Below are positions 1 through 64,000 of a stretch of 64,000 bases of DNA, piece by piece. A program made the translations under genes and the position numbers. Positions within the stretch are counted from its first letter, which is position 1. Every line of letters starts with the position of its first letter. The notes beneath the pieces were generated by a model. That model saw only the letters and a list, made by a program, of their open reading frames with translations. It ran no database searches and had not been told where the DNA came from. Where the stretch lies: the NCBI RefSeq assembly GCF_000754095.2, contig NZ_JQSG02000003.1:175397-239396 (forward strand). Direction: 5' to 3'. This stretch comes from Acidihalobacter prosperus (GTDB lineage: Bacteria > Pseudomonadota > Gammaproteobacteria > DSM-5130 > Acidihalobacteraceae).

Positions 1-496
1 CTCCGCTGTAGGAAGAAAGAGCACTGCGAACTGTCTGTTCTACAGTTTCTAGCTCCTTACGAACATTTTCAGAATGTGGCAGATTGTGGACGTACCAACA
101 GTGAATTTGCTTGATATCTCCTGCCCGTATTGCATCCCGCAGTTCCTGGGCGCGACCGGCAAGTAACGGGTCGAGCGTCTGTATTTCTGCGCTGAGTAGC
201 CAGCTTACGGCAGTGTTCAAGTCCGCAGCCTTGTTCGCCTTGGCGGCAACCTTTTTCGTCTGTGCCACATAGCATTGTGCAACGACGGCGACACCCATTT
301 CTTTATCAATGTGCAGAACGTCGCACTTGCGATCATTGCCTCCACCAGTAATCGCCTCTGCGGCGATTGTTTTGATGTCATCTAAGTTGAAGCGCAATTG
401 AATTGCAAATACACCGATGGCGTCATCGTCGAGACCGAAATTCGCTTTTGTCGTCTCGTAAGCGGCTTGCCATTTTTGACCTGGTGTTAAGTACAT
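1..496 (-). CDS. AIPR-type abortive phage infection protein, N-terminal part (runs off window)
   Basis: This frame is open from an ATG at 496 to the left edge, giving about 165 residues of a longer protein. The segment after residue 45 reads GGGNDRKCDVLHIDKE, followed by a hydrophobic strand (GVAVVAQCYVAQTKK). That pattern resembles the N-terminal region of AIPR (abortive infection phage resistance) proteins, where a GGND...D motif precedes a nuclease-like strand. AIPR proteins are known from phage-exclusion loci, but the catalytic part would lie outside the window. An AGGA Shine-Dalgarno lies nine bases before the ATG. Codon use is less GC-rich than in the genes from 1.2 kb on, and an attC-like site lies upstream, so it may be a captured cassette or defence gene. 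Without the C-terminus the family call is moderate. Confidence 0.5.
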   Translation of the reverse strand, partial: MYLTPGQKWQAAYETTKANFGLDDDAIGVFAIQLRFNLDDIKTIAAEAITGGGNDRKCDVLHIDKEMGVAVVAQCYVAQTKKVAAKANKAADLNTAVSWLLSAEIQTLDPLLAGRAQELRDAIRAGDIKQIHCWYVHNLPHSENVRKELETVEQTVRSALSSYSG

Positions 497-698
497 TCGT
501 TATTTCCTGTATACGTTCAACAAAACAAATGCCGATGCGAGTGGATTCGACAGTAAATGTAGGTTCATAGGAGATTCTGGTTTTGGACGGTGACCCACTA
601 CCGCCAAGTATTCTCACGAGAAAGCATCTAGCTGATGGAGGACTAACCGACCATAGCTTCGTGAACGGTACTTTGTCCTCAACTGGCCCTCTCAACAT
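423..698 (-). CDS. possible small ORF upstream of the AIPR-like gene
   Basis: An ATG at 698 opens a 91-codon frame that overlaps the start of the AIPR-like gene in another frame. It begins 12 bases after the attC-like core site, where cassette ORFs usually begin. I recognise no family and see no strong Shine-Dalgarno. It could equally be cassette leader sequence with chance openness, so the call is weak. Confidence 0.2.
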   Translation of the reverse strand: MLRGPVEDKVPFTKLWSVSPPSARCFLVRILGGSGSPSKTRISYEPTFTVESTRIGICFVERIQEITNVLNTRSKMASRLRDDKSEFRSRR

Positions 699-709
699 AA
701 GACCGAAGA

Positions 710-796
710 GCCTAACGTAGAGCCAACAGGCGCGGCGCGGCTTTGTCGCGCAGCGTCCAGCGACTGAGGGGAGCGAGGTTGAGCCCCATGTTAGAA
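710..796 (-). other. attC-like integron recombination site
   Basis: Read on the minus strand, an 87-base imperfect palindrome starts with TTCTAAC and ends with GTTAGGC, a perfect GTTRRRY core. Inner complementary boxes CAAC and GTTG sit where the L boxes belong, and a GC-rich central hairpin (GCGCG/CGCGC) separates them. This is the layout of an attC site with R'', L'', L' and R' boxes. On the same strand a second GTTAGAA lies at 869-875. A 21-codon ORF (798-863) begins 5 bases after it and stops 1 base before the site, as in a minimal cassette. No integrase gene is visible, so this would be an orphan attC (a CALIN). The inner boxes are weak matches. Confidence 0.5.
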
Positions 797-879
797 CTTA
801 ACCGTGAGTGTTCCACGGCAGCTTAGCTTTGTGCTTGGCAATATTTGTTTCCTCGACGAACATGTGAGTTCTAACAGTA

Positions 880-984
880 AATATAGAGACCGACGGGTCC
901 GGACATCCTTTAATATAGAGACCCGCGAAAAAAGAGATTAACCATCGGATCCTTCATCACCTTACCATCCCTCTGTCTCTATAT
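880..984. repeat. three copies of ATATAGAGAC in a gene-free stretch
   Basis: AATATAGAGACC occurs at 880-891 and 912-923 in direct orientation, and its inverse GTCTCTATAT at 975-984. The palindrome GTCCGGAC (897-904) lies between the first two. The stretch 864-1216 otherwise shows no convincing gene on either strand. The repeats could be protein-binding sites or remnants of a mobile element; nothing here decides which. Confidence 0.4.
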
Positions 985-1216
985 GCATGCATGAAAACGG
1001 GGACATGACGTTGACGCCAATCAACCATAAGGTTAACGACTGGTTCCAGCCGCAACTCTGCCGTCCAACGGCTTGATAGGGAAGGAGCATGAGCGGCCGG
1101 ATGTGGCCGTTTTCTGCCATCCCACTGAGAAAACATCCAATAAACAACCCACGGTTCAGAATCGAAATAATAAGGCATCAATCAACCTGCATTTCTCTAT
1201 TACCAAGAGAAGTCAC

Positions 1217-1582
1217 TTATTCTCCTGCCACCCACGCTTTCGCCATCTCCAAAGCATCATTCCCAAACAACCTCACCTCCCCGGGAATCGTGAACCCGAA
1301 ATATTTCACCCCGGCATGTATCCACGGCACATCGGTGACGACGGCGACCTTTTCCCAGGCGGCGCGGTGGGCGAGGCCGACCTTGGCGTCGTCCCACATC
1401 GCGCCGGCGGTGAAGCCGGTCCATTCGGGGCCGATGTGGTACAGGAGGCGGATCTTGTCGTGTGCCTTGAGCGCCGCTTCGACGGCGGGTATGACGACGG
1501 TTTCGTAGTCCTCGGCGGTGACCTGGCCAGAGGCGGTCAGGCCCAGGACGCCGGGCGGGAGGTCGGGTATGAGTTCGATCAT
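1217..1582 (-). CDS. SpoIIAA-like STAS-fold protein
   Basis: A 121-residue cytoplasmic protein with no signal peptide or membrane segment. The order of elements fits the SpoIIAA-like (DUF3478) family: an N-terminal strand pair around GVLGLTASGQVT, an acidic EDYETVVIPAVEAAL helix, then RLLYHIGPEWTGFT and a W-containing VVTDVPWIHAGVKYFGF segment. These small proteins have a STAS-like fold and mostly unknown roles, often linked to stress. A longer upstream frame exists, but the ATG at 1582 is preceded by GGGGAG nine bases away and gives the usual family length, so I chose it. It stands alone, with gene-poor DNA on both sides and the next gene divergent. Confidence 0.7.
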   Translation of the reverse strand: MIELIPDLPPGVLGLTASGQVTAEDYETVVIPAVEAALKAHDKIRLLYHIGPEWTGFTAGAMWDDAKVGLAHRAAWEKVAVVTDVPWIHAGVKYFGFTIPGEVRLFGNDALEMAKAWVAGE

Positions 1583-1929
1583 GGCGGTTTTCTCCCCTGC
1601 GTGGGCCCTCGTTTCGGGGCATTGTCGATGCGTGCGGCGTCTTGCCTTACCGCTCATAAGTAAGGCTGCTGGATGGCGCGAAAGTTCCTGCATAAATTCT
1701 GTGGCCAATAGTGCGGAACGGCAGAGCTGGCGCCGAAATTGCAGCTCGAATCTGTGGAATACTGGCCGGCAGTCGCGCCGATGTGGCCGGGCGGCCCGCG
1801 GCGCTGGCGCTGAGCGGGTCCGCCGGGCAGACTGAGCGCAACGACAGGCGCCCGGATGACGCGAAATAGGCCATCCGTGCACCACGAACCTACGACTGGA
1901 AAACCTCACACGCCCATGGATGCTGCGGC
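1583..1929. other. gene-free divergent intergenic region
   Basis: This 347-base stretch separates divergent genes and must carry both promoters. Frames here are open only because of high GC. I see no RNA gene, no clear repeat and no strong sigma-70 boxes. Confidence 0.5.
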
Positions 1930-4900
1930 ATGAATCAACGCGCTCTCGACCGGCTCGACACCTATTACGAACAGGTCACCCGCATCATCCTGTCGCGTCA
2001 GCACCCCATCACCGGCCTGTTGCCGGCCAGCACCGCGGTCACCGCGCACGGCGACTACACCGACGCCTGGGTGCGCGACAACGTGTACAGCATCCTCGCC
2101 GCCTGGGGCGTGGGGCTGGCGTATCGCCGGCTGGACGAGAGCGGCGGGCGCACGGTGCTGCTGGAGCAGAGCGTGGTCAAGCTGATGCGCGGGCTGCTGA
2201 CCGCGATGATGCGCCAGGCGCCCAAGGTGGAGCGCTTCAAGCAGACCCTGGACCCGCTCGACGCGCTGCACGCGAAGTACGACACGGAAACGGGCGATGC
2301 GGTCGTCGGCGACGACGAGTGGGGGCATCTGCAGCTGGATGCGACCTCGCTGTTCCTGCTGATGCTGGCGCAGATGACCGCCTCGGGCCTGCGCATCGTG
2401 TTCACCATCGACGAGGTGAACTTCGTGCAGAATCTGGTGCACTACATCGGGCGCGCCTACCGCACGCCGGACTACGGCATCTGGGAACGCGGCAACAAGA
2501 TCAATCACGGCATCGCCGAGGTGAACAGCAGCTCGGTGGGCATGGCCAAGGCGGCGCTGGAGGCGATGAACGGCTTCAACCTGTTCGGCCCGGGCGGCGG
2601 GCAGGCCTCGGTGGTGCACGTGGTGCCGGACGAGATCGCCCGCGCGCGCATCACCCTGGAATCCATGCTGCCCAAGGAATCGCTTTCCAAGGAGGTCGAC
2701 GCCGCCACCCTGAGCGTGATCGGCTATCCCGCCTTCGCGGTCGAGGACCGGGTCCTGGTCGAGGACACGGTGGCCGACGTGGTCGGCAAGCTGCAGGGCG
2801 AATACGGCTGCGCGCGCTTCCTGCGCGACGGCCATCAGACCGTGATCGAGGACCCCACCCGCCTGCACTACGAACCCGAGGAGATGCTGCAGTTCGAGCA
2901 CATCGAGTGCGAGTGGCCGCTGTTCTTCACCTATCTGCTGCTCTACCACCTCAACCGCGGCGACGAGGGCATGGCGCGCAGCTACCGCGAACGCCTCGAA
3001 ACGCTGCTCATCGACCGCGACGGCGAGCGGCTGCTGCCCGAGCTGTACCGCGTGCCGGTCGGGCTGATCGAGGCGGAGAAGGCCGACCCGCACAGCCAGC
3101 GGCGGATGCCGAACGAGAACGTGCCGCTGGTCTGGGCGCAGAGCCTGTACATCCTCGGCGCGCTGATCCAGGACGGCCTGCTCGACGTATCCGACATCGA
3201 CCCGCTCGGCCGGCGCCTGCGCATCGGGCGCCAGCGCGGCCGCCGCGTGCAATTCGCGCTGCTGGCCGAGTCGCCGGCCGTCAAGGCGCGCCTGGAGGAG
3301 CAGGGCATCCGCAGCGAGACGCTGGACGAGGTGGCGCCGGTGCAGGTGCACGACGCCGAGAGCCTGGCCGAAGCCTACTGTCAGCTCGGGCGCAATCCGC
3401 GTCTGGGGCTGAGCGGTCGCCCGCTGCGCCACCTGCGCGGGCTCGCGACCAGCCTGGTGTACACCTTCGAGGGGCGGCGCATGGTGTTCCAGCCGCAGTT
3501 CATGAACCGGCACGATTTCTATCTCGCGCTGGACAACGTGCTGCTGGTCGAGCGCCTGAAGATGGAGCTGGCCTACGTCAGCCGGCAATGGGACGCGCCC
3601 GGCCGCCCGCTGGTGGTGATGGTGGTGAAGGAGCGCATGCTGGGCGAGAAGGGCAGCCGCGCCCTGCTGCAGTTCATGGAGGCCTGCCGCGAGGGCAAGG
3701 TCGACGACACGCCGGTGCAGCTCGGGCGGCTGGCCGGGTTCCTGCCCACCACGGGTCGCGAGCGCATCGACATGCTGCACGGCTACCGCTTCCCCGACGA
3801 ACCGGACGAGATCGGCGACCGCCCCTGTTTCGCGCTGCTGCCCGCCCCGGGCAGCGTACCCGCAACGACCGCCGACTATCCGACCACGAGCCAGAAACCG
3901 ACCGACGAGGCCCTGGTACAGACCGCCACCCATACCGGCGACCTGCTGATCCAGTTCGCCGCGCTGCTGGAACTCGAAGCGCGCCACGGCCTGGACTTCG
4001 ACACCGGCCTGCAGGACATGCGCGGCCGCCCGGCGCGGGTCGGCGATCTGCTCGAAGAGGTCTACCTGCGCGCCTGCGAGGCGCGGCACTGGCGGCTGAT
4101 CCGCCTGAGCGCGAACGCCTTGGGCAAGCACGACATCGACCTGGAAGGCGCCGCCACCGACCTCGTGGTGCGCCAGAAGGCCTTCAGCGTGTCGCGTTCC
4201 TACAACCGCCACTCGACCTTCCGCCGCCCGGTCGGCGCCGACGAGATCCTGCGCACCATTCGCGAGTTCAACGCCGACGATCCGCGCGCGCAGATCCTCA
4301 CCCAGGAGCTGATCCTGAATCTCGGCCTGATGGTGCGCTCGCATCCCGAGCTGCTGGAGAACATGAGCCTGATCCGCGCCGGCCAGCTGCTGCAGCTGAT
4401 CGCGGTGCGCCAGCGCAGCGCCGGACAGCCGGCGATCAGCGACACCCTCGACGTGCTCATGGACATGGAGCCGCACGAATTCGCCGGCGCCCTGCGCGAC
4501 GTGCTGCAGCACTACCATGCCGCGCAGGACGCGATGCAGCAGCTCGAACGCATGCACGTGTCGGTCGATTCCAGCGGCATGACGCGGGTGCGCTTCGACG
4601 CCGGCATCGACCCGGACAACAGCGACGCCGGCGACTGGCACCAGTGGCGCGCCATCCAGGGCAGCCTCGGGCTCTATCCCGAGGACTACTTCGAGGGCGT
4701 GTGGGACATCGTCAACCAGAGCCGCGGGCTGGTGATCGGCGACCAGTGGAACCCCAAGCGTCGCCTCGACCACAAGCTGTGCGCCGACATGACGCGCGGC
4801 GAAAGGCAGTTCCAGGACCGGGTCGAACACATCCTCAACAAGACGCCCGCCCCGGACGCGCGCCAGCTCTACACCGAGGCGCTGCGCGTGCTGATGCTGG

Positions 4901-5136
4901 TGATGTGGAAGAACCCCGGCCTGCGCATCGACGACACCCTGTACCTGGACGTCATCATCGGCCACGCCGTGCGCCTGGCCTGGGAGCAGGCCCACCCGGA
5001 CCAGCAATCGCTCTACGACGAACAGCGCGCCACCGCCTGGAAGGACTTCTACCTCAGCCCGCCGTCCGCGGTCGCCAACCACGTCATGGACGCCCTCGCC
5101 TTCCTGCTCAACGGCAGCGCCCGCCAGTCCGCGTAA
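1930..5136 (+). CDS. phosphorylase kinase alpha/beta-like protein (GH15-related)
   Basis: A 1068-residue protein that resembles the regulatory alpha and beta subunits of eukaryotic glycogen phosphorylase kinase along its whole length. The glucoamylase-like (GH15) region covers about residues 10-420 and has hallmark blocks DAWVRDNVYSILAAWG, VVGDDEWGHLQLDATS, FVQNLVHYIGRAYRTPDYG and IECEWPLF. The C-terminal part (about 900-1020) retains the LGLYPEDYFEGVWDIV and LNKTPAPDARQLYTEAL blocks found in the animal subunits. No kinase catalytic subunit or glycogen gene is adjacent. It has no signal peptide, so it is likely cytoplasmic. Whether it hydrolyses an oligosaccharide or only binds one cannot be told. 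The ATG at 1930 gives the expected N-terminus. Confidence 0.8.
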   Translation: MNQRALDRLDTYYEQVTRIILSRQHPITGLLPASTAVTAHGDYTDAWVRDNVYSILAAWGVGLAYRRLDESGGRTVLLEQSVVKLMRGLLTAMMRQAPKVERFKQTLDPLDALHAKYDTETGDAVVGDDEWGHLQLDATSLFLLMLAQMTASGLRIVFTIDEVNFVQNLVHYIGRAYRTPDYGIWERGNKINHGIAEVNSSSVGMAKAALEAMNGFNLFGPGGGQASVVHVVPDEIARARITLESMLPKESLSKEVDAATLSVIGYPAFAVEDRVLVEDTVADVVGKLQGEYGCARFLRDGHQTVIEDPTRLHYEPEEMLQFEHIECEWPLFFTYLLLYHLNRGDEGMARSYRERLETLLIDRDGERLLPELYRVPVGLIEAEKADPHSQRRMPNENVPLVWAQSLYILGALIQDGLLDVSDIDPLGRRLRIGRQRGRRVQFALLAESPAVKARLEEQGIRSETLDEVAPVQVHDAESLAEAYCQLGRNPRLGLSGRPLRHLRGLATSLVYTFEGRRMVFQPQFMNRHDFYLALDNVLLVERLKMELAYVSRQWDAPGRPLVVMVVKERMLGEKGSRALLQFMEACREGKVDDTPVQLGRLAGFLPTTGRERIDMLHGYRFPDEPDEIGDRPCFALLPAPGSVPATTADYPTTSQKPTDEALVQTATHTGDLLIQFAALLELEARHGLDFDTGLQDMRGRPARVGDLLEEVYLRACEARHWRLIRLSANALGKHDIDLEGAATDLVVRQKAFSVSRSYNRHSTFRRPVGADEILRTIREFNADDPRAQILTQELILNLGLMVRSHPELLENMSLIRAGQLLQLIAVRQRSAGQPAISDTLDVLMDMEPHEFAGALRDVLQHYHAAQDAMQQLERMHVSVDSSGMTRVRFDAGIDPDNSDAGDWHQWRAIQGSLGLYPEDYFEGVWDIVNQSRGLVIGDQWNPKRRLDHKLCADMTRGERQFQDRVEHILNKTPAPDARQLYTEALRVLMLVMWKNPGLRIDDTLYLDVIIGHAVRLAWEQAHPDQQSLYDEQRATAWKDFYLSPPSAVANHVMDALAFLLNGSARQSA

Positions 5137-5137
5137 A

Positions 5138-5154
5138 GGCGGCGGTCAGCCGCC
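5138..5154 (+). terminator. weak hairpin after the PhK-like gene
   Basis: GGCGGC and GCCGCC form a six-base stem around GGTCA just after the stop codon. No U-tract follows, so termination is uncertain. Confidence 0.3.
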
Positions 5155-5200
5155 CCACAGCCGTCCCAGGTCGGGCGCGGTTGCAGCGCTTGCCGATGCG

Positions 5201-5470
5201 CTATCCGTGCCGGTCCACATCCTCGGCAAGCCATGCCTTGATCAGCGATTGATAGGGAATGTCGCGCTTGTTGGCCTCGATCTTGATGCGTTCCAGCAAG
5301 GCGGCGGGCAGGCGTAGCGAGATCGTCTTCGTCGAAGGCTTCAGATTCGGCAGCCGCACGGACTCGGCCACCCCCCAATCCACATATTCGCTGGCGTCAT
5401 GCGACTCCCAGAAGGCCCGTTCCTCGGCCTCTGTCTTGAAGTCAGGTGCAGTTTTGCGCCGCTTGCTCAT
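5201..5470 (-). CDS. brnA: BrnA/CopG-type antitoxin
   Basis: An 89-residue protein of the BrnA (CopG antitoxin) family. The N-terminal half has the usual FKTEAEERAFWESHD segment that contacts the toxin. The C-terminal half, TKTISLRLPAALLERIKIEANKRDIPYQSLI, is a ribbon-helix-helix DNA-binding domain (given here in parts: strand TISLRLP, helix LLERIKIEA, helix YQSLIKAWL). BrnA neutralises the RNase BrnT and represses its own operon. A strong AAGGAGG lies five bases before the ATG. The expected brnT gene directly upstream is present only as a 3' remnant that overlaps this start, so the antitoxin appears to be an orphan. Confidence 0.8.
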   Translation of the reverse strand: MSKRRKTAPDFKTEAEERAFWESHDASEYVDWGVAESVRLPNLKPSTKTISLRLPAALLERIKIEANKRDIPYQSLIKAWLAEDVDRHG

Positions 5471-5615
5471 AGTGCCTCCTTTCCGTGCGGTGCATGTCGC
5501 GAGCGGAGATCACGCGGATCAGGCTTCCCGAAGCACGCATTGTCAGCCTATACAAAAAATACAAAGCACCTACGCCGCAGTCATGCGCCCTGCGGACGGT
5601 CGCCAAATTGTCTGT
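5442..5615 (-). pseudogene. brnT: BrnT toxin remnant (C-terminal third only)
   Basis: In the frame just upstream of the antitoxin and overlapping its start, the translation includes LYFLYRLTMRASGSLIRVIS, then ARDMHRTERRHYE. This matches the C-terminal BrnT signature (R-x-ISAR followed by ER..YE). An in-frame TAG at 5616-5618 closes the frame about 48 codons before the next in-frame ATG would be needed, and the usual N-terminal KH...F half is missing. BrnT is normally about 90 residues. I infer a 5' deletion of the toxin that left the antitoxin intact. The 3' end overlaps brnA by 29 bases, as in intact brnTA operons. Confidence 0.6.
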
Positions 5616-5635
5616 CTAGCGAGCCACGTAAGCGT

Positions 5636-7426
5636 CTACCACAATCTCCCGCGCAGCCCCGATGCGCGCCTTACCCGACGGGCGACGGCGGTGGCGAGGA
5701 TCGACGGCTCGGCCCACAGCTCCACGCGGCGGCGCGCGCGGGTGATGCCGGTGTAGAGCAGCTCGCGGGTCAGCACGCGTGCGTCCTGGCGCGGCAGGAT
5801 CAGCAGCACCTCGTCGAACTCCGAACCCTGGCTCTTGTGCACGGTCATGGCGTAGACGGTTTCGTGCGCCGGCATGCGCCCCGGGTGCACGGTCTTGAGC
5901 CCGCCGTCGGCGCCCTCGAAATACACGCGCAGATGATCGCTCTCGTTCGGCCAGGCGATGCCGACGTCGCCGTTGAAGAGGTCGAGGGCATAGTCGTTGC
6001 CCTGCACCATCACCGGCCGCCCGCGATACCACGGCTTGCGCGTGTCGACGCCGAAGCGGCGGCGCACGTGGCGCTCGACCAGCGCGTTGATCTCCGCCAC
6101 GCCGAACGGCCCCTCGCGCAGCGCGCAGAGGATGCGCAGCCGGCCGAGCGCGGCCAGCGCCTCGGCGGGGCCGGCGGCCTCGAACAGCTCGGCCAGCGCG
6201 CCGTCCAGCCGCTCGCCCAGGCGCGGCTCCAGCGGCGCGGGCGGCGCCTGGGCGAGGTCCGTCCAGCCGGCGTCGAATTCGGCCAGCGCCGCGTCCGCGT
6301 CGCCGGCGTTCACCGCCCGCGCCAGCGCGGCGATGCCGCCCGCCTGCGCGAAGCGGTAGCTGTGCGCGAGCAGGGCCACGCTGTCGGCCAGCGGCGAGGG
6401 GGAAGCCGACGCGGCAGCGGGCGCCTCGCCCGCAGTCTCGGCCAGCGCCGCGCACAGCGCCGGCGAATAGCCCGCCGCGCCCTCGCCGCAGATGTCCGCG
6501 AGCACCGCGCCGGCCTCGACCGAGGCGAGCTGGTCGCGGTCGCCGAGCAGAATCAGCCGCGCCTGCGACGGCAGCGCGGCCAGCGCCCGCGCGAGCAGCG
6601 GCAGGTCCACCATCGAGGCCTCGTCGATCACCAGCAGGTCGACGTGCAATGGATTATTCGCGTCGCGCCGCGGCCGGCTGCGCCCCGGCACGATGCCGAG
6701 CAGGCGGTGCAGCGTGTGCGTGCGCTCGGGGATGGCCGCGCGCACGGCGTCGTCCAGCGGCAGCTCGCGCTTGGCGGCCTGGATCGACTCGGCCAGCCGC
6801 GCCGCGGCCTTGCCGGTGGGCGCGGCGAGCGCCACGCGCAGCGCGGGCGCCTGCTCCAGCAGCAGCGCGAGGATGGCGGTCACGGTGCGCGTCTTGCCGG
6901 TGCCGGGTCCGCCCGAGATCACCGCCAGCCGGCGCAGCACGGCGAGCGCGGCGGCGCGGCGCTGGTCCGCGGCCGCGTCGTCCTCGCCGAGCAGCCGGCT
7001 CAGGCCTGTGGCGAGCCGCGCGCGGTCCACGCCCTCGGCCCAGCCCTCGGCGCGCGCGCGCAGGGCGGCGGCGAGCGCGGTCTCGAAGGCCCAGTAGCGC
7101 GCGAGGTAGAGCGCGTCGCCGTCGAGCACCAGCGGCACGCGCGCGTCCGCCCCTACCGCCGGGCTTGCCGCGAGCATCGCGCGCCACTCGGCGAGCGGCG
7201 GCAGGCGCAGCGCGGGCAGCGCCTCGAAGGGCGCCAGCCCCGCCCAGTCGGCAAGGTGCAGGCACACGTCGCCCTCGCCGGTCTGGCGGCTGGCCAGCGC
7301 GGCGGCGAACAGCACGCCGTCCGGCGCATCGCACGCGAGCTCGCCGATCAGCCGCGCGAAGTGATCGTCCAGCGCGCGGATCAGGCCGAGCGCGGCGGCG
7401 CGTTGCAGGGTCTCGCGCGCGCTCAT
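5636..7426 (-). CDS. recD: RecBCD enzyme subunit RecD (5'-3' helicase)
   Basis: A 596-residue superfamily 1B helicase, the fast 5'-3' motor of the RecBCD recombination and DNA degradation complex. Walker A (GGPGTGKTRTVTAIL) lies near residue 192 and the Walker B DEAS (LLVIDEASMVDLP) near 270. The late helicase motif TVHKSQGSEFDEVLLILP is near residue 525. Length matches the E. coli protein (608). The ATG at 7426 overlaps the end of recB by four bases, so the two are translationally coupled. Clean motifs suggest a working enzyme. Confidence 0.95.
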   Translation of the reverse strand: MSARETLQRAAALGLIRALDDHFARLIGELACDAPDGVLFAAALASRQTGEGDVCLHLADWAGLAPFEALPALRLPPLAEWRAMLAASPAVGADARVPLVLDGDALYLARYWAFETALAAALRARAEGWAEGVDRARLATGLSRLLGEDDAAADQRRAAALAVLRRLAVISGGPGTGKTRTVTAILALLLEQAPALRVALAAPTGKAAARLAESIQAAKRELPLDDAVRAAIPERTHTLHRLLGIVPGRSRPRRDANNPLHVDLLVIDEASMVDLPLLARALAALPSQARLILLGDRDQLASVEAGAVLADICGEGAAGYSPALCAALAETAGEAPAAASASPSPLADSVALLAHSYRFAQAGGIAALARAVNAGDADAALAEFDAGWTDLAQAPPAPLEPRLGERLDGALAELFEAAGPAEALAALGRLRILCALREGPFGVAEINALVERHVRRRFGVDTRKPWYRGRPVMVQGNDYALDLFNGDVGIAWPNESDHLRVYFEGADGGLKTVHPGRMPAHETVYAMTVHKSQGSEFDEVLLILPRQDARVLTRELLYTGITRARRRVELWAEPSILATAVARRVRRASGLRGRLW

Positions 7427-10400
7427 GCGGCGCGCTCCCCGCCCGCGAACAGGGCGTCCAGCGCATCGATCAGCGCGGGCTCGGGGCGGTCGCGGTACAC
7501 GCCGAGGCGCGGGCCGTCGGCCGGGCGCATGCCGCGCAGGAACAGGTAGAACACGCCGCCGAAGTCGCGCGCGTAGTCGTAGCCCGGCAGGCGGGCGCGC
7601 AGGTGCCGGTGCAGGGCCACGCAGTAGATCAGGTACTGCAGGTCGTAGCGGTGTTCGCGCATGGCCTCGGCGAGGCGCGGCGGGGCGTAGTCCTCGGCGC
7701 GGTCGCCGAGGTGGTTGGACTTGTAGTCGACGAGGTAGTAGCGCCCGTCGCGGCGGAACACGAGGTCGATGAAGCCCTTCATCATGCCGCGCAGCGGGTT
7801 GAAGGCGAGGCGCTCGCCGTCCAGCGCGAGTGCGCCGTCGCGGGCGAGCAGATCATTGAGCGCACCCGGGCCGAGCGGCGCGAGCGGGTAGTAGAAGGCC
7901 AGCTCGTCGCGGCGGTCGGCGCGCGTGACCTCGCGCAGGCACAGGCCGCTCTCGTCCAGCGGGGTGTCGAGCACGCGCCCGATCAGCGCCTCGACGGCGG
8001 GCTGCCACTCGGCCTCGAAGCCGTGCAGCGCGAGGCCGGCGCGCACCGCCTGGGCCAGCGTCTCGCCGCGCGCCTCGGGAAAGTCGAGCTTCTCCAGCAG
8101 GGCGTGCAGGAACAGGCCCGCCTGCGCGCCGCGCGGGAAGGCGAAGGCGTCGCGCTGCGGACGCGCGGGCGCGGCGGTGTCTCCAGCGGCCACGGCGTCG
8201 TAGTCCGGCAGCTCGGCGCGCTCGCCGTGGCCGGCGGCCAGGCCCGAATAGCTGGTCACGCGCCAGCCGGCGTCGATACGCCCGGCAAAGTGCCGCGCCT
8301 GCTGCACCGCCGGCAGCGGCGGCGCGGGCGCGCGGATCGCCCCGCTCGGCAGGTCGAGCAGCGCCAGCCGCCCGGCGCCGCCGTCGAGCGCGAGCAGTTC
8401 GTCCCGCAGCGCGGCATCGTTACGCCCGGCGATGCCCGACGCGCCGTGCAGCAGCCAGCCGAGCGCGGAGGCCTCCGCCCCGGCCACGCGGCCCCAGCTG
8501 AGGTAGACGCGGCGCTGCGCGCGGGTGAGCGCGACGTAGAGCAGGCGCAGGTCCTCGGCCAGGCGCTCCCGCTCGGCCAGCTTTGCGTGATCCTCGCGCG
8601 CCTCCGAACCCAGATCGGCGCAGGCCGCTAAGTCGCTTTCGGCATGGAACAGGATGGGCTTCTCGTCCGTCTTGAACGGCTTGGCCGCCCAGGGAAACGG
8701 CAGGAACACCAGCGGATATTCCAGGCCCTTGGAGGCGTGCACGGTGACCACCTGCACCAGCGACTCGTCGCTCTCCAGGCGCAGCTGCTGCTGTTCGTCG
8801 TCGCCGTCGGGGTCGGCGATGCGTTCGTCCAGCCAGCGCAGCAGCGCCTCGAAACCGCGCCGCCGGCCGGATTCCTCGGCCAGCAGCTCGGCGAGCTGCA
8901 GCAGGTTGGTCATGCGCCGCTCGCCGTCCGGCTCGGCGAGCAGGCGGTGAGCGATGGCGCAGTCGGTCATGAGCTGCGCGAACATGGGCATGAAGCCGTG
9001 CTCGCGCCAGCGCTGCTGGGCGCCGTGGAAGCGGTCGAGCCAGATCTCCCAGGCCGCCTCGTCGCGATTGAGCGCGTCCAGCGCCGCGGCGTCGGCGCCG
9101 AGCAGGTCGGTGGCGAGCGCGGCGCGCAGGGCGCGCGTGTCGCCCGGCTCGGCCGCGGCGCGCAGCAGGTGGCGCAGGTCGACGGCCTCGGGCGTGGCGA
9201 AGATGCTCTCGCGCGCCAGGAACACGCTGGCGACGCCGACCGCCGCGAGCGCACCGCGTATCTCGTCTGCCTCGTAGCGGTTGCGCACCAGCACCGCGAG
9301 ATCGCCCGCGGCGAGCGGCGCGTCGCCGATTGCGGCCTGCCCCGTCGCGGCCAGCCCGAGCAGGCGCGCGATCTCGTGCGCGCAGGCCGCAGCGGCCTGC
9401 GCCTTGGCCGCGCCGCTGCCGAGCGGCTTGTCGCCGCCGTTGGGCAACCACCAGCAGGCAAGCGGCGGCGGCTGCACGCCCTCGACGACCAGCGGACCGG
9501 CGTCGGCCAGCGGCGAGGGCGCCGCCGGATGGAACTCGATGCCCTCGAACAGGAAGGGCTTTTCGCGCCGCGCGAACACGCGGTTGACCGCATCCACCAG
9601 CGCGGACGACGAGCGCCAGTTGGTGCCGAGGGTATAGGTCGCCTCGGCGGCCGACCCGCGGGCCGCGAGATAGGCGAAGATGTCGGCGCCGCGGAAGCCG
9701 TAGATGGCCTGCTTGGGGTCGCCGATCATGAACAGCGCCACCGATCTGCTGCGGGACGCCCATGCTGCGTTGGAAACCGCCTCGGAATGCTCATTGGCTG
9801 CAGCCAACTCCGCTTCCTCGCCGCTTTCCGCCTTGCCTGACCGTCCCTCGCGACGATCGGGCTCTGCAATACCGTCGAACAGCCCGAGCTGCGCCGCGCC
9901 GCCGCTTGGTGCGGATGCCGAGGATGCCGGTGGCGGTTCGTCCGCAGCGGCGTAAACGGCGCTGAAGATGCGGTACTGCACCGGGTCGGTGTCCTGGAAC
10001 TCGTCGATCATCGCCACCGGGTAGCGCGCACGGATGCGCGCGGCCAGCGCGGCGCCGCTCTCGCTCGCGAGCACCGCGTCGAGGCGGGTGAGCAGGTCGT
10101 CGTAGGACAGCAGGCTGCGGGCGCGCTTGTGTTCGTCCACCGCGCCGCGCGCGTAGTCCACCGCCTCGGCGAGCAGCGCCGCGCGGCGCGCGCGCGTCAG
10201 CCGCGGCGCCAGCTCCGCCAGCTCGCCGCAGCGCTCGAACAGCGTGCCGGTCGGCGTCTCCTGACCCTTCCTGGTGGCAGCGGCGAGCTTGTCGGGGGTG
10301 AACAGATCGATGCGCTCCGGCAACCGGCCGGGCACGGGCGCCGCGTCCTCGATCCATGCCGCGAACGCATCCAGCGCCGTTTCGACGGTCTTCGGCTTGT

Positions 10401-11139
10401 AGCTGTTACGGTTGAGCGCGGGACTCGCGCGCAGGGTTTCGGCCACCGCCTCACCCGACGCGCCCCAGGCCGCGCGCGCGGCCGCGTACAGCGTCTGCCA
10501 GCGTTCGGCAAGGCGCGCCGCCTCTCCGACCGCATCGGCCGGCAGCAGGCGCGCGGCGTCGCGGCCGAGCAGGCCGGCGATCTGCGTGTACAGCGTCTCC
10601 GGCGTGCCCCACTCGCCCGCGGCCCAGGCGACGTCCGCGTCCGGCGCGTCATAGAAACGACGGCGCCAGAAGTCCTCCACCGCGGCGCGGCGCAGGGCGT
10701 GCTCGTCGCCCAGCAGCTCGGCCTCGAAGGGCGCACCGCTCTCGAAGGCGTGATCGGTGAGCATGCGCTGGGCGAAACCGTGAATGGTGAACACCGCCGC
10801 CTCGTCCATGTCGGCGAGCGCGAGTTCAAGCCGGTTCCCGATCTCCTCGGGCATGCCCGCCGCCTGACGCAGCAGCGTGCCGAGATCGCCATCATCCTCC
10901 AACGCGCCACGCACCAGCCGGTCGCGCGCCTCGCGCAGCCGCCGGCGGATGCGGTCGCGCAGCTCCTCGGTGGCGGCCTTGGTGAAGGTGACGACCAGAA
11001 TCTGCGGCACCTCCAGCTCTTCCTCCAGCACCAGACGCAGGTAGAGGTTGGCGATGGTGTAGGTCTTGCCGGTGCCGGCACTGGCCTCGATCAGGCGTAC
11101 GCCGTCGAGGGGGAATGTCGGCATGTGGAGTTCGTTCAT
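7423..11139 (-). CDS. recB: RecBCD enzyme subunit RecB (3'-5' helicase and nuclease)
   Basis: A 1238-residue protein with a UvrD-type helicase and a C-terminal PD-(D/E)XK nuclease. Walker A ([15 protein letters not shown]) is near residue 20, and the [16 protein letters not shown] motif II is near 375. The late helicase motif [18 protein letters not shown] is near 795. The nuclease residues are present: a conserved His in FLHALLEKL, Asp in GFIDLVF, and the DYKSN motif near 1140, so cleavage should be intact. RecB loads RecA after Chi recognition. It is coupled to recD, but recC lies 730 bases upstream across a repeat-rich gap. Confidence 0.95.
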
Positions 11140-11284
11140 GCCGGGTTCCGTCCCGGTTGTCGATTGGACGTCAACGGACAGCGGTTGAAAGCACGGTTCC
11201 GGATATTCCTTTTCGGTAACGTGTGGAGACTTGTTTCGTGCGCGGATGGGCTTCGATGGTTTCGATCAAGCGCGGCAACGCGCC

Positions 11285-11455
11285 CGAGCCTCTTTCTTTG
11301 CTTGTCCAAAGAAAGAGGCGAAAGAAAGGACACCCGAAGGCCTTGGCCCTGCGGGCAAACCTCGAATGCGCACTCCGTCACGAGGCACCGCAGCCACGCG
11401 CCATCCAGGCACGAGGCTGCTCGGGCGGCGTCCTGCCGCCCGACCCCGCGCCAGA
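11285..11455 (+). repeat. intergenic repeat copy A (TTTCTTTG...CAAAGAAA family)
   Basis: It begins with a perfect 13-base inverted repeat, GCCTCTTTCTTTG / CAAAGAAAGAGGC, around a six-base loop (11288-11319). A GCGAAAGAAAGG block follows, then the conserved GCCACGCGCCATCC, and it ends near a GGGCGGC/GCCGCCC hairpin. It aligns with copy B over its full length in opposite orientation. Confidence 0.75.
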
Positions 11456-11584
11456 GCGCACGTTCGAGGCAAGGCCTAACGGGACTGGGAAAACAAGACA
11501 GCACATCGCCTACTCGGCCGGGTCGACGTCTTTTGCCGTTGACGTTCAACCCCCTTTGAGCGCTTGCCCCGCGGACGCGTGACT

Positions 11585-11752
11585 GGGCTGGAATGGCCGG
11601 CAGGAAAGCCGGCCAAGCGGCCCCGCGCCCGGATGGCGCGTGGCCGCGGGTCCTGTCCAGACGCGTGTGCGCGGGGTTGCCCGTAGGGACAAGCGATCCT
11701 GGGGCGCGTTTCTTTCGCCCATTTCTTTGCGCGAACAAAGAAATGGGCTCGG
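11585..11752 (-). repeat. intergenic repeat copy B (inverted partner of copy A)
   Basis: Read on the minus strand it starts with GCCCATTTCTTTG / CAAAGAAATGGGC (13-base arms at 11717-11729 and 11736-11748). It carries the same GCGAAAGAAACG and GCCACGCGCCATCC blocks as copy A and ends with a GGCCGGC/GCCGGCC hairpin. Stem bases differ from copy A in a compensated way, so the hairpin is conserved while the sequence drifts. Confidence 0.75.
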
Positions 11753-11869
11753 ACGCGTCGCCAATGCCTGGCAATGGTGATATCGCTTGATCGCGTCCGA
11801 AACCCTCCCGCAGACGCGGCGATCCACTCAAGAGACCCCCAAGCCTCACGCAGGCATGACACGTCCTCT

Positions 11870-14800
11870 TCACGCACCATCCCCTTCAATCTCGGCATCG
11901 ATCATCGGCCCATACACCGCCAACGCCAACTCCGCAAAACGCGCGTCCAGCGCCTCGCGCCCACGGAACGCGAGCGCGTTGTAGGCGTCGTCGCGCTCGC
12001 CGCCGCTGCCGCTCCAGGCGTTGCCCTCCCACACCTTGCGCGCGGTCTCGAACGCCGCGCCCTCGTCCTCGCCCTTGCGCAGCACGCGCTCGGCATAGGC
12101 CAGGCTGGTTTCGGGGAAGAACGGCAGCGGCGCGCGCCAGGCCTCGCGGTAGAGCGCGACCAGCTCGCGCAGCCGCCCGGCGGCGTCGGGCAGCGGGCCG
12201 AAACGCAGCGCGTCCTTCTCGGCGAGGAACACGCTGCCGCAGGCGACGCCCTCCGGGGCCAGCGCATTGAGCGCAAGGTGCTGCAGCCACAACCGCAGGC
12301 GTTCGCGCGCGCGCAGCCGGCCGACCCGGTACGCCAGCAGGCCGTCCGCGCCGACGCCGTGCAGCCAGCCGCGCAAGCGGCAGCCGCCGAGGTCGAGGTC
12401 GACCTCCAGCGACGCGCGCGGGGCGTTCGCGCCGTGGTCGCGCAGCGTCTCGGCGAAGTCGGGAATCCCGGCCACGGCGTCGTCGAAGGCCAGCCGGCCG
12501 AAGCCGGCGCTGGGCAGGCTGCCGTCGGCCAGCGCGAGGGATTCGAGCACCGCGGCATCGCCATCTTCCAGCGCGAGGGCCAGCGCGCGGTCCTTGAGCT
12601 GCCAGGCGGTCAGGCCGTCGAGAGCGAAGGCCTCGGCGTCCTCGGCGCGCGCGTCGGAGGCGTGCAGGAACACGCCGAGACGGCGTTCGAGCAGATACCG
12701 CGCCGGGTGAAGCAGGCAGTCGGCGAGCTCGCCAAGATCGAGCGCCTCCTCCTCGCCTTCGGCCTCGGGCAGCGGCGCGTCGAGGAAGGCGCCGACGCCG
12801 GGGTGTGCGGGGTCGCGCAGCCACTCGGCGGCGTAGCTGGCCGGCCTTGCGTCGGCGGCGAAGTAGCGCGGGCTGAAGGGCTGCAGCGGGTGTTCGGTGA
12901 CGATCCGCGCCAGCACGTCACGGCCGCCATCCGGGGCGCGGAAGCCGCGTTCGATGGTCTCCAGCAGCTCGCCGAGCAGCACCGAGGGCACGCGCCTGGC
13001 GTTGCTGCGCACGTCGCGGCCGACGTAGCTCGCGTAGAACACGTCGCGCGCCGAGAGCAGCGCCTCCAGGAACAGATAGCGGTCGTCCTCGCGGCGCGAG
13101 CGGTCGCCGCGGCGCGGCGACTCGGCCATCAGGTCGAAGCTGAGCGGGCGCTGGGCGCGCGGGTATTCGCCGTCGTTCAGCCCGAGCAGGCAGACCACGC
13201 GGAACGGGATGCTGCGCATCGGCACCATGTTGCAGAAGCTCACGCGGCCGTCGAGGAAGGCCTGGCCAGGGCTAGCGTCCTCCAGCCGGCCGCGCAGGTG
13301 GTCGCGCACCACGGCCAGTTCGACGGCCTCGGCGAAACCGCCCGCGGCCGCGTGGCGGCGCAATGCGTCCAGCGCCTCGCGCACCTGCTGCAGCAGGCGC
13401 GCGCCGTCCTCGTCGGGCAGGAAGAAGGCGTCCAGCAGCGCGGACAGGGTCTCCGCCCAGCCGTCGACGGTGCGCGGGCGGGCAAGGCGCTCGCGCCAGT
13501 CGGCGAGCCGCTCGACGAAGTCGGCGAGCTGGCCGAGGTCGCGCGCCTCGCCGCCCTCGACGTCGACATAGGGCGCGATGCCGGCGACCGGCGCCGCGGC
13601 GTCCGCCGGCATCGCGTAGCCGAGCAGCAGGCGGCGCAGGCCGAAGGCCCAGCTCGCGGCTTCCTCGGCCGGCAGGCCGAGCGCGGCGCGCATGGCGCCG
13701 TCCAGCCCCCAACGCACGTTGGCCTCGCGCACCCAGCGGCGCACGCGGTCGAGCCCGGCCTCGTCCAGCCCCAGCCGGCGCATCATCGCGGCGTCCTCGA
13801 GCAGCGCCAGCACCTCGCTGACCGCGAAGCGGCTCTGCGGCAGGCCGAGCAGGGCCAGCAGCGTGCCGGCGAGCGGGGATTCGGCGGCGGCGCGGCGGTC
13901 GGCGATGGACCAGGGGATACGCCGCTCGGACGGCACGGCGCCGAACACGGCCTCGACGTAGGGTGCGTAGGCGTCGATGTCCGGCGCCATCACCACCACG
14001 TCGCGCGGGGTCAGCCCGGGCAGGGTCTCGAACAGCCCCAGCAGGCGGTCGTGCAGCACCTGCACCTCGCGCATGGGGCTGTGCGCGCTGTGCACCTGCA
14101 GCGAGACGTCGTCCGGCGCGAGCGGCACCGGGGGCTGCTCGTCCGCGCCCTCGCCGCGCGTCTGCAGCAGCAGCATGTCGAGCTGCAGCAGGCCGAGCAG
14201 GTCGAGCCGCTCCGGCGGCGCGTAGTGCTCGCGGTGCTCGTCGTCGCCGGCGTGCAGCAGGTCGATGAAGTCGCGCCCCTGCTTGCCCAGCGAGGCGAGC
14301 AGCGGGTTGCCGACCTCGCGATGTTCGGCCTCGCCCGGACGGGCGTGGCGCGCGCGGCCGGCGGCGAGCCGGGCGCGGGTGCGCTCGTCGACGATGTCGC
14401 CCCAGTAGGCCACCGAGGGGTCGAGCACGAACAGGTGCACGTCGATGACTTCCGCCAGCGCGCGCAGCACCTCGACGTAGGCCGGGGGGATGGCGGTCAG
14501 CCCGAACAGCGACACGCGCGCCGGCAGGTCGCCGCGGCGCAGCGTTCCGGCATGCCCGACGAACTCGGCGTGCAGCCGGGCGCGATGGCGCGGCCGTTCG
14601 CCGGCGCACAGGGTGCGCCAAAGGCGCGCCTGCCAGTGATTCTCGGCGCCGTCCTCCCAGGCGAGCACGCGCTCGGCACGGAATACGAGGTACTGGTCGA
14701 ACAAGTCGGCGATGCGCCGCGCGAGCTGATAGCGGCGCAGCGGCTCGTCCGCGCCGGGCTTGAGGTAGTGGCGCAGCGGCGCGAAGGCGGGATCTGCAAG

Positions 14801-15103
14801 CTGCGCGGGAAGCAGCGCCATCAGGCGCCACAGCAGGATCTCGCGGTCCAGCGGCGACTGTTCGGGCAGATCGTCGAACTCGGCGGCGTAGACGCGCCAG
14901 ACGAAGGAGGCGAGCAGGGGAAAATCGAGATGGGCGGCGACGCCCGTGCACTCGGCCAGCCCCAGCGCCAGCCAGCGCGCCATGCCCGGGTTCTGCACCA
15001 CCACGGTCTCGGCGGCGAAGGGATCGGCCGGCGCCGCGGCGCAGACCTCGGCCAGCGCGTCGAGCAGGCATTCGGCACGATTGCTGTGGTGGATTTGGAA
15101 CAT
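11870..15103 (-). CDS. recC: RecBCD enzyme subunit RecC (Chi recognition)
   Basis: A 1077-residue protein that matches RecC, the helicase-like subunit that scans for Chi and splits the DNA strands. The N-terminus MFQIHHSNRAECLLDALAE matches the E. coli start (Leu-Arg-Val-Tyr-His-Ser-Asn). Other RecC blocks include NPGMARWLALGLAE near residue 45, RRIPWSIADRR near 375 and VCLLGLNDGEYPR near 645. A longer frame opens at 15151, but family alignment favours the ATG at 15103. The Shine-Dalgarno is weak. The gene is first in the recC-recB-recD order, and transcription diverges from mscS. Confidence 0.95.
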   Translation of the reverse strand: MFQIHHSNRAECLLDALAEVCAAAPADPFAAETVVVQNPGMARWLALGLAECTGVAAHLDFPLLASFVWRVYAAEFDDLPEQSPLDREILLWRLMALLPAQLADPAFAPLRHYLKPGADEPLRRYQLARRIADLFDQYLVFRAERVLAWEDGAENHWQARLWRTLCAGERPRHRARLHAEFVGHAGTLRRGDLPARVSLFGLTAIPPAYVEVLRALAEVIDVHLFVLDPSVAYWGDIVDERTRARLAAGRARHARPGEAEHREVGNPLLASLGKQGRDFIDLLHAGDDEHREHYAPPERLDLLGLLQLDMLLLQTRGEGADEQPPVPLAPDDVSLQVHSAHSPMREVQVLHDRLLGLFETLPGLTPRDVVVMAPDIDAYAPYVEAVFGAVPSERRIPWSIADRRAAAESPLAGTLLALLGLPQSRFAVSEVLALLEDAAMMRRLGLDEAGLDRVRRWVREANVRWGLDGAMRAALGLPAEEAASWAFGLRRLLLGYAMPADAAAPVAGIAPYVDVEGGEARDLGQLADFVERLADWRERLARPRTVDGWAETLSALLDAFFLPDEDGARLLQQVREALDALRRHAAAGGFAEAVELAVVRDHLRGRLEDASPGQAFLDGRVSFCNMVPMRSIPFRVVCLLGLNDGEYPRAQRPLSFDLMAESPRRGDRSRREDDRYLFLEALLSARDVFYASYVGRDVRSNARRVPSVLLGELLETIERGFRAPDGGRDVLARIVTEHPLQPFSPRYFAADARPASYAAEWLRDPAHPGVGAFLDAPLPEAEGEEEALDLGELADCLLHPARYLLERRLGVFLHASDARAEDAEAFALDGLTAWQLKDRALALALEDGDAAVLESLALADGSLPSAGFGRLAFDDAVAGIPDFAETLRDHGANAPRASLEVDLDLGGCRLRGWLHGVGADGLLAYRVGRLRARERLRLWLQHLALNALAPEGVACGSVFLAEKDALRFGPLPDAAGRLRELVALYREAWRAPLPFFPETSLAYAERVLRKGEDEGAAFETARKVWEGNAWSGSGGERDDAYNALAFRGREALDARFAELALAVYGPMIDAEIEGDGA

Positions 15104-15218
15104 GGGACCGGGTCTTCCGTAGTATGGGGCCGTATGGGCGACTATCGCCATCCACCGCCTCGACCGCCGACTACACTAGGAACGCGTCGTCACGTCAATC
15201 CACATAAGGGCACACACC

Positions 15219-16064
15219 ATGAACCAGCTGCTCGATCCCGGCAAGTTCGACTGGAATCACCTGCTTGAAGCCTACGCGATCCCGTGGGGGATCAAGATCG
15301 TGTTCGCACTCGCGGTACTCGTCATCGGCCTGTGGCTGGCCGGCCTGATCACCAAGCTGATCGGCAAGGCGCTGGTCAAGGCGCGCATGGACCCCATGCT
15401 GGTGCGCTTCCTCGAATCCATCATCAAGGCACTGCTGCAGATGGTGGTGGTCATCGCCGCGCTCGGCCAGCTCGGGGTGCAGACGACCTCGCTGATCGCC
15501 ATTTTAGGCGCCGCCGGCCTGGCCATCGGTCTGGCCCTGCAGAACTCGCTGTCCAACTTCGCCGCCGGCGTGCTGCTCTTGGTGTTCAAGCCGTTCAAGT
15601 CGGGCGACTTCGTCGAGGCCGGGGGGGTGCTCGGCGTGGTCGAACACGTGCGCGTGTTCAACTCCGTGCTGCGCACGCCGGACAACCGCGAGATCACGGT
15701 GCCCAACGGCAAGATCTACAACGACGTGATCACCAACTATTCGGCGCGCGACACCCGCCGCATCGACCTCGTGGTGGGCATCAGCTACGACGCCGACATC
15801 CGCAAGGCCAAGGAAATCGTCGAGGCGATCCTGGCCGAGGACACGCGCATTCTCAAGGACCCGGCGGCCACCTGCGGCGTGATGGATCTGGCCGACAGCA
15901 GCGTGAACCTCTACATCCGCCCCTGGGTTGCGTCCGCCGACTACTGGAACGCCCGCTGCGATCTGCTGGAGACGATCAAGCTGCGCTTCGACGCCAACGG
16001 CATCGGCATCCCCTACCCGCAGATGGACGTGCACCTGCAGCACGGCAAGTCCGAGGCTGCCTGA
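15219..16064 (+). CDS. mscS: small-conductance mechanosensitive channel MscS
   Basis: A 281-residue inner-membrane channel (E. coli MscS is 286). MscS opens on hypo-osmotic shock and releases solutes. Three membrane helices fall at about residues 22-45, 60-85 and 88-120. The pore helix carries the small-residue pattern LIAILGAAGLAIGLALQNSL, followed by NFAAGVLLLVFKPF, which is diagnostic for the family. The cytoplasmic vestibule follows, with the NG motif VPNGKIYNDVITNYS. A hypo-osmotic safety valve fits an organism that makes sucrose as a solute. A terminator follows, so it is probably a single-gene unit. Confidence 0.95.
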   Translation: MNQLLDPGKFDWNHLLEAYAIPWGIKIVFALAVLVIGLWLAGLITKLIGKALVKARMDPMLVRFLESIIKALLQMVVVIAALGQLGVQTTSLIAILGAAGLAIGLALQNSLSNFAAGVLLLVFKPFKSGDFVEAGGVLGVVEHVRVFNSVLRTPDNREITVPNGKIYNDVITNYSARDTRRIDLVVGISYDADIRKAKEIVEAILAEDTRILKDPAATCGVMDLADSSVNLYIRPWVASADYWNARCDLLETIKLRFDANGIGIPYPQMDVHLQHGKSEAA

Positions 16065-16077
16065 GCGCACGATTACC

Positions 16078-16108
16078 GGCGCCCGCAGGGGCAGGCGCCA
16101 GGTTTTCT
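16078..16108 (+). terminator. rho-independent terminator of mscS
   Basis: GGCGCC-x-GC pairs with GC-x-GGCGCC (16078-16086 with 16091-16099, one mismatch), followed by AGGTTTTCTT. It lies 13 bases after the mscS stop codon. Confidence 0.6.
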
Positions 16109-16219
16109 TGCGACCATCTGATAGGCGATTCATTAACGATTCATTACGGGGCGGCGACGGCCGGAACCCTGCCGCCTGCGATCCGGTCTGCTGATGGTAC
16201 GCAACCGTCCGGACTGCCC

Positions 16220-17215
16220 ATGCCCGCCCCACGCTCCCCGTTCCTGCTGCTCGCCGCACTGCTGGCGTCCGCCCTGCCCGCTGCTGCCATCGCCGGCTAC
16301 GCGGTCGACGTCGTTCCCGCGCGCATGGGCGCCTGGCAGGCGCAGGTGGACACTCTCGGCGAGGCGCGCAGCCTGGCCTATGCGACCCTGCGCGCGCCGC
16401 TCGCCGGGCAGCTGCGCGGGCCCTATGCCGCCCAGGGGGCGCAGGTCGCGCGCGGCCGCCTGCTCGCCCGCGTGGTGCCGCCCGGCCTGCGCGCGCGCAT
16501 CGCCGCCGCGCAGCACCGGCTCGATCTCGACCGCAAGCTGCTGCAACACGTCAGAACGCTGTACCACGGCCGGCTCGCCACCGTCGCCGAGGTACAGCAG
16601 GCACAGACCCAGGCCGCCACCGCACAGGACCAGCTCGACGCGCTGCGCGCCGAGCGCCGCGCCACGCGGCTGACCGCACCGGCCGCCGGCACGGTGAATT
16701 ACCTGCTGCCGCCCGGCACGCGGGTGACCTCGGGTACGGCGGTCGCCCGCTTAGCCGGGGCCGGCGGCGTGTGGGTACGCAGCTACGTGACCCCGACGAC
16801 GGCGCGCGCGCTGCACCCCGGAGCGCCGGCCAGGCTTGCCGGCGACGGTTGGCAGGGCGCGGCGCGCATCGCTTCGGTCGGCGACGACGCCCGCCATGAC
16901 GGTCTGGTCGAGGTCGTGCTGCGCCCGGCGCACGGCGGGCTGATGCCCGGCGAATGGCTGCACGTGCGTCTGCCCGGCGTGGGCGGTCACGCCTGGCAGC
17001 TGCCGACACAGGCCTTGGTGATGCGCGGCGCGCGCGCGCTGGTGTATACGGTCGCCCACGGCCGCGCGCATGCGGTGCCAGTGAAGCTGGCGCACCTCGG
17101 GCAGCATGCCGTCTGGGTCGAAGGCCCGTTGCACGCCGGCGAGCCGGTGGTGACGCGGGGCGCGGGTACGATTGCCGACGGCACCCCCGTCGACGTGCGC
17201 GCGCCCGGCGCATGA
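16220..17215 (+). CDS. RND efflux periplasmic adaptor (HlyD/MFP family)
   Basis: A 331-residue membrane fusion protein that would link the RND pump encoded next to an outer membrane channel. A signal peptide ends near AAIAGYA. The lipoyl half-motif TLRAPLAGQLRGPYAAQGAQ at about residues 55-75 and its return RLTAPAAGTVNYLLPPGTRV at about 150-170 flank a coiled-coil hairpin (AAAQHRLDLDRKLLQHV to TAQDQLDALRAERR). The beta-barrel and membrane-proximal domains follow. The start was chosen at the ATG just before the signal peptide; longer frames upstream are read-through. Its stop overlaps the pump start (ATGA). No TolC-like gene is nearby. Confidence 0.85.
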   Translation: MPAPRSPFLLLAALLASALPAAAIAGYAVDVVPARMGAWQAQVDTLGEARSLAYATLRAPLAGQLRGPYAAQGAQVARGRLLARVVPPGLRARIAAAQHRLDLDRKLLQHVRTLYHGRLATVAEVQQAQTQAATAQDQLDALRAERRATRLTAPAAGTVNYLLPPGTRVTSGTAVARLAGAGGVWVRSYVTPTTARALHPGAPARLAGDGWQGAARIASVGDDARHDGLVEVVLRPAHGGLMPGEWLHVRLPGVGGHAWQLPTQALVMRGARALVYTVAHGRAHAVPVKLAHLGQHAVWVEGPLHAGEPVVTRGAGTIADGTPVDVRAPGA

Positions 17216-20200
17216 GGCGCTATCTAGACTTCCTCTGGACCAACCGGGCCACGCTGACGCTGCTGGCGCTGCTGCTGCTCGTCGCCGGCTGGCTGGCCCT
17301 GGGCGCGCTGCCGCGCAGCGTGTTCCCCGACGTCGACTTTCCGCGCGTGACCGTGCTGGTGAGCGACGCCAACCTGCCCGTGCGCTACATGCTGCTGCAG
17401 GTCACCGAGCCGCTGGAGCAGGCCGCCAAGGGCGTCGCCGGGGTGCGTCTGGTGAAGTCGCAGTCGGGCGTCGGGCTGTCCAAGCTGCACGTGTATTTCG
17501 GCGACCACGTCGCCCCGGAAACCGCCTACCTCACCCTGCAGGCGCGGCTGGCGCAGATCCCGCTGCCGCCGGGCGCGCGCATGACCGTGCGCCTGATGAC
17601 GCCGCACATCCAGCCCTTCGCGCAGTACGCGCTGGTCTCCGACCGCGTCGACAGCTCGGCGATGATGCCGTTCTACGCCTTCGACGTGCGCCCGGCGCTG
17701 CTGTCGGTGCGCGGGGTGTACCAGGTCAACGGCACCGGACGCGGCTGGCCGGTGGTCACGCTGTCGCTGTCGCCGCGCCGGCTGGCCGAGCACCACCTCT
17801 CCGCCGGGCAGGTGGTCGCCGCGTTGCGGCAGGCGCAGGGCCCCTTCTTCGCCGGCCTGCTCGACCGCTTCCACCAGCAGTTCGTGCTCGTCTCCGAACC
17901 GCGCCCGAAGGACCCCGCCGCGCTCGGCCGGCTGATGCTGCCGCTCGGCCCGCGCGGGCCCGACGGCGCGCGCGCCGCGCTGCCGCTGGACGCGCTCGGC
18001 CACGTCAGCACCGGCCCGCCGCCGCTGATCATCGGCGCCGCGGTGTCGGGCTACCGCCATGCCCTCCTGATCGACGTCTCGGCGCAGGCCGGCGCCAACG
18101 TGGTCCAGGTCGCCGGGCAGGTGCACGCGCAGGTGCAGTCGCTGCGCGCTGAGCTGCCGCCCGGGGTGCACCTGATCCGCATCTACGATTTCAGCTCGCT
18201 GGTGCGCCACAGCCTGGGCGACGTGTGGATCGCCCTGCTGCTCGGCACCGCGATCGCCTGGGCGGTGGTGCTGCTGTTCCTGCGCCGCCTGGACAGCGCG
18301 CTCGCCACCCTGCTGGTGGTGCCGCTCGCCATGGCCGGCACCTTCCTGGTGCTGCACGTGCTCGGCTTCGGCATCAACATCATGACCCTGGGCGGGCTCA
18401 CGGCGGCCATCGGCGCGCTGGTCGACCACGCCATCGTGGTGATGGAGCGCGGGCTGCGCGGCCTGCCCGCCGGGGCGGCACCCGCGCTGCGTCGGCGCAC
18501 GGCGCTGGCCGCCTGCGGCGAGATCCTGCCGCTGATGACGCTGGCGACCCTGACCTCGTCGGTGGTGTTCCTGCCGCTGATCTTTCTCTCCGGCACCCTC
18601 GGCCTGCTGTTCCGGCACATGGCCCTGGCCATCGTGATCGCGCTGCTGGTCTCCCAGGTCGTCGCCCTCGCACTGACGCCGGTACTCGCGGCGTGGCTGG
18701 CCCACCGCCCGGCGCGCCCGCCCAAACCCTGGCGCTGGGCGCGCCGGCTGCGTCTGGGCTACGACCGCGCGCTGCGCGCGGGCACGCGCCGCCCCTGGCT
18801 GGCGCTGCCGGTCGCCGCGCTGCTGATCGCGGCCGGCCTGCTCGCGGGGCTCGGCCTGCCCACGGCCTTTCTGCCGCGCTGGGACGAGGGCGCCATCGCC
18901 GTGCCCTTCCGCACGCCGGTCGGCACGCCCACCGACGAGACCCTCGCCGCCGGGCGCCGGCTGGCCGCGGTGGCCGCGCACGACGCGGCGGTGGCGCGGG
19001 TGTCCGTGGTGGTCGGGCGCAGCCTGGAGAATTCGCGCGCGACCTCGAACAAGGGCGATCTGGTGATCATCCTGCGGCGCGACCGCCGCGCGACCACCGA
19101 GGCGATGATGCAGACCCTGCGCCGGCAGTTCCACGCCGCGCAGCCGGACCTGATCGAGCTCAAGCTGCACCAGATCATGAGCAACCGCCTGGAGAACCTG
19201 TCCGGCTCGCACTCGCCCCTGTCGATCCTGCTGTTCGGCAAGGACCCGGCCGAGCTGCACCGCTACGGCAAGCGGCTGCAGGCCGAGGTGCGCGCGAGCG
19301 GGCGCTTCGAGAACACCGTGTTCAAGTCGCCCTCGGCGGGGCCGGAGATCGTGCTGCGCCCGCGCGACCGCGCGCGCCTGCTCGGGGTGGACGGGCGCGA
19401 GATCGCCGCCCAGGTGCGCGCCGACGAGTGGGGCCGCCGCGCCGGGTTCCTGCTGCGCGGGGAGCAGATCCTGCCGCTGCGCGTGCGCGTGGACAGCCCC
19501 GGCGAATCGCCGCAGACCCTCGCCCGCCTGCCGCTGCGCCTGCCGGACGGCACGCAGACCCCGCTAGGCCAGCTCGCGCACGTGCGCCTGCACGGCTCGG
19601 TGCCCTACGTGACGCACGACAACCTGGTGCCCTACGCCTACCTGTGGATGGCGCCCAAGCCCGGCGAGGGGCTGGCCGCCGCGGCCGGCGTGCTGCATCA
19701 CATCATCGCCGGCGCGCACCTTCCGCCCGGCATCGTCGCCGTGGTCGGCGGCTACTACCGTCAGCAGGCGCAGGGCTTCCGCCAGATGAGTCTGATCCTC
19801 GGCGGCGCGCTGCTCGTGCTGCTGATCCTGTTCGGCTTCCAGTTCTCCGGCCAGCGGCCGGCGGTGGCCGCGCTGGCCGCCATCGCACTGGCCGCGCCCG
19901 GCGCCTTCCTCGCGCTGCGCCTGACCGGCACGGCGCTCGACAGTACCGCCTTCCTCGGCCTGCTGCTGGTGTCTTCCATCGCGGTGAACAACGTTATCCT
20001 GATCTTCTCGCTGGCGCGCAGCCGCGCCGGACGCCTGCCGGACGCGGCGGCGGTGGCGCGTTCGGCGCGCCTGCGCCTGCGCCCGATCCTGATGACCATG
20101 CTGGCGGACGTGCTCGGCTTCCTGCCCATCGCCATCGGCGTCGGCCGCGGCACCGACCTGCTCAAGCCGCTCGCGATCGCGGTCATGGGCGGGCTCAGCC

Positions 20201-20280
20201 TCGCGGTGTTCGCCTCGCTGTGGCTCGCGCCGGTGTTCTACGCCGGCCTGCTGCGCCTGCGCCCGGCCAGGACCGACTGA
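17212..20280 (+). CDS. RND-family efflux transporter
   Basis: A 1022-residue inner-membrane pump with the RND duplicated plan: one helix, a large periplasmic loop, six helices, then repeated. N-terminal LPRSVFPDVDFPRVTV and the helix 4 segment GGLTAAIGALVDHAIVVMER are family landmarks. In AcrB helix 4 carries two adjacent Asp for proton relay; here the pair is Asp-His. The helix 10 Lys is replaced (IAVNNVILIF), as in many HAE-type relatives. Substrate cannot be told: the helix 4 pattern is not that of heavy-metal pumps (DFG...DG). It overlaps the adaptor gene by four bases and forms a two-gene operon lacking an outer membrane factor. Confidence 0.85.
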   Translation: MRRYLDFLWTNRATLTLLALLLLVAGWLALGALPRSVFPDVDFPRVTVLVSDANLPVRYMLLQVTEPLEQAAKGVAGVRLVKSQSGVGLSKLHVYFGDHVAPETAYLTLQARLAQIPLPPGARMTVRLMTPHIQPFAQYALVSDRVDSSAMMPFYAFDVRPALLSVRGVYQVNGTGRGWPVVTLSLSPRRLAEHHLSAGQVVAALRQAQGPFFAGLLDRFHQQFVLVSEPRPKDPAALGRLMLPLGPRGPDGARAALPLDALGHVSTGPPPLIIGAAVSGYRHALLIDVSAQAGANVVQVAGQVHAQVQSLRAELPPGVHLIRIYDFSSLVRHSLGDVWIALLLGTAIAWAVVLLFLRRLDSALATLLVVPLAMAGTFLVLHVLGFGINIMTLGGLTAAIGALVDHAIVVMERGLRGLPAGAAPALRRRTALAACGEILPLMTLATLTSSVVFLPLIFLSGTLGLLFRHMALAIVIALLVSQVVALALTPVLAAWLAHRPARPPKPWRWARRLRLGYDRALRAGTRRPWLALPVAALLIAAGLLAGLGLPTAFLPRWDEGAIAVPFRTPVGTPTDETLAAGRRLAAVAAHDAAVARVSVVVGRSLENSRATSNKGDLVIILRRDRRATTEAMMQTLRRQFHAAQPDLIELKLHQIMSNRLENLSGSHSPLSILLFGKDPAELHRYGKRLQAEVRASGRFENTVFKSPSAGPEIVLRPRDRARLLGVDGREIAAQVRADEWGRRAGFLLRGEQILPLRVRVDSPGESPQTLARLPLRLPDGTQTPLGQLAHVRLHGSVPYVTHDNLVPYAYLWMAPKPGEGLAAAAGVLHHIIAGAHLPPGIVAVVGGYYRQQAQGFRQMSLILGGALLVLLILFGFQFSGQRPAVAALAAIALAAPGAFLALRLTGTALDSTAFLGLLLVSSIAVNNVILIFSLARSRAGRLPDAAAVARSARLRLRPILMTMLADVLGFLPIAIGVGRGTDLLKPLAIAVMGGLSLAVFASLWLAPVFYAGLLRLRPARTD

Positions 20281-20387
20281 GCGGAACGGGGCGGCAATCA
20301 CGCGGTCTACCGTGACACGACGCCATAAAGCGCGTCGATAACGATACCGGGCGCATGCCGCCCGACACCACCAGCAAGGAGGTCATC

Positions 20388-21341
20388 ATGGCCGACGTCA
20401 TGCCCACCCCCGCCCGCGCTGCCGCGCGCTGGGATCTCCACGACCATGCCGTGCAGCGCCGCGCCTTTCGCGCGCTGCGAGTCGTCTTCGGGCTGATCTG
20501 GGTGTTCAACGTGGTCTACCAGCTGCATCCGGCCTACATCGAACGCCTGTTCCTCAAGTCCATCGCCGCCCACCACGGCCAGTCGGCGTGGTACGTGGAC
20601 TACACCCACTGGGCGATGGGACTGATCGCCGCCATCGGCGCACCCGGCGTGGCGCTGTTCACCGTGGCCGTCGGCGCGCTGCTCGCGGTGTCCCTGCTGA
20701 GCGGCCTCTGGCTGCGCCAGGTGGCCTGGATCGGCGTCGTGTTCACCTTCGTCATGTGGACGCTCAACGGCCATCTCGGCGGCCCCTACACCGCGGGCGC
20801 CACCGATCCCGGTACGCTGGTCGTCTATTCGCTGACCTTCATCGCCCTGCTGCTCGCCGAACCGGCGGCCGGCGCCGCGGACGACGAGACCGCCCGCGCG
20901 CGGCGCTACCGCATCCTGCGCCTGCTGTTCGGCGCGCTGTGGGCCTTCGACGCGGCCTGGAAATGGACGCCCTTCTTCATCGACCACTCGCTGAGCTACC
21001 TGGTGCAGTCGCAGGCCGGACAGCCGGCCTGGATCGTGGCCTACATCCAGATTTTCGTGGACGCGATCAAGCTGGTCGGCCAGCAGGCCTTCGGCATCTT
21101 CGCCGCGGTGGCCGAGACCGTTATCGCCGTCGGCCTGATCGCCAATCGCGGCATGCGCTTCGTGCTGCCCTTCGGCTTTCTCTACTCGATCGGGGTGTGG
21201 ACCACCGCCGAAGGCTGGGGCGGACCCTACGGCGCCGTGACCGGCGTCGGCGGCGACGTGCTCGGCACGACGATCATCTACGCGCTGATCTTCGCCTACC
21301 TGATGGTGATGTATCCGCCGACGCGGCGGTCCGCAGCGTGA
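20388..21341 (+). CDS. DoxX/DoxD-like membrane protein with internal duplication
   Basis: A 317-residue integral membrane protein made of two similar halves. Each half starts with a (Y/F)R-LR-(V/L)-FG-(L/A)-W-(V/A)-F pattern, has a hydrophobic core of about four helices, and ends with W-T...GGPY...(V/I)-YSLTFI or IYALIF. The fold resembles DoxX/DoxD proteins; DoxD is a subunit of thiosulfate:quinone oxidoreductase in acidophilic sulfur oxidisers. I see no DoxA domain, so activity is unknown. A textbook AAGGAGG seven bases before the ATG at 20388 fixes the start over a longer frame. It appears monocistronic. Confidence 0.6.
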   Translation: MADVMPTPARAAARWDLHDHAVQRRAFRALRVVFGLIWVFNVVYQLHPAYIERLFLKSIAAHHGQSAWYVDYTHWAMGLIAAIGAPGVALFTVAVGALLAVSLLSGLWLRQVAWIGVVFTFVMWTLNGHLGGPYTAGATDPGTLVVYSLTFIALLLAEPAAGAADDETARARRYRILRLLFGALWAFDAAWKWTPFFIDHSLSYLVQSQAGQPAWIVAYIQIFVDAIKLVGQQAFGIFAAVAETVIAVGLIANRGMRFVLPFGFLYSIGVWTTAEGWGGPYGAVTGVGGDVLGTTIIYALIFAYLMVMYPPTRRSAA

Positions 21342-21358
21342 GGGCGATGCGCGGGCAC

Positions 21359-21391
21359 AAAAAAACCCGCCGGACGTGCCAGGCGGGTTTC
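21359..21391 (-). terminator. rho-independent terminator of the tRNA-Gly gene
   Basis: On the minus strand AAACCCGCC and GGCGGGTTT form a nine-base stem around a nine-base loop, followed by a run of T. It lies just 3' of the tRNA and may also stop transcripts from the convergent gene. Confidence 0.75.
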
Positions 21392-21397
21392 GCGTTG

Positions 21398-21471
21398 TGG
21401 AGCGGGTGATGGGAATCGAACCCACGTTAGCAGCTTGGGAAGCTGCAGTTCTACCATTGAACTACACCCGC
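21398..21471 (-). tRNA. tRNA-Gly (anticodon CCC)
   Basis: A 74-base cloverleaf on the minus strand. The acceptor stem GCGGGTG pairs with CACCCGC, followed by discriminator T and an encoded CCA. The anticodon stem GCAGC/GCTGC holds the loop TTCCCAA, so the anticodon is CCC and reads GGG. The T-loop GGTTCGATTCC is canonical. Confidence 0.97.
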
Positions 21472-21581
21472 GCGTCGGCAATTCTACGGGGGCGGCGGGC
21501 GGCAGGGCAAGCGGCGTCCGCCGCCCGTGGCGGCAGTGTTGTAGAATGGTCGCCCACATTACCGCCACCGCTCTCAGCGAC

Positions 21582-21782
21582 ATGCAGATCATCCTCAACG
21601 GCCAGTCCCGAGAAGTCCCCGAAGGCATCACCGCGCGCGAACTCGTCGCGCTGCTCGAACTCGAGGGCCGCCGGCTGGCGTTGGAGGTGAACGAGGAGGT
21701 GCTGCCGCGCAGCCGGTTCGACGACTACCGGCTCGGCGCGCAGGACCGCATCGAGATCGTGCACGCCATCGGCGGCGGCTGA
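21582..21782 (+). CDS. thiS: thiamine sulfur-carrier protein ThiS
   Basis: A 66-residue ubiquitin-like protein that carries sulfur as a C-terminal thiocarboxylate for the thiazole ring of thiamine. The first strand is MQIILNGQSREVPEG and the protein ends in the required Gly-Gly (HAIGGG). The ATG at 21582 gives the family length; longer upstream frames run into the tRNA. It sits 15 bases before thiG, its acceptor enzyme, so the pair forms one operon. No THI-box riboswitch is evident upstream. Confidence 0.95.
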   Translation: MQIILNGQSREVPEGITARELVALLELEGRRLALEVNEEVLPRSRFDDYRLGAQDRIEIVHAIGGG

Positions 21783-21797
21783 ACGCAGGAAGTCATC

Positions 21798-22619
21798 ATG
21801 GCCACGAATCCCGACATCATCGAAAGCGCGACGGCACAGCGCGACGACGCCCTGCGCGTGGGCTCGCGCACGTTCACCTCGCGTCTGCTGGTCGGCACCG
21901 GCAAGTACAAGGACCTGACCGAGACCCGCGACGCGGTCGAGGCCAGCGGCGCCGAGATCATCACCGTCGCCATCCGGCGCACCAACATCGGGCAGAACCC
22001 GGACGAGCCCAACCTGCTCGACGTGATCCCGCTCGACCGCTACACCCTGCTGCCGAACACGGCCGGCTGCTATTCCGCCAAGGAGGCGGTACGCACCTGC
22101 CGGCTGGCGCGCGAGCTGCTCGACGGTCACAATCTCGTGAAGCTGGAGGTGCTGGGCGACGAGAAGACGCTGTTCCCGCACGTGCTGGAAACCCTGTCCG
22201 CCGCCGAGACGCTGATCGCCGACGGCTTCGAGGTGATGGTGTACACCAACGACGACCCGATCATCGCGCGCCGGCTGGAGGAAATGGGCTGCGTGGCGGT
22301 GATGCCGCTGGCCGCGCCCATCGGCTCGGGGCTGGGCATCCGCAACCCCTACAACATCCTCGAGATCATCGAGAACGCCCAGGTGCCGATCATCGTCGAC
22401 GCCGGCGTGGGCACGGCCTCCGACGCGGCGGTGGCCATGGAACTCGGCTGCGACGGCGTGCTGATGAACACGGCCATCGCCGCCGCCAAGCGACCGGTGC
22501 TGATGGCCTCGGCGATGCGCAAGGCCATCGAGGCCGGGCGCGAGGCCTTCCTCGCCGGACGCATGCCGCGCAAGCGTTACGCCTCGGCCTCCTCGCCAAT
22601 CGACGGCACCTTCTTCTGA
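21798..22619 (+). CDS. thiG: thiazole synthase ThiG
   Basis: A 273-residue TIM-barrel enzyme that condenses 1-deoxyxylulose 5-phosphate, dehydroglycine and ThiS thiocarboxylate into the thiazole phosphate of thiamine. Diagnostic blocks are [12 protein letters not shown] near residue 27, TVAIRR near 54, [14 protein letters not shown] near 115 and [15 protein letters not shown] near 195. The DAGVG...A loop binds the phosphate. An AGGAAG ribosome site precedes the ATG. ThiF/ThiO are not in the window. Confidence 0.97.
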
Positions 22620-22624
22620 TTCCA

Positions 22625-22644
22625 CCCGGGGCGCCCGCCCCGGG
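22625..22644. other. intergenic hairpin between thiG and trmB
   Basis: CCCGGGGC pairs with GCCCCGGG around a four-base loop, without a U-tract. It may act as a weak terminator or an mRNA-stabilising stem. Confidence 0.4.
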
Positions 22645-22656
22645 CGAGCGCCCACC

Positions 22657-23358
22657 GTGAACGAAACGACGACACCCAGCCGCCGCATCCGCAGCTTCGT
22701 GCGCCGCGAGGGCCGCCTCACCCGCGGCCAGCAGCGCGCGCTCGATACCCTCGGTCCGCAGTATCTGCTCGACGCGGAAGGCCCGCCGCTGGACCTTACC
22801 GCGCTGTTCGGGCGCACGGCGCCGGTAACCCTGGAGATCGGCTTCGGCAACGGCGAATCGCTGGCCGACCAGGCCGCTCGGCACCCGGAACGCGACTACG
22901 TCGGCATCGAGGTGCATCGTCCCGGCGTCGGCCACCTGCTGCAGCTCATCGAGCGCGACGGCCTGACCAACGTGCGCCTGTTCTGCGCCGATGCGGTCGA
23001 GGTGCTGGAGCGGCGCATCCCCGACGCCGCGCTCGACACGGTGCAAATCTTCTTCCCCGACCCCTGGCACAAGAAGCGTCACCACAAGCGCCGGCTGGTG
23101 CAGCCCGAGTTCGTCGCCCGCCTGGCGCGCAAGCTCGCCTCCGGCGGCGTGCTCCATCTGGCCACCGACTGGGCCGAATACGCCGAGCACATGCACGAGG
23201 TGATGGAGGCCGCGCCGAACTTCGCCAATGCCTACGGCCCGGGCGCCTGGGCGCCCGACCCGGGCGACCGGCCCGAAACCAAGTTCGAGCGCCGCGGCCA
23301 GAGGCTGGGCCACGGCGTGCGCGATCTGCGCTATCGCTGCGACGAAGGCGGGACTTGA
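22657..23358 (+). CDS. trmB: tRNA (guanine-N7-)-methyltransferase
   Basis: A 233-residue SAM-dependent enzyme that makes m7G46 in tRNA variable loops. The N-terminal IRSFVRREGRLTRGQQRAL is typical. The SAM site LEIGFGNGESL is near residue 65 and YVGIEVHRPGVGHLL near 90. The TrmB signature FPDPWHKKRHHKRR lies at about 135. The GTG start at 22657 gives the normal N-terminus. It follows thiG by 37 bases with an intervening hairpin and may be co-transcribed. Confidence 0.95.
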   Translation: MNETTTPSRRIRSFVRREGRLTRGQQRALDTLGPQYLLDAEGPPLDLTALFGRTAPVTLEIGFGNGESLADQAARHPERDYVGIEVHRPGVGHLLQLIERDGLTNVRLFCADAVEVLERRIPDAALDTVQIFFPDPWHKKRHHKRRLVQPEFVARLARKLASGGVLHLATDWAEYAEHMHEVMEAAPNFANAYGPGAWAPDPGDRPETKFERRGQRLGHGVRDLRYRCDEGGT

Positions 23359-23554
23359 TGCCGCGGAACAATCCCTCAACACTCCTGCCGTAATCGATAG
23401 GGCATGTCGCCTGCGAGGATTTGCGTCGATTCGGCAATATTCGGACCCCGCCGCGATACGCGGCGATCTCAGAACATCATGCGTAACCTGGGTCACCTCG
23501 CAAATCCAGACCGCCCGGTATCTTATGGCCTCGGCACGAATACGAGGTTTCCAC

Positions 23555-24301
23555 GTGGGCGATCAGGGACAGCGCGGCGAATGGCTTGCCCGACACAACG
23601 GAAACGGCTCTCGCGTTCCCTGCCACGCTTGCCATCTGCGTACGCGCTGCGCGGTGGCCGCGTTCCCCGCGGACGATCTCGAGAGCCTCAAGGGGCACGT
23701 GCGCGCGCTGCGCCCCGTGCGTCGCGGCGACACCTTCTATCGTGCCGGCGAGGCCGCAAGCCGACTGCTGATCGTGCATGCCGGCAGCGCCCGAATCTCG
23801 CTGAGCCGGCAAGGCGGGCGGGAAATGATTTGCGACTATTATCTGCCCGGCGACACGCTCGGGCTCGAGGCGCTCCATACCGGTACGCACACCGCGACCT
23901 GTGTCGCCCTGGAAACCACCCAGGTCTGCGAACTGAGCCGCAACTCGCTGATGCGCCTGGCCGGCCGCCATCCCGACCTGCGCGAACGTATCTGCCTGCA
24001 GATGAATCGAGCGCTCGTACGCAGCCAGCACCATCAGCTCGATATCGCGACCAAGAGCAGCGAACAGCGTCTTGCCGGCTTCCTGATCGACGTATCCATG
24101 CGCCTTGGCGAACGCGGCTACTCGACCCACAGCTACCGCCTGCCGCTGACGCGCCTGGAAATCGCCAATCATCTGGGCATGCGCACCGAAACCTTAAGCC
24201 GCCTGCTCGCCGACTTTCGCCGACGCGGCCTGATCACCCTGGCGGGACGCGAGATCGACCTGCTCCAACGCGAAGGCCTGTCCAGGCTGGCGGGCGACTG
24301 A
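23555..24301 (+). CDS. fnr: FNR-type oxygen-sensing regulator with [4Fe-4S] cysteines
   Basis: A 248-residue Crp/FNR protein. From the GTG at 23555, Cys23, Cys26 and Cys32 reproduce the FNR spacing C-x2-C-x5-C, and Cys125 (in ETTQVCEL) matches the fourth ligand, so it should bind an oxygen-labile cluster. The cAMP-domain fold covers residues 45-150. The helix-turn-helix recognition helix TETLSRLL retains the Glu, Ser and Arg that read TTGAT half-sites. A GAGG seven bases before the GTG decides the start; an ATG at 23525 lacks one. No clear FNR box is seen upstream. It likely controls the switch between oxygen and other acceptors. Confidence 0.9.
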   Translation: MGDQGQRGEWLARHNGNGSRVPCHACHLRTRCAVAAFPADDLESLKGHVRALRPVRRGDTFYRAGEAASRLLIVHAGSARISLSRQGGREMICDYYLPGDTLGLEALHTGTHTATCVALETTQVCELSRNSLMRLAGRHPDLRERICLQMNRALVRSQHHQLDIATKSSEQRLAGFLIDVSMRLGERGYSTHSYRLPLTRLEIANHLGMRTETLSRLLADFRRRGLITLAGREIDLLQREGLSRLAGD

Positions 24302-24398
24302 TCGAGCCGGGCGAATCCGCTAGACTGGCGCCACCTCGCGCCGCCGTATGTGGCCCCGCGCCCTCTGCGGATGGCGCGAATCGGCCCGGACACAACGA

Positions 24399-25121
24399 AT
24401 GAAGCAGACGGAACCACCCGCAATCGACGAATCGCTCCAGCACTCTCCGCTGTTCGCCGGCGTGGATGCGCGTCAACGCGAGCGCATGCTGGCCGACATG
24501 ACTCGCATGCAATGGCCCGGGCACAGCCCCGCGCTGGGCGACGCCGATACAACAGAACGCTTCTACCTGATCGAAAGCGGTCGCGTGAAAATCAGCCAGG
24601 CATCCGCCGACAGCGGCCGCGAATTGAGCCTGGAACTACTCGGCCCGGGGGACGGTTTCAGCCTGGTGTCGCTGCTGGACGGACAGCCGCATGCGGTCAT
24701 GCGCGAGACCCTGGAGCCGGTCAGCACCCTGTCGGCCCCACTGGCGGCATGGCATACATGGCTCGAATCGCAGCCGGCCCTACGCCGCGCCCTGCTGCGC
24801 TACGTCGCCGCGCGCCTGCGCGTGCTGGAAGCATTCGCCACCGACCTGGCCCTGGCCGATACTCAGACCCGCCTGGCGCGCCTGCTGCTCAGCCAACTCG
24901 CCGGCGAGGCGACACGGCGACCGGCGCTGTTGCACGGCCTTCCGCAGGAAGAGCTGGCCCACCTGATCGGCAGCGTGCGCGTGGTCGTGACCCGCACCTT
25001 GCAGCGATTCCGGCGCGAAGGTCTGGTCCGCCACGAGGCGGGGCGATGGATCATCGAGGATATCCGCCGCCTCGCGGAACGCGCCGGCGTGATCCACGCC
25101 AGCCATCACGACAAAAGCTAG
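24399..25121 (+). CDS. Crp/Fnr-family transcriptional regulator
   Basis: A 240-residue regulator with a cyclic-nucleotide-binding-like domain (residues about 15-130, core FYLIESGRVKISQAS) and a C-terminal winged helix (LPQEELAHLIGSVRVVVTRTL). It has no FNR cysteines and lacks the Arg-Glu pair of the CRP cAMP pocket, so the signal is unknown. Its recognition helix lacks the Glu of FNR and CRP, which points to a different DNA site. It lies 97 bases after fnr in the same direction, perhaps as a downstream partner. Heme, redox or phosphorylation input cannot be read from sequence. Confidence 0.8.
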   Translation: MKQTEPPAIDESLQHSPLFAGVDARQRERMLADMTRMQWPGHSPALGDADTTERFYLIESGRVKISQASADSGRELSLELLGPGDGFSLVSLLDGQPHAVMRETLEPVSTLSAPLAAWHTWLESQPALRRALLRYVAARLRVLEAFATDLALADTQTRLARLLLSQLAGEATRRPALLHGLPQEELAHLIGSVRVVVTRTLQRFRREGLVRHEAGRWIIEDIRRLAERAGVIHASHHDKS

Positions 25122-25143
25122 GCCAGGCCGCCCCGCCCCCGTG

Positions 25144-27561
25144 CTACCCCTGCGGTCGCTCGGCCACTGCCGCCGCCATCGGCCGCCACTGCAGACCGTA
25201 GAACATCTCCAGATAGCGCCGGGTCTCCGCGCGTTCGAAATTGGTAACGAATTTCCAGAAGCCGTAGATGCGCGACAGCGTCATCATGCGCTCGGCGTAC
25301 AGCGACCAGGTATAGCGGCTGGCGACCCGGTCCAGCGAGGCCTGCGCGATCTGCTCCCAGTAGCCCGGCCGCGCGGCGCAACGCTCGATGAACCCGGCCA
25401 TGATGTCGCTTGCCGCCTCGCCGTGATTGGGGTCGATGTGGAATCCCGACACGCCGTCGACGATGATCTCCAGCGGACCGCCGTAACGCGTGGCGAAGGT
25501 CGGCAGACCGGAGCTCATGGCCTCGATCACGGTCAGCCCGAAGGCCTCGAACAGCGCCGGCTGCACGAAGGCGCCGCGCAGGTCGGCGATGAAGCGGTAC
25601 AGCTCGCCGGCGAGCATCTTGTCGAGCCGCATCCCCAGCCAGCGCACCTGCCCGTCCAGGCCATAACGGTCGAACAGCGCATGCATGTGTTCGATCTGCG
25701 CCTGTTCCTCGCGATCGTCGGAGGCGCCGGGGTCGATGTGCCCCGCGATCACCAGTAGATTGGCCTGGCCGCGCAGGCGCTCGCTGGCGGCGTACCACTC
25801 GACCAGGCCGGCGATGTTCTTGATCCGGTCGAGCCGCGCCATGGTGAACAGCAGCGGCCGCCCGGCGTCCTCGAAACAGCCGCGAGCCTGCGCGCCGGGG
25901 GCGCCGAACACCAGCTCGCGCAGTTCGTCGTGCAGACCCGTGAGCCGGCGCGCCTGATCGGTGTAGGGAAAGTACACGTCCGCATCCGCGCCGGGCGAGA
26001 CGATGTTGAACTTGGGATCGAAGATGTCGATGCCGCGCACCACCCGGTACAGCGAGGGCAGGGTAAAGGATTCGTAGCTCTCGTACTGGCCGATGCTGTC
26101 GTCGGTGCCGGCGATCTCCTGGTAGGTGCTGGTGACGATGAAATCGGCGGCGTTCATGGCGATCAGGTCGGCCGTGTACTGGGTGGCGAAGTGGTATTCG
26201 GCATCGTTCTCGCGCCAGTAGAGATCGGAGAACAGGTATTTGGTTTTTTCCAGCGCATGGGCGATGTTGCACTGGGTCACGCCCATGCGGCTGGCCAGCA
26301 TGCTGGCGACGAGGTTGCCGTCGGAGTAGTTGCCGACGATCAGGTCGGGGCGGCCGTCCAGCTCCATGGTCACGGCCTGCTGGACCTCGCCCGCGAAGCG
26401 TTCGAGATAGGGCCACACCTCGAAGCGCGAGATCCAGTGCGGCACCACGTCGCCCTCCGGATTGCGGAATGGCACGCGCAGTATGCGCGAGGCGCGCGTG
26501 CCCGCGATCGGTTCGAGCGGCTCGTTGCAGGTGGTGCCGTCGGCCTCGGGAATCAGGCGCGTGACCACGACGATGTTGGGTTCGATGTCCAGCCCCTGAG
26601 CCTCGATGCGCGCGCGCATTTCCCGCTCCAGCGCGCGCACCTGATCGAGGATGTACACGACCTGGCCGCCGGTATCCGGGCGCCCGAGCACGTTGGCCTG
26701 GCCGAAATAACCGTGCGGCGACAGGATCAGCAGGTTGAATATCATCGGCACCCGTGCCAGAAAGCGCTCGAGCACCGCGGGGTCCGGCGCTTCCAGAATA
26801 TCCGACAGCAGCCGCAGCGTTTCCAGCGCGCGCGCCGCGTCGCGGCCCCAGCCCGGTTCGAAGCCCAGCGGCGCGAGCAGCGGCGCGAGCGTCGACCAGG
26901 GCGTGTCGGGCGATTGATGTGCGAGAGCCCGCTCCGCGCGGCGCAACGCCGTGCGCAGCGCCGCGACATCGCGGATCTGCTCGCCCAGCATCAGTTGCTG
27001 TCCGCGGTAGGCGTGCACGCGTAGGAAATCGAGCAGGCTCTTGGCCCGCCGGCCGGATTCCTGGAACAGCTGGCTGGACAGCCTGCGGTTAAGGAATTCC
27101 ACGCCGCGGCCGATGGATCGGGCTTCCTCCAGACGCGGGAATTCGCGGTTGAAGGGCGCGATGTCGAACTCGAGCTGCCAGGGCAGCTCGGGCTGCGCCA
27201 GCACCATGCGCTCCTTGTAGGCAAGAAACTCGGACACGTCGAGGCCGTCGATATGCAGGGTCTCGGCGTTGATTCTGAGGTAATAGCGGAAACCGACGCC
27301 GGGGCGCACGGAGAAACCCAGCCAGGGCGCATCGACCACCGCCTCCTCCGCCGCCGCGACGAAGCGCGTCAACGGGCCGTCCGCAGGCGCCTCGCCGCGC
27401 TCGGCGAGAAAGTCAACGTAGTGGTCCCACAGGTCGCTGCGCAACCAGTGGCGGCGCGTGTCCGCACTCAGGCCGCGCAACAGCAGATAAAGGGTCTCGC
27501 GATGCCGCTCCGCATATTCGCGCAGTTCGTCGATGGCTCCGTCCGTCACGTCTTCCGACAT
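25144..27561 (-). CDS. sucrose synthase
   Basis: An 805-residue enzyme of plant-type length that interconverts sucrose plus NDP with fructose plus NDP-glucose. The N-terminal regulatory region spans about residues 1-270. The GT-B glycosyltransferase part starts at [23 protein letters not shown] (given in parts: [21 protein letters not shown]) and ends with [19 protein letters not shown]. The plant QN motif that favours UDP is replaced (Gln to Arg and Asn to Ala in [12 protein letters not shown]), which suggests ADP use, as in other bacterial forms. A strong AAGGAGG sits before the ATG at 27561. It is last in the fructokinase, sucrose-phosphate synthase, sucrose synthase operon. Confidence 0.93.
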
Positions 27562-27602
27562 ACGCGCCTCCTTGAAGTGGGCGGTGGCAGGTTCGGGGTC
27601 GT

Positions 27603-29768
27603 TCAGTCGTAGCGCGGCTGCTGTATCTTGCCCAGGAAATGGTAGTGCTCGATACCCTCCAGCACCCCGGCGGCGTGTTCGGCGCGGGCGAAGTACACCC
27701 GCTTGCGCCCCTTGAGGTGGCCCAGCTCCGGGCTGTGGTTGCCGACCACCACGCCGAGGCTGTGTCCGGTCAGCATTTCTTCGTCGTTGCCGGAATCGCC
27801 GGCCACGAGAACATGGTCCATGCTCAGCCCCCATCGATCGGCCACGTAGCGTACCGCCAGGCCCTTGGAGGCGCGGATGGGCAGAATGTCGATATAGGCT
27901 TCATGCGAATAGATCACGTTGACGTGTATGCCGCGCCGCCGCAGTTCGCGACGGATGGCCGGCACGCCGGGCATGCGGGCGGCATCGGCGTAATAGCTGA
28001 CCTTGTGCGCACGCTGCTCGCTGGCCGGCTGCAGGCGCAGCCCAGGCAGTCCGCGCAGGGTTTCGAAGATCGCCCCTCGATCCCAGCGAAAATCCAGATG
28101 CTGGCTCCATTCGCGATCGTGCTGCGGGTTGGACCCATAGTGCACCTCGCTGCCCACCGCCGTGATCAGCACGTCGGGTGTCGGCGCACCCCACTCCTTG
28201 AGCACGCGCACCGCGCTGTCCAGCCGCCTTCCGGTGGCGATGCCGAATGCCAGGCTGTCGCCGGCCGCCTCGATGGCCCGCACCAGCTTGGCGAGCGCGG
28301 CGCGGTCGCCGATAAGGGTGTTGTCGATGTCGCAGATCAGCAGGCGATCGACCGTCGGCAAGCGACTTTTCGCCACCCGACCGCGCTTGCGGCGACGTGA
28401 AACCTTGCCCAGTTCGCGCAGGTAGTGCTCGGCATGGCCGGTCCAGGTGTAGTGCTGGCGCACGCCCTGCAGCCCACGCTGCGCCCACTGGCGCCAGCGG
28501 CGGCGGTCCGCCAGCGTATCGGACAGGGCCTCGCCGAGGGCTGCGGCGTCGTGCGGGTCGATCAGCACGCCGTTGCGACAGTGGCGCAGGATTTCCTGCG
28601 GCCCGCCGTCGTCCGTGGCGACCACCGGCAGACCGCTGGCCGCCGCCTCGATCAACGTGAGTCCGAAGGGCTCGGTCCAGGCCGGGTTGACGAACACTCC
28701 GCCGCTGGCGGTAGCGCCTCGATAGATGCAAGGCACGTCCTCGGCGGAATGTTGCTTGGGGTAGGCGATGTGCCCGTACAGATCATACTCGTCGATCAGC
28801 TCCAGCAGCTCGCGCCAGACCCGGGAGGCGCCCTTCTCCAGTTCGCCGATGCGGTCGCGCACGCCCGCCACGAGCACGAGATTGGCCCGCTCGCGCAGAT
28901 CCGGATGCGCGCCGAAGGCGTGTACCAGCGTGGCCAGGTTCTTGCGTTCGTCGGCGCGTGCCAGGGCAAGAATCCACGGGCGCCTCGGATATCGCAGAAA
29001 GCGCTCGATGCCGTGCACGCAGTCGCCCACGCGCTCGCCCTTGGCGGCGGGATGGAAGCGCGAGATATCCACCCCTGGCGGTATCACCGCCACCTGACGC
29101 CTTTCGTGGTTGTCGTAAAGCGCGTACTGGCTCTCGACCTCCTGCTGCGTACTGGCGACCACCAGCGAAGCCATGTCCAGCGCATGTTCCTCGGCCTCGA
29201 TGCGGCGACTGATCTGATAGCGGCGTTCGATCAGCTCATCGCTCTGCCCGCGCTCGCGCAGCAGACGGCGTTTCTCGCGGCCGAGCGAATGGCCGGTGAA
29301 GATGAACGGCACGCCCAGCAACGCGGCCAGTCGCGCGCCGGCCTGCCCGGCGTCGGCGTAATGGGCGTGGATCACGTCGGGCACCCGGCCGACCTTGCGG
29401 ATGTACTGCAGGGCCAGATCGACGAAACAGTCCAGATAGGGCCAGAGACGCTCCTTGCGCAGGTAGCGGCGCGGCCCGAAGGGAATGCGCACGATCCGTG
29501 CGCGCCCGGCATCGTCGAGCGGCTCGTCTTCGCGACGGTAGCCGTCGCCCACGCGCGGGTCGTCGATACGTCGGGTCAGCAGATCGACGCGGCCGACCGC
29601 GCCCAGCTTCGCCAGCGCGCGCGTCAGTTCGACCACGTACTGGATCTGCCCGCCGGTGTCGGCGTCGCGACCCAGCTCGATGTCGTCTCCGCGTACCAGG
29701 CCGTGCAGGCTGATATGCATCAGATACCAGCCATCGCGCTCAGCCGTTTGTCCGTCCCCTCCACTCAC
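27603..29768 (-). CDS. sucrose-phosphate synthase with C-terminal sucrose-phosphatase domain
   Basis: A 721-residue two-domain protein. The glycosyltransferase domain (residues 15-470) has [20 protein letters not shown] and [14 protein letters not shown] near the start and the donor-site block [18 protein letters not shown] later. From about 480, DIDNTLIGD begins a HAD phosphatase domain with its late motif [12 protein letters not shown], which would remove the 6'-phosphate. The fusion can therefore make free sucrose from NDP-glucose and fructose 6-phosphate. The GTG at 29768 has GGAG seven bases upstream and overlaps the fructokinase stop, indicating coupling. Sucrose fits a compatible-solute role. 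Confidence 0.92.
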
Positions 29769-30615
29769 TCAACATCTCCCGATAGATGGCTCGATCGTCG
29801 CTCAACGCCCCTCGCCAGCCGCACACGCGGGCGGCGAAACCGGCCGCGCGCCGCAGCAATGCCGGCCACTCCCAGCCTTCGATCAGGCCCAGCAGGACCA
29901 CCGCGCTGAAGGCGTCCCCCGCGCCCACGGCATCGACCAGACGGTCGACGGGCGGCGGCGTCACGCGATGCAGGCATGCCTGCCCATCATACACATCCGC
30001 CCCCTCGGCCCCACGCGTGAGGATCACGCGCGACACCCGTCGCTCGCGCGCCAGGCGAGCCGCATCGCCGTCCTCGACCAGGCGGGCGGCCTCGTCCTCG
30101 TTGAGCTTGAGCCAGGCCACGTCGCCGGCCAGCGGCCACAGGGTGTCCGGCGACCACCAAGGATCGCGCAGGTTGACGTCCATGAACACGCGCCCGGCGA
30201 ACGCCGCGCGCAAACCGACCAGGGTGGCCCGCGAAACCTCGCTGCGGGCGGCCAGGCTGCCGTGGTAAAACAGGCTGTCGTCGCAGGCACCCAGCGCATC
30301 CGGCGGCAGAATGTAGTCGTAGGCCTGTGCCGACAATATGTCGTAGCTCGGCTGGCCGTTTTCCAACACGACCGACACCCGCCCCGTGGGATGCGCGTCG
30401 TCCGTCTCGACCCAGCGCGTGTCCAGCCCCCAGTCGCGCATGCGCGCGAGCACCTCCTCGCCCAGGGCGTCGCGGCCGATGCGGCTGACGAAGCGCGGCG
30501 ACAGGCCGAAACCCTGAAGATGCCAGGCGACGTTGAAGGGCGCGCCGCCGAGCACGCAATCCTCGCCGAAACAATCGAAAAGCACTTCGCCCATGATCAC
30601 GGGAAAACGGTCCAT
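29740..30615 (-). CDS. scrK: fructokinase (PfkB family)
   Basis: A 291-residue ribokinase-family sugar kinase that phosphorylates fructose released by sucrose synthase. The N-terminal GGAPFNVAWHLQGFG (near residue 23) is the sugar-binding block. The C-terminal DAVGAGDAFSAVVL (near 228) holds the catalytic Asp and anion hole. It is first in the sucrose gene set and its stop overlaps the start of sucrose-phosphate synthase. Together the three genes could both build and recycle sucrose. Confidence 0.9.
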   Translation of the reverse strand: MDRFPVIMGEVLFDCFGEDCVLGGAPFNVAWHLQGFGLSPRFVSRIGRDALGEEVLARMRDWGLDTRWVETDDAHPTGRVSVVLENGQPSYDILSAQAYDYILPPDALGACDDSLFYHGSLAARSEVSRATLVGLRAAFAGRVFMDVNLRDPWWSPDTLWPLAGDVAWLKLNEDEAARLVEDGDAARLARERRVSRVILTRGAEGADVYDGQACLHRVTPPPVDRLVDAVGAGDAFSAVVLLGLIEGWEWPALLRRAAGFAARVCGWRGALSDDRAIYREMLSEWRGRTNG

Positions 30616-30647
30616 CGCATACCCTCGCGGGTCCGGGTTGAAGTCGT

Positions 30648-31493
30648 TCAGTGTTCCAGGACGCGCCCCAGCGGCGCGGCGTCGTCATCGTAGAGATTGA
30701 GTCCGGCGGGCAACGTCAGCTCCAGCCCGACGGGCAGATGGTCGGAGTAGTTCACGGGATACGCCCGCGATTCGCGCACTTCCAGCGAGGGGCTCGCGAG
30801 GATGTGATCGAACGACTGCACCGGCCGCCAGCTCGGATAGGTCGCGACACCATGTTCGGCGATGCGCAGGTCGGTGTTCTGGGTCAGGGCCAACAATTCG
30901 CCGGCCTCTGGCGCGCAGTTGAGATCGCCCATCACGACCACGTGTCGATGCGGGTTTGCCAGCCGCGCGACGTATTCGAGCTGCAGACGGCGCGTACGCC
31001 GACCCAGCGACAGATGCACGAGAATGATCACCAGGGGCTCATGCACGGAGCCGAAATGCACCTCCAGCGCGCCGCGACCGGGGATGGGGCCAGGCAGGCG
31101 ATGGGCGATCACCCGGTGCGCGCTGAAGCGTCCCATCAGACCGAGCGCATGGCGCGCGAAATGGCCGAGTCGCCGATTGGTCTGGCTGTACCAGTGCGGG
31201 AACATGGCCTTGTTGGCCAGGAATTCGGCCTGGTCGACGAAACCCGTGCGCAGGCTGCCCGCATCGATTTCCTGCAGCCCAACCAGATCGAAGTCCGCGA
31301 TGAAGCGGGCGATCGAACGCAGCGTGGCCATACGCTCCGGGTAGGGCAGCACGTGTTTCCAGCTGTGCGTGAGGTAATGCCGGTAACGCGACGTCGTGAT
31401 GCCGACCTGGATGTTGTAGCTCAGCAGGCGAATAAGCTGACGGCTGGGATGCGGACTGGCGTGGGCGCTGTTCACCATGCCAGTGTCGGTCAT
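30648..31493 (-). CDS. endonuclease/exonuclease/phosphatase family protein
   Basis: A 281-residue protein of the Mg-dependent EEP superfamily. The fold motifs are present: RLLSYNIQVG near residue 20, LVGLQEID with the metal-binding Glu near 70, HLSLG near 165, VVVMGDLNCAP near 195 and the final SDHLPVGLEL near 255. It has no signal peptide. The substrate (DNA, lipid or sugar phosphate) cannot be told. It lies between dsbA and the sucrose genes on the same strand, with a 32-base gap to fructokinase. The ATG at 31493 was chosen because the longer frame runs into dsbA. Confidence 0.75.
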   Translation of the reverse strand: MTDTGMVNSAHASPHPSRQLIRLLSYNIQVGITTSRYRHYLTHSWKHVLPYPERMATLRSIARFIADFDLVGLQEIDAGSLRTGFVDQAEFLANKAMFPHWYSQTNRRLGHFARHALGLMGRFSAHRVIAHRLPGPIPGRGALEVHFGSVHEPLVIILVHLSLGRRTRRLQLEYVARLANPHRHVVVMGDLNCAPEAGELLALTQNTDLRIAEHGVATYPSWRPVQSFDHILASPSLEVRESRAYPVNYSDHLPVGLELTLPAGLNLYDDDAAPLGRVLEH

Positions 31494-31506
31494 CTGCCCG
31501 CGCGGC

Positions 31507-32181
31507 TCAAGCGCCCGCGCCGGCCGCCGGGTGACGGGCAGCCTGCTCGGCCTGGACTTTGCGTACCAGATAGTCGACGATCCGGAACATGCGCGCATAA
31601 CTGCCCGCCAGATCCGGGTCGACGCGATAACGCCCGTCCACCACCAGCGTCGGCACGCCGCTGATGCCGTATTCGCGCGTCAGCTGGATGGCCCGACGCA
31701 CGTGGGTGTCGACGGCCAGCGACTCGAAGGCCTGCTTGAAACGGCGTTCGCTGATACCGTGCTTGGCGAACAGCTTCGCCACACCGTCGAGATCCTCGGC
31801 ACGCGCGCCCTGCGTGTGAATGGCCTTGAACAGCAACGGGGTCATGCGCTGCTCCACGCCCAGCAGCTTCGCCGTGTAGAACACCCGCGCCATGAAAAAC
31901 CAGTTAGGCGCCAGTACGGCGGGCACCCGCACGAAATCGGCGGCGGCCGGTTTGTCGCGGTGCAGCCAGCGCTCGAGCTTCGGCTCGAGATTGGCGCAGT
32001 GCGGGCATTGATACCAGAAGAATTCGGCGACCTGCACCTTGCCCTTGGGCGCACCGGTCGGCAGCGCCGGACGCGGCGTGATCAGCTGGTAGTCGATGCC
32101 CTCGTCGAAGGAATCGGCTGCCCCGCCGGCCGCAAACGCGGCCAGCGGGAACAGCAGCAGTATCGCCCACAGATATTTCAT
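31507..32181 (-). CDS. dsbA: thiol:disulfide interchange protein DsbA
   Basis: A 224-residue periplasmic oxidoreductase. The signal peptide MKYLWAILLLFPLAAFAAGG is followed by a thioredoxin fold with the active site FFWYQCPHCANLEP (CPHC near residue 58) and the cis-proline loop YGISGVPTLVVDG near 175. CPHC is the DsbA type, so it should oxidise secreted proteins. The start at 32181 follows GGAG by six bases. It follows ccsA by 29 bases; a link to cytochrome c maturation is plausible because exported apocytochromes have CxxCH thiols. Confidence 0.92.
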   Translation of the reverse strand: MKYLWAILLLFPLAAFAAGGAADSFDEGIDYQLITPRPALPTGAPKGKVQVAEFFWYQCPHCANLEPKLERWLHRDKPAAADFVRVPAVLAPNWFFMARVFYTAKLLGVEQRMTPLLFKAIHTQGARAEDLDGVAKLFAKHGISERRFKQAFESLAVDTHVRRAIQLTREYGISGVPTLVVDGRYRVDPDLAGSYARMFRIVDYLVRKVQAEQAARHPAAGAGA

Positions 32182-32210
32182 TCGGCGCTCCGCAGGCGAT
32201 TGGGCATGGT

Positions 32211-33401
32211 TCAGAGCTTGCCGTAGGAATGCAGGCCGGACAACCAGATGTTGACGCCCAGGAAACAGAAGGTGACCACACCGAGTCCGACCAGGGACCA
32301 CAGCGCCATGGGCTTGCCGCGCCAGCCCTTGGTGAAGCGCATGTGCAGCCAGGCCGCGTAGTTGAGCCACACGATCAGGGCCCAGGTCTCCTTCGGGTCC
32401 CAGGACCAGTAGCCGCCCCAGGCTTCCGCGGCCCACAGCGCGCCCAGGATCGTCGCCAGCGTGAAGAAGGCGAAGCCCAGCGCGTTGTAGCTGTACATCA
32501 CGTTGTCCATCAGTTCGAGGCTGGGCAGACGGCGCGCGATACGGCCGTCGGGGTTCACACGCTCGGCGCGCAAGCGCACGAGGTAGGCCGCACCGACCAT
32601 CGCCGCGAAGGAAAACGCGCCGTAACCGATGAAATTGGCGGGTACGTGTATCTTCATCCAGAAGCTCTGCAGCGCCGGGATCAGCGGTTCGATCTTGTCC
32701 GCGTGCCAGACCACGGTGTAGTAGATCAGGAAGCCCACCGCCGCGCTGACGATCAGCATGGCCAGGGCGCCGAGCGCGCGGTTGCGGTATTTGGATTCGA
32801 AATACAGGTAAAGCAGCGTGGTCAACGAGCAGAACAGCACGAACACGTCGAACAGGTTGCTGACGGGAATGTGGCCGAAGCTGGGGCGAATCAGATAGGA
32901 CTCGCGCCAGCGCACCATCAGCGAGATGAAGCCCATGCCGACGCCGCTCCAGGCCAGCCAGCTGCCGGCACGCAGACTCAGTTCGGACAAGCGGTCGCTC
33001 TTGGCCACCAGACCGAGCACATAGGCTGCGGTCGAGGCCAGCAGCAATCCGTTCATCCAGGCGATGCCGGCCGGGCTCGAGAGGGCATAGTGCAGGATCG
33101 GGTTGGTCATCTGAGCGTTGTAATCCGAGCCGTAAAGCCAGATTGCGAACAGGCTCACCACGGCGACCACCAGGCTGAATACCTGCATCGCGCGCCAGCG
33201 CCAACCGACCGCGATCAGACCGCCAGCGGCCATTGCCAGGATGATTTCCTGCCAATACCACATTTCATTGATGAAGTGGACGTAGACGAAGACGGCGCCG
33301 GCAAGCACCACGGCGGCCCATGCCCAATCGAGCGGACGCAGCTGGCGTAGGAACGAGGGCTTCTCTAGCCCTTCCATGAGATCATGCGGTACGGACGACA
33401 T
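32211..33401 (-). CDS. ccsA: cytochrome c biogenesis protein CcsA/CcsB (system II heme handling)
   Basis: A 396-residue membrane protein with about eight helices. The tryptophan-rich periplasmic WGGYWSWDPKETWALIVWL block (near residue 325) is the heme-handling WWD domain of system II cytochrome c synthetase. With ResB it moves heme across the membrane and attaches it to CxxCH motifs. The ATG at 33401 follows the resB stop by 42 bases, and dsbA follows, so this looks like a resB-ccsA-dsbA unit. It supports the many c-type cytochromes in the window. Confidence 0.93.
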   Translation of the reverse strand: MSSVPHDLMEGLEKPSFLRQLRPLDWAWAAVVLAGAVFVYVHFINEMWYWQEIILAMAAGGLIAVGWRWRAMQVFSLVVAVVSLFAIWLYGSDYNAQMTNPILHYALSSPAGIAWMNGLLLASTAAYVLGLVAKSDRLSELSLRAGSWLAWSGVGMGFISLMVRWRESYLIRPSFGHIPVSNLFDVFVLFCSLTTLLYLYFESKYRNRALGALAMLIVSAAVGFLIYYTVVWHADKIEPLIPALQSFWMKIHVPANFIGYGAFSFAAMVGAAYLVRLRAERVNPDGRIARRLPSLELMDNVMYSYNALGFAFFTLATILGALWAAEAWGGYWSWDPKETWALIVWLNYAAWLHMRFTKGWRGKPMALWSLVGLGVVTFCFLGVNIWLSGLHSYGKL

Positions 33402-33443
33402 CGCGGTGGATCCTCCTCTGGTGGCCTGCGCGTGCTGGCCCGG

Positions 33444-35459
33444 TCATGGCCGGAGCTTACTGAACAGCGCGTCTTTGAGCTGGGCGAAGTGGTTGTCGAA
33501 TTCCATCATATTACGGTTGCTGGTACCCGCAAAGAGCACCCGGGTGCCGCCGTCGCCTCTGGCCTCGGTACGCAGCCAGATACGACGGTGGGAAACGAAG
33601 AACATCACGAAAATGCCCGCCAACAGCATCAGCGCGCCAATCCAGACGACCTTGGCGCCGGGATAGCGTGTGATCTGCAGGCCGGCGGCCTGAATCTGCT
33701 TGAAATTGGTCATCTGCAGATAGACCGGCGAACCGTAAAGCGGCAGCACACTGAGGGTCGGCACGGCGGCCTGGAAGAAATCCCAGTCCTTCTGGGTCGG
33801 CGCGCTCACGCCGTCCTTGGCCAGCACGCGGCGATAGACGCCTTCCAGCCCCGCGTTGAGCACCTTGAGGAAGGCATCTGCGGCCTCTTTCTGGCGATCC
33901 GTCGGCACGCGCTCCTTGACGCTGTCCAGTACGGCCGGGTATCCGCCCTTCGCGAACAATTGCAGAATGCGCTTGATCGAAGCCTCGATCTTGTCGTGCG
34001 TGGCCGCGTCGGCGCCGGAACCCATGGCCTGCAGCGTGGTCGTGGCCATGCTGGCCGCCACGTCATCGAGAATGGCGGGCGAATGCAGCGCTTCGGCAAG
34101 CTGCATGAATCGCTGCACGCCGCCATTCGGCCCCATCGGGACGTGCAGGTAGCGGTAGGGCTGGTTCGGCTCGCTGCGCACGCCGCTGAGGAAATAATCC
34201 GTGCCGTCGACCTTCTGCGGCACCAGGTAATTGACGTATTCGTTGGCCACGCCCTGGGTGTTGCGCAGCTTGAAGGTCACGCTGGGACCAAGATCGCGCG
34301 GCTTGGTTTCGCCGTCCGTGCCCGGCACCTGTTCGATGTTGTACATGCGGAAATTGTCGATTTCGAGCTGCCGCTTGCCGTCCTGGGTGTCCAGCGCGTA
34401 CTTGCCGAAGACCGTACCCTTGAAATCGAGCGGCTTGCTCATGCCAGCCAGCGACCATATCTTGAACTGCAGCTTGGAGCCGCCGTCTCCGAAGCTCGCC
34501 TGGAATATCTTGTCGCCATCGAAATCCAGCGGATGGTTGACCCGGATAACGTCGTGGACCGTTTTGCCGGTCCTGGGGTCGTGCACCACCACCTCGCTTT
34601 CGAAGTCCTTGGGCTGGCCGGTGACGTAGTGCTTCACGGTGAATTTCTTCACCGCGATGGTAAACGGCAGCTGCTGCACCACGTAGCCATCCTTGAGCTG
34701 CAGGAACAGCACGTTCGCCGACGAACCCTCGGGAATACTGACATTTCCGCGGTAGGACGGATTCCAGGTACCGATGCGGCTGGAGGCAGGCACCTGCGAC
34801 ACCGGGATGTCATGCGTTTCGACCTTCAGCTTGCCGAGCGAAACGGCCATCTTGAGGAACATGTTGCTGTCGAGCATGCCGCCGACCAGGATGACCACGA
34901 TGCCGATATGGGTCAGCAGGTAGCCGAAGCGATTGAAGCCGCCGCGCATCGCGGCCAGCACGCGGTGATCGCCGTGATCCTGTTCGCGCACCCGGTAGCC
35001 GTGGTTCTCCAGCAGACGGCGGGCGCGCGCGGCCACGCCGGCGGCATCCACGGAGGTCTCCTGCTCGACGTGATGACGCATCAGCCGTAGCGACTTGGCC
35101 TGTACCTTGACGCGGTACTGGCGCATCTCGCGCAGCATTCTCGGACCATTCCGGTAAACGCAGACGCTGGTCGAGATCACCAGGAAGGTCATGATGAAAA
35201 CGAACCACGTGGCCGAATACACGTCGTACAGCCCCAAGTCGCGGAACACCTTGAACCAGTAGGGGCCGAAACGGAGTAGGTAGTCGCTGTAGGGCTGGTC
35301 CTGCTTGAGCACCGTGCCGATGATGGCGGCGATGGCCACGATCACCAGCAGGGTGACCGCCAAATTCATCGAGCCGAGGAATTCCAGCAGAATGCGAGAG
35401 GTAGTCTGCGGCGCGCGCGGCGAGGGTCGCTGCGGCGTGAGGGTGGCGGCTTGGCTCAT
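33444..35459 (-). CDS. resB: cytochrome c biogenesis protein ResB/Ccs1
   Basis: A 671-residue membrane protein, the second half of the system II cytochrome c synthetase. It has an N-terminal helix pair (LEFLGSMNLAVTLLVIVAIA and TWFVFIMTFLVISTSVCVY), a helix near residue 175 (GYLLTHIGIVVILVGGML), a large periplasmic domain and a last helix near 615. Conserved histidines flank the third helix, where heme ligands are expected. It begins 66 bases after the cytochrome c4 terminator, with its own promoter presumed in between. Confidence 0.93.
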   Translation of the reverse strand: MSQAATLTPQRPSPRAPQTTSRILLEFLGSMNLAVTLLVIVAIAAIIGTVLKQDQPYSDYLLRFGPYWFKVFRDLGLYDVYSATWFVFIMTFLVISTSVCVYRNGPRMLREMRQYRVKVQAKSLRLMRHHVEQETSVDAAGVAARARRLLENHGYRVREQDHGDHRVLAAMRGGFNRFGYLLTHIGIVVILVGGMLDSNMFLKMAVSLGKLKVETHDIPVSQVPASSRIGTWNPSYRGNVSIPEGSSANVLFLQLKDGYVVQQLPFTIAVKKFTVKHYVTGQPKDFESEVVVHDPRTGKTVHDVIRVNHPLDFDGDKIFQASFGDGGSKLQFKIWSLAGMSKPLDFKGTVFGKYALDTQDGKRQLEIDNFRMYNIEQVPGTDGETKPRDLGPSVTFKLRNTQGVANEYVNYLVPQKVDGTDYFLSGVRSEPNQPYRYLHVPMGPNGGVQRFMQLAEALHSPAILDDVAASMATTTLQAMGSGADAATHDKIEASIKRILQLFAKGGYPAVLDSVKERVPTDRQKEAADAFLKVLNAGLEGVYRRVLAKDGVSAPTQKDWDFFQAAVPTLSVLPLYGSPVYLQMTNFKQIQAAGLQITRYPGAKVVWIGALMLLAGIFVMFFVSHRRIWLRTEARGDGGTRVLFAGTSNRNMMEFDNHFAQLKDALFSKLRP

Positions 35460-35525
35460 GATTCAATTCGCGGATGCAGGGATAAAAAGCGTACAGCTTG
35501 GACCATTTTAGTGTCGACCGCCAGA

Positions 35526-35564
35526 CAAAAGTTCCCCCCGGCCCCGTGCGCCACGGGGCCGGGG
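35526..35564 (-). terminator. rho-independent terminator of the cytochrome c4 pair
   Basis: A perfect 13-base stem (35536-35548 with 35552-35564) with a three-base loop, followed on the minus strand by GGAACTTTTG. It separates the c4 genes from resB. Confidence 0.8.
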
Positions 35565-35570
35565 ATCGGC

Positions 35571-36215
35571 TCAGCGCAGCCCCTGCAGATATACGGCGAC
35601 CGCCTGCATGTCCTGCTTGTCCATGCCGGCGACCACATGCGCCATCATCTTGCCGGCATCGTTGCCGCGCGAACCGCTCTTGAAGGCTTCGAGCTGCGTC
35701 ACGAGGTACTTGGCGTGTTGTCCGGCCAGCCGCGGGAAGTGGCCAAGCTGGCCAGCCCCGTCCACGCCGTGACAGCGGATACAGGCGCTGACGCCCGCCC
35801 CGGCCACCCCCTCGCGGTAGATCCGCTCGCCCCGCGCCACTGTGGCTGCGTCGGCGGCAGGCGCCGCGGCGGGCACCGGTGCCGGCTGTGCTGCATAGTA
35901 GGCTGCCAGGTCGCGCAGATTCTGATCCGATAGCGCGGCGACCATCGGATTCATGATGGCATTCTTGCGCGCGCCGCTCTTGAAATTCTCCAATTGCTTG
36001 TGGAGATAGTTCGCGCTCATGCCCGCCAGATTGGGAAAATCCGGCGCCACGCTGATGCCATTGACGCCGTGGCAGGCGGCGCAGCTTGCCGAAAGCTGCT
36101 TGCCGGCGCTCACATCGCCCGCCGTCGCCGCATCCTGGACGGGCGCGGTTTCCGCCACCGCGGCGGTAGCGCCCAGGGCGACCGCCAGTGCTACCAAAAT
36201 ACTGCTGATTTTCAT
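35571..36215 (-). CDS. diheme cytochrome c4
   Basis: A 214-residue periplasmic electron carrier with a signal peptide (MKISSILVALAVALGATAAVA) and two CxxCH motifs (CAACH near residue 46 and CIRCH near 145). Each is followed by the c4 block FPNLAG or FPRLAGQ and a distal methionine (MNPM, KMMAH). Cytochromes c4 ferry electrons from bc complexes or iron-oxidation chains to terminal oxidases. The ATG at 36215 follows GGGGGG; a longer frame begins at 36236. It is second of two tandem paralogues. Confidence 0.92.
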   Translation of the reverse strand: MKISSILVALAVALGATAAVAETAPVQDAATAGDVSAGKQLSASCAACHGVNGISVAPDFPNLAGMSANYLHKQLENFKSGARKNAIMNPMVAALSDQNLRDLAAYYAAQPAPVPAAAPAADAATVARGERIYREGVAGAGVSACIRCHGVDGAGQLGHFPRLAGQHAKYLVTQLEAFKSGSRGNDAGKMMAHVVAGMDKQDMQAVAVYLQGLR

Positions 36216-36265
36216 GTTCCCCCCGCTGCTGCTCATCGCTTTTGAATCGACTGCCGCGGCGCCAC

Positions 36266-36877
36266 TCAGTACAGCCCTTGCATGTACTGCGCCACCGCCC
36301 GCATCTGTTGCTCGCTCATGCGCGAGGCGATATCACGCATCATCTGATTGGGATCGTTGTCGCGGGTTCCCTTGGCGAAGGCCTCGAGCTGGGCGAAGAC
36401 GTATTCGGCATGCTGCCCGGCGAGCCGGGGATAGCCTGCCGGCGCGTTGCCGACGCCATTGGGCGCATGGCAGGCCATGCAGGCCGGCACCGCTCGCCCG
36501 AAATCGCCGCCCCGATACACCGCCTCACCCGCCTTCACCAGGCGCCGGTCGCCGGCTGCGGCCTTGGGCGACTGGCTCGCGAAATAGGCTGCGAGATGGC
36601 GGATATCCTCGTCGCTCAGCTTGGCGGCCATGCCGTTCATGGTGGCATTACGGCGTTTGCCGGATTTGAACTCCGTGAGTTGCTTGACCAGATACCTGTA
36701 GTTTTGCCCCGCGAGATTGGGGTACTGCGGATTGAAGCCGCTACCCGTCGCCCCGTGACAGGCTGCGCAAGTCGTGGAAAGCCGCTGTCCCACGGCGGGG
36801 TCGCCAGCCGCGTACGCCCGGCCACCGACGAACACCAAGACCGCCACGACGGCGGGCAACATCCATCTGCTGATCAT
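36266..36877 (-). CDS. diheme cytochrome c4 (tandem paralogue)
   Basis: A 203-residue paralogue of the gene downstream, with signal peptide, heme motifs CAACH and CMACH, the blocks YPNLAGQNYRYLVKQL and YPRLAGQHAEYVFAQL, and methionines in NGMA and NQMM. Its Shine-Dalgarno, GGGGGGAG, is eight-base complementary to the C-rich loop of the small RNAs at 42.2-42.9 kb, so translation could be controlled by them. It is first in the c4 pair and divergent from engB. Confidence 0.92.
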   Translation of the reverse strand: MISRWMLPAVVAVLVFVGGRAYAAGDPAVGQRLSTTCAACHGATGSGFNPQYPNLAGQNYRYLVKQLTEFKSGKRRNATMNGMAAKLSDEDIRHLAAYFASQSPKAAAGDRRLVKAGEAVYRGGDFGRAVPACMACHAPNGVGNAPAGYPRLAGQHAEYVFAQLEAFAKGTRDNDPNQMMRDIASRMSEQQMRAVAQYMQGLY

Positions 36878-37007
36878 CACACTCCCCCCATCCGGCCTTG
36901 CCAGGCCCTTGTTATGGTACGGACCGCCCTGCCCCAAGCGTCCTTTTTATAGTCATTATTATCCATGGCTTATACCATAGCGCTCCAGTCACGGCAAAAG
37001 AGCGGGC

Positions 37008-37640
37008 ATGCATAAGCGCTATCAGAACACGCGGTTTCTCACCAGCGCGACCAGTCTCCGGGGAATGCCGCCGGACATCGGCCGCGAAGCGGCCTTCGCC
37101 GGTCGGTCCAACGCGGGCAAGTCGAGCGCGCTCAACCGCATTTGCCATCAGAAATCGCTGGCGCGCACGAGCAAGACGCCGGGCCGCACCCAGCAAATCA
37201 ATTTTTTCACCGTAACGGACGACCGCTACCTCGTCGACTTGCCCGGTTATGGCTACGCGCGCGTGGCCAAATCGCAGCAACAGCAGTGGGGCGCGCTGTT
37301 GCGCCAGTACCTGCTCGGCCGGCGCTCGCTGGCCGGCCTGATACTGCTCATGGATATCCGGCACCCGCTGACGCCGCTCGACGGGCAACTCCTCGATCTC
37401 TGCCAGGAGGGCGGGGTTCCGGTGCATGTCCTGCTCACGAAGGCGGACAAGCTCAAGCGGGGTCCGGCCATGGCAACGCTGCGCACTGTCGAACGCCAGC
37501 TCGACCGGGAAGGTCTCGACGCCAGCGTACAGCTGTTTTCGTCGCTCAACGGGGAAGGCCTGGAAGCGGCGCAGGCGCGATTGGACGACTGGCTCGCCTT
37601 CGACGCCGACGTTTCTGATTCAGGGCCAATAGCGCTGTAG
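37008..37640 (+). CDS. engB: ribosome biogenesis GTPase EngB/YihA
   Basis: A 210-residue P-loop GTPase needed for 50S subunit assembly. Motifs: G1 GRSNAGKSSALN near residue 30, the G2 threonine in TPGRTQQINFF, G3 DLPGYG near 78, and G4 TKADKL near 143. It lies near polA, the arrangement seen around spf (Spot 42) in enterobacteria. It ends convergently with, and overlaps by 21 bases, the next gene on the other strand. Confidence 0.95.
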   Translation: MHKRYQNTRFLTSATSLRGMPPDIGREAAFAGRSNAGKSSALNRICHQKSLARTSKTPGRTQQINFFTVTDDRYLVDLPGYGYARVAKSQQQQWGALLRQYLLGRRSLAGLILLMDIRHPLTPLDGQLLDLCQEGGVPVHVLLTKADKLKRGPAMATLRTVERQLDREGLDASVQLFSSLNGEGLEAAQARLDDWLAFDADVSDSGPIAL

Positions 37641-38537
37641 CTCGCTTTCGTGCGCGATGCGGTCGCGCAGACGCGCGCACGCATCCGCCGCCGACGCCGA
37701 CCCCGCCTGCAGCGCCTCGACCCAGCGCTGCAGCGCGACCGCGCGGAGCATCACCGGCCACGCGCCACGCTCGATCGGCGTCAGCGGCCGCTGACCGTGA
37801 TAAGCCTGCAGCAAAGTCTGCGTGCGTTCCCCGTCCAGGCTGCCGTCCCCATGCCCGCAACAGGCGTCGGCCGCGCTCGCGAGATCGCGCAGCCAGGCAT
37901 CGGGGCGGCCATCCTCCAGCCCGAGAATGCCGCTGGCGCGCTCGCCCTCGAACAGCGCCGAGTCCCGGGTCACGTTGCCGTGCACCAGCCCCTGGGGCAA
38001 ATCGCCGAAACGGAACAGACCCTGGAACCGCACCTCATCCAGCAGCAGAACGGCCTCCTCGCGCGGCAGTCCGGGCGCCAGCGCCGCCGCCGTCTCGCGC
38101 CATTCGCGCACCGTGCGGACGCCTGCCTGCACGGACGCGCAAACCTCGCCCGCGCGATGCGACTGTGCGAGCAGCCCGCCCAACGCGGCGCAGCGCGCTG
38201 ACGTATAGTCCGCCGCCGTCATCCCCGGCGGGCAGGTGAGCAAAAGGGCCGCCTGCCCGCCCAGGCGATGGCTCGCCGCGTCACAGGCATCGGCAATCGG
38301 CTGCGGGCAGGGAATGCCCGCCTCGCCGAGACAGTCGAGCCGCGCAGCAGCCGCTGCACGGTCATCGTCACTGTCGAACAGGCGAATCAGACGACGACCC
38401 GCCGTCGTGGGCAGACGGTAATAACCCAGCCAGGTTTCGCCCGTCCCGGCGAGCGGCGCTTCGCCGCATGCAGACAGAAAGACCTGCAGCGCGGCTGCAT
38501 CGGGCCGCTCGACCGGCAAGTCGCGCTTGATACTCAC
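37620..38537 (-). CDS. ThrB-like (homoserine kinase II fold) protein with lost catalytic residues
   Basis: A 305-residue protein whose end aligns with APH-type homoserine kinase: LPQGLVHGNVTRDSALFEGE fits the catalytic loop that normally reads HxDLFRDNVLF, and GILGLEDGRPDAWLRDLA fits GVIDFYYACNDPWLYDLA. The catalytic Asp is Asn (residue 188), the following metal-binding Asn is Ser (193) and the second metal Asp is Gly (206). The frame is otherwise intact for its full length, so it may be a pseudokinase or retain only substrate binding. It overlaps the LOG gene by four bases and is probably co-translated with it. Convergent overlap with engB is 21 bases. Confidence 0.6.
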   Translation of the reverse strand: MSIKRDLPVERPDAAALQVFLSACGEAPLAGTGETWLGYYRLPTTAGRRLIRLFDSDDDRAAAAARLDCLGEAGIPCPQPIADACDAASHRLGGQAALLLTCPPGMTAADYTSARCAALGGLLAQSHRAGEVCASVQAGVRTVREWRETAAALAPGLPREEAVLLLDEVRFQGLFRFGDLPQGLVHGNVTRDSALFEGERASGILGLEDGRPDAWLRDLASAADACCGHGDGSLDGERTQTLLQAYHGQRPLTPIERGAWPVMLRAVALQRWVEALQAGSASAADACARLRDRIAHESELQRYWP

Positions 38538-39259
38538 AGATCCAGCAGGCGCTCGCGCTCTTCCGGGGAGGGTTCGAAATCGCGCTGCTCGTAATGGTCG
38601 AAAATCGCATCGACGGCATCAGCGGCATTGTCCACCACGGTCATCAGATCGATGTCGGAGGCGCTGATCGTGCCCTCGGCCACCAGCACGTCCCGGAACC
38701 ATTTCAGCAGCCCGTCCCAGAACGGGCTGTGCACCAGCACGATCGGGATGCGGCGGGTCTTGCCCGTCTGTACCAGGGTGAGTATCTCGGCCAGCTCGTC
38801 CAGCGTGCCGAATCCGCCGGGCAGCACCACGTAGGCCGAGGCGTACTTCACGAACATGACCTTGCGCGAGAAAAAATGGCGGAAGGTCAGCGACAGATCC
38901 TGGTAATCGTTGCTGCTCTGCTCGTGCGGCAGCTGGATGTTCAGCCCTACGGACAGCGACTTGCCCTGATAGGCGCCCTTGTTGGCCGCCTCCATGATGC
39001 CCGGGCCGCCGCCGCTGACCACCGCGAAGCCGGCCTCTGACAGGCGCAGGGCGATATCCTCGGCCAGGCGATACAACGGGCTTTCAGGCGGCGTGCGGGC
39101 GGAGCCGAAAATACTCACCGATGGGCGGATGCGGGCAAGCCGCTCGAAACCCTCCACGAATTCCGCCATGACCTGGAATATCTTCCAGCTCTCGCGGGTC
39201 AGCTCCGAGTCGTTCAGGGGCCAAAGCTCGGGGTGGTGCGGACGCTCGTGCAGGTTCAT
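38534..39259 (-). CDS. LOG-family protein (TIGR00730-like nucleotide phosphoribohydrolase)
   Basis: A 241-residue Rossmann-like protein. VSIFGSARTP near residue 52, VVSGGGPGIMEAANKGAY near 87 and the signature PGGFGTLDELAE near 150 mark the LOG family. Members hydrolyse cytokinin-type or other nucleoside monophosphates to a base plus ribose 5-phosphate and are often misnamed lysine decarboxylases. The Shine-Dalgarno is weak and a start at 39280 is possible. It is divergent from polA. Confidence 0.85.
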   Translation of the reverse strand: MNLHERPHHPELWPLNDSELTRESWKIFQVMAEFVEGFERLARIRPSVSIFGSARTPPESPLYRLAEDIALRLSEAGFAVVSGGGPGIMEAANKGAYQGKSLSVGLNIQLPHEQSSNDYQDLSLTFRHFFSRKVMFVKYASAYVVLPGGFGTLDELAEILTLVQTGKTRRIPIVLVHSPFWDGLLKWFRDVLVAEGTISASDIDLMTVVDNAADAVDAIFDHYEQRDFEPSPEERERLLDL

Positions 39260-39394
39260 GGAGGGATACCGCTGACGCATCGGGGAAAAGGCCGTCGTTT
39301 TAACACAAATCGCCCCCCGGCATAAGGCGTGCTGCACACAGCCACGCCTTACGGGTTACCCTATGACGCTTGCCAGGTCACCCGAATCGAAGCC

Positions 39395-42094
39395 ATGTCC
39401 CAAGCGCCTCTCGTCCTCGTCGACGGCTCCTCCTATCTTTACCGCGCCTTCCATGCGCTACCACCGCTGACCAGCCCGTCGGGCGCGCCCACCGGCGCGA
39501 TCTACGGTGTCGCCAACATGCTGCGCCGGCTGCTGAAGGACTACGATCCCACGCATCTGGCCGTGGTCTTCGACGCCAAGGGCAAGACCTTCCGCGACGA
39601 ACTCTACCCCGATTACAAGGCGCATCGTCCGCCGATGCCGGAGGACCTTGCCGCACAGATCGAGCCGCTGCACGCGCTGCTGCGCGCCATGGGCCTGCCC
39701 ATCCTGATCGAGGAGGGCGTGGAGGCCGACGACGTCATCGGCGCGCTCGCGCGCCGCGCCGCCGAACGCGGCGAACAGGTGGTAATCTCGTCCGGCGACA
39801 AGGACCTTGCGCAACTCGTCGACGGCCACGTCACCCTGGTCAACACCATGAGCGGGACCGTGCTCGACCGCGCCGGCGTGATCGAGAAATTCGGCGTACC
39901 GCCAGAGCGCATCATCGACTATCTCGCACTGATCGGCGACAACGTGGACAACGTCCCCGGCGTGGAAAAGTGCGGCCCGAAGACCGCGGTCAAGTGGCTG
40001 AACGCCTATGGCACGCTGGACGGCGTCATCGCCCATGCCGACGAGATCAAGGGCAAGATCGGCGAGAACCTGCGCCGCGCACTGGACGCTCTACCCCGCT
40101 CGCGCGAGCTGGTCACCCTGCGTACCGACCTCGATCTGGACTACCGCCCGCAGACCCTCGAACTGGGCACGCCGGATACCGACGCACTGCGGACGCAGTT
40201 GCGCGAGCTCGGCTTCACCACCTGGCTGCGCGAGCTGACGCCCGACGCATCCGCTACGGATGAGGACAAACCGCCGGCGAAGACCGCCGCGCGCTACGAA
40301 ACCTTGCTCGACGAACCCGCACTGACATGCTGGGTCGAACGCCTGGAGGCCGCCGAGCTGTTCGCCTTCGATACCGAGACCACCAGCCTCGACTACATGC
40401 AGGCACGCGTGGTCGGCCTGTCATTCGCGGTCCAGCCGGGCGAAGCCGCCTACCTGCCGCTCGCGCACGACTATCCCGGTGCGCCCGAGCAACTCGACCG
40501 CGAACGCACGCTGGCGCGTCTCAAGCCGCTGCTGGAAGACCCTGCGCGGGCCAAGGTCGGCCATCACCTCAAATACGACCGCAACGTGCTGCTGCATCAC
40601 GGCATCACGCTGGAAGGCATCCGGCACGACACCATGCTCGAATCCTACATCCTCGATTCGACGGCCACCCGGCACGATCTCGACACCCTCTGCCAGGCCC
40701 ATCTCGACCACGTCAACATTGCCTACGAGGATGTCGCAGGCAGGGGCGCCAAGCAGATCCCGTTCAGCGCGGTGGCGATCGAGGACGCCACTCCTTATGC
40801 CGCCGAGGACGCCGATATGACGCTCTCGCTGCATGAGACGTTCTGGCCGCGGCTCAGTCAGACCGAAGGTCAGCGCCGGGTCTACGAGGACATCGAGGTG
40901 CCGCTGGTGCGCGTGCTCTCGCGCATGGAGTGGAACGGCGTCAGGGTCGATGCGGACCAGCTGCGCGCGCAGAGCGCGGCGCTGGCGGCGCAGATGAGCA
41001 CGCTCGAACGCGAGGCGCGCGAAATCGCCGGCAGCGCCTTCAATCTCGGCTCGCCCAAGCAGATACAGGAAATCCTCTACGACCGGCTCAAGCTGCCGGT
41101 GATCCGCAAGACGCCCAAGGGCCAGCCTTCGACGGCCGAGGATGTGCTTGAAGAGCTCGCCCTGCAGCACGAGCTGCCGCGCGTAATCCTGGAACACCGC
41201 ACGCTCGCCAAGCTCAAATCGACCTACACCGACCGCCTGCCCGAACGGGTCGATCCCGACACCGGGCGCGTGCATACCTCCTATCACCAGGCGGTCGCCT
41301 CCACCGGGCGGCTGTCGTCCTCCGACCCCAATCTGCAGAACATCCCCGTGCGCACCGAGGCCGGGCGGCGTATCCGCCAGGCCTTCGTGGCATCACCTGG
41401 GCATGTGCTGCTGGCCGCGGACTACTCGCAGATCGAGCTGCGCATCATGGCGCACCTGTCCGGCGACGAAGGCCTGCGACGCGCCTTCGCCGCGGGCGAG
41501 GACATCCATCGCGCCACCGCCGCCGAGGTCTTCGGCGTGACGCGCGAGGCCGTCGACGCCGACCAGCGGCGCGCGGCCAAGGCGATCAATTTCGGCCTGA
41601 TCTATGGCATGTCCGCCTTCGGTCTTGGCAAACAGCTCGGCATCGGCCGCAACGAGGCCCAGGCCTATGTCGACCGTTATTTCGAACGCTATCCCGGCGT
41701 GCGGGAGTACATGGAATCGACCCGCAAGCTGGCCGCCGAGAAGGGCTACGTCGAGACCCTCTTCGGCCGCCGGCTGCATTTGCCGGAAATCAACTCGCGC
41801 AACGGGCAGCGGCGCGCCCAGGCCGAGCGCGTCGCCATCAATGCGCCGATGCAGGGCACCGCGGCCGACATCATCAAGCGCGCCATGCTGGCGGTCGACG
41901 GCTGGATCGAGCGTGAGGCGGAGGATATTCGCCTGATCATGCAGGTGCACGACGAACTCGTGCTCGAACTACCGGAATCGCAGATCGAAACGGCGCGTGC
42001 CGCCGTGCGCGCGCGCATGGAAGGTGCGGCTTCGCTGGACGTCCCGCTGGTGGTCGATATCGGCATCGGCACGGATTGGAACGCCGCCCATTAG
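39395..42094 (+). CDS. polA: DNA polymerase I
   Basis: An 899-residue enzyme with three domains. The 5'-3' flap nuclease covers residues 1-290 (LVDGSSYLYRAFHALPPL at the start, GDNVDNVPGV near 190). The 3'-5' exonuclease-like domain covers 320-510 and retains FDTETTSL and the YAAEDAD motif, so proofreading looks intact. The polymerase covers 520-899, with motif A DYSQIELRIMAHLSGD near 680, motif B RRAAKAINFGLIYGMSAFG near 725 and motif C MQVHDELVLE near 850. The ATG at 39395 was chosen from alignment with the usual N-terminus. The small RNA array starts 70 bases after the stop. Confidence 0.97.
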   Translation: MSQAPLVLVDGSSYLYRAFHALPPLTSPSGAPTGAIYGVANMLRRLLKDYDPTHLAVVFDAKGKTFRDELYPDYKAHRPPMPEDLAAQIEPLHALLRAMGLPILIEEGVEADDVIGALARRAAERGEQVVISSGDKDLAQLVDGHVTLVNTMSGTVLDRAGVIEKFGVPPERIIDYLALIGDNVDNVPGVEKCGPKTAVKWLNAYGTLDGVIAHADEIKGKIGENLRRALDALPRSRELVTLRTDLDLDYRPQTLELGTPDTDALRTQLRELGFTTWLRELTPDASATDEDKPPAKTAARYETLLDEPALTCWVERLEAAELFAFDTETTSLDYMQARVVGLSFAVQPGEAAYLPLAHDYPGAPEQLDRERTLARLKPLLEDPARAKVGHHLKYDRNVLLHHGITLEGIRHDTMLESYILDSTATRHDLDTLCQAHLDHVNIAYEDVAGRGAKQIPFSAVAIEDATPYAAEDADMTLSLHETFWPRLSQTEGQRRVYEDIEVPLVRVLSRMEWNGVRVDADQLRAQSAALAAQMSTLEREAREIAGSAFNLGSPKQIQEILYDRLKLPVIRKTPKGQPSTAEDVLEELALQHELPRVILEHRTLAKLKSTYTDRLPERVDPDTGRVHTSYHQAVASTGRLSSSDPNLQNIPVRTEAGRRIRQAFVASPGHVLLAADYSQIELRIMAHLSGDEGLRRAFAAGEDIHRATAAEVFGVTREAVDADQRRAAKAINFGLIYGMSAFGLGKQLGIGRNEAQAYVDRYFERYPGVREYMESTRKLAAEKGYVETLFGRRLHLPEINSRNGQRRAQAERVAINAPMQGTAADIIKRAMLAVDGWIEREAEDIRLIMQVHDELVLELPESQIETARAAVRARMEGAASLDVPLVVDIGIGTDWNAAH

Positions 42095-42131
42095 CGAACG
42101 CTGAAATAAAAATTTCGAATCGGATACGTGC

Positions 42132-42158
42132 GAACTCCTGCGCTCCGGCCCGATCAAA
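42132..42158 (+). promoter_or_regulatory. sigma-E-like promoter of small RNA unit 1
   Basis: GAACTC (42132-42137), a 16-base spacer and TCAAA (42154-42158). The -35/-10 spacing and the 11-base distance from the -10 start to the first hairpin are shared by all five units. GAACTT with TCnnA is the extracytoplasmic (RpoE/AlgU) pattern. Confidence 0.5.
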
Positions 42159-42164
42159 GTCTGC

Positions 42165-42268
42165 AAGCGCTTAGCCCGGCGCTCCCGCCGTCTCCCTGGC
42201 GGGCTCGACTTGTCTCCCCCTTCAAGTCGATGATTTTTTGCCCCGGCCTCGTGCCGGGGTTTTCTTTT
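42165..42268 (+). ncRNA. small RNA array unit 1 (polA-adjacent, C-rich loops)
   Basis: This is the most diverged of five tandem units. Hairpin 1 (AGCGC/GCGCT) has the conserved loop TTAGCCC. Hairpin 2 (CCCGCC/GGCGGG) has the loop GTCTCCCT. Hairpin 3 (TCGACTTG/CAAGTCGA, 42205-42230) displays TCTCCCCCTT. The terminator is CCCCGGC/GCCGGGG followed by TTTTCTTTT. C-rich loops on stable stems are typical of trans-acting RNAs that pair with ribosome-binding sites. The position after polA is that of Spot 42, ErsA and sX13 in other gammaproteobacteria, from memory. No ORF of note lies inside. Confidence 0.85.
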
Positions 42269-42301
42269 CCGCCCCCAACTCACCTCATCTCCGCGACGAC
42301 G

Positions 42302-42328
42302 AAACTTTCGTCTGCGATGGCGGTCAGA
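42302..42328 (+). promoter_or_regulatory. sigma-E-like promoter of small RNA unit 2
   Basis: AAACTT (within GAAACTT), a 16-base spacer, then TCAGA preceded by GG. Spacing is identical to the other units although the spacer sequence differs. Confidence 0.55.
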
Positions 42329-42334
42329 ATGTGT

Positions 42335-42436
42335 GAGTGCTTAGCCCGTACTCACCCGCCGCAAGGCGGGTACGACTTGTCTCCCCCCCTTCAAGTCGAT
42401 GCGACTGCCCCGGCCTCGTGCCGGGGCTTCTTTTTT
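42335..42436 (+). ncRNA. small RNA array unit 2
   Basis: Hairpin 1 is GAGTGC/GTACTC instead of GAGCGC/GCGCTC. The fourth pair changed from C-G to T-A, and the next became a G-U wobble, so pairing is kept by covariation. Hairpin 2 (ACCCGCC/GGCGGGT) is closed by a GCAA tetraloop. Hairpin 3 (CGACTTG/CAAGTCG) displays TCTCCCCCCCTT. The terminator GCCCCGGC/GCCGGGGC is followed by TTCTTTTTT. Confidence 0.88.
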
Positions 42437-42467
42437 CAGCCCCCCATGCGCACTCGCCCGACCCACG

Positions 42468-42494
42468 AAACTTTCCTGGCGCCGCGCAGTCCCA
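42468..42494 (+). promoter_or_regulatory. sigma-E-like promoter of small RNA unit 3
   Basis: AAACTT (within GAAACTT) and TCCCA at the conserved spacing. The -10 is the poorest match of the five, so this unit may be weakly expressed. Confidence 0.4.
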
Positions 42495-42500
42495 GTTTAT

Positions 42501-42603
42501 GAGCGCTTAGCCCGGCGCTCCTCACCGATCACCGGTGGGTACGACTTGTCTCCCCCCTTCAAGTCGATGCTGATGCCCCGGCCCTGCGCCGGGGCTTTTT
42601 TTT
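42501..42603 (+). ncRNA. small RNA array unit 3
   Basis: Hairpin 1 is GAGCGC/GCGCTC with loop TTAGCCCG. Hairpin 2 has changed completely (CTCACCG/CGGTGGG, loop ATCAC) yet still pairs. Hairpin 3 keeps its sequence, with TCTCCCCCCTT in the loop. The terminator GCCCCGGC/GCCGGGGC ends in eight T. Hairpin 2 is thus conserved in shape, hairpin 3 in sequence. Confidence 0.88.
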
Positions 42604-42620
42604 GCCCGCGCGCGGCGCGT

Positions 42621-42647
42621 GAACTTTTTCGTCATCCCTCGGTCATA
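42621..42647 (+). promoter_or_regulatory. sigma-E-like promoter of small RNA unit 4
   Basis: GAACTT, 16-base spacer, TCATA preceded by GG. This is a very good match to the extracytoplasmic sigma-E consensus. Confidence 0.6.
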
Positions 42648-42653
42648 GATAAC

Positions 42654-42754
42654 GAGCGCTTAGCCCGGCGCTCGCCGCCGCAAGGCGGATCGACTTGTCT
42701 CCCCCCCTTCAAGTCGAATTGCATGGCCCCGGCCTCGCGCCGGGGCTTTTTTTT
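42654..42754 (+). ncRNA. small RNA array unit 4
   Basis: Hairpin 1 is GAGCGC/GCGCTC, hairpin 2 is CCGCC-GCAA-GGCGG, hairpin 3 is CGACTTG/CAAGTCG with loop TCTCCCCCCCTT, and the terminator is GCCCCGGC/GCCGGGGC with eight T. Together with its promoter it is nearly identical to unit 5, which suggests recent duplication of a segment of about 151 bases. Confidence 0.9.
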
Positions 42755-42771
42755 GCCCGCGCGCGTCGCGT

Positions 42772-42798
42772 GAACTTTTTCGTCATCCCCCGGTCATA
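42772..42798 (+). promoter_or_regulatory. sigma-E-like promoter of small RNA unit 5
   Basis: GAACTT, 16-base spacer, TCATA preceded by GG. It differs from the unit 4 promoter at very few positions. Confidence 0.6.
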
Positions 42799-42804
42799 GG
42801 TAAC

Positions 42805-42905
42805 GAGCGCTTAGCCCGGCGCTCGCCGCCGCAAGGCGGATCGACTTGTCTCCCCCCCTTCAAGTCGAATTGCATGGCCCCGGCCTCGCGCCGGGGCTTT
42901 TTTTT
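42805..42905 (+). ncRNA. small RNA array unit 5
   Basis: Same layout as unit 4: GAGCGC/GCGCTC, GCAA-capped hairpin 2, C-rich hairpin 3 with seven C, terminator with eight T. It ends 77 bases before the ABC permease gene, so read-through into that gene is blocked. Confidence 0.9.
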
Positions 42906-42982
42906 GCCCGCGCGCGCGGGCAGCGATTTGCCTCGGGCACGCCCAGGCACTAGCATCTGCTGACCCCAAATCGCCGCCACCG

Positions 42983-44185
42983 ATGCCCGCCATCAGCCGT
43001 CAACTGATCCGCCTGCGCGTCGCCTGCTATACGCGTTCCACCGCGCAGCTGACAAGCCGACACTGGCAGTGGTTCGCGCTCGCCCTGCTGCTCGCCCCTG
43101 CCGGCATCCCGATCGGCGCCTTACTGCGCGCCCTGGCCTACCCGCTGGATGCGCTGTTCGCCGCCGGCCATGGTTTAAGCTGGTATTTCGTCTACCTGCT
43201 GACAACCCAGGCGCTTGCGCTGGCCTGGGTGCTGCCGCAACGGAGACCGATTCTCGGTGGCGCGTTCATGCGCTACGCCGACGCCCTCCCCATCCCCCGA
43301 TCGGCGCGGCTTGCGGCCGATCTTGCGCTGCTGCTGCTCGCCGACAGCCTGCTGCTCGGCCTGCTCGCAAACGGTATCGTCGTCTCGGCATTCGCCCGGG
43401 CCGAGCCGACCGCGCTCGGCATCGTCTCGCTGCTCGCCCTGCTGGTACTGACCCTGGGCTTCCAGCTCACCGCGCTTGACCGCCGCTGGGCGCGGCTGCC
43501 GCTGCTGGCCCTGGCCGACAGCCTGTTCGCGGTCTCCCTGAGCACCCCGTCGTCCCATCATGCCTGGGCCGCGCTGGGCGCCGCGCTGGCCACCGGACTG
43601 GCTGCGTTGCGCCTGCGCGGGCACCCATCGTCCGCCATGCGGCGGACCGGCACGCAGCGCGCGTCCGGCATCCGCGCATGGCTACCGTCCTTCGTCGGCA
43701 TCCAGTACGACATACTGAAGGCGCGGCCGGGTGCAACGTCGCTGCGTCTGGGGCTTGCCGCCATACTCGCCGCCGCGACCGTCCGCGCAGGTTTTTTCTT
43801 CGAATACGACGGACGCGTGCTGCCGTTGACGATCCTCGCGCTGGCCGGCATCGCACTCGTCCTGAGCGGTTTCTACAGAACCCTGCGCGCCGCGCACGCG
43901 CCCATGCACGCGTATCTGGCCGCTCTGCCGACGGGTCGACGGTACTGGCCGCTGCGCGACCTGCTCTTTGTGCTGATACTCGGGATCGCGCCGCTGATCC
44001 CGCTGTTGCCGCCGCTGGGACGCCACTTCCCTGCCACCGCATGGGCCGGGCTGGCACTCGCCTACCTGTCGCTGCTCGCGGCGCTGCGCCTGCCGCTGGC
44101 GATCGCCGGCAGACAGACCGCCCTGGCCGCATTGCTGCTTGCCGGTATCTGGTCCGGTATCGCGATGGCGGCAGTCGCGCGATGA
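42983..44185 (+). CDS. ABC-type exporter membrane subunit (inferred)
   Basis: A 400-residue, very hydrophobic protein with about ten predicted membrane helices (for example 27-50, 60-80, 110-135, 145-165, 255-290, 320-345 and 350-395). I recognise no motif in the protein itself. Its stop overlaps by four bases the start of an ABC ATPase, so it is most likely the permease of a two-gene exporter. Loop lengths and the paired ATPase resemble ABC-2 type exporters. Substrate unknown. Confidence 0.6.
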   Translation: MPAISRQLIRLRVACYTRSTAQLTSRHWQWFALALLLAPAGIPIGALLRALAYPLDALFAAGHGLSWYFVYLLTTQALALAWVLPQRRPILGGAFMRYADALPIPRSARLAADLALLLLADSLLLGLLANGIVVSAFARAEPTALGIVSLLALLVLTLGFQLTALDRRWARLPLLALADSLFAVSLSTPSSHHAWAALGAALATGLAALRLRGHPSSAMRRTGTQRASGIRAWLPSFVGIQYDILKARPGATSLRLGLAAILAAATVRAGFFFEYDGRVLPLTILALAGIALVLSGFYRTLRAAHAPMHAYLAALPTGRRYWPLRDLLFVLILGIAPLIPLLPPLGRHFPATAWAGLALAYLSLLAALRLPLAIAGRQTALAALLLAGIWSGIAMAAVAR

Positions 44186-44823
44186 ACGCCCCGGCGTCGC
44201 TGACCGCGCAAGACCTGCGCAGGACCTATGGCGGACGTGAAGTGCTGCGTGGCGCAAGCCTGGCGCTGGCAGCGGGCGTATACGCGCTGCGGGGTCCGAA
44301 CGGCATCGGCAAATCGACCCTGCTGGCCGCACTGGCGGGCGCCGTCCCGCTCGAGGCCGGCGAGGTCCGTATCGACGGCATCAGCCTCGCCTCGGCACCC
44401 TTGGCGGCAAAACGGCGGTTGGGCTACGCCCCCGATGAGAGTCCGGTCTATCCCTTCGTCAGCGGCCGCACGCTGCTGGAGTTCGTTGCCGCGACCAAAG
44501 GCGTGCGCCTCGGCGAGGCCGACCGCGAAACATTGCGCGCGCTGGCGCTGGAGACCCGGACGGAAATCCGCTTTTCGGCCCAGTCGCTCGGCATGCAGAA
44601 GAAATTCCTGCTGGCCGCCGCCTGGATCGGCGCCCCCAGGGTCCTGTTGCTGGACGAACCCAGCAACGGCCTGGATGCATCGGCCCGGGATTATCTGTGC
44701 AAACGCTTCGCCGCCGAGCGCGAACGATGCGTGATCCTGTTCACGACCCACGACAGCCGTTTTGCGGAACGAGCCGGGGCGGCCTCGATCGAGATGGAAA
44801 CGCTGTTCGCGGACGCGCGCTGA
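44182..44823 (+). CDS. ABC transporter ATP-binding protein
   Basis: A 213-residue ATPase. Walker A is GPNGIGKSTLLAAL (near residue 37), Walker B is PRVLLLDEPSNGLD (near 155) and the switch His lies in FTTHDS. The signature loop reads QSLGMQKKFLLAAAW rather than LSGGQ, a divergence common in exporters of the CcmA/ABC-2 group. Coupled by ATGA overlap to the upstream membrane protein, it should energise that exporter. It is convergent with the cardiolipin synthase gene. Confidence 0.9.
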   Translation: MNAPASLTAQDLRRTYGGREVLRGASLALAAGVYALRGPNGIGKSTLLAALAGAVPLEAGEVRIDGISLASAPLAAKRRLGYAPDESPVYPFVSGRTLLEFVAATKGVRLGEADRETLRALALETRTEIRFSAQSLGMQKKFLLAAAWIGAPRVLLLDEPSNGLDASARDYLCKRFAAERERCVILFTTHDSRFAERAGAASIEMETLFADAR

Positions 44824-44829
44824 ACGTGT

Positions 44830-46266
44830 TCAGAGCAAAGCCCCGAGCAGGCCGGCGGTGTTGTAGTACAAGCGCCGCGGCCAGGAAAGGCGAAGCCAGT
44901 GGGCAGGGTCGACGGCACGCGCATCCGCCATGTAGCGCGCCTGCAATGCACGCAGTTCCTGTGTGAACGGCGCGCTGTAGACGATCACCGACACCTCAAA
45001 ATTGATCTCGAAGCTGCGCCGGTCCAGGTTGGCCGAACCGAGAATGCTGAGGCGGCCGTCCACGGTCATGGTCTTGGCGTGCAACAGCCCCTGGCGGTAT
45101 TCGAGGACATCCACGCCGCTCTCGAGCAGATCGGCATAATAGCTGCGGCTGGCGGCCGCCACCATGCGCGAATCGTTGCGTGCGGGCACCACCAGCCGGG
45201 TGTTCGTGCCGCAGCGTGCGGTGGCGTGGATCGAAGCGATGGTGCCTTCGTCCGGAACGAGGTAGGGTGAGGTGATCACCACCTCCTCCCGCGCCAGGTG
45301 CAGGGCGGCCTGCTGCACCTGGCGCATGGCATAGTTGTACGACATCGGCCCGGTGCCGATGATCTGGGCATCGATCCCCCCGGCCTCCGGCTCGGGACGG
45401 ATGGCCAGCACCTCGCCCAGCCATTCGCGACTGTCGAGAAACCAGTCCTCCACGAACAAGCGCTGCAGATCCCAGGCGACGGGACCGCGGATACGCACCG
45501 AGGCATCGACCCAGGGCGCATAGCGGGCCTTGGGCGCGAAGGCCGCATCGGCGATGTTCTGACTGCCGGCATAGGCGATCACGCCGTCGATGACAGCCAG
45601 CTTGCGATGATTGCGGATATCCATGCGCGCCAGCAGGGCCCGCAGCGGACTGACCGGCAGCGAGGCCACCACCTCGACACCCGCCTGATCCAGATGCCGT
45701 TTCAAAGGAGAGGCCAGAAAGGCCTTGGAGCCGATGGCATCGACCAGCAGGCGGCAGGGCACGCCACGCCTGGCGGCTCGTATCAGCGCCTCGGCCACGG
45801 CGTGGCCGGAATGATCCGGGAGATAGATGTAGGACAGCAGGTGGCAGTGCAGCTGCGCGGCGTCTATGTCCGCCACCAGCGCGTCGATCATGGCCCGCGA
45901 ATCGCTGATCAGGCGTATCCGGTTGCCTCGTCGAGCACGCGTGCCGCCGACCGATTGCGCCAGGGCCGCGATCGGCGCGTAGTCCGGCGCCAGCGCGGCA
46001 GGATGATCCTCGTGAGGCACGCCCAGGACCTCACGCTGGTGCTCACGCAGCATCGCATGCAGGCGCAGGCGACGGCGGCCAAGGCGCACTTCCCCGACCA
46101 GCAGGTACAGCAGCGGCCCCGCCACCGGCACCAGCATCACCACCACGATCCAGGCCAGCCGGGCGCTCGGCTGGCCGCTGCGGCGCACCAGGATGCGCAC
46201 GACAACGATCAGCCGTATCAGCAATTCTCCAGCAACGGCCAATGAGGTGACGGGTTCTCCGAACAT
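44830..46266 (-). CDS. cls: cardiolipin synthase (phospholipase D family)
   Basis: A 478-residue inner-membrane enzyme with two N-terminal helices (about residues 7-25 and 37-60) and two HKD phospholipase D motifs: HRKLAVIDGVIAYAGSQN near 218 and HAKTMTVDGRLSILGSANLD near 395. It condenses two phosphatidylglycerols into cardiolipin and glycerol. Length matches E. coli ClsA (486). The ATG at 46266 begins a typical hydrophobic N-terminus; a longer frame from 46299 adds basic residues without support. Cardiolipin content is an osmotic and acid adaptation in many bacteria. Confidence 0.9.
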   Translation of the reverse strand: MFGEPVTSLAVAGELLIRLIVVVRILVRRSGQPSARLAWIVVVMLVPVAGPLLYLLVGEVRLGRRRLRLHAMLREHQREVLGVPHEDHPAALAPDYAPIAALAQSVGGTRARRGNRIRLISDSRAMIDALVADIDAAQLHCHLLSYIYLPDHSGHAVAEALIRAARRGVPCRLLVDAIGSKAFLASPLKRHLDQAGVEVVASLPVSPLRALLARMDIRNHRKLAVIDGVIAYAGSQNIADAAFAPKARYAPWVDASVRIRGPVAWDLQRLFVEDWFLDSREWLGEVLAIRPEPEAGGIDAQIIGTGPMSYNYAMRQVQQAALHLAREEVVITSPYLVPDEGTIASIHATARCGTNTRLVVPARNDSRMVAAASRSYYADLLESGVDVLEYRQGLLHAKTMTVDGRLSILGSANLDRRSFEINFEVSVIVYSAPFTQELRALQARYMADARAVDPAHWLRLSWPRRLYYNTAGLLGALL

Positions 46267-46428
46267 GGCCGGAGTGTGCCAGAGCCGGCGCCGGGGCAAT
46301 AGCCCGCGCGCAGAACTTAGCGCAGCATATTAGTTCTAAGCGATGTGCTTCCGCTTCCCGACGCGCACGCTGCTGTGGGATGATGGATGCGTCACCCGAC
46401 GTGACCGGCCGCTGCCGGCGAGGATCGC

Positions 46429-46956
46429 ATGATCAAACGTCTCTGGATGGCACTACCCGCATTGTTGCTGGGCGGTTGCGCCGTCAACCCCGTTTCCCCC
46501 CCCGGCCCCTATGCCGCGCTGACGCCCGAGATGGCGGCTGCCGGCACCGCCACCGGCAGCCGCGTGCGCTGGGGCGGCATCATCGTGAGCACCCATCCCG
46601 AGACCACGCGCACCTGTTTCGAGGTGCTCGGCCTGCCGCTGGACGGTGAAGGCGAGCCCCGTCTGGAGCGCACGCACAGCGTGGGACGCTTCATCGCCTG
46701 CTCACCCGGCTTCTACGACCCGGCACTCTATGCCAAGGGACGCGAGATTACCGTGGCCGGCGACATCGTCAAGGTCGAAACCCGCCGCATCGGCGAATAT
46801 GCGTACCGCTTCCCGGTCATCGAGGCCGGTGCGCCGCACCTGTGGCCCAAGCCTCGCCCCGTACGCTACGTCCCCGGCCCCTGCTGGAACGACCCTTTCT
46901 GCAGCCCCTGGGGCTGGCCCGGCCCGTATCCCTATTACTCGCCCTGGTGGCGCTGA
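46429..46956 (+). CDS. Slp-family outer membrane lipoprotein
   Basis: A 175-residue lipoprotein with signal peptide and lipobox LLGGC (Cys near residue 17). The Slp core follows: RWGGIIVSTHPETTRTCFEVLGLPLD, then FIACSPGFYDPALYAKGREITVAG. Slp is an outer-membrane lipoprotein induced by starvation and acid in E. coli. The C-terminus is rich in Pro, Trp and Tyr, unlike the paralogue that follows. Its stop overlaps that paralogue's start. Confidence 0.85.
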   Translation: MIKRLWMALPALLLGGCAVNPVSPPGPYAALTPEMAAAGTATGSRVRWGGIIVSTHPETTRTCFEVLGLPLDGEGEPRLERTHSVGRFIACSPGFYDPALYAKGREITVAGDIVKVETRRIGEYAYRFPVIEAGAPHLWPKPRPVRYVPGPCWNDPFCSPWGWPGPYPYYSPWWR

Positions 46957-47471
46957 TGAACGCAGGCAATCGCTTTCTCCTCGGTCTGGCCATGACCGGC
47001 GTGCTGGCGCTCGCGGGCTGCGCCACCACCCCGCCGTTTGCGCCCGCGCTTGCCCAGCAGGCGCAAACCGCGCCTGCTCCCCAGGCGGTGGCACGCAACG
47101 CGCGTGCGCCGGCGACGCCGATGGCCTGGGGCGGCACCATCGTAAAGGTCGACAACGAGGCCCACGACACCCTGATCACCGTGCTCGCCTACCCGCTGGA
47201 TGATGCCTTGCGGCCGAAACTGCGCGACAGCACCATCGGACGCTTCATCGTGCGGGCCCGCGGCTTCGTCGAACCGCTGATCTATGCGCCCGGCCGCGAG
47301 CTGTCAGTGATCGGCCCGGTCACCGGCTTCCGGCAGGGCGAGATCGGTCAGCAGCCCTATCAGTATCCGGTGGTCAGCGAGCAGGCCATGCACCTCTGGC
47401 CGCTGGCGCCCGAGCCCTCCACGCCGCGCTTCCAGTTCGGCATCGGCATCGGCATCGGCTCGCGTTTCTAA
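46956..47471 (+). CDS. Slp-family outer membrane lipoprotein (tandem paralogue)
   Basis: A 171-residue lipoprotein with lipobox LALAGC near residue 19 and the Slp blocks MAWGGTIVKVDNEAHDTLI, LAYPLD, RFIVRARGFVEPLIYAPGREL and VIGPVTG. It ends in a Gly-Ile repeat (FGIGIGIGSRF). The ATG overlaps the upstream stop (TGATG), so it is coupled. The two share the WGG-to-APGRE core but diverge in both tails, a duplication with separate evolution. It is convergent with uvrD. Confidence 0.85.
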   Translation: MNAGNRFLLGLAMTGVLALAGCATTPPFAPALAQQAQTAPAPQAVARNARAPATPMAWGGTIVKVDNEAHDTLITVLAYPLDDALRPKLRDSTIGRFIVRARGFVEPLIYAPGRELSVIGPVTGFRQGEIGQQPYQYPVVSEQAMHLWPLAPEPSTPRFQFGIGIGIGSRF

Positions 47472-47479
47472 ACACGCGC

Positions 47480-49657
47480 TCAGGCAAGAGGCTCAAGCTT
47501 GGCGTAGCTGAGCACCAGCCATTTGCTGCCGTGGACGTTGAAGTTGACCTCGACGCGCGCCTGCGGCCCCTGGCCCTCGCAGTCCAGGACCACGCCTTCG
47601 CCGAACTTGGCGTGACGCACCCGCTGGCCGACGCTCAACCCGCCGACGCCCTCCCGGCCACGCACCGGCGTGGACCGAGGGCGCGGCACGGCGGACGGCG
47701 CCTGGGTGCGCACGCGGGGACGCACCTCCTCGATCAGCTCGGCGGGAATCTCGCCGATGAAACGAGAAGGCAAATTGTAGGTCTGCTGGCCGTGCAGGCG
47801 GCGGGTCTCCGCGGCAGTGAGCACCAGGCGACTGCGCGCGCGCGTGATGCCGACGTAGCACAGCCGCCGCTCCTCCTCCAGCCGCCCCGGCTCCTCCACC
47901 GACATGCGGTGCGGGAACAACCCTTCCTCCATACCGGCCAGGAACACCAACGGGAACTCGAGTCCCTTGGCGCTGTGCAGGGTCATCAGCTGCACGCAAT
48001 CCTCCCAGGCATCGCCCTGGCCCTCGCCCGCCTCCAGGGCGGCATGCGAGAGAAACGCCGTCAGCGGCTCCATGTCGGCATGCTGTTCCGGGTCGGGCAC
48101 GAAACCACGCGCGGCATTGACCAGCTCGTCGAGGTTTTCCACCCGCGCCTCGGCGCGCTCGCTCTTGTCCGCCGCGAAATGCGCGCGCAGGCCGCTGGCG
48201 CCCACGACGTGCTCCACCCGTTGATGCAGGTCGAGCCCCTCGCAGGCCTTCGCCATGTCGTCGATCAGGCGCAGGAAGCCCTCGATCGCGCGCGCGGCGC
48301 GCGCCGCCATGGCGGACTCGGCCACCAGCTCTCGCGCGGCCGGCCAAAGCGCGCATCCGCGGTCGCGGGCACGGTCGCGGATCGCCTGCAGGCTGCGTTC
48401 GCCGATACCCCGTGTCGGCTGATTGACCACACGCTCGAAGGAAGTATCGTCCTGCCGGCTGACCAGCAGTCGCAGATAGGCCAGCGCATCCTTGATCTCG
48501 GCGCGTTCGAAGAAACGCAGACCGCCGTAGACCCGGTATGGGATCCCGCGTGCGATCAGGGCTTCCTCGAGCACGCGCGACTGCGCGTTGGAACGGTACA
48601 GTACGGCAACCTCGTCGCGGCGATGGCCCTGCGCGGTCCAGTCGGCGATCTGGTCGACCACGTAGCGCGCCTCGTCGAGGTCGTTGTAGGCGAGATAGAG
48701 CCGCACCGCCTCGCCCTTCGCGCCGTCCGCCCATAGCTGCTTGCCCAACCGGCCCGCATTGTGCGCGATGACCGCGTTGGCGGCGTCCAGGATGATCTGG
48801 GTGGAACGGTAATTCTGCTCGAGACGCACGGTCTGGGTGCCGGGAAAATCGCGGGCGAACTGCTGAATATGCTCGATGCGCGCGCCACGCCAGCCATAGA
48901 TCGACTGGTCATCGTCGCCGACCGCGAAAACCGGATTGTGGCTGCCGGCAAGCAAACGCAGCCAGGCGTACTGCAGGGCGTTGGTGTCCTGAAACTCGTC
49001 CACCAGCAGGTGACGGAAACGCTGCTGGTAATGACGTTGCAGGGCGTCGTTGTCGCGGATCAATTCCAGCGCGCGCAACAGCAACTCGGCGAAATCCACC
49101 ACGCCTGCCTGTCGGCAGGCGGCTTCGTAGGCGCTGTAGATGCGCACGAACTGGGCCTGCGTGGGATCGCCGGTGTCGTCGAGATGCTGCGGGCGCAGAC
49201 CTTCGTCCTTGCGCCCGTTGATGAACCACTGCGCCTGCTTCGGCGGCCAGTGCGCCTCGTCCAGATTCAGCCCGCGCAGCACGCGCTTGACCAGCCGCAG
49301 CTGGTCCTCGCTGTCGAGAATCTGGAAACCCTGCGGCAACCCTGCCTCGCGCCAATGGGCACGCAGCAGGCGGTGCGCGAGACCGTGAAAGGTACCAATC
49401 CACATGCCAGCGGCCGGCACCCCCATCAACGCCTCGATACGGCCGCGCATCTCGTGTGCCGCCTTGTTGGTGAAGGTGACGGCCAGCAGGCTATAGGGCG
49501 ACACGCCCTCGACGCGGATCAGCCAGGCGATGCGATGGGTCAGTACGCGGGTCTTGCCGCTGCCGGCGCCGGCGAGCACCAGCACCGGCCCCGGCGGTGC
49601 GCTGACGGCCTCTCGCTGGGCATCGTTGAGTCCGGAAAGCAGATCGGTGACATCCAT
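47480..49657 (-). CDS. uvrD: DNA helicase II (UvrD)
   Basis: A 725-residue superfamily 1A 3'-5' helicase for mismatch and nucleotide excision repair. It opens with LLSGLNDAQREAVSAPPGPVL in parts (LNDAQREAV, PGPVLVLAGAGSGKTRVL holding Walker A near residue 30). Motif II LVDEFQDTN is near 220, motif IV is near 285, and the late motif LMTLHSAKGLEFPLVFLAG is near 560. The tudor-like C-terminal region (VGQRVRHAKFGEGVVLDCEG) that binds RNA polymerase is present, which favours UvrD over Rep. Confidence 0.93.
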   Translation of the reverse strand: MDVTDLLSGLNDAQREAVSAPPGPVLVLAGAGSGKTRVLTHRIAWLIRVEGVSPYSLLAVTFTNKAAHEMRGRIEALMGVPAAGMWIGTFHGLAHRLLRAHWREAGLPQGFQILDSEDQLRLVKRVLRGLNLDEAHWPPKQAQWFINGRKDEGLRPQHLDDTGDPTQAQFVRIYSAYEAACRQAGVVDFAELLLRALELIRDNDALQRHYQQRFRHLLVDEFQDTNALQYAWLRLLAGSHNPVFAVGDDDQSIYGWRGARIEHIQQFARDFPGTQTVRLEQNYRSTQIILDAANAVIAHNAGRLGKQLWADGAKGEAVRLYLAYNDLDEARYVVDQIADWTAQGHRRDEVAVLYRSNAQSRVLEEALIARGIPYRVYGGLRFFERAEIKDALAYLRLLVSRQDDTSFERVVNQPTRGIGERSLQAIRDRARDRGCALWPAARELVAESAMAARAARAIEGFLRLIDDMAKACEGLDLHQRVEHVVGASGLRAHFAADKSERAEARVENLDELVNAARGFVPDPEQHADMEPLTAFLSHAALEAGEGQGDAWEDCVQLMTLHSAKGLEFPLVFLAGMEEGLFPHRMSVEEPGRLEEERRLCYVGITRARSRLVLTAAETRRLHGQQTYNLPSRFIGEIPAELIEEVRPRVRTQAPSAVPRPRSTPVRGREGVGGLSVGQRVRHAKFGEGVVLDCEGQGPQARVEVNFNVHGSKWLVLSYAKLEPLA

Positions 49658-49708
49658 CCGCGCGAGTTTATCAGATGGATGTCGCCCCCCGGCCGCGCAT
49701 GTTGCGGT

Positions 49709-51337
49709 TCAGATGCGGAAACGGCCGACCAGCCGTTGCAGCTGTTCCGCCAGCGCCTTGAGTTCATCCCCGGCGCTGGCCGTCTGCTGCGCGCCTTCCG
49801 CGCTGATCTCGGCCACCTCGTTGATGGTCAGTACGTTGCGGTTGATCTCCTCGGCGACGTGGCTCTGCTCTTCGGCCGCGCTGGCGATCTGCAGATTCAT
49901 GTCGTTGATGCGCGTCACCGCCCCGGTGATCGCCCCGAGCGAGGAACCGGCGCGCGCGGCCTGATCGACGCTCAGGCTCGCCCGCTCGCGACCGCCCTGC
50001 ATCGCGGCGACCGCGTCGCGGGCGCCGGCCTGCAGGCGTTCGATCATGCCCTGGATTTCCTCGGTGGACTGCTGCGTACGGCTGGCCAGGGTCCGCACCT
50101 CGTCCGCCACCACCGCGAAACCGCGTCCCTGCTCGCCGGCGCGCGCCGCCTCGATGGCGGCATTGAGTGCCAGCAGATTGGTCTGTTCGGCGATGCCGCG
50201 AATCACATCGAGCACGGTGCCGATCTGGACGCTGTCCGCCTCCAGCCTGCCGATCACCTCGCCGGCCTTCTCGACCTCTGCCGCCAGCGTATTGATCACC
50301 TCGACCGTACGTTCGACCTCGGTCTGGCCTGCGCCGGCTTCGCGACTGGCCTCGTGCGTCGCGTCGGCCGCCTCCGCGGCATGGCGGGCAACCACCTGCA
50401 CGGTGGTGGTCATTTCGTTCATGGCGGTGGCCACCTGCTCGGTTTCGCGCTGCTGACGCTGCACGCCCTCGTAGGTCATGCGGGTAATGCCGGACATGCG
50501 CTCGGACGCGCCCGCGATCTGCTGGCTGGACGAGGCAACTTCGGCCACCAGCGCCTGCACCTTGCCGACGAAACGGTTGAACGACGCGGCCAGCTGCGCC
50601 ACCTCGTCCCGACCGCCGGCCTCGGGCAGCCGGCGGGTCAAGTCGCCCTCGCCCTCGGCGATATCCGACAACGCCGTCCGGGTCGCACGCAGGCCGCGTG
50701 TAATCGAACGCCCAAGCAGCACAGAGAGCAGCAGCCCGATCACGGTGGCCGCCAGACCGATCGCCACACCCAGCCGGAAAATACCATCCACGCGCTGTAT
50801 CACCCCATCGCGCGTGCGCACGAAACTGGCCCGCTCCTGTTCCATGAGCTTTTGCAGAGCCTTGCGGATCGGGCGCCAGCTCTTGGTTTCCTGCTGCACC
50901 AGGAGATCACGCGCCTGATTCACCTCACCGGCTTCGACCAGCCCGATGACGCGCAGCTTGAGCGCGCTGTTGGCCTGCCAGCCCTGCGCAACGGCATCCA
51001 GCTCGGCCAGGGCCTCGGCGTCGCCGCGGTAGGCCTTTTGCGCGCGGGCGAGTGCCTCGTTGAAACGCGCGATCGCCGTTTCCGTCACCTTGCGCGCGGG
51101 CTTGAGATCCGGTTCGAAGACCTTGTTGCGCGTGGAGATGCCCGACAGCAGCCCCTCGCCGTACATGACCTGCAGCGCGTTGAGACGCACCTGATCGTGT
51201 TCCACGAAACCGACGAAGGCGTTACGGATATCGCGAATGCCGAACAAGGTGACGGACAGGGCGACGAGCATCAGCAGAATCGCGAGTCCGGTGGCGGAGA
51301 TGATCTTGGGTTGGATGGTCAGACGGTTGAGCAGCAT
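49709..51337 (-). CDS. methyl-accepting chemotaxis protein
   Basis: A 542-residue chemoreceptor. Helix 1 (about residues 12-32) and helix 2 (about 188-210) flank a periplasmic four-helix-bundle type sensor domain of about 155 residues. A HAMP domain follows ([21 protein letters not shown]), then the signalling hairpin tip [32 protein letters not shown] (given in parts: [31 protein letters not shown]). Ligand unknown. The start follows GAGGGGG by three to five bases. No other chemotaxis gene is adjacent. Confidence 0.92.
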
Positions 51338-51540
51338 GTTTCCCCCTCGCTTGCCGACGACGCCCTGTGATTCGAATGTGTATGGACGCCTTGACTAAGA
51401 ATAGCTGGGCCTCAACAGGTTTTCGGCATGCAGGGCGGACACTTGAGCGAGGCGGGACGAACGGGGCGCCGGAGAGGCACAAGGGGCGGGCAAAGAAGCC
51501 GGGTGCGGAAGACCCGCACCCAGAATCCCGAGGTGCGCGT

Positions 51541-52065
51541 TCAGGCCCTGCGGGGGCCGTGATCGGTTGGCGCGCCGCCAAGCAGCTGCGCGAGTGTGAA
51601 AATCGAATAGGCGGCGATATAGGCCCAGACGCCGTAGACGAGGTAGTGATGGACGACCAGATCCTCGCTGAACAGACGCCCGCCGCCATGCGCGAATGCG
51701 CCGAGCAGCGCACCCGCAAAACCGGTCAGGCACAACAGACTGACCGCGCAGACGCCGACGCCTTGCGCGCACAGGCCGCCGATGCCGGTAGCCGAGCTCG
51801 GACGGATGGCATACCACCAGCGCAGCTGAAACGCCACCGCCAGCACCAGCGTCACCGCCAGCGCGTCGTGCACCCACATCCGGTCGAGCAGGCCGCCGCG
51901 GAACATGCCGTCTCCGCCGACCAGCTCGAGCAGCACGCCGATCGCGAGCATGAACAGGATGCCGCGGTTCACGCACTCGAATCCGTGGCATTCCACCTTG
52001 AAACGAGGGCCGGACTTCCCGTCCGCGCCGTCCGATGCATCCTGGTGATCATTCATCGTGGACAT
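51541..52065 (-). CDS. four-helix membrane protein of the bc operon, possibly b-type
   Basis: A 174-residue membrane protein with about four helices (residues 32-50, 66-86, 96-120 and 138-160). Histidines lie near helix ends (VHDALAVT, AFAHGGG, VVHHYLVYG), and Cys occurs at KVECHGFEC. The layout recalls small b-type cytochromes of the b561 kind, but I cannot identify a family. It lies four bases after the cytochrome c4 stop and is the last gene of the petA to c4 operon, so a role in passing electrons between that complex and c4 is possible. Start chosen at 52065 (GGAG nine bases upstream). Confidence 0.5.
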   Translation of the reverse strand: MSTMNDHQDASDGADGKSGPRFKVECHGFECVNRGILFMLAIGVLLELVGGDGMFRGGLLDRMWVHDALAVTLVLAVAFQLRWWYAIRPSSATGIGGLCAQGVGVCAVSLLCLTGFAGALLGAFAHGGGRLFSEDLVVHHYLVYGVWAYIAAYSIFTLAQLLGGAPTDHGPRRA

Positions 52066-52069
52066 AGGC

Positions 52070-52831
52070 TCAATCTCCGCTGTCAGTATCCGAGGGATGA
52101 GGCAACTGGGTTGTCGGATTGCCCCCCGACAACGTGGGGATGAAGGTGGCAAGCGCCAGGATTTCCTGCTTGTCCAGACGCCCGGCGACGTCGCGCATGA
52201 TGCCGTTGGGATCGTTCGCGCGCGTGCCGTCATGGAAATAGGTCAACTGCTCCACGAGGTAGGTCTTGTCCTGTCCGGCCAGGCGCGGGAATTCCGGCGG
52301 GATGCCCGCGCCTGTGGCGCTGTGGCAGGCTTCACAGGCCGGCACGTCGGTTGCCCGCACGCCGCCGTAATAGATGGCCTTGCCCGCGCTCCATAGCGCC
52401 TTTTCCTTGGCGTCCGTGGGAACCGGCTTCGGCTTCGGCGGCGCCAGGGAACCGAAAAATGCCACCAGATCCTCCATCTCCTTGTTGCCGTGAATGGTCT
52501 TGACGGCGTCGATCATGGTCCCCTTGGCGAGCGGATCGTCGCGCTTCTTGGAGGCGAAATCGTGCAGTTCCTTGAGCAGATACTGCGGCCATTGGCCCGC
52601 CAGATCGGGGAACCCCTTGACCGGCGAAATGCCATCCGCGCCATGGCAGACGATGCACATCGTCTTGGCGTCAGTTTTGCCCAGCTCGGGGTTGCCGCCG
52701 CTGATCACACCGATCACTCCATTCTTGGGACCTGCCAGCGCGGCACCCGAGGCCGACAGCATCAGCAGAGCGCCCAGGACATACATCGCGGGCCGGCGAG
52801 CTTGCACGGCGAATCCTTCCCTATTCGTCAT
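52070..52831 (-). CDS. diheme cytochrome c4 of the bc operon
   Basis: A 253-residue secreted diheme cytochrome with heme motifs CIVCH near residue 60 and CEACH near 170 and the c4 blocks FPDLAGQWPQYLLKEL and FPRLAGQDKTYLVEQL. It is longer than the c4 pair at 36 kb because of an N-terminal extension and a Pro/Lys-rich linker (APPKPKPVPTDAKEK). It overlaps the preceding small membrane gene by four bases (ATGA). It is the natural soluble partner of the cytochrome c1 in this operon. Confidence 0.9.
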   Translation of the reverse strand: MTNREGFAVQARRPAMYVLGALLMLSASGAALAGPKNGVIGVISGGNPELGKTDAKTMCIVCHGADGISPVKGFPDLAGQWPQYLLKELHDFASKKRDDPLAKGTMIDAVKTIHGNKEMEDLVAFFGSLAPPKPKPVPTDAKEKALWSAGKAIYYGGVRATDVPACEACHSATGAGIPPEFPRLAGQDKTYLVEQLTYFHDGTRANDPNGIMRDVAGRLDKQEILALATFIPTLSGGNPTTQLPHPSDTDSGD

Positions 52832-53172
52832 TTGTCGCTCCCGAGGATTTCGCGAATAAACAGAAATATGTAGTAAAAGGTCAGCGACAGCAGCAGCAGA
52901 ACCAGCGGCGCCGTCAGCGGATACATGGTTTTGAAATGCGGTGCGGTCACGAAAAAGCCCGCGCTCATGGCCGACAGCAGCAATGCCCGCCGTTCGGCGC
53001 GCTCGGCCATGCGGTAGGTCATGCTCAAGGCCAGCATCACCAGCGCGAAAAGCACCAGGTTCACGATGCCGGGGATACCGAGATCGAGCACCAGAGGCAT
53101 GCCGAACACGATGGCCCAGAGACCGTTTTTATATGAGCTGCCAGGTGTGGCATTTGTCAGACCAGCGTCCAT
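52828..53172 (-). CDS. small membrane protein of the bc operon
   Basis: A protein of about 114 residues with three hydrophobic segments (about residues 18-50 as a hairpin, 65-78 and 85-110). I recognise no family. It lies between petC and the c4 gene and overlaps the latter, so it is probably an accessory subunit or assembly factor of the complex. Two ATG codons lie six bases apart; the second (53172) has AGAGGA at proper spacing, so I chose it. Confidence 0.65.
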   Translation of the reverse strand: MDAGLTNATPGSSYKNGLWAIVFGMPLVLDLGIPGIVNLVLFALVMLALSMTYRMAERAERRALLLSAMSAGFFVTAPHFKTMYPLTAPLVLLLLSLTFYYIFLFIREILGSDK

Positions 53173-53232
53173 GTCCATTCCTCTTCAGTTCGGTTGCAGG
53201 GTGTTTTCCGCTCAGGCAAATCGCCCCGCAAT

Positions 53233-53922
53233 CTAGAGAATCGCGATAATGAAACCCACCACCGTGGCCAACCCGAAACCACCGACCACGTACGGGCCGA
53301 TATCGTGGCGTTCAAGTACCGACGGGTCGCTGGCGTAGCGCAGGAAGGCCACGATATCCGACACCATGGTTTTGTATTGCTCTGGGGTCATGCTGCCCTT
53401 GCGGTACAACTTGCCGTCCTTGAGATACTGACCGCCGTAGGGCGCCAGAACATTGGGCATGGCCACGCTTGGGAACACATGATTGTTCCACCCGGTTGGC
53501 CGGCTGTTGTCGAGATAGAAGCTGGTGAGGTAGGTGTAGATGAAATCCGGCCCCAGATAACGCTCGATCTGGGACAAATCGGGCGGCGGCTTGCCAAAAA
53601 ACTTGGAGGCCTCCTTGTGGGTCATGGTCACGATCATGCCAGCATGGACGTTGGCTCCATCAGGCCGCATCACGTACTCGGTCAATTCCTTCTGGGTCAT
53701 GCCCAGGCCCTTCATCAGATTGATGTAGCGCAGGTACTTGACGCTATGACAGGACAGGCAGTTCTGGCCAAAATATTCGGCGCCACGAATCACCGTGGCC
53801 TTGTCCATGGTGTAATGCGGCGCACGCAGCGGCGTGGCGCCCTCCGCATCGCACACATTCATCGACGCCAGCATCCCCATCGTCAGGATCGCCAGTGCCA
53901 CCTTGCGGATTCTCATTGCCAT
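53233..53922 (-). CDS. petC: cytochrome c1 of the bc complex
   Basis: A 229-residue protein with a signal peptide, one heme motif CLSCHSVKYLRY (near residue 45) and a C-terminal anchor (VVGGFGLATVVGFIIAIL). The likely axial Met is in VAMPNVLAPYGGQYL near 155. These are the landmarks of bc1-type cytochrome c1. It accepts electrons from the Rieske protein and exchanges them with the c4 cytochrome encoded downstream. The frame also opens with TTG at 53931; the ATG at 53922 has GGAG at nine bases. It lies 55 bases after the fusion gene. Confidence 0.92.
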   Translation of the reverse strand: MAMRIRKVALAILTMGMLASMNVCDAEGATPLRAPHYTMDKATVIRGAEYFGQNCLSCHSVKYLRYINLMKGLGMTQKELTEYVMRPDGANVHAGMIVTMTHKEASKFFGKPPPDLSQIERYLGPDFIYTYLTSFYLDNSRPTGWNNHVFPSVAMPNVLAPYGGQYLKDGKLYRKGSMTPEQYKTMVSDIVAFLRYASDPSVLERHDIGPYVVGGFGLATVVGFIIAIL

Positions 53923-53977
53923 ATCAGTCAACTCCGATTTGATTACGCACCCGTAACATCGAAAACACGATGCCAGA

Positions 53978-55957
53978 TCAGGCTTGTCCGCTCGCGTATT
54001 TATGCGCCGTCCATCGTCGCACCAGGCTCAATACCGGCATGGCGGCGAAAAATATGAAATACCCGATGGTGAACCAGCGCCCCCACATCGCGAGCACCGG
54101 CGTCGCCGGCTCGAAGCCGATCCAGCCAAGCACGATGTAACAGATGACCATGAAGATCAGCAGCACCTTGTACGTATTGTCGAAAAGGGGGTGCGGCTTG
54201 ACTCTCGCCTCCGGACTGTTGTCGAGAAACGGCACCAAAAACATGACCACGATGGCCAGCGTCATCATGAATACGCCAAGATGCTTATCCGATATCGAGC
54301 GAAGAATCGCGTAGAACGGCCCCAGGAAAAACAACGGGCGCACGTCCGCCGGCGACTTGAGCGTATTCGCGGGCGTCGAGTTGTCCTGATCGATGAAAAT
54401 ATTGAAGAAAGTCGGCTCGAAAAACACGATGGCCGCGAATATCGTACCCAGCAAGGCGTAAAAAAACAGATCCTTTTCGCGAAAATAGGAGAAAAGATCG
54501 ATATTGATGCTCAGCGGCTTGGGCATCGATTCGCCATATTCCGAGCCCAAGGTCATCGACAGGATCTGGTCGACCTGGCGCGAGCAGGTTCCGCAGGACG
54601 AGGCGGCACGCGTGGTCAGGCGCACGTCCTCCACGGAGGACAGATTGTGCATCTTGATTGCGCTGACGATTTCACCTTTGCTGACGGAATTGCAGGTACA
54701 GATTTCCGCGGTATCCGGCAGATTGCCAACGATATCGACGGCCTCGCCGCCACCGCTGCCGCCAGTCAGCAGGACATCGCGACGATCCGATATGTCCTCG
54801 CCGTTGCGGATCAGCTCCTTGAACCACTGCGACAGCGAGACGTCGCCGTACAGAATGCAACCGGCCACGCGGTTGTTCTTGATGCAGGCCTTTTTATAGA
54901 TGCCGCGACGCTCGTCGACATAGACCAGCTCGTCGATGCCTTCTCCGGCCATGATCTGGCCCTGCGAGTACAGGTCGATTCCGGTGATCTTGAGTTGGGT
55001 CGAAGGTAGCGAGCCGCCGTAACCGGCCTCGATATCGCCCGACATGTAGCGCGCCAGCACGCGCGCCTGCTCGTAGCAGGGATCGACCAGACCGTAGGTC
55101 TTGCCCTTGTGCTGCACGCATTCGCCGATGGCGAAAATCGAAGGGTCGCTGGTTTCGAGCTGATCGTTGACCACAATGCCGCGATCCACCTTGAGGCCCG
55201 CCGCCTTCGCCAATTCCACATTGGGGATGATGCCGGCGCAAATGACCACCATGTCGGCGCGAATCTCCTCGCCGCGCTGGAAGCGTACCGCCTCGACATG
55301 CTCGTCGCCGACGATGGATTCGGTCATGCGCGGCAGGTGAAAGACGATGCCCTTATCCTCCAGGCGACGCTGCAGCAGCGCCGACCCGCCGGCATCGAGC
55401 TGGCGCTCCATCAGCCAATCGGCCAGGTGCACCACCGCCACCTCGGCGCCCTGGACACGCAGCGCGTTGGCGGCTTCCAGACCCAGCAGGCCACCGCCGA
55501 TCACCACCACATGCGTGTGCTTGCCGGCGCGTTCGAGCATGTAGTCGACATCGTCGATGGTGCGGAACACCGTGACTTCCGGCAACTCGCGACCTGGGAT
55601 CGGCGGCACCATGGGCTTGGAACCCACCGCGAACACCAAGTAGTCGTAGGCTTCGGTCACGCCCTGGTCCGAGGTCACGATCTTGCGTTCGCGATCCACC
55701 GACGCGATCCGATGTCCCTTGTAGAGCTTGTTGCCGCCATCGCCGACCCAGGCCTCGTCATCGATCATGATGTCGGGCAGGGAGCGTTCGTTGGCGAGCA
55801 GCGGGCTGAGCTGGATACGATCGTATGCGGAGTAGGGCTCGTCCCCGAAGACGATGATCTGGTAGCCCCCCGGCGCCTGCTTTTGCAGTTCCTTCACGAA
55901 GCGGCTGCCGGCCATGCCGTTGCCGATCACCACCACACGTTTTTGTTCTGACACCAT
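53978..55957 (-). CDS. NAD(P)H/FAD oxidoreductase - BFD [2Fe-2S] - cytochrome b C-half fusion
   Basis: A single 659-codon frame with three parts. Residues 1-400 are a NirB/rubredoxin-reductase-type flavoprotein: FAD motif GNGMAG (12-16), NAD(P) motif GGGLLGLE (154-161) and second FAD block SIFAIGEC (273-280). Residues 415-475 form a BFD-type domain with Cys420, Cys422, Cys455 and Cys458 (CxC...CxxC) for a [2Fe-2S] cluster. Residues 480-659 are the C-terminal half of cytochrome b, with helices E-H near 498-515, 560-578, 597-612 and 628-646 and the block GPFYAILRS. The Qo motif PEWY is PLFF (541-544). No siroheme domain is present, so it is not NirB. The module sits at the D-E loop, the cytoplasmic side near Qi. 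It could link quinone or heme bH to NAD(P)H. Confidence 0.9.
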   Translation of the reverse strand: MVSEQKRVVVIGNGMAGSRFVKELQKQAPGGYQIIVFGDEPYSAYDRIQLSPLLANERSLPDIMIDDEAWVGDGGNKLYKGHRIASVDRERKIVTSDQGVTEAYDYLVFAVGSKPMVPPIPGRELPEVTVFRTIDDVDYMLERAGKHTHVVVIGGGLLGLEAANALRVQGAEVAVVHLADWLMERQLDAGGSALLQRRLEDKGIVFHLPRMTESIVGDEHVEAVRFQRGEEIRADMVVICAGIIPNVELAKAAGLKVDRGIVVNDQLETSDPSIFAIGECVQHKGKTYGLVDPCYEQARVLARYMSGDIEAGYGGSLPSTQLKITGIDLYSQGQIMAGEGIDELVYVDERRGIYKKACIKNNRVAGCILYGDVSLSQWFKELIRNGEDISDRRDVLLTGGSGGGEAVDIVGNLPDTAEICTCNSVSKGEIVSAIKMHNLSSVEDVRLTTRAASSCGTCSRQVDQILSMTLGSEYGESMPKPLSINIDLFSYFREKDLFFYALLGTIFAAIVFFEPTFFNIFIDQDNSTPANTLKSPADVRPLFFLGPFYAILRSISDKHLGVFMMTLAIVVMFLVPFLDNSPEARVKPHPLFDNTYKVLLIFMVICYIVLGWIGFEPATPVLAMWGRWFTIGYFIFFAAMPVLSLVRRWTAHKYASGQA

Positions 55958-56015
55958 GATTTAGACCTCGATCATTGGGATTCCGTCCGTGAGCCGGCGC
56001 GATGCCGACGGACGC

Positions 56016-56663
56016 TCAACGTTGCGCGGAGCGGCTGGCTTCCTGCTCGATCCTGAGCGAATAAAGGTTTTGCAGATGCATGACGATCAGCGCCACCAGC
56101 GCCATCGGAATAACGGCGACATGGAAGGCCATGAAGCGGTTGATCGTGGGCGTGCTGACCAGCGGGCCGCCGCGAATCCAGGTCACGAGGTCGTGCCCGA
56201 CCAGCGGCACCGAACCGAAAAGATTGGTGATCACCATGCCGCCCCAGAGCGACATGTTGCCGTAGGGCAGGATATAGCCGAAGAATTCCTCGCCCATGAG
56301 CAGCACCAGCAGACTGACGCCCCAAAGCCAAACCTTGCCGCTGCGCTTCTTGTAGGTGCGATCCCACAGCGCACGGAACATGTGGATGTAGACGATGATG
56401 AACAGCAGCGAGGCGCCGGTGGTGTGGATGTAGCGCACCAGCCAGCCCCACCGCACGTCGTACATGATGCTCATCACCGAGTTGTAGGCGCCCGATCCGT
56501 CCGCACCGCCCGGGTGATAGCTCATCAGCAGGAATACGCCGGTGATGAACTGGATGCCGATCAGCACGATCGACATCGCCCCGAGGACGCGCCAGAAACG
56601 CGATCGCAACGCCTTGACCTTGGTGCCCATGTCAGGGCCCGTACTCACACTTACACTCGCCAT
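56016..56663 (-). CDS. petB: cytochrome b, heme-binding N-terminal half
   Basis: A 215-residue protein that contains only helices A-D of cytochrome b. Heme ligands are His80/His94 in helix B (13 residues between) and His181/His196 in helix D (14 between, the b6 spacing; bc1 has 13). It lacks the Qo helices E-H, which are fused to the oxidoreductase in the next gene 58 bases downstream. Together they rebuild an eight-helix cytochrome b. The sequence GWLVRYIHTTGASLLFI is otherwise bc1-like. An AAGGAG eight bases before the ATG supports the start. No frameshift separates the halves, because each has its own start and ribosome site. Confidence 0.92.
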   Translation of the reverse strand: MASVSVSTGPDMGTKVKALRSRFWRVLGAMSIVLIGIQFITGVFLLMSYHPGGADGSGAYNSVMSIMYDVRWGWLVRYIHTTGASLLFIIVYIHMFRALWDRTYKKRSGKVWLWGVSLLVLLMGEEFFGYILPYGNMSLWGGMVITNLFGSVPLVGHDLVTWIRGGPLVSTPTINRFMAFHVAVIPMALVALIVMHLQNLYSLRIEQEASRSAQR

Positions 56664-56723
56664 CTCGTCCGCTCCTTACGATCCGTCACCGATCCGCCGT
56701 GCACGCTTGCCGCGCACGCCGCA

Positions 56724-57335
56724 TCAGCACAGCCTCGCCTTGGGATACATCTTGGTCACCACGACCTTCTTGCCACCGTCCTCGTAGTGGTATTCGGGAA
56801 TGGCCATATTGCGCGGCGCGGGCGAGGTCACGATCACGCGTGCCGAAAGGTCGTACATCGAGCCGTGGCACGGGCAGTGGAAGCCGCCCAGCCAGCCCGG
56901 GCGTACGGAATTGGGTTTGGGCTTGTACAGCGGAATACAGCACATGTGCGTACAGATGCGTACCAGCACGAGCATGTTTTTCTGCTCCATGCGTGCGCGA
57001 TAGATGTTCTTGGCGTAAGGCGGCTGCTGCGGCACCTTGAGATCGGGATCCTTGAGAATGCCCTGCGCCTGAACCTTCTCCAGGGTCGCTAGCATTTCCG
57101 GCGTGCGGTTCATCACCATCACCGCCTTGCCCTGCCAAGGCACCGTGACCTGACCGCCCGGCGGCACCTTGGTGACGTCGATTTCGACGCTCGAGGCTGC
57201 CTCGGTGGCCGCACTCGGGTTCAGTCCGTCCAGCATCGGCACACCCAGCGCCCCCACGGTGGCGGCACCGGCGAGCTTTACGCTGGAACTGAGAAACTCC
57301 CGGCGTTCCTCCTGCTTTTCTTTGCGTACGGTCAT
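56724..57335 (-). CDS. petA: Rieske iron-sulfur protein of the bc complex
   Basis: A 203-residue protein with a twin-arginine type signal anchor (ERREFLSSSVKLAGAA). The cluster motifs are CTHMCC (Cys128, His130, Cys133) and CPCHGS (Cys154, Cys156, His157). The first box normally reads CTHLGC; here Gly is Cys132, which gives an extra thiol beside the cluster disulfide. The protein also ends in Cys. It is the first gene of the petA-petB-fusion-petC operon. A frame upstream opens at 57386, but GAGG before 57335 and the Tat signal support the shorter form. It acts at the periplasmic face. Confidence 0.93.
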   Translation of the reverse strand: MTVRKEKQEERREFLSSSVKLAGAATVGALGVPMLDGLNPSAATEAASSVEIDVTKVPPGGQVTVPWQGKAVMVMNRTPEMLATLEKVQAQGILKDPDLKVPQQPPYAKNIYRARMEQKNMLVLVRICTHMCCIPLYKPKPNSVRPGWLGGFHCPCHGSMYDLSARVIVTSPAPRNMAIPEYHYEDGGKKVVVTKMYPKARLC

Positions 57336-57951
57336 CTCTGTCCTCTGAATGTCAGCCTTGGGCAGAGCAATCGTTGCGCGATTCATGCCAGATTTCTTAT
57401 CTGCGCATAAATTTATAGCATCGTCCCAATTTATTCTTTTTTAAACAATCAATTAAAACATCCACACTTGACCGATTTCGGGAGATGCGCAGCCACGCAG
57501 GGCTAGGAAGCGCGATCGAGGTGGAGCGAAACGAGTCATCCCTGCCGTGATTCATTTCATTACGAGTCAGCCGCCGTTGCGCTCTCGCGCCCGCTTTTCC
57601 GGGTGTTCGAAGGCATCGGTCAATCAGGATCATTCACTCGGCAGGACGCCGAAGGGGGACCATCGCGACAGGAAAGCGCCCATCAAGGCACGGCGTGCGT
57701 GCATGGTTGAGCATTCCCAATAATCGCCGACGGCGTCCCCCACAGAACCGAGACGCTTTTCATGTCTCGCGGCGCACACGCTCGCTATCTGGCCGGACTC
57801 CACACCCTCGCGGCGCCTGTCGAGCGACGAAAGGTGACGACGGCAACAGCTCGCCCTAGCGTGCGAACGGCCCCGGAAGATCGGCGGCGCGTACAGGGGT
57901 AACGGCGGTATCGAAGCTGCGCCGAGGATTCAGCGGGATGAACAGGCGAGT
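57336..57951. other. gene-free region upstream of petA
   Basis: Its petA-proximal part (57400-57470) is strikingly AT-rich in an otherwise GC-rich window and should carry the operon promoter. The rest shows no gene, tRNA or clear repeat. A 78-codon frame on the minus strand (57397-57633) has no coding features. Confidence 0.6.
57412..57417 (-). promoter_or_regulatory. candidate -10 box of the petA operon
   Basis: TATAAA on the minus strand within GCTATAAAT, in the AT-rich patch 77 bases before the petA ATG. No convincing -35 is seen at 16-18 bases, so an activator may be needed. Confidence 0.35.
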
Positions 57952-57975
57952 AGCGCCGCGGGAATCCGCGGCGCT
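57952..57975. terminator. perfect hairpin after the Sco-like gene
   Basis: AGCGCCGCGG pairs with CCGCGGCGCT around GAAT, 21 bases past the stop of the cysteine-free Sco gene. It has no U-tract, so it may stabilise the transcript end rather than terminate. Confidence 0.45.
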
Positions 57976-57996
57976 GCGGACGCGCTCTGCTGGCTT

Positions 57997-58827
57997 TCAG
58001 CCCGGCTTGCCCATGCCGGGCAATTTCAGCATTGCCGCGATATCCTGGAGGATGCGGTCGTCCGGGTATGCGCTTGCCTGCTTGATCTTGACGCGGATAT
58101 CGCCATCGGGCGCGACCAACACCAATTCGTCATGATCGACGATGTGCGGATGGGGTGGCGCGTTTTGCGTCAGCGGATTGACCGCCTCGGCATAATCATA
58201 TTGCCCACGCTGTTGCATGCGTCGCGCGTACGCGCGGTAGGCGGCCGCATCCAGCGGGCGGTACTGGACGGCATAGCGCCCGGCAACGACCGCGCCGATA
58301 CTCGACTCGCTACCGGTAAGAAATGCCCAATTCGACGCATCCGCCGGCCCCAGGCCGGCAATCGCCTGCATGAAGCGCGACATTTCCGGCGGCCCGGCAT
58401 GTGTCGGATCGAGGTTGTAGGATACGAATACCACCTTGCTCCCCAGCAGCCCGCTCTGTTTGAGCTCCTGATACAGATTCATCAGGTGGCTGACCAGCAC
58501 GGGGCTGCTATGCACGCCATACGGCGCGATGAAGCTTACGATCTGCACCTTGCCCTTGAATCGCGTGGACGCCACCTTTGCGCCATTCTGATCGATCAGG
58601 TCGGTGAATCGAGGCGCTTTCCCGAAGCGACCGCGCTCGACCTGCGATTTCATCATGTCGGTTGCCGCACGCGTATCGATATGACTTCGCGCTTCGTGCA
58701 GCCTGACCGTACTGACGATGCTCGAAATTGCAAAACCGAACACCAAACCCACAAAAACACCAACCGAAACGCTGAACCAGAAGTATGAGCGCTGGTTGAA
58801 ATCCTCCTGCTTGATGTTCGTGCTCAT
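57997..58827 (-). CDS. Sco-like protein without copper-binding cysteines
   Basis: A 276-residue membrane-anchored protein (helix about residues 17-40) with the SCO1/SenC thioredoxin-like fold: FTDLIDQNGAKVASTRFKGK, VQIVSFIAPY and the block PPEMSRFMQAI. It has no cysteine at all. The usual CxxxC copper site is replaced by GVHSSP, although a distal His (PHIVDHDEL) is near where the third ligand sits. The gene overlaps the intact Sco gene by four bases and is probably a duplicate retained for another task, such as partner binding or a chaperone role in cytochrome oxidase assembly. Confidence 0.75.
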   Translation of the reverse strand: MSTNIKQEDFNQRSYFWFSVSVGVFVGLVFGFAISSIVSTVRLHEARSHIDTRAATDMMKSQVERGRFGKAPRFTDLIDQNGAKVASTRFKGKVQIVSFIAPYGVHSSPVLVSHLMNLYQELKQSGLLGSKVVFVSYNLDPTHAGPPEMSRFMQAIAGLGPADASNWAFLTGSESSIGAVVAGRYAVQYRPLDAAAYRAYARRMQQRGQYDYAEAVNPLTQNAPPHPHIVDHDELVLVAPDGDIRVKIKQASAYPDDRILQDIAAMLKLPGMGKPG

Positions 58828-59600
58828 GCCCGCCCCTCCTTCCGCAACACGCGAATGATGTCATTCAGCATGACCGCATCCGAAACCGTGTTTGCATCGC
58901 CAAGCACGTATCGCACTACACCGTCGACGCCTACGATGATCGCCGAGCTGTTATGGATGATCGCGTAATCGGGGTGTGACTCGTCGGCCAGGGGATTACG
59001 CATCGACGGCACATAGTGATACGTACCGTCCTTTCGCTGCTGCGCAAATACCTGCTCTAGCTGATCGGTCGCGATCTTTCGATAATCCGCGTGGAAGCCC
59101 CGCTTGAGGACTCGCGCGGTCAAGGCGGCCGGCGCGGTCAGAAATTGCCACAGAGCGGAATTTGGATCCGCGCCGTACTGGCGCATAAAACGACTCATTT
59201 CGCGGGGGGCGGCACCCTCAGGATCCACATTGAAGCTAAGCAGTTGCACGCGATCCTGCAGGCCGCGCTGCCGCAACAGGGTTTCCAGGTTAACCATGCG
59301 CGACGCCAGGGTCGGACACACGCGCGTGCAGTACGGATACATGAAGGTCACCAGCAGCACCTTGCCTTTGAAGGCGCTTGAATCCACCGGCTGCCCTTGC
59401 TGGTTCACGAACCCATTGAAACTCGGCGCATGAAACATCGTCTTCGGCGCATCGCCCGCTGCCGCAAAATCGGGTTTTTTCGGGGGCGGGCGCCAGGGCA
59501 GCACACTGCCAAGGGCTACGGCCACAATCAGTCCGATCACGCCTCCGAGCATCAAACCGCTGATCGGTGTTTTGTAGCGCTTGAACTGCTCCGACCCCAT
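58824..59600 (-). CDS. SCO1/SenC copper chaperone
   Basis: A 258-residue protein with an N-terminal membrane anchor (about residues 17-38) and the Sco fold. Copper ligands are the CTRVC motif (FMYPYCTRVCPT near 100) and a distal His in AIIHNSSAIIVG near 215. Sco proteins insert copper into the CuA site of cytochrome oxidase, which fits the neighbouring heme A synthesis genes and rusticyanin. The ATG at 59600 has GGAGG eight bases upstream. It is the first gene of a two-gene unit and divergent from the thioredoxin-like gene. Confidence 0.9.
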   Translation of the reverse strand: MGSEQFKRYKTPISGLMLGGVIGLIVAVALGSVLPWRPPPKKPDFAAAGDAPKTMFHAPSFNGFVNQQGQPVDSSAFKGKVLLVTFMYPYCTRVCPTLASRMVNLETLLRQRGLQDRVQLLSFNVDPEGAAPREMSRFMRQYGADPNSALWQFLTAPAALTARVLKRGFHADYRKIATDQLEQVFAQQRKDGTYHYVPSMRNPLADESHPDYAIIHNSSAIIVGVDGVVRYVLGDANTVSDAVMLNDIIRVLRKEGRA

Positions 59601-59712
59601 CACGTAACCTCCCGCTGCACGACGCAAACCGAATCGCCGCATCGCCTGTCCGCGTCATCCACTCACCAGCGCCTGCTGCGCCGCTGACCCATCGCCCCAC
59701 GGAGTCTACCGC

Positions 59713-60234
59713 ATGTCGAACACGACACCGTCCCGCAAACGACTTTATTCGATCCTGGCGCCCAGTGGCCTGCTACTCCTACTCGCCGCAGCATTCTGGT
59801 ACTACAACAGCGAACATCCTGCACCCAGCGCTTTGCCTCAGCTCGTCCTGCCCTCGTTGGGCGGCGATCACGTTGCGCTCGATCATCTGCAGGGAAAACC
59901 GTTGGTATTGAATCTGTGGGCCACGTGGTGTCCACCCTGTCGTGCGGAGCTGCCGCTGCTCATCAAGGCCCGCCAGAGCCACCCGGGCATTCGATTCTAT
60001 TTCGCGGAGCAAGGCAATGCCTATAACAACGTTGACGCATTCGCCAAAAAATATGCGCTTCCGCTGCCACTAGTACTGCTCGACACAAATACGAAACTGA
60101 GCCAGTTTTACGGCGTGCTCGGCTACCCGACCACCGTATTCTACAATTCACACGGCAACATCGTGAAAATATATCGCGGAGAGCTCAAGCCAGCTGTACT
60201 GCAGCAATATCTGGAACAAATTACCCAGCGTTGA
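59713..60234 (+). CDS. TlpA/ResA-like thioredoxin, membrane anchored
   Basis: A 173-residue protein with one N-terminal helix (about 13-31) and a periplasmic thioredoxin fold. The active site is LWATWCPPCRAELPLL (CPPC, near residue 78) and the cis-proline region is VLGYPTTVFYNS. TlpA and ResA proteins keep thiols reduced for CuA assembly or cytochrome c maturation. Its place beside Sco and rusticyanin favours CuA assembly. It is the only plus-strand gene in the right 16 kb. GGAG sits eight bases before the ATG. Confidence 0.88.
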   Translation: MSNTTPSRKRLYSILAPSGLLLLLAAAFWYYNSEHPAPSALPQLVLPSLGGDHVALDHLQGKPLVLNLWATWCPPCRAELPLLIKARQSHPGIRFYFAEQGNAYNNVDAFAKKYALPLPLVLLDTNTKLSQFYGVLGYPTTVFYNSHGNIVKIYRGELKPAVLQQYLEQITQR

Positions 60235-60254
60235 CGCGCCGCCGTAAAACCAGA

Positions 60255-60300
60255 TAAAAAAGCAAGGCACTACCCGCCCTGATACATGCAGGCAGTGCCT
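60255..60300 (-). terminator. rho-independent terminator of the rus transcript
   Basis: On the minus strand AGGCACT pairs with AGTGCCT across a 22-base loop with inner GCC/GGC pairing, followed by TGCTTTTTTATC. It follows the small gene downstream of rus and could also stop the convergent tlpA-like gene. Confidence 0.65.
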
Positions 60301-60361
60301 CAGTTCAAACGTCACCGACCGGGCACGTACACGCGTCCGCACATCCTTGCTGCATCGCGAT

Positions 60362-60523
60362 TTATTGTCCGCGTGAAGCGAATATCTTCTCCTGCTTCAC
60401 ACGCATCTCATCTTCGGTACGCTGAACCCAGGTCGCGACCATGGTGACGCCCGTGGCCATCAATTTCACAACCACGATAATGGCTGCACCCACGATCAAT
60501 CCGGCAATATCCAATGGTGTCAT
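60362..60523 (-). CDS. 53-residue single-helix membrane protein downstream of rusticyanin
   Basis: A short frame with ATG at 60523 and GGAG eight bases before it. The product starts MTPLDIAGLIVGAAIIVVVK, a single membrane helix, and continues with a charged amphipathic tail (QRTEDEMRVKQEKIFA). I recognise no family. It lies between rus and a terminator on the same strand, so it is probably co-transcribed and may be a small subunit or assembly helper of the iron-oxidation chain. Confidence 0.6.
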   Translation of the reverse strand: MTPLDIAGLIVGAAIIVVVKLMATGVTMVATWVQRTEDEMRVKQEKIFASRGQ

Positions 60524-60658
60524 GACACACACTCCATTCGCTGCGTTGATCCGAGCGGCAAGACCCGCAAACAGGCTGCCGTATCAGCGTAGGCGCCGCG
60601 GGCAGTAATATCCGCGGCGCCCTTGCTGATCACTCGTCAGGCCGAAGCCACTTGAGTC

Positions 60659-61204
60659 TTACTTGACGACGATCTTGCCGTACATGCCGGTCGAGGCATG
60701 GCCAGGCGTCTTGCACAGGTACCAATAGGTCCCCGGACCCGGCGGCGTCCAGTCAACCGTATCGGTCTGGAACTGACCGCCACCCGCGGCGGAAAGTTCG
60801 GGCACCACCGCCATCGCATGCAGCGAGTCCGGGTTAGGCATCGCGGAGAACGGGGGGCCCTTCTTGGTGATCATGAAGCTGTGCTCGGCACCGCCGTTGG
60901 TATTGATCACGGTGATCGTCACCTTCTTCACGCCCGCGTCGTAGGTCAGGGTCGGGTTGGTCTGCTTGTCGACCTCGAACGAAGGGAAGGGATAGCCCGG
61001 CAGCACCTGCTCGACCACGGTATGCGGGGTGGCGCCCGAATAGGTGACCTCGTTCTTGCCGGTAACCTTGCCGCTGTCTTCCTTCATCAGCTTGATGACT
61101 TCGGGCTTGCCCACCGTGGTCACGCCGGCGTGGGCCATACCCATTGCCAGCAGGGCGCTCACACCGGCCGCACCTGCGATCGCCTTGACGATGCGATTCT
61201 TCAT
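60659..61204 (-). CDS. rus: rusticyanin (periplasmic type 1 blue copper protein)
   Basis: A 181-residue precursor with signal peptide MKNRIVKAIAGAAGVSALLA and cleavage near MAHAG. Rusticyanin landmarks are LPGYPFPSFEVDKQTNPTL, INTNGGAEHSFMITKKGPP and the copper loop YLCKTPGHASTGMYGKIVVK. The ligands His (in AEHSF), Cys, His and Met keep the C-x4-H-x4-M spacing, and Ser after the first His and the INTN Asn, both tied to the high potential, are conserved. Rusticyanin takes electrons from outer-membrane Fe(II) oxidation and delivers them to aa3 oxidase or uphill through the bc complex. A second ATG at 61222 also has a strong ribosome site. Confidence 0.95.
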   Translation of the reverse strand: MKNRIVKAIAGAAGVSALLAMGMAHAGVTTVGKPEVIKLMKEDSGKVTGKNEVTYSGATPHTVVEQVLPGYPFPSFEVDKQTNPTLTYDAGVKKVTITVINTNGGAEHSFMITKKGPPFSAMPNPDSLHAMAVVPELSAAGGGQFQTDTVDWTPPGPGTYWYLCKTPGHASTGMYGKIVVK

Positions 61205-61373
61205 GAATTGCTCCTTTTTCATGCTTTCCTCCTCAGACAAAAATTGTGCATCAATCGCTGCACAGCCATCGCCACGACCCGTTGCAAACACGCCCTAGTG
61301 GCCGCCTCTGTCATCGGGCATGACATATCTCACTTCAAACCACATGCTTCGTAGATAAATTCATTTTTTCTAA

Positions 61374-61508
61374 TCAGCGCCAAAATACAAATTCAATAAA
61401 CAGATACAACCCCCCGAGCAAAATCACCGCCCACACGGCACTGATCAACAGCACCTGCCTCCCGTCCATCGAGTTCGTACCATCCTGCCGATGCAGATGT
61501 CTCGACAT
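61374..61508 (-). CDS. 44-residue single-helix membrane protein between ctaB and rus
   Basis: A short frame with GGGAG eight bases before the ATG at 61508. The N-terminus is polar (MSRHLHRQDGTNSMDG) and one helix follows (VLLISAVWAVILLGGLYLF) before a short FVFWR tail. No family is recognised. It starts 27 bases after the ctaB stop on the same strand, so the context is heme A or oxidase biogenesis. Confidence 0.6.
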   Translation of the reverse strand: MSRHLHRQDGTNSMDGRQVLLISAVWAVILLGGLYLFIEFVFWR

Positions 61509-61535
61509 CTTTCAATCTCCCGTTAGGCTTATGCT

Positions 61536-62516
61536 TCAGGCCAGCACGCCGCGCAGTATCGTCAGATAGTGATCAATAAGCAGTGCGCTGAATATCCCCA
61601 TCAGGTACACGATCGAGTACGCAAACATCCTGATTGCAGTATTCTCCTTGCGCCTGAATTTGAGCTTAATGGCATAACCGAGAAAGCCGGCATTGAAGAC
61701 GGAGGCGCCGACCAGGTATACCCAACCAGCATTCCCCATCGCGAAAGGCAGGATCGTCACCAGCACAAGAATCACGGTGTACACCAGAATCTGCGTACGT
61801 GTGTGCGCCTCACCGTGCGTCACAGGCAGCATCGGTATTTTCGCCTTCGCGTAATCGTCCTTGTAATGCAGGGCGAGCGCCCAGAAATGCGGTGGCGTCC
61901 AGAAGAAAATGATCGAAAACAGCACGATGGATTCGTAGCTGACGTGTCCCGTCACGGCGCACCAGCCCAGCACGGGAGGCACCGCGCCGGCTGCACCGCC
62001 CCAGACGATATTCTGGGGTGTCGTCCGCTTCAGAAACCCGGTGTATATGATGGCGTAGCCGATCATCGCAGACAGCGTCAGCACGGCCGTCTCGACATTC
62101 ACCCACTCGACCAGCACGATCATCGACAATACCGCGAGCAGCGCGGCGAAACCCAGCCCCTGGAAGGTACCCAGCCCGCCGGTCGCGATCGGACGCCAGG
62201 CCGTACGCGACATTTTCGCGTCCATATGCTGGTCGATCACGTGATTGACGGCCGCCGCGGAGGCCGCACCCAGACCGATTCCGATCGTGCCGAGAAGCAG
62301 AGTACCGATTGCGATGATGCCCGGCGTCGCCAACAGCATGCCCACGATGGCGGTAAACAGGATCAGCGCCACCACGCGCGGCTTCGTCAATGCGTAATAG
62401 GCCTGAATCTGGCGCCAGATGCTCGCCCAACGCCACTCCGCGACACCGGGCGCGCCGACGTCGGCAATGGGCAGATCGGCTTCGCCGGCCAGACTGCGCT
62501 CCTCATCTTGACGCAT
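61536..62516 (-). CDS. ctaB: protoheme IX farnesyltransferase (heme O synthase)
   Basis: A 326-residue UbiA-family prenyltransferase with about eight or nine helices that adds a farnesyl group to heme b, making heme O. The first Asp-rich region reads NHVIDQHMDAKMSRTAWRP near residue 95, and FFWTPPHFWALALHYKDDYAKAKIPM near 200 (in parts: WTPPHFWALAL, DDYAKAKIPMLPV) is the second. A strong GAGGAG precedes the ATG. It lies 47 bases after ctaA, its pathway successor. Confidence 0.95.
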   Translation of the reverse strand: MRQDEERSLAGEADLPIADVGAPGVAEWRWASIWRQIQAYYALTKPRVVALILFTAIVGMLLATPGIIAIGTLLLGTIGIGLGAASAAAVNHVIDQHMDAKMSRTAWRPIATGGLGTFQGLGFAALLAVLSMIVLVEWVNVETAVLTLSAMIGYAIIYTGFLKRTTPQNIVWGGAAGAVPPVLGWCAVTGHVSYESIVLFSIIFFWTPPHFWALALHYKDDYAKAKIPMLPVTHGEAHTRTQILVYTVILVLVTILPFAMGNAGWVYLVGASVFNAGFLGYAIKLKFRRKENTAIRMFAYSIVYLMGIFSALLIDHYLTILRGVLA

Positions 62517-62563
62517 ATTCGACTCTCCTCGAGATGTACTGTTTTAGTGTGACCGGCACGTGC

Positions 62564-63673
62564 CTAAACCGGACGTACCGCCGCCGACCCGATCCGTTCG
62601 TACGCATTGACGTTCCGGAACGACCACAACAGAAAATTCACGGCCAGAACTGCCGAAAGCAGCAAGGCCGCGCCGGGTGTGTGCGCCCATTCCACGTAGA
62701 ACGGCAAACCGAGGCTCACCATCGATATTCCCAGCGTGAGCTGTAGTCCCAACGCCGCAAGCAGCAACCCACCAAGCAGACGTAGCTTGCGGATACGTGC
62801 GCGCGTCAGCAGGAACAAACCCAGCCCGCCCGCCACGATCGTGGTCACCATTGCGCCGATCCTGTGCACGACCTGTATGGCGACGCGAGCACCGCCGTCG
62901 AGAATGCCACCCTGATAATCGACACCCAGCCGGTGCCAGAAAACGAATGCCTTATCGAAATCCATACCCGCCGGCCACCATTGACCGTTACACGTCGGGA
63001 ATCCGTAGCACGCCCATGCAGCGTAATTGGTACTGGTCCAGGCACCCAGAAATATCTGTGCGGCCACGACCAGCAGCGCCAGCCCGGCCCACAACCGCAG
63101 GCCGGTCAGGGTGGCTATTTTTTGTTGATCGGCCCGATTCAATTGCAGCAGACGGCTGCTTCTGAAAACCAGCCACCATAACGTGGCCAGCATCACCATG
63201 CCGCCGATCAAATGACCAGTCACGATCAGCGGGTCGAGTAGCATCGTCACAGTCACCATCCCCAGCAGTGCCTGCACCACGACCCACAGCGCCACGAATA
63301 CAACGAGTTTCAGCGGTTGCTCGGCCTGCCTGCGGTTACGCAGCGCTACTAGCAGCATCGCAAAAATGACCATGCCCAGCGTGCCGGCCACATAGCGATG
63401 CAACATTTCCTTCCATTCGCGCGCCGTGGTGTCCATCACGGCGGCGGGCGCCTGCGGCACCGCGGCTGCAACGGGTGGCGCGCCAGGCGGCAGCACGTGC
63501 CCATAGCACAGCGGCCAACTTGGGCAGCTCAACCCCGCCTTTGACAGACGCACATAGGAGCCGAGCACGATCATCACGAAGGTCAACGCCAGCGCGACAA
63601 TGGCGAGCCGACGCGTCCAGCGCATCGAGTCTCTCATTGTTTCGCGGTATCGCTGTTCCATCGCAATGTCCAT
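62564..63673 (-). CDS. ctaA: heme A synthase (CtaA/COX15)
   Basis: A 369-residue membrane enzyme with eight helices that oxidises heme O to heme A for aa3 oxidase. The conserved region LGSYVRLSKAGLSCPSWPLCYGH near residue 42 (in parts: YVRLSKAGLSCP, WPLCYGHVLPP) carries the loop cysteines. Heme ligands lie in EMLHRYVAGT, GHLIGG and VHRIGA. The presence of heme A implies an aa3-type cytochrome oxidase, presumably encoded beyond the right edge. Several Met codons without good ribosome sites (63673, 63661, 63637, 63625) leave the start uncertain. Confidence 0.93.
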   Translation of the reverse strand: MDIAMEQRYRETMRDSMRWTRRLAIVALALTFVMIVLGSYVRLSKAGLSCPSWPLCYGHVLPPGAPPVAAAVPQAPAAVMDTTAREWKEMLHRYVAGTLGMVIFAMLLVALRNRRQAEQPLKLVVFVALWVVVQALLGMVTVTMLLDPLIVTGHLIGGMVMLATLWWLVFRSSRLLQLNRADQQKIATLTGLRLWAGLALLVVAAQIFLGAWTSTNYAAWACYGFPTCNGQWWPAGMDFDKAFVFWHRLGVDYQGGILDGGARVAIQVVHRIGAMVTTIVAGGLGLFLLTRARIRKLRLLGGLLLAALGLQLTLGISMVSLGLPFYVEWAHTPGAALLLSAVLAVNFLLWSFRNVNAYERIGSAAVRPV

Positions 63674-63689
63674 GAATGCTTGTGTTATG

Positions 63690-63744
63690 CGTTTAAAAAA
63701 TACCCGGATGACAACCCGGTGTCGGAATCCCCGACACCGGGTTG
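63690..63744 (-). terminator. strong hairpin terminator upstream of ctaA
   Basis: A perfect 14-base stem (63712-63725 with 63731-63744) around AATCC. On the minus strand a T6 run follows about 11 bases later. It lies between the 72-residue gene and ctaA, separating the presumed oxidase operon from the ctaA-ctaB-rus unit; it could also attenuate. Confidence 0.7.
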
Positions 63745-63750
63745 CAGGTG

Positions 63751-63969
63751 TTAACTCAGCACATCCTCGATATTGCGGATGCGCGCCTCTTCTTCCTTAC
63801 GGGCATTTCTGTAGAACCACATCAGAAAGACGACGAAACAAGTCCAAGGCACCAGAATGAACGTACCGGTCCACCACCAGGCGGGCAGATCGACCGTGTG
63901 CGGCACAATAAAGTGCAGCGCAGGGATATGTACGTGAGGCAATGCATGCGAATGCGCTGGAATATCCAT
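63751..63969 (-). CDS. small His-rich single-helix membrane protein (oxidase operon end)
   Basis: A 72-residue protein. The N-terminus is rich in His and Pro (HSHALPHVHIPALHFIVPHT), then comes one helix (residues about 31-53, WWTGTFILVPWTCFVVFLMW) and a charged tail. GAGGAGG precedes the ATG at 63969. A terminator follows it, so it is likely the last gene of an operon to the right. In Acidithiobacillus a small coxD closes the oxidase gene set before rus; a similar role is possible but not shown by sequence. Confidence 0.6.
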   Translation of the reverse strand: MDIPAHSHALPHVHIPALHFIVPHTVDLPAWWWTGTFILVPWTCFVVFLMWFYRNARKEEEARIRNIEDVLS

Positions 63970-64000
63970 CAGTTTTCCTCCTCGCGCTCAGATAATGAAA

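Follow-up and report, generated by a model that had tools for sequence, protein, structure and literature searches.

The five-copy array of putative small RNA (sRNA) genes 3' of the DNA polymerase I gene polA in Acidihalobacter prosperus has its closest described counterparts in ErsA of Pseudomonas and sX13 of the Xanthomonadaceae. ErsA likewise follows polA and has a sigma-22/E promoter of the GGAACT type, several hairpins that carry C-rich loops, and a terminator; it is sigma-22-dependent, acts on algC, oprD and amrZ (PMC7565897, PMC5819304) and is a single-copy gene in the records, compared with five copies here. sX13, also encoded after polA and also single copy, is about 115 nt long and has three C-rich-loop stems that act on G-rich motifs near start codons, while the accessible part of the report, whose authors asked in 2013 whether polA loci elsewhere also encode sRNAs, does not mention a sigma-E promoter for it (PMC3771888). 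A third RNA of unknown function, anti-hemB or Burkholderia RNA 7 (RF02837), has hairpins 2 and 3 and the terminator in common with the array, but its Rfam model is without hairpin 1 and its name points to another neighbour.

With respect to copy number, the CcsR1-4 RNAs of Rhodobacter, which possess CU-rich loops, resemble the array as four homologous sRNAs under the control of a stress sigma factor. They are, however, cut from one precursor common with ccaF1 (PMC8307010), and since each unit of the array has its own promoter-like element and terminator, CcsR-like processing from a single precursor is unlikely. The five LhrC RNAs of Listeria (LhrC1-5) are alike in copy number, in regulation by envelope stress and in the blocking of Shine-Dalgarno sequences (PMC5880928), but belong to the Firmicutes, are controlled by the two-component system LisRK and are unrelated in sequence and locus. 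Sibling sRNAs, several highly similar sRNA genes per genome, are a known theme (PMC4211561), and the five units fit that description.

The window, the whole 64,000-nt stretch of A. prosperus DNA that was analysed, contains polA at 39329..42094 (+) as a 921-aa open reading frame (ORF) of uncertain start codon, the product of which is 57-66% identical to the polA products of 80 named genomes, with Sedimenticola and Ectothiorhodospiraceae MAGs the closest at about 66%. About 70 nt after its stop codon start five tandem units of ~104 nt apiece (42165-42905, +), spaced 170, 166, 153 and 151 nt from start to start. All five fold into hairpin 1 (stem GAGCGC/GCGCUC, loop UUAGCCC), hairpin 2, the C-rich hairpin 3 (CGACUUG-UCUCCCCC(CC)UU-CAAGUCG) and a GC-rich terminator with a T run; terminator-like sites number 12 where 2.5 are expected. 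Sequence, repeat analysis and folding hereby bear out both the five structured units and the order of their elements as given by an earlier sequence-only reading. That reading had also placed the units at the polA site of Spot 42, ErsA and sX13 with engB nearby. The linkage to polA stands, as does the positional kinship with ErsA and sX13, while Spot 42 drops out, as no Rfam match to it was found in the array at any E up to 5. Spot 42 and ErsA have engB downstream; here, the engB-like gene (37008-37640) lies upstream of polA, separated from it by two genes.

The units are not identical. Unit 1 (42165..42268), the form closest to the wider family described below, has the loops UUAGCCC, CUCCC and UCUCCCCC, and its C-rich hairpin 2 loop (GUCUCCCUG) is not present in the other units. 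The hairpin 2 loop is GCAA in unit 2 (42335..42436) and unit 4 (42654..42754), hairpin 2 is re-paired using different sequence in unit 3 (42501..42603), and unit 5 (42805..42905) is a recent duplicate of unit 4 with 97% identity over 151 nt. Invariant throughout is the C-rich loop of hairpin 3, the proposed target-pairing site, located at 42206..42229 in unit 1 and at 42373-42398, 42542-42566, 42691-42716 and 42842-42867 in units 2-5; the exact pattern occurs five times genome-wide, every time inside the array.

The structure is maintained by purifying selection. Folding z-scores of the five units range from -4.5 to -6.0, and for each unit none of 200 shuffles was equally stable. In hairpin 1 of unit 2 (GAGUGC/GUACUC) a C-G pair is swapped for U-A, and hairpin 2 of unit 3 keeps its pairing with altered sequence; upon alignment, both of these earlier covariation claims proved correct. 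Among 27 aligned family members, two-sided changes affect 16 of 26 pairs and 93.9% of cells are paired, compared with 26-51% when partners are slid, with none of 500 shuffles matching either the pairing or the two-sided changes. Moreover, identity of the unit 1 and 2 RNAs to their counterparts is 95-98% in sister species G001 and 89-96% in a second sister species, G002. As the polA 3' end is only 78% and the spacer about 37% identical in the comparison that gives 95-98% for the RNAs, the comparison indicates that selection acts on the unit RNA itself. Folding, covariation and the family model together uphold the structured-sRNA reading.

At curated Rfam thresholds the array gives no match, and its RNA is formally outside the ErsA, sX13 and anti-hemB families. 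The nearest family is anti-hemB, against which the units score 32-40 bits (E 8e-8 to 1e-5; best unit 40.3 bits, E 8e-8) and so stay below the threshold of 49.5, which seven relatives exceed (L115, L116, L120, L122, L195, L196 and L199). No match of the array to the ErsA model (RF01719, Pseudomon-1) was found, either at the gathering threshold or with E-values as high as 5, with four named polA loci matching as controls, and against the sX13 model (RF02232) the array reaches at most 15.6 bits of the required 50.

A covariance model from 16 units (R1) found significant matches in other families, mostly beside polA and with the four-hairpin plan. Its broadened version from 27 sequences (R2) matched 165 of 369 genomes of Gammaproteobacteria with E-values of 0.001 or lower, although covariance-model E-values are rough and weak matches may include chance ones; a model seeded with the five units is therefore not confined to this genome, and its matches are concentrated after polA. 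Among 80 named polA loci, two of which with matches had been in the training set, R2 gave 25 matches: 23 on the coding strand no more than ~450 nt 3' of polA, one 1.6 kb downstream and one directly after polA on the opposite strand. In the 86 genomes with both entries among the matches listed, the RNA lies within 1.5 kb downstream of polA on the same strand in 49 and on the other strand in 6, and elsewhere or on another contig in 31. These matches point to polA-adjacent relatives of the unit RNA across Gammaproteobacteria that are mostly uncatalogued. In one relative (L120 2042-2126, -), a c-di-GMP-I riboswitch is found near the polA-linked sRNA.

The wider family touches the three named ones, with R2 scoring 14.6 and 24.3 bits on ErsA loci one unit of the genus g168 scoring 48.3 bits against sX13 (threshold 50) and another g168 unit 37.1 bits against ErsA, whereby common constraint on C-rich loops and terminators may have inflated such cross-scores, those to anti-hemB included. 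This contact suggests common descent of ErsA, sX13, anti-hemB and the array RNA, and anti-hemB seems to belong to a far larger family, mostly linked to polA, for which its name may mislead. Of wider significance than the array itself is this sRNA family at polA, which has been under-recognised and which bridges the three. The most far-reaching version, for and against which we find the case evenly balanced, is an ancestral sigma-E-controlled C-rich-loop sRNA at polA in Gammaproteobacteria and Burkholderiales, of which ErsA, sX13 and anti-hemB would be named branches and which would have been repeatedly amplified into independently promoted sibling arrays, here of five, as a main output of RpoE.

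Missed by the sequence-only reading was what appears to be a separate sigma-E-type promoter for each unit. The sigma-E/AlgU consensus is GAAMYT and GGTCWNA with a gap of ~15 nt, and the units are preceded by GAACTT-N14/15-GGTCWNA or a variant that ends 6-7 nt before hairpin 1. Close to consensus are the putative promoters of unit 2 (42301..42328, GAAACTT...GGTCAGA), unit 4 (42621..42647) and unit 5 (42772..42798; both GAACTT...GGTCATA), whereas those of unit 1 (42132..42158, GAACTC...GATCAAA, a variant conserved in two sister species) and unit 3 (42467..42494, GAAACTT...GTCCCA, the weakest of the five) depart from it. The 3.36 Mb genome contains the broad motif GAAMYT-N14-17-GGTCWNA at three sites, which lie 5' of units 2, 4 and 5, and sister species G001 contains it at ten, four of them 5' of units. 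In the 80 polA loci, a similar motif is present 16 times within 300 nt 3' of polA versus three times in the other 1.48 Mb of strand, a ~340-fold higher density according to a test that was devised after the motif had been seen in the window, on independent sequences. The strict motif precedes 15 of 24 model matches compared with 0.45% of random 80-mers, the remaining matches having mostly near-misses.

The genome encodes Hfq and one RpoE ortholog, and the genes that come after rpoE encode RseA_N and MucB_RseB domains. On this background, the array probably encodes sibling trans-acting sRNAs that are induced by RpoE and block G-rich translation starts with C-rich loops, resembling ErsA and sX13. 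Each unit would be transcribed on its own, from a sigma-E (RpoE/AlgU)-type promoter to an intrinsic terminator. Envelope damage would free RpoE from RseA and each unit would give rise to a ~105-nt RNA in which three hairpins are followed by a terminator stem and a U tail, possibly assisted by Hfq. The hairpin 3 loops (UCUCCCCC.. in all units) and CUCCC of unit 1 hairpin 2 would pair with G-rich Shine-Dalgarno regions of target mRNAs, whereupon translation would be blocked and less of envelope or other burdensome proteins be synthesized, a role proposed by analogy to sX13, ErsA and LhrC. Tandem copies would allow a fast increase in dose and provide room for divergence, as may be seen in the loss of the C-rich hairpin 2 loop in most copies and the different -10 element retained by unit 1.

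Recognition of the motif by the host RpoE rests on analogy, because no unit-type promoter was found within 300-420 nt 5' of rpoE itself. Together with two to four additional ECF-like sigma genes in the genome and the variant -10 element at unit 1, this absence speaks for C-rich-loop sibling sRNAs transcribed by another ECF sigma factor or from a housekeeping promoter in response to a signal other than envelope stress. We nevertheless consider this unlikely, as the motif fits the sigma-E consensus and is common to many families at the polA locus, and the stretch yielded no promoter of the sigma-70 type. HtrA/DegP-type proteases are classic sigma-E targets, and in relative G004 (L238 12185-12290) a sigma-E-type motif is located 105 nt 5' of such a protease gene.

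Another explanation is that the C-rich loops mainly serve to soak up or decoy mRNAs, an RNA-binding protein or other sRNAs, with copy number determining the titration capacity. The presence of many almost identical copies that keep one loop invariant would suit this, as would C-rich loops that are structured and lack a long single-stranded seed. As the similarly formed sX13 and LhrC pair at ribosome-binding sites (PMC3771888, PMC5880928), and as separate promoters and the divergence of hairpin 2 point to genes that are regulated individually, we regard this explanation as improbable. A reading of the units as repeat elements or as serial polA terminators without function in trans, which tandem spacing, a strong terminator per unit and the recent duplication of units 4 and 5 might suggest, is very hard to reconcile with selection and covariation in all four hairpins, one promoter per unit, single-copy orthologs across the class and copies dispersed away from polA in G002 and G004; covariation, promoters and single-copy orthologs likewise rule out a simple repeat or CRISPR-like array.

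For the favoured translation-blocking sRNAs, a minimal search for a crude target pattern, an exact GGGGGAGA ahead of ATG, yielded 8-9 sites in each genome, compared with 2-5 when the pattern was reversed, but no conserved gene that convinces as a target; the sole GGGGGAGA site common to two species precedes putative short ORFs of 49-51 codons and was rejected. All three species of the genus carry a conserved upstream ORF of 12 codons (M-D-x-x-x-N-P-x-E-G-x-x) that runs into the rpoE start codon (TGATG); it lies ~20-80 nt 5' of rpoE in L159 (G000:C1) and is also present in L158 and L157. Its ribosome site is the G-rich AGGAGGGGGACATGG, complementary to the C-rich loop, with a predicted pairing to loop 3 of -19 to -21 kcal/mol in two species that 1-2 of 41 window gene starts equal or better. 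Translational coupling or sRNA feedback at the rpoE leader is possible, but only a lead, because the ORF is absent in G003 and G004 and the background of 41 gene starts is tiny.

Copy number after polA varies among the relatives. Five units follow polA in G001, three in G002 with one more 7.5 kb away, and one in G003, while G004 has two dispersed units. As the sister species with five copies is assembled as a single contig, the five-copy array is not an assembly artefact. Units 1 and 2 are orthologous across three species of the genus, and the comparison indicates that units 3-5 multiplied later, partly separately per species. With model R2, by our own count, 19 of the 165 genomes with matches have at least two and only the genus of Acidihalobacter and genus g168 (G174, G281) at least four. 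In g168 (L202, L203), four tandem copies lie 3' of polA, each with its own GGAAC..GTCT-type promoter-like element and terminator. Because g168 belongs to another family, and the stems and spacing of its array differ, amplification probably occurred at least twice. The earlier impression that a five-copy array is unusual holds insofar as five is the maximum of the 1-5 copies found after polA in relatives, with no more than five in any of the 165 genomes, but is qualified by the equal number in G001 and the four copies in g168.

The present data answer the polA-locus question raised for sX13 with a broad yes and add to it a common envelope-stress-type promoter and a link between three separately named families. 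The arrays represent natural experiments on the multiplication of sRNA genes, in which dose can be set against division of labour, the latter by way of the changing hairpin 2 and the distinct unit 1 promoter. A covariance model extending Rfam anti-hemB would annotate the polA-linked RNA in many genomes.

Elsewhere in the window, ARAGORN reports an 84-nt tRNA-Ala(ggc) at 30005-30088 without Rfam support, probably a false positive. The 3' flank of the array is a 400-aa membrane-protein ORF (42983-44185) that matched no Pfam family and adjoins an ABC ATPase gene (44161-44820), and two adjacent paralogous genes for Slp-family outer-membrane lipoproteins are located at 46429-47471.

Follow-up and report, generated by a model that had tools for sequence, protein, structure and literature searches.

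Iron oxidisers have to start from electrons about 1 V too positive to make NADH. How they manage it is an old question, and the answer so far has been reverse operation of the bc1 complex and of complex I. The locus described here raises it in another form: what does an NADH oxidoreductase do inside the cytochrome b of a Rieske/cytochrome b complex encoded next to genes of iron oxidation? The locus lies in a window of 64,000 nucleotides (the whole stretch of DNA analysed) from Acidihalobacter prosperus.

An NADH Module Fused to One Half of Cytochrome b

53978..55957, minus strand: fusion gene, 659 aa (ORF; Pfam; full length in genomes G358 and G369; dN/dS)
54800..55939, minus strand: FAD/NAD domain and NirB/rubredoxin reductase C-terminal domain, residues 7-386 of the fusion (PF07992, PF18267, TIGR02374)
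54557..54703, minus strand: BFD [2Fe-2S] domain, residues 419-467, Cys 420/422/455/458 (PF04324)
53981..54502, minus strand: cytochrome b helices E-H, residues 486-659, subunit-IV-like half (PF00032, alignment, hydropathy)
56016..56663, minus strand: petB N-terminal half (petB_N, helices A-D), 215 aa (PF00033, 8e-49; four heme-ligand His; Qi His replaced by Tyr)

The fusion gene is a frame of 659 codons on the minus strand, with an ATG start and zero internal stops, and the plus-strand reading of the same interval is interrupted by stops. The initial annotation had described an unbroken 659-codon frame joining a flavoprotein, a BFD domain and helices E-H, leaving the strand unstated; the ORF and the Pfam matches both agreed with this description. 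A NirB-type NADH:FAD oxidoreductase is followed by the BFD [2Fe-2S] domain and by cytochrome b helices E-H, and the corresponding Pfam order was Pyr_redox_2 (residues 7-285, 8e-60), Rubredoxin_C (318-386, 8e-24), Fer2_BFD (419-467, 1e-14) and Cytochrom_B_C (529-634, 3e-24). The NirB model TIGR02374 scored 496.7 bits, under its cut-off of 578, and covered only positions 1-476 of 794.

Both Rossmann motifs of the NADH module (GNGMAG and GGGLLG) were invariant in the alignment, as were all four BFD cysteines across 29 aligned proteins. At the C-terminus, hydropathy predicted four membrane helices within residues 497-646, consistent with E-H. The predicted fold of the NADH module resembled NADH-dependent ferredoxin reductases of the PDB (Z about 36, rmsd 2.6, 394 residues); the prediction was good for this module only, with a pLDDT mostly of 30-50 in the cytochrome b half, and the PDB matches spanned only residues 4-415, with no bearing on that half. 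BphA4/TodA-type reductases and NirB, the fold relatives of the module, carry electrons from NADH to [2Fe-2S] centres.

The missing helices A-D had been placed in the preceding gene, and we recovered them there, in petB_N. Since petB_N and the fusion are in different frames and a TAA stands immediately 5' of the fusion ATG, these are two genes.

Conservation and Distribution

The full-length fusion was also present in G369, on a single contig and with 92% identity, and in G358 with 90% identity, that is, in 3/3 genomes of the genus examined. In comparisons within the genus, leaving out pairs with saturated dS, dN/dS was 0.02-0.08 for the Rieske protein, petB_N, cytochrome c1 and every segment of the fusion; every domain is under purifying selection. 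A merger of two genes by assembly or sequencing error is extremely improbable. Nothing was found in its favour, and it was rejected on the independent G358 and G369 genomes: three genomes carry the corresponding full-length frame, 90-92% identical and with low dN/dS.

The proposed search for the same domain order elsewhere, which covered Pseudomonadota genomes and 72,556 plasmids, returned the fusion in G358 and G369 and in no others. It was absent from both sister-genus genomes examined, and no second case was found among 369 Gammaproteobacteria, 398 Pseudomonadota or 57 genomes from the order of a rusticyanin-bearing relative. Seven of the plasmid records reached at least 80% coverage of the whole-fusion query; when the part from BFD to cytochrome b served as query, none of the 72,556 plasmids reached 80%. 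Among the matches listed for petB_N, cytochromes b outside the genus lay in frames of at least 405 aa and the split petB frame occurred only in the genus. We found no report of a fusion between an NADH module and cytochrome b in the open literature.

The Gene Cluster Around the Fusion

56724..57386, minus strand: petA, Rieske iron-sulfur protein, box 1 CTHMCC, box 2 CPCHGSMYD (PF00355, alignment)
53233..53931, minus strand: petC, cytochrome c1, one CxxCH, start codon TTG uncertain (PF02167)
52828..53178, minus strand: 116-aa protein with two predicted membrane helices (hydropathy; conserved in three genomes)
52070..52831, minus strand: diheme c4-type cytochrome, two CxxCH (PF00034 in two stretches)
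51541..52233, minus strand: membrane protein with at least three helices (hydropathy; conserved in three genomes)

The gene order petA-petB_N-fusion-petC-116aa-c4 was identical in all three genomes of the genus. Intergenic gaps from petA through c4 were 60, 58, 46, 54 and -4 bases, and from this spacing we infer that the cluster is an operon. The 116-aa protein, strongly conserved among the three genomes, had zero matches to Pfam and NCBIfam families and is a candidate additional subunit of the Rieske/cytochrome b complex. The membrane protein at 51541-52233 also lacked any family match; its real start is probably near 52065, and it is possibly a b-type heme or metal protein. As a separate observation, it bears a conserved ECHG(F/L)ECV close to its N-terminus and His residues inside its helices.

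Another side observation concerns box 1 of the Rieske protein, which reads CTHMCC and not CTHLxC, with an additional Cys beside the cluster/disulfide Cys. This extra Cys occurred in the Rieske protein of all three genomes and was absent from both paralogues in the genome.

A bc1-Type Complex With a Rewritten Qi Site

The complex shares with bc1 a Rieske protein with C-T-H-x-x-C and C-P-C-H-G-S boxes, two bis-His hemes and a CxxCH in c1. Its Rieske protein, cytochrome b and c1 are all homologous to those of gammaproteobacterial bc1 (e.g., the 8smr cytochrome b), and petB_N was 43-48% identical to both paralogues in its own genome. In contrast, the cytochrome b that is a single chain of 7-8 helices in bc1 is divided here between 215 aa and the C-terminal part of the 659-aa fusion, a 480-residue redox module is inserted, the Qo motif is changed, and the 116-aa protein and other extra subunits are present.

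We aligned 44 cytochromes b, 41 ordinary and three fusion-type, and the four heme-ligand His were conserved throughout (44/44). The Qi site of bc1 is made of LH...GSNNP and a Lys-Asp pair. Its His (LH of LHxxGSNNP) was found in 41/41 ordinary sequences, whereas all three fusion-type sequences had Tyr in its place and had lost the GSNNP loop; the helix-a motif NFNFWYFFGS had become RSRFWRVLGA. The Lys-Asp pair was retained, and given this retention quinone may still bind at Qi. Judged by the alignment, a rewritten Qi site together with the retention of all heme ligands is what is new here. At Qo, the motif P(V/L)WY had changed to PLFF, and catalysis there may differ or fail. The high-potential arm looks intact because the Ser and Tyr of the Rieske CPCHGSxY and the CxxCH heme site of c1 were retained. 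By established topology the D-E loop of cytochrome b is cytoplasmic, which would locate the NADH module on the cytoplasmic face, adjacent to bH and to the Qi pocket.

A b6f origin of the split was rejected on the missing cN Cys, the helix number and sequence similarity: petB_N contains no Cys (the cN heme of b6 is Cys-bound), the C-terminal half has four predicted helices where the subunit IV of b6f has three, and petB_N scored 5e-50 against bc1 and 3e-26 at best against b6. The helix-D heme spacing, b6-like at first sight, was set aside as common to ordinary gammaproteobacterial bc1. We also rejected a 'deranged' bc1 of the type described in acidophilic Acetobacteraceae (PMC10715153), every heme and cluster ligand being retained here.

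Relationship to NirB and to Other Reductase-Bearing Complexes

The N-terminal half of NirB shares with the fusion 48-52% identity over 478 residues, the same FAD/NAD/BFD order and the four BFD Cys, but the fusion is without the siroheme/[4Fe-4S] domain. The NirB-conserved columns altered in all three fusions numbered 52 of 221, and in a tree with 32 gammaproteobacterial NirBs the fusion module fell outside them, on a long branch of its own with full support. A pyridine-nucleotide flavoenzyme, ferredoxin-NADP+ reductase, is bound by plant cytochrome b6f on the stromal face, near the Qi-side heme; it belongs to another flavoprotein family, is ferredoxin-linked and is bound non-covalently, whereas the link is covalent here.

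The initial annotation mentioned an NAD(P) oxidoreductase with the Rieske/cytochrome b complexes of anammox bacteria. Such complexes, the closest proposal to the present case, have indeed been reported in Kuenenia (Kuste4569-4574 and Kustd1480-1485), with a separate reductase that is proposed, not shown, to make NAD(P)H (PMC12954380). They resemble the present complex in having a Rieske/cytochrome b core, an NAD(P) oxidoreductase whose expected position is cytoplasmic, a two-chain cytochrome b and a doubtful Qi site (PMC12954380). However, the anammox reductase subunit (Kuste4570/Kustd1483) resembles domains with several [4Fe-4S]/[3Fe-4S] clusters, whereas the module here is NirB-type, fused, and has one [2Fe-2S] motif. 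In the anammox complexes, cytochrome b is of b6f-like type and a cN heme is present; that of the fusion complex is bc1-type, its E-H half carrying the module. Multiheme cytochromes replace c1 in the former, and c1 is monoheme in the latter. The fusion complex looks like a separate invention, and belongs to neither the anammox type, nor b6f, nor NirB.

Iron-Oxidation Genes and Other Respiratory Complexes

60659..61291, minus strand: rusticyanin, the blue copper protein of Fe(II) oxidation (TIGR03095; Cu-ligand residues in the alignment)
57997..58827 and 58824..59642, minus strand: two SCO1/SenC-type copper chaperone genes (PF02630)

Rusticyanin scored 136 bits against TIGR03095, slightly below the cut-off of 146.7. 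The neighbouring gene set (cyc2-like, cup-like, coxB, coxA, ctaA, ctaB and rusticyanin, with the cox/cta genes upstream of rusticyanin) resembles a cluster reported for Acidiferrobacter (PMC10654088). This rusticyanin/aa3-oxidase cluster adjoins the pet cluster in 3/3 genomes of the genus, in line with the iron-oxidiser setting assumed earlier. The two clusters may be separate transcription units, because an opposite-strand gene (59713-60234) and a terminator-like site near 60281 intervene. Read from its sequence, this plus-strand gene is thioredoxin/TlpA-like with a CPPC motif; it lies between the rusticyanin and SCO genes, in the same place in three of three genomes. Farther away, at 32211-36937 on the minus strand, two cytochrome c-like genes (two CxxCH each) are followed by what by eye appear to be two cytochrome c maturation genes of the ResB/CcsA type.

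Elsewhere the genome contains a gene for the 49-kDa subunit of complex I. It also has two further ordinary bc1 operons (G000:C3:92274-93359, L040; G000:C1:765k, L041), which would leave the fusion-bearing bc complex free to specialise. One ordinary operon reads petA-petB-petC, beside two genes resembling sspA/sspB in size and sequence start, and another petA-diheme cytochrome c-petB-petC.

Energetics of Electron Flow

We assumed potentials of -0.32 V for NAD, +0.09 V for UQ and +0.65 V for rusticyanin or +0.45 V for cytochrome c, and a gradient with a delta pH of 4.5-5 and a membrane potential of +10 to +30 mV inside. In this bookkeeping, reverse bc1 was near zero at the rusticyanin level, and reverse bc1 with reverse complex I was feasible at about -16 kJ/mol. 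Direct transfer from Fe(II) to NAD+ through the fusion complex, with Q-cycle coupling, came to about +45 kJ/mol at +0.45 V and about +76 to +83 kJ/mol with rusticyanin; for bifurcation of quinol electrons to NAD+ the figure was about +81 to +119 kJ/mol. NADH-producing modes overall thus required about +45 to +120 kJ/mol, and NADH-oxidising modes were strongly downhill: about -81 to -119 kJ/mol for confurcation of NADH and Fe-derived electrons to quinol, and -82 kJ/mol for NADH to quinone. The NADH-making routes being uphill in an acidophile, NADH input is therefore favoured. The retained NirB-type NAD site makes NADH a likelier partner than NADPH.

Discussion

What we observe is an architecture conserved in three genomes, in which the cofactor ligands are intact and the Qi site is rewritten. 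Because the module is inserted at this site, electron exchange between NADH, FAD, [2Fe-2S] and bH is the simplest reading, and the module probably does exchange electrons with heme bH via its [2Fe-2S] centre, replacing or overriding quinone chemistry at Qi. The earlier proposal of a direct coupling of NAD(P)(H) to the quinone pool or bH may thus hold for NAD(H) and bH, given the kept motifs, the cytoplasmic position and the rewritten Qi site; its uphill direction is not supported.

As to direction, the odds seem to us about even that NADH charges the low-potential chain and Fe(II) electrons enter the high-potential arm. Electrons would then pass from NADH through FAD, [2Fe-2S] and bH to bL, while Fe(II)-derived electrons would go from rusticyanin to the c4-type cytochrome, the likely link to c1, and on to c1 and the Rieske protein. 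At Qo, ubiquinone would be reduced by one electron from each source, with uptake of two protons from outside (confurcation), and complex I in reverse would restore the NADH. Such a 'low gear' would raise electrons from Fe(II) to the quinone pool whenever reverse bc1 of the ordinary kind runs close to equilibrium. Against this model, the spending of NADH by a reductant-short autotroph looks wasteful. To the explanation as a whole, a bc1-type complex with cytochrome b split in the cytoplasmic D-E loop and a NirB-derived NADH dehydrogenase module (FAD and one [2Fe-2S]) covalently inserted, NADH-input confurcation included, we give a probability of about 0.45.

The opposite flow, with quinol or Fe(II) electrons running through bL, bH, [2Fe-2S] and FAD to NAD+ and driven either by the proton gradient or by passage of the other electron to an acceptor of high potential, appears unlikely. 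The lost Qi His fits an exit via bH, autotrophic iron oxidisers require NADH and the rus cluster adjoins, and the same logic was proposed for the Kuenenia complexes with NAD(P) oxidoreductases (PMC12954380). However, with ubiquinone and an acidophile gradient the direct route would cost about +45 to +83 and bifurcation about +81 to +119 kJ/mol, and the fusion complex could reduce NAD+ only if its quinone had a lower potential or the gradient were small. The usual reaction of NirB-type flavoproteins is oxidation of NADH, and there is a single [2Fe-2S] here against several [4Fe-4S] in the anammox subunits. Complex I need not be bypassed, because it is present; the direct uphill route to NAD(P)+ around complex I that the initial annotation had envisaged is not supported, given this gene and the cost.

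We also find it rather improbable that the complex is an NADH:quinone or NADH:cytochrome c oxidoreductase, passing electrons from NADH via bH to quinone at the altered Qi, with the quinol leaving or being re-oxidised at Qo, for NADH disposal or anaerobic Fe(III) reduction. Transfer from NADH to quinone is favourable (-82 kJ/mol), the Qi Lys-Asp pair is kept, and Fe(III) reduction with S0 is among the listed growth modes of Acidiferrobacter thiooxydans (PMC8790237), but three of three genomes have lost both the Qi His and the GSNNP loop, and an ordinary NADH dehydrogenase is already encoded. Decidedly unlikely is a module that is no redox partner of bH and either donates electrons to a separate cytoplasmic acceptor or acts as a redox sensor or scaffold, with cytochrome b as a mere membrane anchor. 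In favour of such a role, the NirB part lacks the siroheme domain and hence its usual acceptor; yet the insertion falls exactly at the bH/Qi face, Qi is rewritten and all cofactor motifs are constrained.

Returning to NADH-input confurcation, we tentatively propose that the bc1-type complex confurcates, or bifurcates reversibly, with NADH instead of a second quinone at Qi as the partner of the low-potential hemes; it would give an acidophile a low-gear pump for uphill Fe(II) electrons. That the NAD module belongs to the complex is beyond doubt, since the fusion is a single chain. If this proposal is true, the complex would be a covalently wired NADH-heme b-quinone-cytochrome c junction of a kind not previously described, and a natural experiment in which the Q cycle has had Qi exchanged for a flavin/[2Fe-2S] exit. 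NADH chemistry inside cytochrome b would offer a testable junction at which NAD(H) meets the quinone pool and the chain of iron oxidation.
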